This document shows, piece by piece, positions 1-31,874 of a stretch of 31,874 bases of DNA (positions are counted from its first letter, which is position 1; each line of letters begins with the position of its first letter). The stretch covers positions 1 to 31,874 of the IMG/VR virus record IMGVR_UViG_3300001533_001956; one strand, 5' to 3'. The notes under the pieces were generated by a model, which saw only the letters and a program-made list of their open reading frames with translations, searched no databases and had not been told where the DNA came from. The position numbers and the translations under genes were made by a program. The DNA is from a virus.

Positions 1-75
1 GCCAAGCGCACAAGCGCCAAGCGCACAAGCGCCAAGCGCACAAGCGCCAAGCGCACAAGCGCCAAGCGCCAAGCG
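1..75. repeat. 15-bp tandem minisatellite at left edge
   Basis: Four full copies of a 15-base unit (CCAAGCGCACAAGCG) run from position 2, followed by shortened copies. In the plus frame starting at base 2 the unit encodes the pentapeptide PSAQA, and the frame stays open into the gene ending at 358. The same GCCAAGC core returns after that gene's stop codon, in the arms of the terminator at 372-403. The array touches the window edge, so its full length is unknown. Confidence 0.9.
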
Positions 76-358
76 AGGGGATAAAACAAGCGTAGGCATA
101 GCGTTTGATGAGTCTCTACCAAGCGTAGGGCTTCAATGTCGCGGTTTTCACATGATACGGGACGGCGCCAAGCTGCACATTATGATTGACCCTGACATTA
201 TAGCTCAAACCCATTGGGACAATGGCGCAACGGACGTTGACATAATCGCTGCAACGTATAGCCAAGCACGCAACAAGCGAGGCGCTTTTGTTACCATAGG
301 CGAAGATGGCGATTATACCTATAAAATAGCGCTGCAAGTACTGCGCGCCAAAAAATAG
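2..358 (+). CDS. Unknown protein with PSAQA repeats, left-truncated
   Basis: I do not recognise this protein. The frame is open from base 2 without a stop, through four PSAQA repeats, and ends at the TAA-type stop region at 356-358. An internal ATG at 152 would give a 68-residue protein (MIRDGAKLHIMIDPD...), but it has no Shine-Dalgarno sequence in front of it. I therefore prefer a longer protein that enters from outside the window, with the PSAQA repeats as a flexible linker. The C-terminal 70 residues alternate hydrophobic and charged residues like a small mixed alpha/beta domain. If the repeats are non-coding, the ATG at 152 is the fallback start. Confidence 0.5.
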   Translation, partial: PSAQAPSAQAPSAQAPSAQAPSAKRGDKTSVGIAFDESLPSVGLQCRGFHMIRDGAKLHIMIDPDIIAQTHWDNGATDVDIIAATYSQARNKRGAFVTIGEDGDYTYKIALQVLRAKK

Positions 359-371
359 CGCGCCAAGCGCC

Positions 372-410
372 AAGCGCCAAGCTATGCGCATAGCTTGGCG
401 CTTTTCTTTG
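372..410 (+). terminator. Rho-independent terminator built from GCCAAGC repeats
   Basis: Positions 372-403 form a perfect 32-base palindrome centred on TGCGCA, followed by TTTTCTTT. The arms are made of the GCCAAGC unit seen in the left-edge repeats. It sits 14 bases after the stop codon at 358 and should end transcription of that gene. Because it is a palindrome it may also work from the other side, but the T-run favours the plus strand. Confidence 0.75.
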
Positions 411-421
411 CATGTGGCCTA

Positions 422-554
422 GAACATTTGTTCGGAACATTTGTTCGGAACATTTGTTCTAAGCCAGGTTGAATAGAACATATGTTCGGAACATTTGTTC
501 TAAGCCAGGCCCAACAGAACATATGTTCTGGTCGCCGGATCAGAACGTATGTTC
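422..554. promoter_or_regulatory. Seven GAACATNTGTTC operator boxes (SOS-box-like)
   Basis: Near-perfect 12-base palindromes start at 422, 435, 448, 476, 489, 517 and 543. Spacings are 13, 13, 28, 13, 28 and 26 bases. The core GAAC-N4-GTTC matches the LexA (SOS) box of Gram-positive bacteria, as in Bacillus. The last box overlaps the expected -35 region of a TATACT element at 572-577. The array could bind host LexA or a phage repressor, cooperatively in view of the regular spacing. An eighth copy lies at 1551-1562. No LexA or repressor gene is visible in the window. Confidence 0.8.
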
Positions 555-575
555 TATCGGCCAGGCTCCTATATA

Positions 576-598
576 CTGATCGGCGATTCAATCGCAAA
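576..598 (+). promoter_or_regulatory. Bipartite 23-bp element, copy 1
   Basis: CTGATCG, seven bases, then AATCGCAAA. It is one of five copies with identical spacing, all on the plus strand and all in gaps between genes. It overlaps the end of a TATACT -10-like sequence, lies 54 bases before the start codon at 653, and follows both the terminator at 372-410 and the operator array. Confidence 0.7.
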
Positions 599-601
599 TG
601 T

Positions 602-620
602 CATGGGCGTTGTGCCCATG
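602..620 (+). promoter_or_regulatory. Hairpin in 5' leader
   Basis: CATGGGC at 602-608 pairs with GCCCATG at 614-620 around a 5-base loop. It lies between the bipartite element and the ribosome site of the gene at 653, so it would be part of the leader RNA. It could affect stability or translation; there is no direct evidence of function. Confidence 0.4.
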
Positions 621-652
621 GTAGCATCCAGGAGTGAAAAGGAGAAACGGAA

Positions 653-877
653 ATGTTTGCAGAGCGATTCGAGGTTGCCTTGAGAGACGGCACCATCGTC
701 TCGGAAAAGCCCGTTAGGATCGACGAGGCCCTGTTGATTTTGGAAGCTCATGAGGACGCGGCTCTCGTGCCGGTCGAGGTGACGGTCGAGGATGAGATGC
801 TGGACGCCTATGTCCAGCACCTGACGTGGCCCATCACGAGGCCAGACGACAGGGAACGGCTCTGTGGAACGATATAA
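653..877 (+). CDS. Small acidic protein of unknown function
   Basis: A 74-residue protein (MFAERFEVALRDGTIV...). The start is fixed by AAAGGAG eight or nine bases upstream. It is the first gene after the seven-box operator array and the first bipartite element, so it is the gene most likely to be controlled by that region. It has no Cys pairs and no membrane segment, and the N-terminal FEVALRDGTIVSEKPVRIDEALLILEAH looks like strand-turn-strand-helix. That would suit a small regulatory or anti-host protein, but the family is not recognised. Confidence 0.75.
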   Translation: MFAERFEVALRDGTIVSEKPVRIDEALLILEAHEDAALVPVEVTVEDEMLDAYVQHLTWPITRPDDRERLCGTI

Positions 878-1005
878 CAGAGCACAGTATACCCGCCCAG
901 TTTGAGAGATGGGCGTCGAGGGATCGCAAGCGCGATGCACGACACGAGGCTAGGGTAGAGCGGCGGCGAATGTCCAACGAGATCATGATCGAAGAGGTCG
1001 CATAG
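826..1005 (+). CDS. Possible small basic protein (weak call)
   Basis: This frame is open from a GTG at 826 and would encode 59 residues rich in Arg and Glu (QFERWASRDRKRD...), ending at TAG 1003-1005. It starts inside the end of the preceding gene in another frame and has no clear ribosome site. The composition looks protein-like, and it fills an otherwise empty 185-base gap. A shorter start at ATG 991 is also possible. Confidence 0.25.
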   Translation: MAHHEARRQGTALWNDITEHSIPAQFERWASRDRKRDARHEARVERRRMSNEIMIEEVA

Positions 1006-1065
1006 CAGCCGAGGGCACAGGGCTGGCAGCGATTGGGCCAGCCTACTCATCACGAAGGGAGCATG

Positions 1066-1434
1066 ATGAACAAGATCCATGCGGTCAAGGTTGCGCGCAA
1101 GAAGGCGATTGCCACGAAGGTGAACCATGTGGTATATCACAATCCCATCTATGGTTACTACGTAGCGCCACAGGGGGGATACAAGACGCGCTTTGATCGA
1201 GTGATTGCATTCTGGGCCTATTGTCCAGGCGTGCCCTTGCGTGAGGGCTCGACGACGCCGGAGTCAGAGCGTCACGCCAACCAGGCAGCCGCTCGTCACG
1301 TTTGCACAGGGGCTGACTCGGTCCCCTGGATACCAGGCTGGGAGCCATGGGTTGCGCTGACCATCGCAGAGTGCGACGTAGCCGAACGCTGCGAAGCTGA
1401 CGGCATCGTCTACACTCGCCTATCGACCACGTGA
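1066..1434 (+). CDS. Basic protein of unknown function
   Basis: A 122-residue protein (MNKIHAVKVARKKAIATKV...). Two ATGs lie side by side at 1063 and 1066; the second is better spaced from GAAGGGAG. The N-terminus is strongly basic, followed by aromatic segments (VVYHNPIYGYYVAPQGGYKTRFDRVIAFWAY in part). The leader TCACGAAGGGAGCA before it recurs almost unchanged at 2255-2269. A terminator follows directly. It is not a family I recognise; nucleic-acid binding is possible from the charge only. Confidence 0.65.
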   Translation: MNKIHAVKVARKKAIATKVNHVVYHNPIYGYYVAPQGGYKTRFDRVIAFWAYCPGVPLREGSTTPESERHANQAAARHVCTGADSVPWIPGWEPWVALTIAECDVAERCEADGIVYTRLSTT

Positions 1435-1440
1435 CCGCTG

Positions 1441-1477
1441 AGGCTGGGTCGTCCGCATCGGGCAGCCCAGCCTTTTT
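1441..1477 (+). terminator. Rho-independent terminator
   Basis: AGGCTGGG at 1441-1448 pairs with CCCAGCCT at 1466-1473, followed by a run of five T. It lies just after the stop codon at 1432-1434 and closes the transcription unit. The second bipartite element begins 24 bases later. Confidence 0.85.
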
Positions 1478-1500
1478 CTGGGAGTGCAGCCGACTTCAGT

Positions 1501-1523
1501 CTGATCGCCATTCCAATCGCAAA
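1501..1523 (+). promoter_or_regulatory. Bipartite 23-bp element, copy 2
   Basis: CTGATCG, seven bases, then AATCGCAAA, followed by a further A-run. It follows the terminator at 1441-1477 and precedes the single GAACATATGTTC box at 1551. No clear gene starts within 700 bases downstream, so it may drive a non-coding transcript through the AT-rich region or act in replication. Confidence 0.65.
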
Positions 1524-1550
1524 AAAAATTACAGGTGTACCCCAAAATTA

Positions 1551-1562
1551 GAACATATGTTC
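1551..1562. promoter_or_regulatory. Eighth GAACATATGTTC box
   Basis: A perfect palindrome, extended by A and T on either side (A-box-T). It is identical to the boxes at 476 and 517 and probably binds the same protein. It stands at the left margin of the AT-rich repeat region, just before the first iteron-like copy at 1573. Confidence 0.75.
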
Positions 1563-1572
1563 TGTTGGGATA

Positions 1573-2110
1573 TAAAAACTTGCCGGTTGGTTACAGTTGA
1601 GAACCAGCCGTTTGGACCTTTCGACCTCAACTCATAAACCAGAAAACAGCACGCCCTATCAGCCAACATCAACCAGAATCAAACCAACCAATACTTTTCA
1701 CTTTACACTAACAATTATAATCCATTACTACTACAAATAAAATCTATATATATATATATGTCTAGGAGATCGAGAGAAAGACGCGCATACGCGCAGACGC
1801 GCATACGCATTCGGATCTCTAGCTTTATATACAAAATCGAAATGCCCTTTTTCTTGAGATAATTGTTAGTGTCAAGTAAAAACTTTCCAGTCTGTTACGT
1901 CCTATCCATAGCTGGATTCATTATAGGCCAGCGCTCTGGTTTATGCATTTCTGCAATTTCAGCGAGCAAACCGTAAAAACTTTACAGCCAGCTACTACCA
2001 AGTGCGGTTTGACCATTTTATTTTTTTCGCTCGGACTGCATTTTATAATAAAATAAACCAAGTGTAAAGTAAAACTGACATTACGTAAACTCTTACTTGA
2101 CCAATTTCGC
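1573..2110. other. Gene-free AT-rich region with iterons (candidate origin or partition site)
   Basis: About 540 bases hold no convincing gene. They contain iteron-like copies of TAAAAACTTNCCAG followed by GTTAC at 1573-1596, 1877-1899 and 1974-1995, plus a degenerate copy at 2070-2085. They also hold a long interrupted inverted repeat, a TATATATA run near 1746-1760 and a doubled ACGCGCATACGC unit at 1781-1792 and 1797-1808. Iterons next to AT-rich DNA are typical of replication origins and centromere-like sites, and the phage carries its own primase-helicase. No canonical DnaA box was found, so the role is inference. Confidence 0.5.
1692..1882. repeat. Long interrupted inverted repeat
   Basis: The left arm at 1692-1718 (TACTTTTCACTTTACACTAA and on) is the reverse complement of 1859-1882 (ATAATTGTTAGTGTCAAGTA and on) with only two or three mismatches. 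The spacer is about 140 bases and holds the TA run and the ACGCGCATACGC repeats. A third partial copy (AAGTGTAAAGTAAAAC) lies at 2060-2075. The structure could be a cruciform or a paired protein-binding site. Confidence 0.75.
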
Positions 2111-2119
2111 CCGTTACGT

Positions 2120-2217
2120 CAACCCTACCAAGCCCGACCAAGCCCACCGAGCCCCAAGCCCGACCAAGCCCGACCAGCACCAAGCCCACCGAGCCCCAAG
2201 CACCAAGCCCAAGCCCC
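2120..2217. repeat. Low-complexity CCAAGCCC/CCGACC repeats
   Basis: Irregular repeats of CCAAGCCC, CGACCAAGCCC and CACCGAGCCCC fill the stretch between the AT-rich region and the leader of the gene at 2333. I see no gene with a ribosome site here. The sequence resembles other C/A-rich microsatellites in the left 3.3 kb and probably arose by slippage. Confidence 0.7.
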
Positions 2218-2249
2218 ATGTTTGGGGGGCCAAACCCAGCGATCACCAT

Positions 2250-2276
2250 CCAGTTCACGAAGGGAGCAACATGTAA
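2250..2276 (+). promoter_or_regulatory. Leader with an ATG-TAA minimal reading frame
   Basis: A ribosome site (GAAGGGAG) is followed by ATG at 2271-2273 and directly by the stop TAA at 2274-2276. The surrounding sequence (ATCACCATCCAGTTC...) resembles the real leader of the next gene (ATCACCATCTAGTCC... then AAAGGAG, ATG 2333). It may be the relic of a duplicated gene start, or a ribosome-stalling start-stop element. Confidence 0.5.
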
Positions 2277-2332
2277 ATCTGATCGCCCGACCCCACCAAC
2301 CAATCACCATCTAGTCCCTGAAAGGAGCCCCC

Positions 2333-3244
2333 ATGACCACTCAGCAGCTCAGCAAAGCGCTATCCGAGATCGCTCCCCTCTGTGCTCTCGCACGGGAGAT
2401 AGCGTACCGTTGGCCGGTCCGGCTGCGAGGCGAGGACATGACGTCGAGGCAAAGAGCCCAGGCCTATACTCGCGTAGCCAACGAGCTATCCGCCCTTCCA
2501 GCCCAACCTAGCCAGCTCAGCCAGACCAGCCAGACCAACACGCCCAGCCAACCTAGCGAGACGCCCGAAGCCCAAGCCCGCCGTCTAGTGCTACTCGCTG
2601 CGGAGCGGCTACTGGACGTGCTCTGGGGGCTTGGTCCCGACGACGCCAAAGCCACCAAAGCCACCAAAGCCCCCAAGGCGACCCAAAGTGGAGCGACCCA
2701 AAGTGGAGCGACCCAAAGTGGAGCCACCGACCACGAAGCAGATCAGCCATACCTACACTACATGCCCTTGCAAGCATACCAGCTCGACGTGACCGTGGAC
2801 ATCGAGGAGCTATTGATGCGTCACCACCACCGGATCATCCAAAGCTACAACGCGGAGTCAGCCTACGCCAGAGCACAAGCCGCAGCCGAGCTATACAATC
2901 GAACCCACCCAGGCCCAGAGACCGATCAGCGGCAATACGCCAGGAGCGCCGCGGTAGCAGAAGCGGCGCTCCTGGACGAGTGGGGCGCAAGCTGGTACTG
3001 GGGCGCTTCGGAGTACGGGACGCTTCTGATTCAGTTGGCGTCCCCGCTCTTGCCATATAGCATAGACCAGGCCCTTCCAGAAAACGCCCTGAGGCGGGTA
3101 CGCTGCTCCGCCCCTGCGGCCCTGTGGTTCCAGGGCGGTATACCCAACAACGCCTCGCTCATGCGCTTCGTGGGCACGAACCAGGACATGGCGGCGCGTC
3201 TGGAAGCAATCTGTGCCCACGAAGCGGCGAAGCCCCACGACTAG
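2333..3244 (+). CDS. Unknown protein with Ser/Thr/Gln-rich linker repeats
   Basis: A 303-residue protein starting at ATG 2333 behind GAAAGGAG. An N-terminal helical part (about residues 1-55) leads to a low-complexity Ser-Gln-Thr-Pro stretch. A second helical part follows, then ATKATKAPK and three QSGAT units encoded by a 15-base DNA repeat near 2686-2733. The C-terminal 160 residues look folded (YMPLQAYQLDVTVDIEELL, WGASWYWGASEYGTLL). The arrangement suggests two domains joined by a slippage-made linker. The last codons and stop are repeated in a 26-base tandem duplication. No family is recognised. Confidence 0.8.
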   Translation: MTTQQLSKALSEIAPLCALAREIAYRWPVRLRGEDMTSRQRAQAYTRVANELSALPAQPSQLSQTSQTNTPSQPSETPEAQARRLVLLAAERLLDVLWGLGPDDAKATKATKAPKATQSGATQSGATQSGATDHEADQPYLHYMPLQAYQLDVTVDIEELLMRHHHRIIQSYNAESAYARAQAAAELYNRTHPGPETDQRQYARSAAVAEAALLDEWGASWYWGASEYGTLLIQLASPLLPYSIDQALPENALRRVRCSAPAALWFQGGIPNNASLMRFVGTNQDMAARLEAICAHEAAKPHD

Positions 3245-3275
3245 CACCAAGCACCAAGCCCCACGACTAGCACCA
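3230..3275. repeat. 26-bp tandem duplication across a gene end
   Basis: AAGCCCCACGACTAGCACCA occurs at 3230-3249 and again at 3256-3275. The first copy contains the last codons and the TAG stop of the preceding gene. The second copy is non-coding. It is a recent slippage event, since the two copies are identical. Confidence 0.8.
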
Positions 3276-3308
3276 CGCATATAAGCCGCTGGCGGAGAGG
3301 AGCCCATC

Positions 3309-4667
3309 ATGAAGACCGATCGAACCAAGGAAGTGATCATCTCGATGCTTCGCCAGCCCACAGGCCGTAGCTTCCTCGACTCTGGCGGAACGCCGCAGTA
3401 CGACGAGGACGGCAACTACACCGGATCGCTCCATGGATACGGTCGGGCCTATGAGCGCAACCAGGGTCGGGACTTCGAGGCCGAGCCCGAGGCCATGGTC
3501 GAGTTCCGCGCCCATCGTCGCCGCGTATACGACCGAGCCTGCGAAGCAGGTGAGACCGACGTGCCCGCTGTGGACATCGAGTTCTCGCTCTCGACCTATC
3601 ACTTCTTGGTCGAGGCGCTGGATTATAGCGAGGAGTGGGACGAGTTCTACGCCGCCTGGATCGAGAACGAGACCGAGATGGCCAAGGCCCTTGACGCCCA
3701 GCGGCATGCACGATTCTACGGCCCAGCCACCGAGCCTGCACAGCAGGTGAGCGAGCCTGAAGCAACCGACCCCACCGCCGCTGCGACAGATGAGCCCGAC
3801 CCAACCGAGTACCTCTGGCTATCCGACTCGCTCAAGCAAGCCCTCCAGCAAAAGCCTGAGGATGAGGGGATCATCCCCTACTTCAAGCGCATGGGGCTAT
3901 GGGGGGCCGACGCCATTGTGCCGAGGGACCGCTCCGACACCCACTACCTGGAGGACATGCGGGACTTTGTGGAGTGGCTGCGGCTCATGGGCTGTAAGGT
4001 CAGCGGGATATATGGCGACGGCGAGCCCTTCGTCGAGAACACGTACAACCACGAATCCTCCGTCGATCAGACCCTCCAGTACCTGTACATGACCGTCGAG
4101 GACGTGCCTGAGCGTTGGACCGAGGAGCACGACCTGTTCGACACGACGCTGGTCCTGCTCCAGATACACAACGGGGCCGACGTGCGTGGCGGGTATACCT
4201 CACCAAGGGCGTTCTACGATGTGGACAACCACATCCTCATGGTGTCCGATGGCGGGATATACTGCGCCGACAACGCAGAGCACAGTTGGTATACCGACGA
4301 TGGCTACCATTGGTATCCGAACCTGACCAAGGACATCCTCCAGGAGCGCTTTGGGCCAGACGCCTCGTGGCAAGACGAAAAGAAACTGAGGCTGGACAAC
4401 ATGCCCGCCTACGAAGAGGACGACCTAGACCTCGAAGAAGAGTACGAGGCATGGCGGGTAGACATGGGCTATGACAAGCTGGAGCCCGTGCCAGAGGATC
4501 AGCCAGAGCTCTTCGGCGACGAGGAGCACACCGAAGCACGCAACCGGCTCGTGACCAAGTCGATTCGCGACTACATCGTCGAGGTCAAGCAAGCCATCCC
4601 TGTGGATTCCGACCACAACGGCTACTGCCCGATATGCGGCGGGTTGCTCTTGGCCGCCCCACGGTAA
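3309..4667 (+). CDS. Large conserved-type phage protein of unknown function
   Basis: A 452-residue acidic protein; ATG 3309 follows GGAGAGGAG. The N-terminus (GRSFLDSGGTPQYDEDGNYTG, then YGRAYERNQ) and the following VDIEFSLSTYHFL motif resemble an uncharacterised protein family that I know from many phage genomes; this is from memory and not checked. An Ala/Thr/Glu/Pro linker near residues 140-160 separates a central part with YNHESSVDQTLQYLYM and VLLQIHNGADVRGGY. The C-terminus ends with a CPICGG half zinc site. It is the longest accessory gene and stands alone between two intergenic gaps. The role is unknown. Confidence 0.85.
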   Translation: MKTDRTKEVIISMLRQPTGRSFLDSGGTPQYDEDGNYTGSLHGYGRAYERNQGRDFEAEPEAMVEFRAHRRRVYDRACEAGETDVPAVDIEFSLSTYHFLVEALDYSEEWDEFYAAWIENETEMAKALDAQRHARFYGPATEPAQQVSEPEATDPTAAATDEPDPTEYLWLSDSLKQALQQKPEDEGIIPYFKRMGLWGADAIVPRDRSDTHYLEDMRDFVEWLRLMGCKVSGIYGDGEPFVENTYNHESSVDQTLQYLYMTVEDVPERWTEEHDLFDTTLVLLQIHNGADVRGGYTSPRAFYDVDNHILMVSDGGIYCADNAEHSWYTDDGYHWYPNLTKDILQERFGPDASWQDEKKLRLDNMPAYEEDDLDLEEEYEAWRVDMGYDKLEPVPEDQPELFGDEEHTEARNRLVTKSIRDYIVEVKQAIPVDSDHNGYCPICGGLLLAAPR

Positions 4668-4688
4668 CGAAGCCACGTAGTGGCGGAG

Positions 4689-4733
4689 CCCTACGCTCCT
4701 CCGGCCCAACGAGATTCAACGAGGAGCGTAGGG
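4689..4733. terminator. Intergenic hairpin, no T-run
   Basis: CCCTACGCTCCTC at 4689-4701 pairs perfectly with GAGGAGCGTAGGG at 4721-4733 around a 19-base loop. It lies 22 bases after the stop codon at 4667 and 65 bases before the third bipartite element. There is no T-run, so it may be a Rho-dependent or bidirectional terminator, or protect the 3' end of the RNA. Confidence 0.6.
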
Positions 4734-4797
4734 GCCAGCCCGAGAAAGCGTAGCCTCGCCCCGCGCTCCTTCGGTGCGTGGCCACAAACACTAATAT

Positions 4798-4820
4798 CTG
4801 ACCGTCGAACCCATCGCAAA
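4798..4820 (+). promoter_or_regulatory. Bipartite 23-bp element, copy 3
   Basis: CTGACCG, seven bases, then CATCGCAAA. A second half-site (TATCGCAAAA) lies at 4851-4860. The element precedes the zinc-protein gene at 4874/4884 and follows the hairpin at 4689-4733, the same order as the other copies. Confidence 0.7.
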
Positions 4821-4883
4821 ACAAGAGGAAGCGCGCTCTCCGAGCGCTCATATCGCAAAACGAAAGGAGTCCCATGAGAATCA

Positions 4884-5096
4884 GTGTTGACGTGTGAGGA
4901 GTGCGGACACATACGCAAGGTTCAGGCCCGCAACCTCCGTGTGGATGCGTATCGCTTCTCGCCCCTGAAGGAGCGCAACGAGGGTCCAGGCATCTCGGCG
5001 GACGCACTCATCGCCGCCGACTTTCCCCACTGGACCGAGGACGGAGACGGCTCATCCCTGTGCCCCAAGTGCAGTCACGAGAGGAGACTAGCATGA
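4884..5096 (+). CDS. Small zinc-ribbon-like protein, start unclear
   Basis: Up to 70 residues with CEEC near the N-terminus and CPKC near the C-terminus, a four-Cys zinc ribbon. The start is odd. The good ribosome site (AAAGGAG) is placed for ATG 4874, but that frame reads only MRISVDV before TGA at 4895. The zinc-ribbon frame opens with GTG 4884 or TTG 4887, both too far from the ribosome site. Either the short frame is a leader peptide coupled to the GTG, or a one-base shift separates the real ATG from its gene. The stop overlaps the next start (ATGA). Confidence 0.6.
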   Translation: MLTCEECGHIRKVQARNLRVDAYRFSPLKERNEGPGISADALIAADFPHWTEDGDGSSLCPKCSHERRLA

Positions 5097-5779
5097 CCAT
5101 CGACAGCCACGACATCATGATCGAGACCCAAGAGGACTATCCCGTGCCCACTGAGGACGAGTACCTTGAGGAAGTCCGCGAGTCCTGGAACTGGGACATC
5201 CTACGCACCGAGGCCGAGGACAACCTCCGCGAGACCTATAAGGAGGCGGCGGAGTACAACGAGGGCAACGAGGACTGGGTGGCCGAGTACGACGAGCACT
5301 GCATCGGATCGGTGTTCCTGGGCACCGTGTTCTCGCTCCTGCCCAGCGGCAAGTTCTATACCCTCTGGGCGAACAGCAACGTCAGCCCCTGTGACCACTG
5401 CGAGGGCACAGGGAAGCTGAACTTCGTCGTCAAGTGCGAGCACTGTGAGGGCAAGGGCCATACGCTGCTCTCCCAGGAGCAGTACGACTACAACCCCGAA
5501 CTATGGGACAAGAAGGGCTACAAGGTGGGCACCCCAATGCGCTGCCTGTTCTGTAACGGACGCAGATACGTTGAGAAAGAGTGCCCCTGGTGTGACGGCG
5601 AGGGCTCCGAGGAAGCCTACCGCGACCAGCTCTACTACGCCGCCTTGGACACCTTGGCCGAGGAGCAAGGGGGCTACATCTTTAGCGGCGAGGGCGACCC
5701 CTGTGACATCTTCTTCGGGATCGCCTACGACCAAGAGATCATAGACCGAGCCTGCGAAGAAGGCGAGACCGACGCCTAA
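5093..5779 (+). CDS. Protein with DnaJ-type Cys-rich zinc domain
   Basis: A 228-residue protein; ATG 5093 overlaps the previous stop (ATGA) behind GAGGAG. The middle carries four CxxCxG motifs in order: CDHCEGTG, CEHCEGKG, CLFCNGRR and CPWCDGEG. This is the pattern of the DnaJ Cys-rich domain, which binds two zinc ions and unfolded protein. There is no J domain (no HPD motif), so it is not a full DnaJ. The flanks are acidic. It may be a chaperone-like or protein-binding factor, or use the zinc fold for DNA. The third motif is imperfect. Confidence 0.8.
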   Translation: MTIDSHDIMIETQEDYPVPTEDEYLEEVRESWNWDILRTEAEDNLRETYKEAAEYNEGNEDWVAEYDEHCIGSVFLGTVFSLLPSGKFYTLWANSNVSPCDHCEGTGKLNFVVKCEHCEGKGHTLLSQEQYDYNPELWDKKGYKVGTPMRCLFCNGRRYVEKECPWCDGEGSEEAYRDQLYYAALDTLAEEQGGYIFSGEGDPCDIFFGIAYDQEIIDRACEEGETDA

Positions 5780-5800
5780 GCCACCACCACCACCACCTAG

Positions 5801-5830
5801 TAGGCGACGTCCACCAACGAGCGTCGCCTA
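5801..5830. terminator. Intergenic hairpin, no T-run
   Basis: TAGGCGACG at 5801-5809 pairs with CGTCGCCTA at 5822-5830. It follows the stop at 5779 after a CCACCA repeat run. No bipartite element follows before the gene at 5863, unlike most other hairpins here. Confidence 0.5.
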
Positions 5831-5862
5831 GCACCACCCAACGCTTAGAGAGGAGACCGACC

Positions 5863-6213
5863 ATGCACCTATTATACCGACGTGTCCCCGTAGATGAGCC
5901 CGCTCAATTCGTGGGGGTCCACCCCCTACACTGGCACAATAGGGCAGAGCCTGGGGCTGCCTTCGTCGAGGTCGAGTCATGGGAGCCCGAGGGGGCTATA
6001 TTCCTGACCGCCAAGAAGATCGCAAAGAAGCCGCTCTTTGTCTGGGACGGTGCCGCGTTTGCGTGGCGGTGCTGCTTCTGCCTCACGGCCTTCGAGCACG
6101 ATGACTTGGGGCAGATCGAGGACGAGAATAACCACCCAGAACATTGTAGTTGGCGGGTGCTTCGTGAGAGCTTCAACGAGTTGGCCTGCCCCAGTGAGCA
6201 AGAGGAGGAATGA
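5863..6213 (+). CDS. Small protein with CxxC/HxxxCxWR zinc module
   Basis: A 116-residue protein; ATG 5863 follows GAGGAGACC. Near residues 68-95 it has C-x2-C, 17 residues, then H-x3-C followed by S-W-R. The same module occurs three times in the gene at 8739-9524 with a 15-residue gap, so these two genes share a domain. It is probably a zinc-binding fold of CCHC type. The N-terminal part (FVGVHPLHWHNR) may be a separate small domain. The stop overlaps the next start by ATGA. The function is unknown. Confidence 0.8.
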   Translation: MHLLYRRVPVDEPAQFVGVHPLHWHNRAEPGAAFVEVESWEPEGAIFLTAKKIAKKPLFVWDGAAFAWRCCFCLTAFEHDDLGQIEDENNHPEHCSWRVLRESFNELACPSEQEEE

Positions 6214-6719
6214 ACATGGTCATGCACATAGACTGGGACGGCAAGCGGTTGCCGCAGCCCATCCAAGACTGGATGCGAGGAAGCGCAAAGCTGCGCGTCC
6301 CCCGCAACCCCCTGCGCTTCATCTATTGCTGCGGGTGGGGAGTGTACTTCATCCGCCAGCACAGCATGAAGGCTTACCGTTGGCGGACGTATTCGTTCAC
6401 CAGGGTGGCGAAGCCGTCCAATGTACGCCTGCAACGGCTCAAGGCCGTCTCCGTTGCACGTGGCGCATCGGTGCATCACACCGATGCGGGCGGCTGGTTC
6501 CTGGACTTGACAACCCTTCGTGAGCATCACTACCGTAAGACTCTAACGGAGGTGATCAATGACGTGACTGAGGTGTGCAACGAGATAGGCGGTGGACCGT
6601 ACCGCCAACGCCAGATGGAGACAGCCATCATGGAGCTCCTGGACATCTGCGCGGGGGCCTCGTTCCGCTGCGCCAAAGAGGGATTGTCGCTTTATAGCAC
6701 GACACCAACAGGGAGGTAA
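6210..6719 (+). CDS. Unknown protein
   Basis: A 169-residue protein starting at ATG 6210, which overlaps the upstream stop (ATGA) behind GAGGAGG. It is basic and aromatic (RFIYCCGWGVYFIRQH, AYRWRTYSFTR), with a helical C-terminal half. It carries scattered Cys residues but no paired CxxC sites. It lies between the zinc-module protein and the large protein at 6723, with only a 3-base gap to the latter, so the three are probably one operon. I do not recognise the family. Confidence 0.8.
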   Translation: MNMVMHIDWDGKRLPQPIQDWMRGSAKLRVPRNPLRFIYCCGWGVYFIRQHSMKAYRWRTYSFTRVAKPSNVRLQRLKAVSVARGASVHHTDAGGWFLDLTTLREHHYRKTLTEVINDVTEVCNEIGGGPYRQRQMETAIMELLDICAGASFRCAKEGLSLYSTTPTGR

Positions 6720-6722
6720 CAC

Positions 6723-7430
6723 ATGGCACACGAAGCATGCCACACCGAAGAGTATCGTGGCGCGACCATCACGCTCTATCCCGACCTGGACCCCGATAAC
6801 CCCAGGGAGGCCCATGACAACCTCGGCACCATGGTCTGCTGGCACCGTCGCTATATCCTGGGCGACGAGATGCCCAAGGTTGGGGCGGAGACGTGGCTCT
6901 ATGACTTCTTGGAGTACCACAACCCCCAGGCCATTGAGGAGTGGGAGCGCTACGCCGAGGCAGCCGACACGACCCTGACCCCTGCGCTTGAGTGGCTGCT
7001 CGACAAGGCGGACGAGGTCGCGGTGTTCCTGCCGCTCTACCTCTACGACCACTCGGGCATAGCCATGAGCACGACGAGAACGTGGCCGTTCAACTGTCCC
7101 TGGGACGCGGGCCAGGTCGGCTGGATATATATCCTCCACGAGGATGCCAAGCGGGAGTTCGAGTGGGTGCGGATGACCAAGAAGCGGCTGGAGCGCCTGC
7201 GCGAGACGTTGCTCACCGAGGTAGAGGTCTATAACTCCTACCTAACCGGCTCCTACTGTGGCTATGTAGTCACAATGGGCGACACGGACATCGGCTCATG
7301 TTGGGGGTTCGAGGATTCGGACCTAGCCATTGGGGAGGCCAAGGCCGAGATCGACGCCTACCGCAAGCATGTGCTTTGCGAGGCCGAGGAGTATCGAGAC
7401 GAGGTGCTTGGTGTGGCTGAGGAGGAATAG
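6723..7430 (+). CDS. Conserved-type phage/plasmid protein of unknown function
   Basis: A 235-residue protein; ATG 6723 lies behind GGGAGGTAACAC. It has the pattern of an uncharacterised family that I recall from phages and plasmids: DPDNPREAHDNLGTMVCWHRRY near residues 20-41, LYLYDHSGIAMST near 103-115, and CPWDAGQVGWIYI near 123-135. The invariant-looking His, Asp and Cys residues could form an active or metal site, but no activity is known to me. A strong hairpin follows, so this gene ends its transcription unit. Confidence 0.85.
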   Translation: MAHEACHTEEYRGATITLYPDLDPDNPREAHDNLGTMVCWHRRYILGDEMPKVGAETWLYDFLEYHNPQAIEEWERYAEAADTTLTPALEWLLDKADEVAVFLPLYLYDHSGIAMSTTRTWPFNCPWDAGQVGWIYILHEDAKREFEWVRMTKKRLERLRETLLTEVEVYNSYLTGSYCGYVVTMGDTDIGSCWGFEDSDLAIGEAKAEIDAYRKHVLCEAEEYRDEVLGVAEEE

Positions 7431-7437
7431 AACGCCA

Positions 7438-7471
7438 AAGGGCCGGAGATGTGTGAGGCTCTCCGGCCCTT
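7438..7471. terminator. Intergenic hairpin, no T-run
   Basis: AAGGGCCGGAGA at 7438-7449 pairs perfectly with TCTCCGGCCCTT at 7460-7471, and GCCA/TGGC just outside can extend the stem. It follows the stop at 7430 by 7 bases. The fourth bipartite element begins 96 bases later. It is strong enough to pause polymerase but lacks a T-run. Confidence 0.6.
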
Positions 7472-7566
7472 CGGTGGCATAGCACGCGGCGAAAAGGAGG
7501 TATACGTTCGACACCCACCCGACAACCACCCCTAGTATAGCACAAGGTCGGGGAGAAGTCAAGGGT

Positions 7567-7589
7567 CTGACCGCAAAACCAATCGCAAA
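7567..7589 (+). promoter_or_regulatory. Bipartite 23-bp element, copy 4
   Basis: CTGACCG, seven bases, then AATCGCAAA. The ribosome site GAGGAGG begins only two or three bases after it, and the start codon is at 7603. This closeness argues against a classic -35/-10 promoter lying wholly inside the element and for either a T7-type promoter ending near +6 or an RNA-level signal. Confidence 0.7.
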
Positions 7590-7602
7590 TAGAGGAGGAC
7601 AC

Positions 7603-7839
7603 ATGATGCCCAATATCCCCAATTACGACACACAGGCCGAGAAGTACCGCGCACGGATCAAGGAGATTCTCGACGAGATCCACCAGGTTGTGGACACCGT
7701 GCCCTTCGACGAGGCCAAGGCCGAGCAGCTCCAAGTGATCCTCGCGTCGAGGCTGATCGTGTTCGGGTTCTACCAGCGTAGCGACGAGAACGCCACCGCA
7801 CAAGAGGAGGTGCAAGATGCCACTCAGCATAACGGTTAG
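7603..7839 (+). CDS. Small helical protein of unknown function
   Basis: A 78-residue protein starting ATG ATG at 7603/7606 behind GAGGAGG. It is mostly helical and charged (AEKYRARIKEILDEIHQVVD), with a hydrophobic middle (ILASRLIVFGFY). It is the first gene of a unit headed by bipartite element copy 4. Its end overlaps the next gene by 23 bases in another frame. It is not a recognised family. Confidence 0.8.
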   Translation: MMPNIPNYDTQAEKYRARIKEILDEIHQVVDTVPFDEAKAEQLQVILASRLIVFGFYQRSDENATAQEEVQDATQHNG

Positions 7840-8059
7840 GCTTGAATTAGTGTGCTCGGCGTGTGCCTACAATGAGGTACGTGAGTTTCGGCCTACCGAG
7901 GTAGAGCTGTGGCGGCCCCGTGAGGGCCTCTTGGTAGTCGCTCACAGCACGTCAACATTTTTCAGGGGCTGGTCACCGAGTGAGTCCTTGGCGCTTGACC
8001 TCTGCCCCTCTTGTTCCGAGAAGGAGGCCCAGGATGCCACAACCACCAGCACGTGCTAA
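7817..8059 (+). CDS. Small zinc-ribbon protein
   Basis: An 80-residue protein; ATG 7817 follows GAGGAGGTGCAAG. It has CSAC at residues 13-16 and CPSC near residues 63-66, the two knuckles of a zinc ribbon. Strand-rich sequence lies between them (VREFRPTEVELWRPREGLLVVAH). It overlaps both neighbours (23 and 26 bases), typical of compact phage operons. A role in nucleic-acid or protein binding is possible. Confidence 0.75.
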   Translation: MPLSITVRLELVCSACAYNEVREFRPTEVELWRPREGLLVVAHSTSTFFRGWSPSESLALDLCPSCSEKEAQDATTTSTC

Positions 8060-8300
8060 GGCGTACCACGTTGGGCTCTTAGACCCCGCCCTAGAATGGG
8101 GCGTGGGGAACGACAAGGAGGTTGGCCACACCTTGAAGGTGTGCCTGCGACGCGATATAGACTTCATGCCCACCGACCTCTGGCGCTACCACGGCGTGTG
8201 GACCACCACCAAGAAGGCCGTGCGCGAGAAGAAAAACATTGTGCTGCGTGAGCTCAACGCGCAATATGGAACGAGCTTCAAGAGGATCGTCATCGACTAG
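8034..8300 (+). CDS. Small basic protein of unknown function
   Basis: An 88-residue protein; ATG 8034 lies behind GAAGGAGGCC and inside the end of the preceding gene. It is basic towards the C-terminus (TTKKAVREKKNIVLRELNAQYGTSFKRIVID). HTLKVCLRRDIDFMP looks like strand-loop-strand. It ends the unit started at 7567; the promoter at 8312 follows. The family is not recognised. Confidence 0.75.
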   Translation: MPQPPARAKAYHVGLLDPALEWGVGNDKEVGHTLKVCLRRDIDFMPTDLWRYHGVWTTTKKAVREKKNIVLRELNAQYGTSFKRIVID

Positions 8301-8311
8301 GTAAGAAGTGC

Positions 8312-8340
8312 TTGACACCATCTAGTGGCCAGTGTATACT
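8312..8340 (+). promoter_or_regulatory. Sigma-70-type promoter
   Basis: TTGACA at 8312-8317, a 17-base spacer, then TATACT at 8335-8340, preceded by GTG. The -35 box is perfect and the -10 box differs by one base from TATAAT. It lies between the stop at 8300 and the start at 8356, so a short leader with GGAGAGAGG is expected. Confidence 0.85.
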
Positions 8341-8355
8341 GGAGAGAGGATAGCC

Positions 8356-8541
8356 ATGGAGATTATCATTGTGGTAGACGGCGGTGTTATCGCGGGGGCC
8401 TACACGGACGACGGGGAGGAGCTGACCATCAGGATTGTAGACCTTGACATGCACGAGGTGGGCGAGGTGGAGATTGCTCCCGTAGAGGAGCTTTGCCCGA
8501 CAGCGCTCTTGCTGTTGGAGGAGGACGACTATGGATACTGA
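8356..8541 (+). CDS. Very small acidic protein
   Basis: A 61-residue protein (MEIIIVVDGGVIAGAYTDDG...). The start at ATG 8356 lies right after the sigma-70 promoter and a GGAGAGAGG site. The pattern of a short strand, Gly-Gly-Val and an acidic C-terminal half resembles the N-terminus of the gene at 11887 (MRIVVTIRGGSVEDIFVA). These may share a small beta fold. It overlaps the next gene by 11 bases. The function is unknown. Confidence 0.75.
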   Translation: MEIIIVVDGGVIAGAYTDDGEELTIRIVDLDMHEVGEVEIAPVEELCPTALLLLEEDDYGY

Positions 8542-8755
8542 CGAGCGGAACGTGGTCTCCATCATGGAGCTTCATGACCTAGAGATCGGCCACATCGGGG
8601 GGAGGCTATACGTAGCCTTCCCCAATGGGCACACGGAGTGGCCAGTGCTCCAAGGAGGCCGAGTCCTTTGGGACCAGAGCTTCCTTGTGCCCAGGGAGGT
8701 CAAGGAGATCGTCGGGGAGACCCTGAAGGAGGAAGCAAATGGAAGAGCTGAATAA
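8531..8755 (+). CDS. Small protein of unknown function
   Basis: A 74-residue protein starting at ATG 8531 inside the previous gene's end; GGAGGAGGAC gives the ribosome site. It looks beta-rich in the middle (HIGGRLYVAFPNGHTEWPVLQGGRVLW) with a helical end. It overlaps the next gene by 17 bases. No motif is recognised. Confidence 0.75.
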   Translation: MDTDERNVVSIMELHDLEIGHIGGRLYVAFPNGHTEWPVLQGGRVLWDQSFLVPREVKEIVGETLKEEANGRAE

Positions 8756-9524
8756 GGCCATCAGAGCTATCGTAGGGGAGGCTATCGAGGAATACGTCGA
8801 GCGCGAACCCAGCGTGATCGGTCGTGCCCTGTTGGGACTAGCCCAGCGCCTCGACGACCTAGAGAAACAGGCTCAGCACAAAGCCGAGGAAGAGGAGACT
8901 CCCACGATCTTAGGCGTCCCTGTGGACCCTCTCTTCCCCATGACTGGGCACTATACACGCGATGCGAACAGGGGCGTCTTCAGCTGCGACCACTGCGGTG
9001 TCACGTCCTGCTCCCTACAGGATCTAGGGGAGACGAGTAACCACCGTGAGTGGTGTGCATGGCGACGCCACTTCTCGCCTCCCAAGCGTCCGGCGGATGC
9101 AGATGAGCAGCCCGCTCCTCGCTCACGCAGGATTAGCATGACAAGCCAGGACTACTTCTACGAACTAGACAGGAAAGTCTACCGCTGCCTGCACTGTGGG
9201 ATCACGGGATATTCCTTAGAGGCGCTGGAGCGGTCGAATGACCACCACCCTTGGTGCGCATGGCGGCTCCGACTGTCCCCGCCTGCCCCTGGTACAGATC
9301 CCCTGATGGAGGGAGCGCTGAAGGCCCTGGTATCCATGGCGGGCTTCGAGCCCCCAACCTACCAAGACCCAGACGATGCGGATGTGCAGCGGTGCTACAT
9401 TTGCCACTATCCATACCTTCGCTGCGACGATCCGACGGACCCGACGTACCACTACTCCTACTGCCGGTGGCGGAAGATCAAGGAGATCGTCAAGGCGCTC
9501 GACGCGGAGGGCAGACTCCCATGA
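8739..9524 (+). CDS. Triple zinc-module protein
   Basis: A 261-residue protein; ATG 8739 lies behind GAAGGAGGAAG. A helical N-terminus (residues 1-50) is followed by three copies of one module with identical spacing: C-x2-C, 15 residues, H-x3-C, x, W, R. The ligands are C83/C86/H102/C106, C150/C153/H169/C173 and C219/C222/H238/C242. Each probably binds one zinc. Pro-rich linkers separate the copies. A related module sits in the gene at 5863. Tandem zinc modules usually bind nucleic acid or protein; the target is unknown. The stop overlaps the next start by ATGA. Confidence 0.85.
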   Translation: MEELNKAIRAIVGEAIEEYVEREPSVIGRALLGLAQRLDDLEKQAQHKAEEEETPTILGVPVDPLFPMTGHYTRDANRGVFSCDHCGVTSCSLQDLGETSNHREWCAWRRHFSPPKRPADADEQPAPRSRRISMTSQDYFYELDRKVYRCLHCGITGYSLEALERSNDHHPWCAWRLRLSPPAPGTDPLMEGALKALVSMAGFEPPTYQDPDDADVQRCYICHYPYLRCDDPTDPTYHYSYCRWRKIKEIVKALDAEGRLP

Positions 9525-9790
9525 GCGAGTGGACTCTCAAGCGCCACAAAGCGCTGCGTGCTTTTGCAAAGCGGAGGGGCTTTGGACCAGGGCCGTCCTA
9601 CCTATACTCGCCTTCGCCAGTCCAGATCGCCATAGAGGTAGACGCCGCATTGGACGAGATCGAGCGGCTGGTCTCCGCTTTGAAAGTTAGCGCCGTCGTC
9701 AATGAGTCTGTCCGGGCCAAGAATCTTTCTTTGGAATTAGAGTTGGCCAAGATCAAAAGGGAGGTTGAACATGGCAAAGTGGACGAGTAA
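9521..9790 (+). CDS. Small coiled-coil protein
   Basis: An 89-residue protein; ATG 9521 overlaps the stop of the triple zinc-module gene (ATGA). A basic N-terminus (LKRHKALRAFAKRRG) is followed by a long helix (IAIEVDAALDEIERLVSALK, then NLSLELELAKIKREVEHGK) with heptad-like leucines. Coupled translation with the zinc-module gene suggests that they work together. The family is not recognised. Confidence 0.75.
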   Translation: MSEWTLKRHKALRAFAKRRGFGPGPSYLYSPSPVQIAIEVDAALDEIERLVSALKVSAVVNESVRAKNLSLELELAKIKREVEHGKVDE

Positions 9791-9947
9791 CACATCTTCC
9801 AAGCCTCTCCCCCAGAAAGAGGGGGAGGAGGATACGCAGTCGTACTTCAATCGGGGGGAGGCATTTGCACGCGGCATCGTGTTCCTCTGCTTGGCCGCGA
9901 TCCTGCTCATGCTCTTGGGGGGAGCGGTGCAGCTGCTCGGCCTGTGA
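9771..9947 (+). CDS. Small single-pass membrane protein
   Basis: A 58-residue protein; ATG 9771 is preferred over TTG 9765 because AAGGGAGG fits it better. A polar N-terminal half is followed by one strong membrane helix at about residues 36-56 (IVFLCLAAILLMLLGGAVQL). It is probably anchored with a cytoplasmic N-terminus. It overlaps the previous gene by 20 bases. The role is unknown. Confidence 0.75.
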   Translation: MAKWTSNTSSKPLPQKEGEEDTQSYFNRGEAFARGIVFLCLAAILLMLLGGAVQLLGL

Positions 9948-9948
9948 C

Positions 9949-10236
9949 ATGGGTGTCACGTACCTGATTCACTTCGACCGGCCCCACTATCATGCTCAGC
10001 ATTACCTGGGGCATACCGAAGACCTGGAGGAGCGCCTCACGCGGCATCGCAATGGCAACGGAGCGCGTCTCCTCCAAGTCATTCAGGAGCATGGCATACC
10101 CTGGCGCGTCGTGAGGGTGTGGCCGGACACGGACTATGCCTTCGAACAGTGGGTCAAGTCGTGGCATAGTAGTCGCTCCTTTTGCCCCATCTGCAATCCC
10201 AAGTTGGCCCATCACCTATATGAAGGAGGCCCATAA
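9949..10236 (+). CDS. GIY-YIG nuclease-like small protein
   Basis: A 95-residue protein (MGVTYLIHFDRPHYHAQHYLG...). The fold signals are a strand YLIHF, a YLG tripeptide in place of YIG, and the helix LEERLTRHRNGNGARLL with the usual Arg. The first GIY tripeptide is altered, so activity is uncertain. A CPIC zinc knuckle lies near the C-terminus. The start at 9949 lacks a ribosome site and follows the upstream stop (9945-9947) by one base, so it probably relies on re-initiation. The stop overlaps the next start (TAATG). Confidence 0.65.
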   Translation: MGVTYLIHFDRPHYHAQHYLGHTEDLEERLTRHRNGNGARLLQVIQEHGIPWRVVRVWPDTDYAFEQWVKSWHSSRSFCPICNPKLAHHLYEGGP

Positions 10237-10577
10237 TGCCACAAAAACCAGTCTGCGTTGAGTGCCAAGTTACGATGCCCGTCGTGCGCATGGGTGTAGC
10301 CGTGGTGGAACTGTTTGGCGATCCCCCACGGATATATCGAGTGTGGATGGCAGACGAGCATGGCTGCCCATCATGTGGACAGCGCGTGCTTGGCGGCTTT
10401 GGCGAGCGTGCGATTCATCGACACTATGACGGCCCAGATCTTGCCTCCTGGGTGCAAGACACGCTGCTGGACCCATCCAACGTGCGTTTGTGGAAGGAAC
10501 GAGTCAATCAAGAGCCCGACCTAAAAGGTATATTGGCCGAGTGGCTGGAGCGCTATGCCAAGCGAGAGGAGGACTAA
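10236..10577 (+). CDS. Zinc-ribbon protein of unknown function
   Basis: A 113-residue protein; ATG 10236 overlaps the previous stop (TAATG) behind GAAGGAGG. CVEC at residues 7-10 and CPSC near 44-47 form a likely zinc ribbon, with a beta-rich stretch between. The C-terminal half is helical (SWVQDTLLDPSNVRLWKERV). It is one of several zinc-ribbon genes in a row. The role is unknown. Confidence 0.8.
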   Translation: MPQKPVCVECQVTMPVVRMGVAVVELFGDPPRIYRVWMADEHGCPSCGQRVLGGFGERAIHRHYDGPDLASWVQDTLLDPSNVRLWKERVNQEPDLKGILAEWLERYAKREED

Positions 10578-10579
10578 TC

Positions 10580-10852
10580 ATGACTGAGCAAGACGTGTAC
10601 TTCGAGGAGCCGGAGTTTGAGGAAGGAGAGTTCGGAGAGCCCCTGTGCCCTGAGTGTGGCAGCCCTGCTCTATACGCCACTGTAATGACGCGCCACACAG
10701 GGGTGCCCTTGACCATGGTGGCCTTTGACGGGTTTGAACTCGATCTTATGCAGGGCGAGGAGGTCGAGCAAGAGGTCGAAAAGATATACTGTTCGGACTG
10801 CGAATGGGAGTATGTGTACGTCGATTATGGTAAGGAGGGGTACGATGAGTAA
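10580..10852 (+). CDS. Acidic zinc-ribbon protein
   Basis: A 90-residue protein; ATG 10580 lies behind GAGAGGAGG, two bases after the previous stop. It carries CPECG at about residues 21-25 and CSDCEW near 67-72, a four-Cys zinc ribbon. The rest is strongly acidic (EEPEFEEGEFGE at the start, DYGKEGYDE at the end). Acidic zinc ribbons can mimic DNA or bind RNA polymerase, but that is speculation. It overlaps the next gene by 8 bases. Confidence 0.75.
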   Translation: MTEQDVYFEEPEFEEGEFGEPLCPECGSPALYATVMTRHTGVPLTMVAFDGFELDLMQGEEVEQEVEKIYCSDCEWEYVYVDYGKEGYDE

Positions 10853-11360
10853 ATCTTGCGCGGAGCGGATTGGGCCTGCCCTGGACCAGCAGCTGACGAG
10901 GTTCGCCATGCTGCTCGCCCTGGTAGACGCCAGGGTATGCAACGAGGGCGACTTAGACCGGCTTGGCCTTGACGATCTGGAGGAACTTTGTGAGACTCTC
11001 GACCTGCATCCACACCTGGAAAGCGTGCCTATCGACCCGACTGACGAAGACGATAGGGAGGAGGCATGGTGTATGCTCGCAAGAGAGCAGATTGCCTCCC
11101 TCGTAGACGACGAGTACATGTGGCCGGAAACGGCCTCGGAAGTTCTGCTGGGCGTCTCCAAGAAGATCGTCTATGACGTGGAGCTCTCCACAGGGGGGCC
11201 TGCGGACGGCTTTGAGGTAGAGGTCGATGAGCGTGGCAACATCGTAGACATCGAGTATTACTACAGCGACTGGTATGACGGGGCACGGCAGCACTTGAGA
11301 GGAGAAGCCTACGACACTGCCGAGCGTGCCCTTGCCTACATCGTCGCCTTTGAGTGCTAA
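10845..11360 (+). CDS. Conserved-type phage protein of unknown function
   Basis: A 171-residue acidic protein; ATG 10845 lies behind AAGGAGGGG and overlaps the preceding stop. The C-terminal 65 residues (VELSTGGPADGFEVEVDERG, then YYYSDWYDGAR) show a pattern that I recall from small uncharacterised phage proteins. The N-terminal half is helical. It sits in the run of zinc-protein genes, and the next gene follows after 12 bases. I cannot assign a function. Confidence 0.8.
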   Translation: MSKSCAERIGPALDQQLTRFAMLLALVDARVCNEGDLDRLGLDDLEELCETLDLHPHLESVPIDPTDEDDREEAWCMLAREQIASLVDDEYMWPETASEVLLGVSKKIVYDVELSTGGPADGFEVEVDERGNIVDIEYYYSDWYDGARQHLRGEAYDTAERALAYIVAFEC

Positions 11361-11372
11361 GGAGGTAGTAGT

Positions 11373-11909
11373 ATGCCAAAGCTCATACACTACACAGACT
11401 TTCAGAAGTGGACCTTTGGACTGGTCCTCGACTTCAAGGAGAGGCGCTGGGGGTTCTTGCACCTCGGTCCGCTTGTGGTTGGACTGAGGCGGAACGTCCC
11501 CTCTCCTGGGGATTTCCCTGGCATGTGGCTGGATGAGGCGGCGCGCATCCCGCAGAAGACCCTCGACACCCTGCATGAGCGGCTTCAACGGGGAGATCAC
11601 TACCCTGGGGCCTGGGCGTCGGCCCAACGCCCTTCGCCGCTGCGGACAGGATGGTCCTCGTCGCCGCTGCCACCAGCATATACGCCGATGCCCGCCGCGC
11701 CAAGTGAGCAACAGGCTCAGCTCGTGCGAGAGCTGGGGGAGTTGGTGGAGAAGAAGATCTTTGACTTGCAGGACACGCTGCGCCGGTACCAAATGGAGCA
11801 TAACGACCTGCTGTTGGGTATCTATCAGATTCGACAGGAGCGCATCCAGGAGAAGCTGGATGCGCTACGGAAAAGGAGGACAGACGATGAGAATAGTTGT
11901 GACGATTAG
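11373..11909 (+). CDS. Two-domain protein with C-terminal coiled coil
   Basis: A 178-residue protein; ATG 11373 follows AAGGAGGTAG. The N-terminal domain (FQKWTFGLVLDFKERRWGFL, HLGPLVVGLRRN) looks beta-rich and resembles small phage proteins of unknown role. A Pro/Ser/Ala linker spans about residues 83-110. A long charged helix follows from about 112 to 168, likely a coiled coil. It overlaps the next gene by 23 bases. It may be an oligomeric adaptor; no motif shows an activity. Confidence 0.75.
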   Translation: MPKLIHYTDFQKWTFGLVLDFKERRWGFLHLGPLVVGLRRNVPSPGDFPGMWLDEAARIPQKTLDTLHERLQRGDHYPGAWASAQRPSPLRTGWSSSPLPPAYTPMPAAPSEQQAQLVRELGELVEKKIFDLQDTLRRYQMEHNDLLLGIYQIRQERIQEKLDALRKRRTDDENSCDD

Positions 11910-12657
11910 AGGTGGCTCTGTCGAGGACATCTTCGTGGCGCGGCCAGCGGGTGCAGAGAACATGCCCATCCAGGCCGGTGTGCTCGACTACGACGTCACG
12001 GAGACGAGTGGAGGGGATCGAATCCGTGGAGAGTACACCAAGATGGAGGTGTCCTCGTTCGATCTCCTCATCAATCAGGTTTGGGGAGATGGAACGCTAC
12101 AGAAGCTCCGCAAAGCGGGGATGATCACGCCCCAGGAGGATTTTTACCCCACCATCCTCAGTGCGCTCCAGGTAGATGAGCGCTGTCCAATCATCCCCCA
12201 CTTCGCCCTCATCCCCATCAGCACCAGTCTAGCCGAGGATGTGCTGGGGGCCAGAGAAGTGCTCAGCGACCTCCAGGGGGACAACAACGCCTACACCACC
12301 GTGACGCTTAGGGACTGCACGCCCCTTTGGGTGCGCAAGGCCCCGAGGGAGCTGGAGAACTTCCTCTGGTTTTCAGGCCGGTATGCCCCTACGGACAATG
12401 CCTCTCAGTGGGTGATGTGTCACTTGCCCCAGGCGTTCTACGAGGGGATCGAGGCGTTTACGGCGGTGAACTACGATGAGAACCTCGCATCTGTCTATGA
12501 CGTAAACGTCCATGTAGACGAAGCGACGTTCTGGTGGTCGGGGTTCATTTTTGACGAGAAGCGCCGCCCTTGGGAGGTACGCACCGCAGCATACCAAGCA
12601 TCCCTACGGGATCAAGGACTTTGCCAGCGCCAAGGCCTACCTGGAGAAGGCCCGTGA
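11887..12657 (+). CDS. Unknown protein, unclear C-terminal end
   Basis: A 256-residue protein; ATG 11887 follows AAAGGAGG. The N-terminus (MRIVVTIRGGSVEDIFVA, then VLDYDVTET) is typical of a small phage beta domain. A larger middle part follows (DLLINQVWGDGTLQKL, SALQVDERCPIIPHFALIPI). The last 27 or so residues (TAAYQASLRDQGLCQRQG) look unlike protein and are read across the start of the next gene in a different frame. The natural end may therefore be near residue 228, with a frameshift or overlap joining the two genes. Confidence 0.7.
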   Translation: MRIVVTIRGGSVEDIFVARPAGAENMPIQAGVLDYDVTETSGGDRIRGEYTKMEVSSFDLLINQVWGDGTLQKLRKAGMITPQEDFYPTILSALQVDERCPIIPHFALIPISTSLAEDVLGAREVLSDLQGDNNAYTTVTLRDCTPLWVRKAPRELENFLWFSGRYAPTDNASQWVMCHLPQAFYEGIEAFTAVNYDENLASVYDVNVHVDEATFWWSGFIFDEKRRPWEVRTAAYQASLRDQGLCQRQGLPGEGP

Positions 12658-13390
12658 CCAGGAGAAGGGCAGGCCACTCCCTGGAGCGGCGACGCGCTTG
12701 GAGTGGGCCAACATGGAGCGCACTGCGATCGGCGTGCGCTACCATGACACCTTCGTGCTGATCTGGAATGAGGACGGGAGCATCGAGCTCTATACACGCG
12801 GCTATCGCACCATGACCACACGCAGGCGGATGAATACCTACCTACCCAAGCCCTGGGAGATCCACACCGAGGGAGGCGTGTGGTACTTGAGTGAGGGGAG
12901 CTTCGGCTCCCTGCGCTCCGTCTTTGTCGAGGGCATCACCCTCACGCCGGACGCGCCTTGCCACGAAGATGTGGTGTACCAGCCTCGCGACGGCGAGGAG
13001 GAGAAGAAGCTCATCCTCTGGGAGAGGGAGGCTGTGCGGACGTATGCGGCGCGCTACGTCGGACTGCTCTGGGCGGGGCGATTGGCCACGCCTACACCGG
13101 CCCAGTGTCTTCAGTGCTTCGAGAACGATCTCCCTGCGCTGCGCTACGCCACAACTAACCACCTGCGGCGGCATGTGTTGGCGAACACCTACCCATCCAT
13201 GGTGATCATCAACGCCCTCAAAGCGGCTGGCTACAAAGACTGGGTAATGCCACAGGCAATGGCTTACCTAGATCACTCCTCTGCCGAGCTGTGTGCAAAG
13301 AAGGAGACGCTGCGCTTCCCCCTCCCCTACGCCGCAACGAAGCGTGCCCTGCTGCGGTTCCTGCTCACGCACATGGGTCATAGCGTGTAG
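12551..13390 (+). CDS. Unknown phage protein; start unclear, overlaps previous gene
   Basis: The frame opens with TTG 12551 and gives 279 residues. The domain signals GRPLPGAATRLEW, then VRYHDTFVLIWNEDGSIELY and GYRTMTTRRRMN are those of a phage family that I recall, which has an R-P-L...TRLE start and a G-W/Y-R-T-x-T-T core. They show that coding extends at least as far upstream as about 12610. Yet there is no ATG or good ribosome site before ATG 12713, and 12551-12657 overlaps the previous gene. The C-terminal 130 residues are helical. A +1 shift from the previous frame would fuse the two genes. Confidence 0.7.
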   Translation: MTRSAALGRYAPQHTKHPYGIKDFASAKAYLEKARDQEKGRPLPGAATRLEWANMERTAIGVRYHDTFVLIWNEDGSIELYTRGYRTMTTRRRMNTYLPKPWEIHTEGGVWYLSEGSFGSLRSVFVEGITLTPDAPCHEDVVYQPRDGEEEKKLILWEREAVRTYAARYVGLLWAGRLATPTPAQCLQCFENDLPALRYATTNHLRRHVLANTYPSMVIINALKAAGYKDWVMPQAMAYLDHSSAELCAKKETLRFPLPYAATKRALLRFLLTHMGHSV

Positions 13391-13408
13391 CTGATCAGGG
13401 CAGGCACA

Positions 13409-13440
13409 GGTGCGCCCCCATGCCCTTGTGGGGGCGCACC
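13409..13440. terminator. Intergenic GC-rich hairpin, no T-run
   Basis: GGTGCGCCCCCA at 13409-13420 pairs perfectly with TGGGGGCGCACC at 13429-13440; GTGTAG at 13385-13390 and CTACAC at 13442-13447 can close an outer stem. The hairpin follows the stop at 13390 and precedes bipartite element copy 5 by 31 bases. Confidence 0.6.
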
Positions 13441-13470
13441 ACTACACGAAGGCAGGAAGAATAGATCGAT

Positions 13471-13493
13471 CTGATCGCTCAAGCCATCGCAAA
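13471..13493 (+). promoter_or_regulatory. Bipartite 23-bp element, copy 5
   Basis: CTGATCG, seven bases, then CATCGCAAA. The last A residues run directly into GGAGG, and the start codon is at 13503, only nine bases after the element. As with copy 4, this leaves no room for a normal leader if the element is a -35/-10 promoter. Confidence 0.7.
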
Positions 13494-13502
13494 GGAGGCA
13501 CT

Positions 13503-13649
13503 ATGGAAACACGCATACCGACCTGGGTAGTTCTTCTTCTGCTCGTCCTCTTCTCCCTGTGGATATTGGCACAGGCGGAGGGGATGATGGCGGACCCCTA
13601 CGTCCCCGCTGTGCGCCCCGAGACCATACAGCGGGCCTTTGTCCCTTGA
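13503..13649 (+). CDS. 48-residue membrane or secreted peptide
   Basis: ATG 13503 lies behind AAAGGAGG. The protein is METRIP, then a hydrophobic helix (TWVVLLLLVLFSLWILAQAE), then a short polar tail. It is either a single-pass membrane protein or has an uncleaved signal. Its stop codon TGA (13647-13649) lies inside the -35 box of the next promoter. It is the first and possibly only gene of the unit headed by bipartite element copy 5. Confidence 0.75.
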   Translation: METRIPTWVVLLLLVLFSLWILAQAEGMMADPYVPAVRPETIQRAFVP

Positions 13650-13675
13650 CAAGTATATACTGTCTGGTGTATACT
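13646..13675 (+). promoter_or_regulatory. Sigma-70-type promoter
   Basis: TTGACA at 13646-13651, an 18-base spacer, and TATACT at 13670-13675 preceded by GGTG. The stop codon of the previous gene lies within the -35 box. Start of transcription is expected near 13682, just before the AAAGGAGG site of the gene at 13696. Confidence 0.8.
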
Positions 13676-13695
13676 GAGTAAGAAAGGAGGTGGCT

Positions 13696-13944
13696 ATGCC
13701 ACTATACCGAGTGATGTTCCAGGTGGCAGCGCTCTATGACGCCTATGTGGAGGCGGACTCTTCAGAGGAAGCAAGCGAGAAGATCGCGTTGCTAGACGTC
13801 ACAGAGGCAGCAGAAGCGGGCACGAAATACGACGGCCCCAGTATTGTGAATGTGGAGACTTTGTATGAGGTTCCCTGGGAGGGCATGTTCCACCATCGAT
13901 ATGCAGAGGGAGCTTATAACGACGAAGAGGAGGTGGCTATTTGA
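13696..13944 (+). CDS. Small DpnD/PcfM-like protein
   Basis: An 82-residue protein; ATG 13696 is preferred over GTG 13690 because AAAGGAGG abuts the latter. The N-terminus (PLYRVMFQVAALYDAYVEAD, then SSEEASEKIALLD) has the strand-strand-helix pattern of the DpnD/PcfM family of small phage and plasmid proteins. The gene at 16254 has the same pattern. The function of the family is not known to me. The stop overlaps the next start (TGATG). Confidence 0.65.
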   Translation: MPLYRVMFQVAALYDAYVEADSSEEASEKIALLDVTEAAEAGTKYDGPSIVNVETLYEVPWEGMFHHRYAEGAYNDEEEVAI

Positions 13945-14195
13945 TGGACATTACCATCCCTGTGGAGGAGGTCGAACTGACCGCGATCGTCAACGTCCTG
14001 CGCGAGACTTTGGCCGAGGCGACTGTCGATGAGGACGGTGCCCTATCCCTTACCCTGGGTCTAGGGAACGCCAACATCTACGCTGAGGTAGTCGTCGGGG
14101 AGGCGCGGCACTTCTTTGTCATCAGCGCAGAGGATCTTATCACAGCCCTGTGGGGCTTAGCAACCGAAGGAGACGACTATGTACTACGCGCCTAA
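13944..14195 (+). CDS. Small acidic protein of unknown function
   Basis: An 83-residue protein; ATG 13944 overlaps the previous stop (TGATG) and uses GAGGAGG. It alternates strands and helices (ITIPVEEVELTAIVNVLRE, LSLTLGLGNANIYAEVVV). No motif is recognised. The next start lies 17 bases before its end, so the genes are coupled. Confidence 0.75.
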   Translation: MDITIPVEEVELTAIVNVLRETLAEATVDEDGALSLTLGLGNANIYAEVVVGEARHFFVISAEDLITALWGLATEGDDYVLRA

Positions 14196-14460
14196 AGAGA
14201 CAGCCATTCAGTCAGGGCAACACCTACTTCGTGCGATCGCAGAGGCGGTGCGGAAAGTCTGCCCAGACGAATCCTTTTCCCTCGTCCTAAACGGAGACGG
14301 GAGCGGGCAGATTATTTCTACGCCTGCCCTACCCCCAGATCAAGTAGCAGAAGCGCCTGCGAGGATTCGTTGTGGCTGGGCTGAAGATGAAGACTCAACA
14401 ATCGTGATCCTTAGCTGGATCGGCAGGCTCGTGAACGAAGAACACGAGCTAGAATGGTAG
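14179..14460 (+). CDS. Small protein of unknown function
   Basis: A 93-residue protein; ATG 14179 lies behind GAAGGAGACG inside the end of the previous gene. A helical N-terminus (HLLRAIAEAVRKVC) is followed by strands (FSLVLNGDGSGQII, STIVILSWIG) and an acidic tail. No family is recognised. It sits in a tight run of small genes under the promoter at 13646. Confidence 0.75.
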   Translation: MYYAPKETAIQSGQHLLRAIAEAVRKVCPDESFSLVLNGDGSGQIISTPALPPDQVAEAPARIRCGWAEDEDSTIVILSWIGRLVNEEHELEW

Positions 14461-14471
14461 GAGGACAAAGC

Positions 14472-15041
14472 ATGAACGCAATTCGCATGGATATTCACGG
14501 ACTTGTCCAAGAACTGTTGGCGCGGGAGAAGGAGAAGCGTCAGCACTTCTCGGCCATGGAGAGGAACAACGGATCTTTCCTTGTGGGGGCGCACCAAGGC
14601 AGTAGAACGATCCGCGTCGCCTATGACCCTCCTGTCGGTGAGGGGGAGCTTGGCACCTACCGCGTCGGCATGGGGATGGACCAATGCCGACTCCTGCGCT
14701 CAGTGCGTGAGGAGGACGCACAGGGCTTCTTGGAGGAGCTTCTCACAGAGGAGGTGCTTCGCGTCATAGACAACGTGATTGGCGATCAGGGGGAGATTGA
14801 GGTGCTCTATGAGCTTCCTGACGAAATCCTGTCGCAGCGGCGAGTGCTACGGATCCTGCGCTTTGCCGCCGAGCTCCTTGCTCGTGGCCTCGCCCAGGGA
14901 GACATGGGGCTAACAGTGGGCCTAACCAACGCCAAAGAGGCCCTGCATTGCACAGAGGAGGAGGTGAGACAGATTGAGAGTGACCTGGCCTGGTTCTATT
15001 CCAGAGCGGAAGAGAGGGCGAACAATGCCGAGGAGCGTTGA
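14472..15041 (+). CDS. Unknown protein
   Basis: A 189-residue protein; ATG 14472 is chosen over an earlier ATG because TAGGAGG fits it. The first half is mixed (SFLVGAHQGSRTIRVAYD, GTYRVGMGMDQ). The second half is helical and charged, ending in a coiled-coil-like segment (CTEEEVRQIESDLAWFYSRA). A 31-residue membrane peptide gene begins inside its 3' end. The role is unknown. Confidence 0.8.
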   Translation: MNAIRMDIHGLVQELLAREKEKRQHFSAMERNNGSFLVGAHQGSRTIRVAYDPPVGEGELGTYRVGMGMDQCRLLRSVREEDAQGFLEELLTEEVLRVIDNVIGDQGEIEVLYELPDEILSQRRVLRILRFAAELLARGLAQGDMGLTVGLTNAKEALHCTEEEVRQIESDLAWFYSRAEERANNAEER

Positions 15042-15120
15042 GGAGGCGGCTCTAGCAATTACCGTGGCGCTGGGGCTGTTGCTTGGCCTGTCTGCGGTGG
15101 TCCTATCCTGGGTGTTGTAA
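15025..15120 (+). CDS. 31-residue membrane micropeptide
   Basis: ATG 15025 lies 5-6 bases after GAGAGGG and overlaps the preceding gene by 17 bases. The product is MPRSVEEAALAITV, then a membrane helix rich in Leu, Gly and Val, ending WVL. It is short but has a ribosome site and an unbroken hydrophobic stretch, and it explains an otherwise empty 115-base gap. It could be a regulator of a membrane complex; there is no direct evidence. Confidence 0.55.
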   Translation: MPRSVEEAALAITVALGLLLGLSAVVLSWVL

Positions 15121-15156
15121 GTCAAGCAGATCCTGTAGTGTGAACAGGAGGTTCCA

Positions 15157-15462
15157 ATGGCAAAGAAAAAGATCTGTCGAGTAGACGCGAGACCTTCCTA
15201 CGTCACGATTCTACGTTCGGAAAGCGGCGGGATTGAGGATGTGTCGAGCGCAAAGATCTACACCAACCCTTCCCCCACAGCGCTGTTCCTCCTCTCCAGG
15301 GCGTGCAACACGCTCGCCCTGAATGGTGAGGGAACATTGACGGCACCGCTGTTTCGGCCCGAAGAGGTTGGTTGGACGTGGACACGACAGGGAGCCCTAA
15401 GCAGCACGACAATGGCCTATATCATGGACTATTGTAGGCAGAAGCCCCCCGTGGGGGATTGA
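15157..15462 (+). CDS. Unknown basic protein
   Basis: A 101-residue protein; ATG 15157 lies behind CAGGAGG. The N-terminus is basic (AKKKICRVDARPSYVTILR). The middle (TNPSPTALFLLSRACNTLAL) and end (WTWTRQGALSSTTMAYIMDY) look folded. There is no known motif. The stop overlaps a possible TTG start of the next frame. Confidence 0.75.
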   Translation: MAKKKICRVDARPSYVTILRSESGGIEDVSSAKIYTNPSPTALFLLSRACNTLALNGEGTLTAPLFRPEEVGWTWTRQGALSSTTMAYIMDYCRQKPPVGD

Positions 15463-15467
15463 CGAGG

Positions 15468-15680
15468 ATGAATCCGGCAACCATAATAGTAGACGGGGCG
15501 GTGATGAGCCGCCCCGAGGAGGATCAACCAGCCCCCTTGTGCGTTCGTTGCAACGATGTGGGCTATGTGGAGGAGGGCTGCGCCGGGGAGAGCGACTTTC
15601 GCCTCTGCCCTGCGACAGGATGCGCAGCCGCTCAAGAGGCATTTGACGCTTTGAAGGAGGACAGCGATGGACTTTATTGA
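15468..15680 (+). CDS. Small Cys-rich zinc-binding protein
   Basis: A 70-residue protein; ATG 15468 is preferred, although TTG 15459 is possible. CVRC is followed by CAGE...LCPATGC, giving five Cys that could bind zinc. The pattern CxxC-x-DVGYVEEGC resembles half of a DnaJ-type knuckle. It overlaps the next gene by 14 bases. Confidence 0.65.
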   Translation: MNPATIIVDGAVMSRPEEDQPAPLCVRCNDVGYVEEGCAGESDFRLCPATGCAAAQEAFDALKEDSDGLY

Positions 15681-16251
15681 GCGTACCCCTGTGGACATGG
15701 AGTGGGTACTTGGGACAAAGGAAGACCTAGAGAGCTTGACCGACGAGTCACTGCATGAGATGGGCGTAGCGATCGAGGAGGTGAATCACCTCAAAGTAAC
15801 CACTGGGGGATACACACTAGCCTCGCCACGCGCCTCTATTGTGACTCGTTCTCATTGGGAAGAAGGGTACAAGACATACGTCCTTTTCGTGGGCGTAGAG
15901 GGGACACACTACACCTCATCCAAGGGCTTTTGGTTTGGCAGTGCTGACGAGACGGCCCTGCGGTACACTGCCGTCTTTTGGGTAGAGCACTGCTTCAACA
16001 AGGCCATTCATCGCTCCGCACAGCGCCTCCACACCTATGGCCTTTCGGGTGGGCAGGACGCCCTGGACGAAGAGAATAGGACTCGTCACTTCTGGGCGAC
16101 GGTCATCCAGGAGCTGGAGCGGGGGCCGTTCTCTGAGGCCCTACAAGAGCCCCTAACCGACCAGGACTTTGGGCAGGAGACGACGCTCTCCCCCGAGGAG
16201 CGCCTCGCTTTTCATGCACGCCTGGATCGCTTCTTGAAAGAAGGGAAGTAA
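15667..16251 (+). CDS. Unknown protein
   Basis: A 194-residue protein; ATG 15667 lies behind GAAGGAGGAC and overlaps the previous gene. The middle has a strand-rich stretch (YKTYVLFVGVEGTHYTSSKG) followed by helical segments (TALRYTAVFWVEHCFNKAIH, FWATVIQELERG). The C-terminus is helical and basic. It is not a family I recognise. The next gene follows after two bases. Confidence 0.8.
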   Translation: MDFIERTPVDMEWVLGTKEDLESLTDESLHEMGVAIEEVNHLKVTTGGYTLASPRASIVTRSHWEEGYKTYVLFVGVEGTHYTSSKGFWFGSADETALRYTAVFWVEHCFNKAIHRSAQRLHTYGLSGGQDALDEENRTRHFWATVIQELERGPFSEALQEPLTDQDFGQETTLSPEERLAFHARLDRFLKEGK

Positions 16252-16253
16252 CC

Positions 16254-16601
16254 ATGCCCATCTTTCGTGTAATTGCTGAGGAGGTTTGGATTCGTAGCTT
16301 CCTCGTGGAGGCCGAGGACGAGGACGCAGCGCTTCAACGTGTAGTATTTCACCACGACGAAGCGGGTGAGGACATTCAGGCGGAGGACCACTACATGAAG
16401 GGGTTTACCTACCCTCAAGGGTGGTCCGTGATGAACGTCGAGGCAGAGATGTTGGCGGCACAGGCGCTCCAGGCCGTGGCCATTCACGGTGCAGCGACAT
16501 GGAACACCCCAGAGGAGAGGCAGCAATCCCTGCACTCGTTAGAGGACGTTGCCATGGAAGTTGCACAAGCGCTCGCTCGCTTGAGTGAGGAGGCCGAGTG
16601 A
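16254..16601 (+). CDS. DpnD/PcfM-like N-terminus with helical tail
   Basis: A 115-residue protein; ATG 16254 lies behind GAAGGGAAG. Residues 1-30 (PIFRVIAEEVWIRSFLVEAE, DEDAALQRV) repeat the strand-strand-helix pattern of the gene at 13696, the DpnD/PcfM type. The second half is helical and Ala-rich. The stop overlaps the GTG start of the next gene (GTGA). Confidence 0.65.
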   Translation: MPIFRVIAEEVWIRSFLVEAEDEDAALQRVVFHHDEAGEDIQAEDHYMKGFTYPQGWSVMNVEAEMLAAQALQAVAIHGAATWNTPEERQQSLHSLEDVAMEVAQALARLSEEAE

Positions 16602-16843
16602 CCATCTTTCTCGTAATCCCTTATGGGGCTGTCGCGCTCAGCCTGTCCCACAATCCCTATCCCGTGTTTCGAGCACAGGCCAAGACCGCGCAGGAGGCGC
16701 TCAGCGCAGTGTTTGCGTACAAGCGAGAGTACGTAAAACAACCCGACTCCCCTGTGCCTCTCGGGGAGATCTTTACGGTGAACGGCAAGAAGGGCGTCTT
16801 GGTATTCGATTTGCATGAATTGCATCGGGAAGCTACTGCTTGA
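16598..16843 (+). CDS. Small protein of unknown function
   Basis: An 81-residue protein with a GTG start at 16598, which overlaps the upstream stop (GTGA) and is spaced correctly from GAGGAGG. The N-terminus is strand-rich (TIFLVIPYGAVALSLSHN) and may be a further member of the small beta family at 13696 and 16254. Its stop codon TGA (16841-16843) is part of the -35 box of the next promoter. Confidence 0.7.
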   Translation: MTIFLVIPYGAVALSLSHNPYPVFRAQAKTAQEALSAVFAYKREYVKQPDSPVPLGEIFTVNGKKGVLVFDLHELHREATA

Positions 16844-16868
16844 CAACATTCATCGAATGCTGTATAAT
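16840..16868 (+). promoter_or_regulatory. Perfect consensus sigma-70 promoter
   Basis: TTGACA at 16840-16845, exactly 17 bases, then TATAAT at 16863-16868 preceded by TG. This is the full consensus. Transcription should start near 16875, leaving about 17 bases of leader with GGGAGGG before ATG 16892. Such a strong promoter suggests early or abundant expression of the gene that follows. Confidence 0.92.
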
Positions 16869-16891
16869 AGTCAGTATGAAGGGAGGGCTAT

Positions 16892-17698
16892 ATGGGTAGG
16901 ACAACGATTGGAGCGCCGACACTCACTAAACTAAAGGAGCTTGCCACCAAGCTACACCTCCGACCGAATCCACTGCTAAGCTACTTCATCGTAGAGAACG
17001 TAAGTGCAGCGTCGGAGAGCACGGTGCCCACGATGGAGACGTATAGCGATATTCCCCTAGAGTATATCTTGTCTGTCACCATATCGAAGCGGGCCTCCAC
17101 CATCGTCAAAGACCTATACTCTCTCTATGGAAGCTCAAGATGCCGTGTGCATGCCATCACTAGCTTCCTCGCAGAGGATGCGTTAGCCACTTATGCTTAC
17201 ACACCAGAGCGTTTCCCAGGGGTGAAGCACCTGCCCCAGCAAGGTGTCCATAGCTATCGCAAGAACACTTCTGTAGGGATCGCCAAGGCGGTTTACGAGC
17301 GCCTAAAGTGGCAACAGGAACGTAGCGTCGCTGAGCAGCCCGAGGAGCGACCGTCCATCTCTGCCTTGGTCGAGGGGATCTTGCGCACAGTGCCCAGGCA
17401 GAGGCTCTTTGCGGATTTGGGAAACGCTCAGAAGGTACAGATAGCGCTGGGCAGTCTACCCATACGGGAATATGTGGCAGTAGTGCTCACGCCGGGGAGC
17501 TATGAGTTCATCTCCTTCCTGGCAGCGGAGACAGGAGCACCGAAGTCACGAATCCTCACCTACATCATTGCCGAGGAACTGCGCGCTGTGGAGGATACCC
17601 TCGTCGTGGACGGAGGCCTCCTCCCCGACGATATTCGGGAGAGATATACTGAACTCCTGGGGCAGCTCCTAGCAATCGGAGAAGAGGAGAACTACTGA
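16892..17698 (+). CDS. Tandem ribbon-helix-helix protein (four RHH-like units)
   Basis: A 268-residue protein with no single-domain match that I know. By pattern I see four strand-helix-helix units of the MetJ/Arc type at about residues 2-37, 59-101, 125-167 and 193-233. The clearest is the last: EYVAVVLTPGSYEFISFLAA then TGAPKSRILTYIIAEELRAV. RHH proteins bind DNA as dimers, with one strand per chain lying in the major groove, so four units in one chain could form two binding ribbons. A consensus sigma-70 promoter drives it. It may be a repressor, a partition protein or a DNA-coating protein. Units 1 and 3 are weak. Confidence 0.6.
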   Translation: MGRTTIGAPTLTKLKELATKLHLRPNPLLSYFIVENVSAASESTVPTMETYSDIPLEYILSVTISKRASTIVKDLYSLYGSSRCRVHAITSFLAEDALATYAYTPERFPGVKHLPQQGVHSYRKNTSVGIAKAVYERLKWQQERSVAEQPEERPSISALVEGILRTVPRQRLFADLGNAQKVQIALGSLPIREYVAVVLTPGSYEFISFLAAETGAPKSRILTYIIAEELRAVEDTLVVDGGLLPDDIRERYTELLGQLLAIGEEENY

Positions 17699-17973
17699 TG
17701 GCTGGATACTGTATTCTTGGCAGTCTGCTAATCATGCTATTCATGGTCCTTTGCGTTAAGATCGCACAAGTAATCACGGCGCTCCTGGAGGCGCATAAGG
17801 CGCACTGCCTGTGTGAGGCGGGGCGAATGCTCCAGGAGACAGCAGAGGAAGGAGGAGTGGAAGCAGGCACCTTCAAGGGACCACAGGCTTTCACCTACCT
17901 TGGACCGGACGGACAACCACGCGAGGCGAAAAGAGGGAGTGTGATGTATGAGGAAATCTTAGACTCTTTTTAG
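17698..17973 (+). CDS. Small membrane protein
   Basis: A 91-residue protein; ATG 17698 overlaps the previous stop (TGATG). One membrane helix spans about residues 4-26 (CILGSLLIMLFMVLCVKIAQ). A polar C-terminal domain follows (FTYLGPDGQPREAKRGSVMY). Translational coupling links it to the RHH protein. The role is unknown. Confidence 0.75.
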   Translation: MAGYCILGSLLIMLFMVLCVKIAQVITALLEAHKAHCLCEAGRMLQETAEEGGVEAGTFKGPQAFTYLGPDGQPREAKRGSVMYEEILDSF

Positions 17974-17982
17974 GAGGGGACG

Positions 17983-18300
17983 ATGTACGCTTTGGATCCT
18001 ATGTTCAAGATGTTGGCGGTGCGCACGAGGGTGCGCATCATTGAGTCCCTTGCGCGAACTGGACCAATGACCCATGCAGACTTGAGCGCGAGGATGGAGA
18101 AGCCGCTAGGCGTTTGGACCCATCTGCAGAAGATGGTCCACGCTGGGCTACTCCTTCGTGAGGACGTGGACGAGAGCAATGTGCGCTACCACTTGAACAA
18201 AGAGGCCTTTCGGGCGCTTGCCCAGTGGATGCTGGACATTGCTGAGGTAGCCGAAGGAAAGGAGGAAGTGCGCGAGGCAGTGCTAGAGGCGGCCACATGA
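17983..18300 (+). CDS. ArsR-like winged-helix regulator
   Basis: A 105-residue protein; ATG 17983 lies behind TAGGAGGGG. Residues 5-75 follow the ArsR winged-helix plan: FKMLAVRTRVRIIESLARTG (helices 1-2), MTHADLSARMEKPLGVWTHL (helix-turn-helix with the recognition helix), then LLLREDVDESNVRYHLN (wing). There is no Cys metal site, so it is not a metal sensor of the classic kind. It lies between the RHH gene and the recombination genes and could control either. Confidence 0.8.
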   Translation: MYALDPMFKMLAVRTRVRIIESLARTGPMTHADLSARMEKPLGVWTHLQKMVHAGLLLREDVDESNVRYHLNKEAFRALAQWMLDIAEVAEGKEEVREAVLEAAT

Positions 18301-18318
18301 CACACTAGGAGGTAAGCG

Positions 18319-19302
18319 ATGAAGACAACCATCACCGCACGCGACGTAGAGAACTACTTGCAATGCAGATTCCGCTGGCTCATGGAGTCCGTGTACCACA
18401 TGGTCCCCAAGGCGGGGAACAAGCACCTCATCTTGCACAAGGCCGTGCGCCGCGGATTGGATGCGTACTACCGAGAAGAGGACGCGGTCGCTGCTGCAAC
18501 CGCAGCCTGGGATCAAGAGATTGCGCGGATCCGCGCTCGCTTAGATGGCCCCATTCCAGAGGAGCTAGAAGACTATCGCTCACTTGCAATATCTATGGTT
18601 GAGAACTATCCTACATGGGCGGCGGAGAACGACAACTTTGAAGTGACCGAGGTCAGCCCCCTCCTCGACGTGTCCCTCCTTGGCAAGGGCAGGCGATGGA
18701 TCACCCTGTCGCTCCGTCCAGACCTACTCGTCCAAAGGCACGATGGTACTTTTTGGCTCGTCATACACAAGACGAGAACTAGTATGCCAACGCGGGATCA
18801 ACTAGTCATGGAAGACTGCATCTTGACGCTCTTGACTGCCCTTCGCCAACCGGGGGTCTCTACTGCGGTTGCGCAAACACAGGGGGTCATGGCCAACGTC
18901 CTCCGTAAGGCAGAGATCCGGTCCCCCCGTGTGCTCAAGAGCGGAGCCCTCTCTAAGGACAAGTCGCAGAATACGACACCGGCGCTGTATCGTGCAGCGC
19001 TGCGGGAGCTTGGACTACCCGAGGACGAGTACGCAGACATCTTGGAAGCGCTGGACCCCAACAAGTTCAACGCACGAGAGGAGTTTCGAGCCGCACCAAC
19101 CCTCACCGACTGGTATCAAACCTTCCTGGCCGCTGCTATCGACGATATGCTCCGCGCTCCACAAGAGGCGTCGTCCTGGAAGGCAGACAGCACCACTTGC
19201 TCCTATTGCCCCTATCTCGACGTGTGCAATGTGCGCGTCCATGGTGGGGCCTGGACAAGCCTCGTAACCGAGTCCTTTGTAGCCTTAGAGGCGGAGGTGT
19301 AG
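18319..19302 (+). CDS. Cas4/RecB-like PD-(D/E)XK nuclease with altered motif
   Basis: A 327-residue protein; ATG 18319 lies behind TAGGAGG. Four Cys (C16, C294, C297, C303) are placed like the iron-sulfur cluster ligands of Cas4 and AddB. The nuclease core shows RPDLLV with D135, but the next strand reads WLVIHK, so the usual Glu/Gln of E-x-K is Ile149, before Lys151. Activity may be lost or another acidic residue may substitute. It leads the recombination genes (ATPase, SSB). Proteins of this kind process DNA ends in phage recombination. The gap to the next gene is 3 bases. Confidence 0.8.
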   Translation: MKTTITARDVENYLQCRFRWLMESVYHMVPKAGNKHLILHKAVRRGLDAYYREEDAVAAATAAWDQEIARIRARLDGPIPEELEDYRSLAISMVENYPTWAAENDNFEVTEVSPLLDVSLLGKGRRWITLSLRPDLLVQRHDGTFWLVIHKTRTSMPTRDQLVMEDCILTLLTALRQPGVSTAVAQTQGVMANVLRKAEIRSPRVLKSGALSKDKSQNTTPALYRAALRELGLPEDEYADILEALDPNKFNAREEFRAAPTLTDWYQTFLAAAIDDMLRAPQEASSWKADSTTCSYCPYLDVCNVRVHGGAWTSLVTESFVALEAEV

Positions 19303-19305
19303 TTA

Positions 19306-20193
19306 ATGCCCATTCTCACTCCAGAGACCATGGTTAACGTACCCATACGGGCGCTCTTCTACGGATCCACAGGGGCAGGGAAGACGTACCTTTGCGGCAC
19401 CGCGGTGGACGTCCCTAGTATGCTTCCCTTACTACATGTGGACGTAGAATCGGGGTATCGAACCGTCCGTGACAAGTACCTTCCCTTAGTCCGCTCTGGA
19501 CAAGTCGATGTGCTGACCACCACGAGCGCTAAGGATGTCAGTGTCATCTTTGCCGCCCTGTGGGGACCGGACCGAGGGAAGTACCGCACGGTCGTCATCG
19601 ACAGCCTCACCGAGCTCTACGCCCTGCTCATGAACATCCACCTTACAGGAAAAGGAAGGGAGGAAACGAATACCCAACTACAGGACTATGGAGTCATTGC
19701 CGCACAGATGCTCAAGCTCTTGCGTAGGATGACTCGGGAGAGTACCTGTCACATTCTCTGCACGGCGGGAGAGGACACGGAGAAGGACGAGATCTCCGGT
19801 GCTTTGCGTATCGGCCCTGACATTACGGGGCAGATGAGCCGCCGAGCCCCACGCTACTTCGACATCGTCGGCTACTTGACTTCGGAGATCAAAGCACGCT
19901 CTGACGGAGTCGTGCGAGAGACAAAGCGGCTGCTCCAACTTCAGCCATACGGGAATGTTCAGGCAAAGGACCGCACCCCTGGATCTCCCCTCGGCGCACT
20001 TCTTGAAGATCCCACCATGGCGAAGCTGTACAAGGCTTCCTATGGACACCTAGATCCCCTAGACTTCTCTTCCCTCAAGAATGCAGAGTCTCTCGCACCA
20101 GAGGAAGAGGAAGCCTTGGTAGATGCGGAGGGGGCTGAGGAAGAACCATGGGAAGAAGACGAACTTTCGGACGTTCAACCAATCGAAGCGTAG
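19306..20193 (+). CDS. Sak4-like RecA-fold ATPase (AAA_24)
   Basis: A 295-residue protein; ATG 19306 lies behind GCGGAGG. Walker A is GSTGAGKT at residues 20-27 and Walker B is TVVIDS with D99. The layout (N-terminal P-loop, HVDVESG, then RIGPDITGQMSRRAPRYFD) matches phage AAA_24 ATPases, which include the Sak4 single-strand annealing proteins. The acidic C-terminal tail (about 35 residues) is of the kind that contacts partner proteins. With its neighbours (nuclease before, SSB-like protein after) it makes a likely phage recombination and repair set. Confidence 0.85.
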   Translation: MPILTPETMVNVPIRALFYGSTGAGKTYLCGTAVDVPSMLPLLHVDVESGYRTVRDKYLPLVRSGQVDVLTTTSAKDVSVIFAALWGPDRGKYRTVVIDSLTELYALLMNIHLTGKGREETNTQLQDYGVIAAQMLKLLRRMTRESTCHILCTAGEDTEKDEISGALRIGPDITGQMSRRAPRYFDIVGYLTSEIKARSDGVVRETKRLLQLQPYGNVQAKDRTPGSPLGALLEDPTMAKLYKASYGHLDPLDFSSLKNAESLAPEEEEALVDAEGAEEEPWEEDELSDVQPIEA

Positions 20194-20206
20194 AGGAGAA
20201 AACATC

Positions 20207-20677
20207 ATGGCAAAGATTAAAACAGATTTTGGTGCTGGCGTAGAGATCGCTCCTGTTCCTATGCCGATCGGCTCGTTCATCATTCGGATCGACAAGATCG
20301 AGGTCAAGCCGAGCAAGGCCTCCAACCTCCCCACGATGTACATCAATGGGGAGTGCGTAAGCCATGGCGAGGAAGGACACCGTGTCTTCTTCACCGTCTC
20401 ACTAAGTGACAAGGCGCAGTTCCGCTTGGGGCAGCTGCTCGTCTTCAGCAATCTGTATGAGGAGGACGAGCTTAAGGGCCAGTTCGACTTTGACACCGAC
20501 GACCTCATTGGTCAGGAGATTGGAGTCAACTTCACCCCGACGGTGGACAACGACGGCAACCCAACCACCGAGGCCAAGTCTTTCACCTATCCTGAAAAGT
20601 GTGGAGGGCCAACGGGGGAGGACTATGAGGCAGTCGCCACCGCGGCAGCCGTAGGCGGCCTGGAAGGCCTCTTGTAG
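20207..20677 (+). CDS. DUF669-like ssDNA-binding protein
   Basis: A 156-residue protein; ATG 20207 is fixed by AGAGGAG. It is strand-rich with FIIRIDKIEVKPSKASNLPT, GHRVFFTVSLSDKAQFRLGQ, then DLIGQEIGVNFTPTVDNDG, the order seen in phage DUF669 proteins, which replace SSB. Position directly after a Sak4-like ATPase supports this, since these genes often travel together. The C-terminus is acidic in part. A terminator follows, so its level may be set separately from that of the polymerase genes. Confidence 0.75.
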   Translation: MAKIKTDFGAGVEIAPVPMPIGSFIIRIDKIEVKPSKASNLPTMYINGECVSHGEEGHRVFFTVSLSDKAQFRLGQLLVFSNLYEEDELKGQFDFDTDDLIGQEIGVNFTPTVDNDGNPTTEAKSFTYPEKCGGPTGEDYEAVATAAAVGGLEGLL

Positions 20678-20713
20678 TTCATCCGGACCATAGCAACAGG
20701 CCGATCATGCTGG

Positions 20714-20743
20714 AGGCCACCCACCCTAGTTGGGTGGCCTTCT
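20714..20743 (+). terminator. Rho-independent terminator (weak T-run)
   Basis: AGGCCACCCA at 20714-20723 pairs with TGGGTGGCCT at 20731-20740, followed by TCTCC. It lies 37 bases after the stop at 20677 and before the primase-helicase gene. The poor T-run suggests partial termination with read-through. Confidence 0.7.
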
Positions 20744-20769
20744 CCATCTAATGGTTTAGGAGACGTAGC

Positions 20770-23274
20770 ATGGACTTGCTGCATGCTTTGTTCCAAACGC
20801 TGCGTCCGGATGAGCAAATCTATGTGTGGCGGAAATCGCCACACGAGCGCAGGCTCTTTGATAGCCCCCAAGAAGTTGAGGAATACGTCGAGGGGCTAGA
20901 TGACAAGGCCGACGTCTACTTCGGGGTTGCCCCGAGGATACGTGGGGCCTACGACACGGTTAGTCGCGTTACCGCCGTGTGGGCAGATCTAGACTTTTCG
21001 GCCTTTGGGGACTCTCAAGAGAAAGCTAAGGACGCACTCATGTTCTACCCCGTGGAGCCTAGCTTCGTTGTAGCTAGTGGGCATGGCTTGCACGCCTATT
21101 GGCTGCTCGAAGAAGGCATCCCTGGGGACGTAGCGCAACGCATCATGCGCGATCTCACAGCCGTTGTTGGAGCGGACCCGACCCACGACCCCCCGCACGT
21201 CCTCCGTGTTCCTGGGACAGTCAACGCGAAGCGTCCCGAGGCACCCTGTGCGGTCAAGGAGCTACTCAGTCAGAAGAACTTCGTGTACAACCCAGAGGAC
21301 TTGGAGCGCTTAGGGCGGCTGAGTAGCCGGGCTCTACACATCATCGCCACCGGATCGACGAAGGATTTTGCCTCCCGCAGTGAGCGGGACTGGTTTGTTG
21401 TCCGCGAACTGATCGCGCTGGGCATCGGCCAGAAGACGATCGAGGCTTCGATTCAGCAGAAAAAGTGGGGGAATCGCTATCGAGAGGATCCCCGCCTCCT
21501 GCGAGTAGACTTAGAAAAAGCGAAGAGCCCCTTCGCCTCGGCGGAGCTTCGTTTCATTGAGGCCCAAGACTGCCTCTTCTTCATTACGCAAAATGGAAAA
21601 CACCAAGTCTCTACCTTCACGTTCGAGCCGGAGCGCCTCCTAACAGATCCGACGGGGGGTGCAGAGGACGCGCTGCTCGGCACCGTGCGTGCGGCTGGGC
21701 AAGTGTGGAAAGAACGGATATTCCCGCGAAGCGCGTTCTCCTCCCAAGCCAAACTTCATGGCTACCTGCCCATGATGTGGTGGCAGTGGACGGGGAATGA
21801 CTACGAGACCCGCCAATACTTGATCTACTTGATGGCCCGCTTGCAGCAGTCTGGGGGAGGCCGGACCTTCGTGACCTCCACAATGGGGAGACACGAAGAC
21901 ATGTGGGTGTATCGCGAAGGAGCCATCACCACGGAGGGGATCGTACCTGCCGCTCAGGCTCCCTATATCTTTATGGCTCCCTCGAAGGGCCGCGGCTCTA
22001 AGAAAGACACATGGCCAGAGCTCTCCTATGAGCTCTTGGCTGAGGACGACTACCGCGCGCTTTGCATAGAGCTTGGCGAACACATCCCCAACACCAACAC
22101 CATCGGCGCTGTGCTCCCTATCTTAGGATGGTTCTGCGCAAACCCGCTCAAGCCGCTTTTTGGGGCAGCGGGGATCCGCTTTCCGCACCTAAATGTCTTT
22201 GGTACGATGGGCGCAGGGAAGACGAGCTCTTTACTCAAACTTTACATGCCCCTCCTCGGCATGACGGATCCCAAGACATGGACAACGCAGACGACGACGT
22301 TCGTCATGCGCTGTCTCCTGGCGGGGACAAATGCCCTCCCTGTGATCTTTGGCGAGTTCCGGGCGTCCACCTCAGAAGCGGCGCGTAACGACTTTGCACA
22401 TATTATTCGTCAGGCCTACGACACAGGGCTAGACGCTCGTGGACGGGCCGATCAAAGCACCAACGTGTACGCCCTAGATGCACCCATCATCATTGATGGC
22501 GAGGACGCGGTCAACGACGGAGCTCTTCGAGAGCGCTGCATCATTGTAAACCTACAGCCCGCAGACATCGCTGTAGGATCAGCGGCGTACACATCCTTCG
22601 AGCATCTTGCAGCGCTGCCTCTGCATCACTTTGCTGGCCACTACATCCAACGTACCCTACATGAAACAGCAGAAAGTGTCTATGAGCGTTGGGAACGATA
22701 TGTAGAGGAAACCTCGCGAGTCTTTGATGAAGGACTCCCCGACCGCGTCCGGAAGAACATCTCCGTAGTCTGCGTAGGGCTAGAGCTCTTTTGTGAGCAT
22801 ATGGAGGCGTGGAGCGCCCCGGCCCCAGAGTGGAAGTTAGCCGATCTCGGGAAGCAACTGCGTAATGCTTCAGTACGTCTCGCCACAGGGGTATCACGCA
22901 CGATGTTCGACGACTTCATTGAAGACCTCGTTGGCGTGGCGGCGAATCAAGGCGTGACCAGCACCCCCTTTATCAGCTATTACCAGGAGCGGGATAAGGT
23001 ATTGTGGGTACACCTAGCGACAGCGATCGCGTGGTGGGACAAGTCCATGCGCGCCCGTGGGCGCTCTGGCTTAGAAGTGATGGCCTTGCGGGCGCAGCTG
23101 CAGGAGCGTTGCGAGAATGGTGGGTACGCTCTTCCCGAACAGACGCTTAACACAGGGACAAACCAGAGATTGAGCTGTTTTGGGGTCTCATTACCCAAGT
23201 GTCAGGAGGTTGGCCTAGATGTTCCGGATGGACTAGCAAAGCACATCACGCTTGCAAGGAGGAATGAGCTATGA
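20770..23274 (+). CDS. Primase-helicase
   Basis: An 834-residue protein; ATG 20770 lies behind TAGGAGACG. The N-terminal 170 residues have primase signals of the RepB/AEP type: VWADLDF with D73 and D75, SGHGLHAYWLL at 103-113 and RVPGTVNAK at 146-154. The C-terminal part has a P-loop GTMGAGKT at 478-485, a Walker B-like VIFGEF with E529 and a likely arginine finger at LRERCIIVNL. Together these should prime and unwind DNA at the replication origin. It is coupled to the polymerase by ATGA. It resembles the DUF927-type helicases of phages and plasmids; the exact family needs a profile search. Confidence 0.85.
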   Translation: MDLLHALFQTLRPDEQIYVWRKSPHERRLFDSPQEVEEYVEGLDDKADVYFGVAPRIRGAYDTVSRVTAVWADLDFSAFGDSQEKAKDALMFYPVEPSFVVASGHGLHAYWLLEEGIPGDVAQRIMRDLTAVVGADPTHDPPHVLRVPGTVNAKRPEAPCAVKELLSQKNFVYNPEDLERLGRLSSRALHIIATGSTKDFASRSERDWFVVRELIALGIGQKTIEASIQQKKWGNRYREDPRLLRVDLEKAKSPFASAELRFIEAQDCLFFITQNGKHQVSTFTFEPERLLTDPTGGAEDALLGTVRAAGQVWKERIFPRSAFSSQAKLHGYLPMMWWQWTGNDYETRQYLIYLMARLQQSGGGRTFVTSTMGRHEDMWVYREGAITTEGIVPAAQAPYIFMAPSKGRGSKKDTWPELSYELLAEDDYRALCIELGEHIPNTNTIGAVLPILGWFCANPLKPLFGAAGIRFPHLNVFGTMGAGKTSSLLKLYMPLLGMTDPKTWTTQTTTFVMRCLLAGTNALPVIFGEFRASTSEAARNDFAHIIRQAYDTGLDARGRADQSTNVYALDAPIIIDGEDAVNDGALRERCIIVNLQPADIAVGSAAYTSFEHLAALPLHHFAGHYIQRTLHETAESVYERWERYVEETSRVFDEGLPDRVRKNISVVCVGLELFCEHMEAWSAPAPEWKLADLGKQLRNASVRLATGVSRTMFDDFIEDLVGVAANQGVTSTPFISYYQERDKVLWVHLATAIAWWDKSMRARGRSGLEVMALRAQLQERCENGGYALPEQTLNTGTNQRLSCFGVSLPKCQEVGLDVPDGLAKHITLARRNEL

Positions 23275-25622
23275 CCATCAAACGACCAGGAGCCCTTTGT
23301 GATGAATGCCCCCTGCAAGAGTGCCGAGGGCTCACAGGGAGGTTCGCCAAGGGAAGTTCTGCAGACAAGCCCGTGGACGTCGTCATCGTTGGGGAGTCCC
23401 CAGGGAGGCAGGAGATGATTCAGAAGGCCGTCTTTGTTGGTCCAAGTGGAAAGCTCCTGTCTAGGGTTGCTGGACCCAAGAAGCTAGGCAACATCTACTT
23501 GACCAACGCCGCCCTGTGCTACACGGAGAACGGCAAGGATAAGGAGCAGGCCGCTAAGGCATGCGCCCCACGCCTGTGGCGGGAACTGCTTAGTCTGTCT
23601 CCGCGGCTTGTTGTCTCCATGGGGAACATCCCCACCGAGAGCCTGCTCGGCCCAGGCCCCGGCATTACGACGCGGCGGGGAGTTGCGGAGGAGCGCAACG
23701 GGCTAACAATCCTCCCCACTGTGCACCCCGCCTATGTCTTGCGTAGCGGTAGCGCCCTGCCCGACTTTGATCAAGATTTTGCAAAGGCGGAAGCGTTTTT
23801 GGCCCAGGGACAGGTTGCCTTTCGTGTGGCTGAGGAGGACAGGGACATCTCCTATAGGGTCACGACGGACTACAAGGACGTCCTCCAGAAGGCCGCCTCC
23901 GCCCCCTTTGCGGTGTTGGACTTGGAGACATCTAGCTTGGACATCTGCACGGCCACGGTGCTCTGCATGGTGATCGCCCCCCAGGGGGATCCTCAAGTGT
24001 ACATCCTACCACAGACGGTCATGGAGGACTTGGGCTTCCGCGACGCTTTACGCAACTGTCCTGCACGGTGGAGTGGCCACAACGCCAAGTTCGATCGCAA
24101 TGTGTTAGCGAAGCGTTGGGGCATTTCGCTACGCTTCACTCATGACTCCCTCTTGGGGCACTACATGCTGGACGAGCGCAAGGGCACGCACGGGCTGAAG
24201 GATATCTCCCGCTCCCTGTGGAACGCGCCCGACTGGGAAGCGCCCATCCAGGAGGCACTGAAGGAGCGGAAGTCGAAGAGCTACGCTGACGTGCCCCCGG
24301 CCATGCTGCACAAGTACGCCGCACTCGACGGTCACTATCAACGGAAGCTGACTGAGCATGTCATCGCGGAGCTTGAGAAGCTACCCAAGCGATGGAGCGT
24401 CTACGCAGACCTACTAATTCCTGCCATGCACGCCTTGTCCAATGCAGAAGTAAAGGGCGTACTGCTCGACTTACCGCTGTTACACGCCTATCAACAAACG
24501 TATGAGAAGAAGATCCTTCGGGTATTGTCCCAGATTCATGAGATTATTGGACGTCCCTTCGACCCAACACAGCCCAAGGCTACCTTCAACGCGGGCTCTC
24601 CAGCCCAGGTCGCAGCTGTGATGTTTGACGAGCTGGGTCTTCCGCAGCTGAATGGACGCTCGACAAACGCCACCACCGTGCTCAAGCGGTATGAGAATCC
24701 CCACCCGTTTGTCACAGCCATCTTAGAGTTCCGAGAACTCAACACGATGATCACGCGCTACCTCAATGGGCTGGAGAGGTCGGTCAGTCCCTTTGGTACA
24801 GTGCACACCAACTTCAACCTGCAAGGCACGACCACAGGGAGGTTGTCCTCTAGCGATCCCAATCTCCAGAATCAGCCGCGCAAGAATGCGGACATCAAGA
24901 AGCTCTTCGCACCAGATCCGGGGAACTGGTGGATCGAGGCGGATTACTCCCAGATTGAGTTACGGGTCATTGCGTGGCTGTCCCAGGATCCTTGGCTGCT
25001 GCAGTGCTATCGAGATGGTAGAGATCTGCATGGAGAGATGGCCGCGGAGGTCTACGGCCCCGACTATGTTAAAGAGCAGCGCAGCTTGGCCAAAGGCATG
25101 AACTTTGGACTGGCCTATGGGCGTACAATCTTTGGCATCATGCAGGATGGGGACATCAACATATCGCTGGAGGAAGCTGAGCGCATCAAGGAAGTGTTCT
25201 TCGCCCGCATGCCCGGAGTCGTCCGCTGGGTAGCAGAGACCAAGGCGTTTGTGCTCAAGAACCACTACATCGAGACCCCCCTGGGGCGCGTTCGTAACTT
25301 CCCGGAGATCGCAATCGCTCGTTCTGCTGGGGATCGTGAACGGATCTTTCGAGAAGCGGTGAACAACAATCCTCAGAGTGTGGCCAGTGACGTCACGCTT
25401 CGGGCATTCACAAAGCTAGACGCGCTTGGGTATGACATGCGCATCACCGTGCACGATAGCGTCGTCGCTCAAGCCCCACAGGGGGATGTGAAGGACGTCG
25501 CCCGAGAGATGTGCCGGATCATGGAGGAGAGCGCCACGGAGCTGCTGGGGGACGATCTTCCCTTTCCCGCGGACGCTGGGGTAGGGCCTACATGGGGAGA
25601 CATCAAGGAGATAGACGTATGA
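23271..25622 (+). CDS. Uracil-DNA glycosylase / 3'-5' exonuclease / DNA polymerase A fusion
   Basis: A 783-residue protein that overlaps the previous stop (ATGA). Residues 1-180 are a family 4-like uracil-DNA glycosylase: C10, C13, C83 and C98 fit an iron-sulfur cluster, with GESPG at 41-45 and HPA at 152-154. Residues 210-365 are a proofreading exonuclease: D217-x-E219, GHNAKFD with D275, and Y349-x3-D353. The rest is family A polymerase: DYSQIELR (D558), RSLAKGMNFGLAYG (R604, K608, F612) and VHDS (D729). F612 matches Phe762 of E. coli Pol I. It has no 5' nuclease. It is the likely replicative polymerase, and its glycosylase could remove uracil at the fork. Confidence 0.95.
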   Translation: MTIKRPGALCDECPLQECRGLTGRFAKGSSADKPVDVVIVGESPGRQEMIQKAVFVGPSGKLLSRVAGPKKLGNIYLTNAALCYTENGKDKEQAAKACAPRLWRELLSLSPRLVVSMGNIPTESLLGPGPGITTRRGVAEERNGLTILPTVHPAYVLRSGSALPDFDQDFAKAEAFLAQGQVAFRVAEEDRDISYRVTTDYKDVLQKAASAPFAVLDLETSSLDICTATVLCMVIAPQGDPQVYILPQTVMEDLGFRDALRNCPARWSGHNAKFDRNVLAKRWGISLRFTHDSLLGHYMLDERKGTHGLKDISRSLWNAPDWEAPIQEALKERKSKSYADVPPAMLHKYAALDGHYQRKLTEHVIAELEKLPKRWSVYADLLIPAMHALSNAEVKGVLLDLPLLHAYQQTYEKKILRVLSQIHEIIGRPFDPTQPKATFNAGSPAQVAAVMFDELGLPQLNGRSTNATTVLKRYENPHPFVTAILEFRELNTMITRYLNGLERSVSPFGTVHTNFNLQGTTTGRLSSSDPNLQNQPRKNADIKKLFAPDPGNWWIEADYSQIELRVIAWLSQDPWLLQCYRDGRDLHGEMAAEVYGPDYVKEQRSLAKGMNFGLAYGRTIFGIMQDGDINISLEEAERIKEVFFARMPGVVRWVAETKAFVLKNHYIETPLGRVRNFPEIAIARSAGDRERIFREAVNNNPQSVASDVTLRAFTKLDALGYDMRITVHDSVVAQAPQGDVKDVAREMCRIMEESATELLGDDLPFPADAGVGPTWGDIKEIDV

Positions 25623-26050
25623 GCGGGACCGTCGTAGTCGTCGTGGATCCGGGGGAGTCCACTGGGGTCATCGTGGCTTGCCTCGAAGAAAAGACTGCCC
25701 TCCCCACTATCATAGAAGCTACGACCATTCCATTGTGGCGAGGGCTGCAGGAGCTCATCGCAAAGTATCAGCCTGCGTGCATCGTCGCGGAGGAGTTTAG
25801 GCTCCGCGCTGCACAGGCAAAAGCGCAAGCAGGCTCGTACATGCCCTCCTCCCAAGTCCTGGGTGTGCTGACGTTTCTTGCTGAGCATGCGGATATCCCC
25901 CTGGTGGAGCAGTCTGCCTCCTTTGGCTTTCAGCGAGGGAGGGTCCGCAGCGATGAGGAAAAAGCACTATTTGACGCACTAGGTACAGTGCACGAACAGG
26001 CGGCCTTTCACCACTTACTGGCCTATGTTCGGGCTCAAGGAGGGAAGTGA
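25619..26050 (+). CDS. RuvC-like Holliday-junction resolvase
   Basis: A 143-residue protein; ATG 25619 overlaps the polymerase stop (ATGA). It has the RNase H-like fold signals VVVVVDPGESTGVIV (first Asp), CIVAEEFRL (Glu) and a C-terminal DALGTVHEQAAFHHLLAY (Asp and His), the pattern of RuvC-type resolvases. It would cut four-way junctions made during recombination or replication. The length fits phage RuvC-like proteins. An upstream in-frame start at 25511 is rejected because it lies inside the polymerase gene. Confidence 0.8.
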   Translation: MSGTVVVVVDPGESTGVIVACLEEKTALPTIIEATTIPLWRGLQELIAKYQPACIVAEEFRLRAAQAKAQAGSYMPSSQVLGVLTFLAEHADIPLVEQSASFGFQRGRVRSDEEKALFDALGTVHEQAAFHHLLAYVRAQGGK

Positions 26051-28776
26051 TGCTCACGTACTTGCCTGCTCGGGGACGCTACACCGCAAAGATTTCGGGA
26101 TCGGGGATAGACGGCAAGAAGGCGGCGGTTGCCTGCAAGGACATTCCCGGCGTGACCTTCAGGGACGGCTCGGTGAAGATCCCCGCAGACCCCAGGTTGT
26201 TGGAGATGGTTGCCCACCACTGGGACAACAACATCCTCATCTCAAAGGAACTCCAGGCGTGGTACAAGCGGGAGACGGACGCGGAGCGCAAGCTCGTCGA
26301 GCTCCTCGCCCGTGAAGACGCTTCGTTAGAGCATCCAAACTCCAATATTCTACATCCCTATCAGCGAGTTGGAGTGAACTACTTGGTTAACGCTGGTGGT
26401 GGGTTGTTATGTGACGACATGGGCTTAGGGAAGCAACAGCCTGTAGACACCAGTGTATTAACGCCAAGTGGATGGCGAGTCTTAGGAGGATTACAGCTAG
26501 GAGATGCTGTCATCGGATCAGACGGAAAGCCAACCCTTGTCACTGGAATCTATCCACAGGGTGTAAAGCCTTCCTTTCGGGTTTACATGTCCGATGGCTC
26601 CAGTGTTGAGGCTGGGCCAGAACATCTTTGGTTGGTCTCTTACCGTCGCGGGGGAAGGAAGTGGCAAGAGCTTGAGCTAACAACGGAGCAACTAGCAAAC
26701 CGCCCTGTCATAACTCAACAGTGGTCTAGGGCCAATGATTTCGAGTCCACACTCGACTTGAGTAAGACGAAACTTTACCTGCCTATGCTCTCTGGCATAC
26801 CCGACTTGGGCAGCAATGAACCACGGCCCATTGATCCCTATACGTTGGGCGCACTCTTGGCGAATGGATGCTTGCATTGTGGAACGCCAACATTGACTGT
26901 GAATACGGCAGACGCTCAGGAGGTGATAGCCTATGTCTCCCAGAAAGAGGAGCTTGGGGCCGTCCACGCCTATGGGCAAGCGACCCATATTAATATCCTG
27001 TCCATGACGGAGCGTATACGATCCCTCAACCTCGACGTGAGCAGCCGAGAGAAGTTCATTCCTCGGGCATACTTCAACGCCTCGGGGGCGCAACGGAAGG
27101 ATCTTTTACATGGTCTTATGGACGGGGACGGCAGCATCTCTAAAACGGGGAACCGTGTAACCTATCATAGCTGCTGCCAACAGTTGGCTAGAGACGTTCA
27201 AGAATTGGTAGAAAGCCTGGGTGGCATAGCCAGCATTAAAGAGTACAGCCGCAAGGAAAAGCCGACAGAATATCACGTTAGGATTCGTCTTTCCTTCAAT
27301 CCCTTTCGCATGCACCGCAAGGGGGATCGGTACAAGCCAGGACGGCTCGCCGCACCCTGCCGAACAATTCAGAGGGTTGAATACGTTCGGGAAGTGGAGT
27401 CGGTATGTATTGCCGTTGATGCCCCAGATCACCTATACGTCACTGAACACTGCATTCTTACGCACAACACTGCCCAGTCTATTATATCTGTTGACCTGTC
27501 TAGGGACAATGATCGTGTTCTTGTAATATGCCCCAATGCTGTGAAGCACCAGTGGCGGGAGGAGATTGAGAAATGGTCGTGCCTCAATCACCCCGTACAT
27601 ACGCTGGAATGGGCTACCCGAGAGGCGTGCATGCAATCCTTTCAGGAGCAGGGTGGCTGGGTGATCGCAAACTACTACGCCCTGCAGCGCTTCTGGGTGG
27701 GCAAGGAGGAGTACAAGACCGGCTTCGACGTGGGCACCTGGGACTGGGTCATCATCGACGAGGGGCACAGGCTGAAGAATCGCAAGACGCGCAGCTTCCA
27801 CGCAGCCTCGCTGCTCTCCTTCGCGCACTTGGCCATCCTCACCGGCACGCCCATGGGCAATGACCCCAGCGAGATGTGGGCTTTGCTCCACCTGCTCGAC
27901 CCGAAGAAGTACAGCTCCTACTGGCGCTTCTTCGAGATGTACGTGGAGTACATGGAGGATCATATCTTTGGGACGCGCACGATCTTGGGGACGAAGAATC
28001 CAAAGCTGCTGCGCACCGATCTCGCTCCGCGAATGGTACAGCGCCGTAAGGAGGACGTTCTCCCGCAGCTCCCTCGAAAGCAGTACCAGACACTTCGCCT
28101 AGACATGGACAAGGCCCAGCGCAAATACTATGTACAGATGCTAACCGAGAGTCGTCTCGCCCTGGAGAATGGGGAGGAGCTGGAAGCATGGTCGGCCCTA
28201 GCCGTCCTCGTGCGCCTGCGGCAGATCCTCAGCACCCCAGCTAACTTTGATCTGCCCGACGTCTCCACAAAGCTAGACGCGGCTATGGAGCTAATTACCT
28301 CCACGTCGCGGAGGGTGGTTGTGTACAGCATCTACCGCAAGACCGTCTTCTCCCTGTGCGCCCGTCTGGACAAAGAGAGCATCCCCAACGTGCGCATCAT
28401 TGGAGGCATGTCAGGAGAGGAACGGCACGAGGCACAGCGGCGAGTCAATGCCGCTGAGGCCCAAGTGCTGGTCGCTACGATCCGGGCAGGAGGCACAGGG
28501 CTGAACTTGCAGGGGGCCTCAACGGCGATCTTTGTCGATGAGGAGTGGAATCCTTTGGAGCAGCGGCAGGCGGAGGATCGTCTACACCGCCTTGGTCAGA
28601 CAGAGACGGTGCACATTATCCGCCTGTGTTGCCCAGGAACAGTAGACGACTTGGTGATGGAGATCTTACTGCGCAAGAAAAAGATGCACGATGCTGTCTT
28701 CGCCGAGGCCCTTCAACGGGAGTTTGATCGCTTTCTTGTTACTTCCCCAACCATCTCGGACTTACTGTCAGGATGA
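26050..28776 (+). CDS. SNF2-family helicase interrupted by an intein
   Basis: A 908-residue precursor; ATG 26050 overlaps the upstream stop (TGATG) and fits AAGGAGGG better than GTG 26047. After splicing, about 563 residues remain. Motif I is DDMGLGK-T, with Lys128 before and Thr474 after the intein. DEGH at 570-573 is motif II, LTGTPMGN motif III, and ATIRAGGTGLNLQ and QAEDRLHRLGQ motifs V and VI. Such enzymes move along DNA or remodel protein-DNA complexes. The intein splits the ATP site, so no ATPase exists until splicing. The 3' end overlaps the convergent gene by 38 bases. Confidence 0.93.
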   Translation: MLTYLPARGRYTAKISGSGIDGKKAAVACKDIPGVTFRDGSVKIPADPRLLEMVAHHWDNNILISKELQAWYKRETDAERKLVELLAREDASLEHPNSNILHPYQRVGVNYLVNAGGGLLCDDMGLGKQQPVDTSVLTPSGWRVLGGLQLGDAVIGSDGKPTLVTGIYPQGVKPSFRVYMSDGSSVEAGPEHLWLVSYRRGGRKWQELELTTEQLANRPVITQQWSRANDFESTLDLSKTKLYLPMLSGIPDLGSNEPRPIDPYTLGALLANGCLHCGTPTLTVNTADAQEVIAYVSQKEELGAVHAYGQATHINILSMTERIRSLNLDVSSREKFIPRAYFNASGAQRKDLLHGLMDGDGSISKTGNRVTYHSCCQQLARDVQELVESLGGIASIKEYSRKEKPTEYHVRIRLSFNPFRMHRKGDRYKPGRLAAPCRTIQRVEYVREVESVCIAVDAPDHLYVTEHCILTHNTAQSIISVDLSRDNDRVLVICPNAVKHQWREEIEKWSCLNHPVHTLEWATREACMQSFQEQGGWVIANYYALQRFWVGKEEYKTGFDVGTWDWVIIDEGHRLKNRKTRSFHAASLLSFAHLAILTGTPMGNDPSEMWALLHLLDPKKYSSYWRFFEMYVEYMEDHIFGTRTILGTKNPKLLRTDLAPRMVQRRKEDVLPQLPRKQYQTLRLDMDKAQRKYYVQMLTESRLALENGEELEAWSALAVLVRLRQILSTPANFDLPDVSTKLDAAMELITSTSRRVVVYSIYRKTVFSLCARLDKESIPNVRIIGGMSGEERHEAQRRVNAAEAQVLVATIRAGGTGLNLQGASTAIFVDEEWNPLEQRQAEDRLHRLGQTETVHIIRLCCPGTVDDLVMEILLRKKKMHDAVFAEALQREFDRFLVTSPTISDLLSG
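26434..27468 (+). mobile_element. Class 3 intein with LAGLIDADG endonuclease in SNF2 P-loop
   Basis: A 345-residue intein (precursor residues 129-473). It begins QQPVDTSVLTPSGWRVLGGL, so Gln and not Cys/Ser is residue 1, and ends CILTHN before the +1 residue Thr. It has the class 3 WCT triplet: Trp in PEHLWLV, Cys in VCIAVDAPDHLY and Thr in LTHN. The first endonuclease motif is LGALLANGC, with Asn where Asp/Glu is expected; the second (LLHGLMDGDG) is intact. The DNA looks more AT-rich than its flanks. The Deinococcus radiodurans Snf2 protein carries a known class 3 intein; whether at the same site is from memory. Confidence 0.92.
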
Positions 28777-29062
28777 GCATTTGAACAAGTGCGACAATGC
28801 TCGCAGTGACAAGGATCATGCCGTCTACAAGGGGGCCAGCGATCGTAGTTAGAGGGGGGAGTAAAAACGCAGCCTCACTGCAGACAATGGTGCTTGCTGC
28901 CGCAATGATGAAGGTTAGGATGGCTACCCCTTGGCAAAACAGAGACGCTTTGGTTCGTGTAGCTCGCCACAAAGTTCGTGCCCGCACAAAGTTAAAGACA
29001 CTCACGGCGATCGATAGTATTGCGATGCCCGTGTAGATCCGGTATAGCCACATAAGCGTCAC
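28739..29062 (-). CDS. Three-segment membrane protein, holin candidate
   Basis: A 107-residue protein with a GTG start at 29062, which overlaps the stop of the upstream gene (GTGA) and is spaced well from GGAGG. Three membrane helices lie at about residues 5-24, 42-62 and 79-100, with a basic loop at 27-38. This matches the size and layout of class I holins, but many other small membrane proteins look the same. It is the last gene of the minus-strand operon and its 3' end overlaps the SNF2 gene tail to tail by 38 bases. Confidence 0.7.
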   Translation of the reverse strand: MTLMWLYRIYTGIAILSIAVSVFNFVRARTLWRATRTKASLFCQGVAILTFIIAAASTIVCSEAAFLLPPLTTIAGPLVDGMILVTASIVALVQMLILTVSPRWLGK

Positions 29063-29232
29063 GAATGACCTCCGCTGCTTTGATGCTCTAGATCGTAAAG
29101 GAGTTTTGCAACACGGGCATCAAAGATGTCCATGTCTGTATCGATTTTATCCTTTTTATAGAGCGAATAAGCTGCTGTCAGCAGGCCTCCTAAAATAATT
29201 CCACACAGCAGCAAGTAAATCTGTATTGGCAT
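29059..29232 (-). CDS. 57-residue membrane protein
   Basis: ATG 29232 follows the previous stop by four bases; GGGAGAG lies upstream. The protein has one membrane helix at about residues 3-22 (IQIYLLLCGIILGGLLTAAY) and a polar helical tail (KKDKIDTDMDIFDARVAKLL). Its stop overlaps the GTG of the next gene. The N-in, single-helix form resembles small partner proteins of holins or spanins, but no such link is shown. Confidence 0.7.
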   Translation of the reverse strand: MPIQIYLLLCGIILGGLLTAAYSLYKKDKIDTDMDIFDARVAKLLYDLEHQSSGGHS

Positions 29233-29236
29233 TGCC

Positions 29237-29467
29237 TTAGTCTCTCCCTTTGTCCAGCGCCCGTAGGCAGTCCAATATGCGCTCAGTCGTGTTTGTAGAT
29301 TCTACACGATGAATCTCCCAGGCCTGCAGGAGCTTCTGTAGGCTTTCGCGTAGGTGGTCGATTTGCTTGTCTCGAACAATAAGTAGATAGATCAATAAGA
29401 CATTGACGGCATAGGATGGCCCGAGTTCAATGAACTTTGTCCACGGTAGGTTTTCCATACTCTCCAT
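29237..29467 (-). CDS. Membrane protein with C-terminal coiled coil
   Basis: A 76-residue protein; ATG 29467 is preferred because CGGAGA lies upstream and longer starts run into the previous gene. The membrane helix is at about residues 16-31 (SYAVNVLLIYLLIV), followed by RDKQIDHLRESLQKLLQAWE, which looks like a coiled coil. The layout is common among small phage membrane proteins next to tail or lysis genes. It may be a holin accessory or spanin-like protein. Confidence 0.7.
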   Translation of the reverse strand: MESMENLPWTKFIELGPSYAVNVLLIYLLIVRDKQIDHLRESLQKLLQAWEIHRVESTNTTERILDCLRALDKGRD

Positions 29468-29483
29468 GAGTCTCCGTAGGCAC

Positions 29484-29960
29484 CTAGAAACTTGTAAGTA
29501 GGATTTGTACCCGTCCAGGGACTCCTGGAGGCTTGCCTTCAAGCGCGACACCAAGGTGGTATTCCCCGGCTACCCCTGTATCTAGGGTTGCTAATCTTTC
29601 TGTACCAGAAGCAACAATGAAATCACCAGGAAAGACATTCGCAGCATCGACCATGACGACGGCAATGTTGAACCCCGGCGTGTAGCACTTTACCGTGGCG
29701 TCGTGAGGCCCACCAATAAAGACGACGAGAGGGATGCGAATTACATCCCCAGGAGCGGTCAGGCATACAGACAAGTCCTGAGTTGTATCGATGATGACGA
29801 CGTCTCCCGGATTCAGGGTCGTGAGGCTATTGTTGACCAAGTTCACAGAGGGCACCTCACGTGTCTCGAAGCGGCCCTGGTAGCCCCTGGAGCTCCTAAC
29901 CTCTCGGCTGAGTGGATTAGAGAATGTCTCGTGTGGCCTAGCCGCGTGTCCCCTATTCAT
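29484..29960 (-). CDS. Small structural-type phage protein
   Basis: A 158-residue protein; ATG 29960 overlaps the stop of the tail-tip gene (TAATG) behind GGAGG. A basic N-terminal tail (about 38 residues) precedes a strand-rich domain (LNPGDVVIIDTTQDLSVCLT, then FPGDFIVASGTERLATLDTG, ending GVPGRVQILLTSF). The pattern resembles small capsid-decoration or tail-tip accessory proteins, DUF2190-like in outline. It is translationally coupled to the tail-tip protein, which supports a structural role. The family is not certain. Confidence 0.65.
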   Translation of the reverse strand: MNRGHAARPHETFSNPLSREVRSSRGYQGRFETREVPSVNLVNNSLTTLNPGDVVIIDTTQDLSVCLTAPGDVIRIPLVVFIGGPHDATVKCYTPGFNIAVVMVDAANVFPGDFIVASGTERLATLDTGVAGEYHLGVALEGKPPGVPGRVQILLTSF

Positions 29961-31874
29961 TAGTAATCCTCCGGGCGCGGATAGACAAAGAAGGTTGGTA
30001 TAATGATGGGCACAGACTGCTCGGCCTTTCGTAGGACCTCGCGGACGCGGACGATGCGGCAGGGGAAGGAGTGCCCGGCGAACTCTCCGGTGCAGATATC
30101 TCCGAGGTTCCATCCACACCCGTAAGTAGCGATTTGATTCGACGCCGCCTTGAGCGCAAACTCCTGTATCTGCCCCCGCTCTACCAAGTGGGCATCCCCT
30201 GTGGCCCGGAGCGCTGCCGTAGAGGTCTCGCGGCTGTTCTCGATGAAGCTCTCTATGCGGTTCCACGGGCTATCCGCATCTCGCCCAATGATGTTCCGCC
30301 TCTCCTCGATCTGCCTCGCGGCACCAATACCCTCACCCGCAACGTACACGACCGTAACCTCTTCGAGTCGATCGCTGTTGTAGGCCGGTTCCATGATGTT
30401 GGCTCGGTCCAACGACCATACCATCTCAGGGTGCCCATAGGTATTTCCCCGTGTACGGTCCCACCCGCGGTAGGGATAGAACACCCGGAAGTCTAAGTAT
30501 GAATATGTCTGATAGATATCCCAGTCAGCGCCTATGTCCACTTCAGTGAGTTTATCTAGCTCCTCATTCATTCTAGTGAAGCGATAGCTCAGGTTGAGTG
30601 GCACGCCGTAGCTGTCGTTTGGCCAGACGCGCAGTCGGGGCATGGTCCGCTCGGGATCCCCTCCGACGTCTGTCGCGCTGTAGCGCACCATATCACGCAT
30701 GATGTTCGTGAAGGGGCCGATGAGCGTTAAGAAGGATTCGTGCTCTGTTCTTGGCAGCAGGATACGTCTGTACATGAGGTGCTTCAAGTCTGGTCCCGCA
30801 CTCAAGAACCACTCTGTCCCATCCTCATCGTTCCACGTTCGGGCGAAGCGATGGAAGCCCTCAAAGACCACAACGGCCTCTCCGGCCTCGTTGATTCGCC
30901 TCACCTGGATGATTCGATCAAGGAGGAAATCTCGTGTAGGAAGCAAGGAAGCATTTCCCGTCAGGCTGTAGTTGCCAAGCGCATGGTGGAACTGTCCATT
31001 CACAGCACGCTCGAACTCAAGCTCTGTATACTGATCGATCACATGTAAAACGCTGCCATCATAGTCAAGCAGCCTGACCTCGTAGGTGCCATAGTCGCAA
31101 AAGAAGGGGTAGGGGATGGTCTCTTCCGGATCAGCAATCTTTAGCTTGGCCTCAAGCTGGAAGCGTGGGGGCCAGGCCTCCTCGATGAGGGCCTCTAAAT
31201 CAAAGGTACGCACGACAGTAAAGGTCTGCTTTAGCAACGCACGCAGAAAGAAGTGATCCTCCGTCTCTGATGGAGCAATAATCTCAGCCATGAGGTCAAA
31301 GGAGTCTTGAGTAACCACCACCTCCGCTGGCGTATAGTCCACCTCGGCCACAAACTGGGTCACCGGGAGCGGACCATCATCGCCAGAATACTCCACCTCA
31401 GCGACAAGCTGCGTAAGAAGGAGTGGACCTGCCTCGGCGAAGAACTCCGCCTCAACTACGAACTGAGTAAGGCGCATCTCTTCGATGGGATATGGACCGA
31501 AAGGGGCGCGCTGAGACGTGATCGCCTGAATGGACCCACCGTAGTCATCGCTCTCGGCGTTCTTGGACATGTCCGATGGGTCTATCTGCCAGACTGTTCG
31601 GGGGGTCCACCCTGCGCAGTAGACATAGGTTCCATCTGAATCGAGCGCGTAAATGGTCGAGCCGTAGGCCTCGCTCTCGGCGTTCTTGGACATGTCCGCA
31701 GGATCTAGCTGCCAGACTGTTCGGGTGCTTTCGCCTGCGCAGTAGACATAGGTTCCATCTGAACCGAGCGCGTAAATGGTCCCGCCGTAGTCATCGCTCT
31801 CTGCGATAACAGACATGTCCGAGGGGCGTACCTGCCGGACCCTTTGGTCCAAACTCCCTCCACAATAGACGTAG
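29960..31874 (-). CDS. Tail-tip protein with propeller-like repeats and Gp37-like domain, truncated at edge
   Basis: At least 637 residues are visible; the frame is open to the right edge, so the TTG at 31852 is not the real start. From the edge inward come at least three 41-residue repeats (pattern TIYAL-x-SDGTYVYCAG...RTVWQ-x-DP-x-DMS), like blades of a beta-propeller. Then come three units starting LTQF/LTQL/VTQF, then a C-terminal domain of about 380 residues resembling the Siphovirus ReqiPepy6 Gp37 family (VIDQYTELEFERAVNGQFHH, VVFEGFHRF, SPWNRIESFIENSRET). Such proteins sit at the tail tip. The repeats may bind the host surface. Confidence 0.8.
   Translation of the reverse strand, partial: YVYCGGSLDQRVRQVRPSDMSVIAESDDYGGTIYALGSDGTYVYCAGESTRTVWQLDPADMSKNAESEAYGSTIYALDSDGTYVYCAGWTPRTVWQIDPSDMSKNAESDDYGGSIQAITSQRAPFGPYPIEEMRLTQFVVEAEFFAEAGPLLLTQLVAEVEYSGDDGPLPVTQFVAEVDYTPAEVVVTQDSFDLMAEIIAPSETEDHFFLRALLKQTFTVVRTFDLEALIEEAWPPRFQLEAKLKIADPEETIPYPFFCDYGTYEVRLLDYDGSVLHVIDQYTELEFERAVNGQFHHALGNYSLTGNASLLPTRDFLLDRIIQVRRINEAGEAVVVFEGFHRFARTWNDEDGTEWFLSAGPDLKHLMYRRILLPRTEHESFLTLIGPFTNIMRDMVRYSATDVGGDPERTMPRLRVWPNDSYGVPLNLSYRFTRMNEELDKLTEVDIGADWDIYQTYSYLDFRVFYPYRGWDRTRGNTYGHPEMVWSLDRANIMEPAYNSDRLEEVTVVYVAGEGIGAARQIEERRNIIGRDADSPWNRIESFIENSRETSTAALRATGDAHLVERGQIQEFALKAASNQIATYGCGWNLGDICTGEFAGHSFPCRIVRVREVLRKAEQSVPIIIPTFFVYPRPEDY
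31307..31471 (-). repeat. Three ~18-residue LTQ(F/L)V repeats
   Basis: The coding strand gives LTQFVVEAEFFAEAGPL, LTQLVAEVEYSGDDGPL and VTQFVAEVDYTPAE, then VTQ again. Each unit is a strand of alternating hydrophobic residues and a Gly/Pro turn. They form a linker or a small beta-prism between the propeller-like repeats and the Gp37-like domain. Similar VTQ-x-V-x-E-V repeats occur in other phage tail proteins as far as I recall. Confidence 0.75.
31520..31874 (-). repeat. 123-bp tandem coding repeats
   Basis: GACATGTCC recurs at 31566, 31689 and 31812, exactly 123 bases apart, and the DNA between is highly similar. This is the DNA form of the 41-residue repeats in the tail-tip gene. The array continues past the window edge, so copy number is unknown and assembly across it may be unreliable. 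Confidence 0.9.

Follow-up and report, generated by a model that had tools for sequence, protein, structure and literature searches.

Ribbon-helix-helix (RHH) regulators are a standard model of how small proteins gain specificity by assembling on DNA, as dimers and then as dimers of dimers. The RHH units act in pairs, joined by an antiparallel ribbon of two strands whose residues read specific DNA sequence in the major groove. Arc, Mnt and CopG have one unit per chain, and their tetramers, in which a pair of dimers sits on neighbouring parts of the operator, are non-covalent.

Single chains with two RHH units are also known. These include F TraY (PMC12117103), DndE (PMC10853773), AvtR (PMC5569661), RspWYL1 (PMC6547453) and the knotted protein 2efv (PMC2848546). 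In TraY and DndE the RHH is duplicated within the polypeptide, which takes the place of a homodimer, and a C-terminal helical extension is present (PMC12117103, PMC10853773). RspWYL1 carries in its N-terminal domain a pair of diverged RHH motifs on a single chain, related by pseudo-2-fold symmetry and interspersed with additional helices (PMC6547453). AvtR, from Acidianus filamentous virus 6 (PDB 4hv0), is virus-encoded; its two motifs form a monomeric pseudo-dimer, and the protein represses its own gene (PMC5569661). The first-pass annotation of the DNA examined here called a single-chain tetra-RHH unusual. Because two-RHH chains are known, single-chain RHH is less unusual than was stated there. 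No example of the four-unit form was found in the literature searched, which lay mostly outside the subscription journals.

Here we examine a putative four-unit RHH protein of a virus. The window, meaning the whole stretch of DNA analysed, is the 31,874-base virus record IMGVR_UViG_3300001533_001956. It is compared with a 22-kb locus (L003), part of the 72.5-kb viral contig IMGVR_UViG_3300005613_000045, which was reached by following the primase. The features of the gene and its surroundings in the window are as follows.

16840..16868, plus strand: exact sigma-70 promoter TTGACA-N17-TATAAT, the -35 overlapping the stop codon of the preceding ORF
16847..16859, no strand assigned: inverted repeat CATTC-ATC-GAATG in the promoter spacer, a candidate operator not above chance
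16892..17698, plus strand: ORF for the putative four-unit RHH DNA-binding regulator, 268 aa, with a homologue in L003
17698..17973, plus strand: next gene, a small protein with a hydrophobic N-terminus, conserved at the same position in L003 (E 2e-4)
17983..18300, plus strand: ArsR-type winged-helix protein, conserved in L003 (E 1e-17); a second relative locus (L002) also opens with a winged-helix ORF here
18319..23274, plus strand: replication genes for a PDDEXK nuclease, Sak4/AAA_24, an SSB-like protein (so labelled from position and appearance alone) and a primase-helicase, in the same order in L003 and L002

The promoter consists of a -35 hexamer at 16840-16845, a 17-nt spacer and a -10 hexamer at 16863-16868. 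It is the sole exact TTGACA/TATAAT pair in the window, where 0.004 would be expected (dinucleotide model, spacers 15-19, both strands), which bears out the promoter proposed in the first-pass annotation. We infer strong expression from it. ORF 16598-16843 ends in a TGA stop that overlaps the -35 hexamer. The -10 hexamer lies 23 bases from the RHH coding start, an ATG at 16892 preceded by GGGAGGG. The palindrome in the spacer, CATTCATCGAATG, occurs nowhere else in the window, and arms of this length could arise by chance; it was set aside as an operator. A seven-codon ATG mini-ORF at 16876-16899, possibly there by chance, opens close to where transcription is expected to begin and runs into the RHH start codon.

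By sequence comparison, ORF 16892-17698 is a genuine gene, conserved within a rare phage lineage, because L003 has both a homologue and matching downstream genes. The homologue is 275 aa long and 29% identical to the window protein over 270 aa (E 3e-29), with all four segments kept. It is followed, as in the window, by genes for a small protein, a winged-helix protein, a nuclease, an AAA protein, an SSB-like protein and a primase. L002 begins at the winged-helix gene, so the gene upstream of it is not seen there. Direct homologue searches with the RHH protein found no relative in viral contigs, phage records or plasmid records. Scans of viral sequences through the primase and polymerase added L002 and L003 only, and scans of genome contigs through the primase gave no relative. 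An exact family motif scan found only these two other records. The RHH protein family stands at two known sequences, the window protein and that of L003.

The window protein gave no family match above the curated cut-off in Pfam, PHROGs or NCBIfam. The putative units were therefore delimited by eye, and each two-sequence alignment (window and L003) was compared by hhalign with an RHH reference. The reference comprised 10 RHH proteins, each confirmed with Pfam (CopG, Arc, NikR, ParD, FitA, CcdA, RelB, Mnt, Omega and ParG types). Controls were 56 blocks from neighbouring conserved proteins and 150 column shuffles. The segments are listed below.

16892..17002, plus strand: RHH unit 1, residues 1-37, compared by hhalign with RHH and with unit 4
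17060..17185, plus strand: RHH unit 2, residues 57-98, linked to RHH through unit 4 only
17261..17392, plus strand: RHH unit 3, residues 124-167, weak, with a longer turn between the helices
17468..17584, plus strand: RHH unit 4, residues 193-231, the most canonical unit
17618..17686, plus strand: conserved C-terminal helix (LLPxxxRER...) beyond the RHH units, kept in L003 and helical in both structure models

Unit 4 is clearly similar to RHH, with the strand-helix-helix profile. It scores 21.8 against the reference (best control 12.9, best shuffle 14.2), with a P of 1.5e-4 that, like the P-values below, is a ranking more than an exact probability because the profiles are shallow, the comparisons single and the unit limits set by eye. 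It aligns with CopG over the strand, helix A, the turn and helix B. Its best matches, from several independent family libraries, are weak and mostly of RHH type: RHH_5, RelB-like antitoxin, YlcI/YnfO and PRK11675, the last two of which we take to be RHH families.

Units 1 to 3 are weaker, with some support for each. Unit 1 scores 13.3 against RHH (P 0.016; none of the 56 controls and 3 of the 150 shuffles as good) and 18.5 against unit 4 (P 0.0013, in register), a score that no control or shuffle reaches. Its RHH nature is moderately supported. Unit 2 also resembles unit 4 in register (score 18.3-19.4, P about 1e-3; 0/56 controls, 0/150 shuffles), and its direct comparison with the RHH reference is not significant (score 8.0, P 0.3). 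Unit 3 scores 12.6 against RHH in full register (P 0.015-0.03), beaten by 3 of the 56 controls and 8 of the 150 shuffles; against unit 4 it has no hhalign score beyond controls and shuffles. In a sliding hhalign scan of 46 columns against RHH, units 1, 3 and 4 alone score above the best control, and at each of them the strand-to-helix register is correct. An eight-unit alignment was rejected as evidence, being too divergent. Three queries against PDB sequences (the pair of full-length proteins, the alignment of eight units and the pair of unit 4) returned chance matches only.

An RHH fold for the window protein is thus likely, and it is plausible that all four units are RHH. The four strand-helix-helix units of the first-pass annotation are borne out clearly for unit 4 and moderately for unit 1. 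Unit 2 enters through unit 4 alone, and unit 3 is weak.

The AlphaFold2 models are of low confidence, with a pLDDT of 42.7 for the window protein alone and 41.5 for the L003 protein when the window protein was supplied as the second row. Both are mostly helical and show helix pairs in units, a secondary structure compatible with the four-unit reading and better resolved in the L003 protein, which has one pair per unit (10-25/29-42, 70-81/86-104, 128-149/153-169 and 207-218/222-244, plus the C-terminal helix). No beta ribbon is built in either model at this pLDDT of 41-43, and a structure search with the low-confidence model (pLDDT 41-43) listed helical bundles and no RHH, an uninformative result at this confidence. 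Such models would also suit a protein whose only true RHH is unit 4, perhaps joined by unit 1; the remainder would be scaffold helices or would serve oligomerisation, and dimers would form through unit 4 as in ordinary RHH regulators. The RHH assignment is clear for unit 4 only, unit 2 failing against the RHH profile and unit 3 being weak, and this fits the arrangement as well. However, the in-register resemblance of units 1 and 2 to unit 4 exceeds every control, and unit 3 aligns over the full RHH length with a valine/isoleucine strand pattern kept in both the window and L003 proteins. We consider this arrangement rather unlikely, though a serious competitor.

The four-unit reading can be set beside the described systems. 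Like AvtR, the protein is virus-encoded and would have more than one RHH motif per chain. AvtR differs in having two units in about 106 aa and in coming from an archaeal virus, whereas the window protein has four putative units in 268 aa; no sequence match between the two was found. TraY and DndE likewise have two units, and their roles are in conjugation and DNA modification. RspWYL1 is fused to a WYL domain and acts on Cas13d.

According to the four-unit reading, the product of ORF 16892-17698 would be a DNA-binding regulator with four RHH units in one chain. Since RHH units act in pairs, the chain would most likely fold as two internal pseudo-dimers, units 1+2 and units 3+4. It would be a covalent version of the dimer of dimers into which repressors of the Arc and CopG types assemble on DNA, imitating in one chain their state of two dimers side by side. 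The gene heads the replication gene block, and the consensus promoter at the head of that block would give early expression. The protein would most likely bind beside or over its own promoter and so limit its own operon. Intra-chain pairing, DNA binding and autoregulation are what we infer, and the protein probably controls the replication genes of the phage itself.

L003 offers a lead to the DNA target. Its promoter at 5640-5668, which lies one gene ahead of the RHH gene, has a palindrome, GAATAGT-TGT-ACTATTC, across the -10, and ATAGTTTTAGTAT (of the ATAGT-N3-AGTAT type) occupies the same place in the other strong early promoter of L003, at 3173. As a lead to the protein's own target this is suggestive at best, because the window promoter carries only a shortened form of the element, ATAGTCAGTAT.

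The exact promoter upstream, the syntenic four-segment homologue, the RHH score of unit 4 and the register of the sliding scan argue for this reading. So do the match of units 1 and 2 to unit 4, the helix pairs in the models and the weak RHH-type library matches of unit 4. The L003 palindromes at early promoters and the self-repression of AvtR also count in its favour. On the other side are the lack of a match above curated cut-offs, a unit 2 without direct RHH signal, a unit 3 beaten by controls, the missing ribbon at pLDDT 41-43, a family of two sequences only and a window spacer palindrome not above chance. On balance, a four-RHH single-chain phage regulator, built of two pseudo-dimers and autoregulating an early replication operon, is about as probable as its negation. 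The fuller proposal is more tentative and falls a little short of that balance. It holds that this is a natural single-chain tetra-RHH, with two covalent pseudo-dimers and four non-identical ribbons, which serves as a lineage-specific regulator of phage replication genes and reads an asymmetric two-site operator without assembly on DNA. If true, four diverged units in one chain would be the assembly of dimers of dimers fused in one gene, and each ribbon would be free to read a different sequence. The one- and two-unit series of CopG, TraY and AvtR would be extended, and cooperativity could be compared directly with covalent linkage by experiment.

The first-pass annotation had suggested two other target regions, 421-554 and 1573-2110, and neither is supported. 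The stretch 1500-2110, possibly a replication origin, is AT-rich and non-coding; a 23-nt repeat (RTAAAAACTTNCCRGTYNGTTAC-like) occurs in it three times, together with an inverted repeat of 24 nt. The protein might act there as an auxiliary DNA-bending replication protein, like TraY at oriT, on the phage origin rather than in transcription. The RHH gene does head the replication block, the AT-rich 1573-2110 with its threefold repeat would suit such a role, and TraY is a single-chain RHH protein that binds a series of sites (PMC12117103). Yet nothing links the protein to 1573-2110, and the promoter-proximal palindrome of L003 better suits a repressor. We regard a bending role as improbable.

At 421-556 there are seven GAAC-N4-GTTC palindromes (422-554) within 135 bp, several abutting at 13-bp spacing, and an eighth, at 1551, lies in 1550-1564. 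A perfect hairpin (372-403) immediately precedes the array, and an ORF at 653 follows it. Seven abutting or closely spaced copies are unusual for LexA. GAAC-N4-GTTC is the B. subtilis-type LexA box consensus (PMC4234289), and with 8 copies of this SOS box in the window, 421-556 looks like an SOS/LexA-controlled phage region. The relative has no GAAC-N4-GTTC in the 22-kb L003 locus and one in the whole 72.5-kb contig. Because L003 retains the RHH protein without the array, the protein probably does not read the boxes at 421-554, and host LexA would be their simpler reader. A centromere-binding protein of partition or segregation, ParG/Omega-like and reading site arrays such as 421-554, is very improbable: ParG and Omega are RHH proteins and the window has a tandem palindrome array, but no ParA-type ATPase was noticed in a non-exhaustive look at the ORFs, and the array, a match to the LexA box, is missing in L003, which keeps the RHH protein.

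Other promoters show further motifs. The next best forward promoter-like sites of the window, 8312 and 13646, are one base off each. These near-consensus promoters (8312-8340 and 13646-13675) have AGTATATACT or AGTGTATACT within their spacer or -10, possibly a shared phage regulatory element. As a shared phage operator AGTATATACT was rejected, its 10 matches in the window against 4.7 expected being partly circular because it contains the TATACT of the -10 box. At L003:3173-3213 and L003:5640-5681, an ATAGT-N3-AsTAT element stands at equal offset from the -10 in both strong early promoters.

DNA polymerase A and the SNF2 helicase lie further along the replication block of the window. The polymerase (23271-25622) has a fused N-terminal domain of uracil-DNA-glycosylase type. 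The SNF2-type helicase (26047-28776) is split by an insert that resembles an intein and contains a domain of the LAGLIDADG homing endonuclease type.
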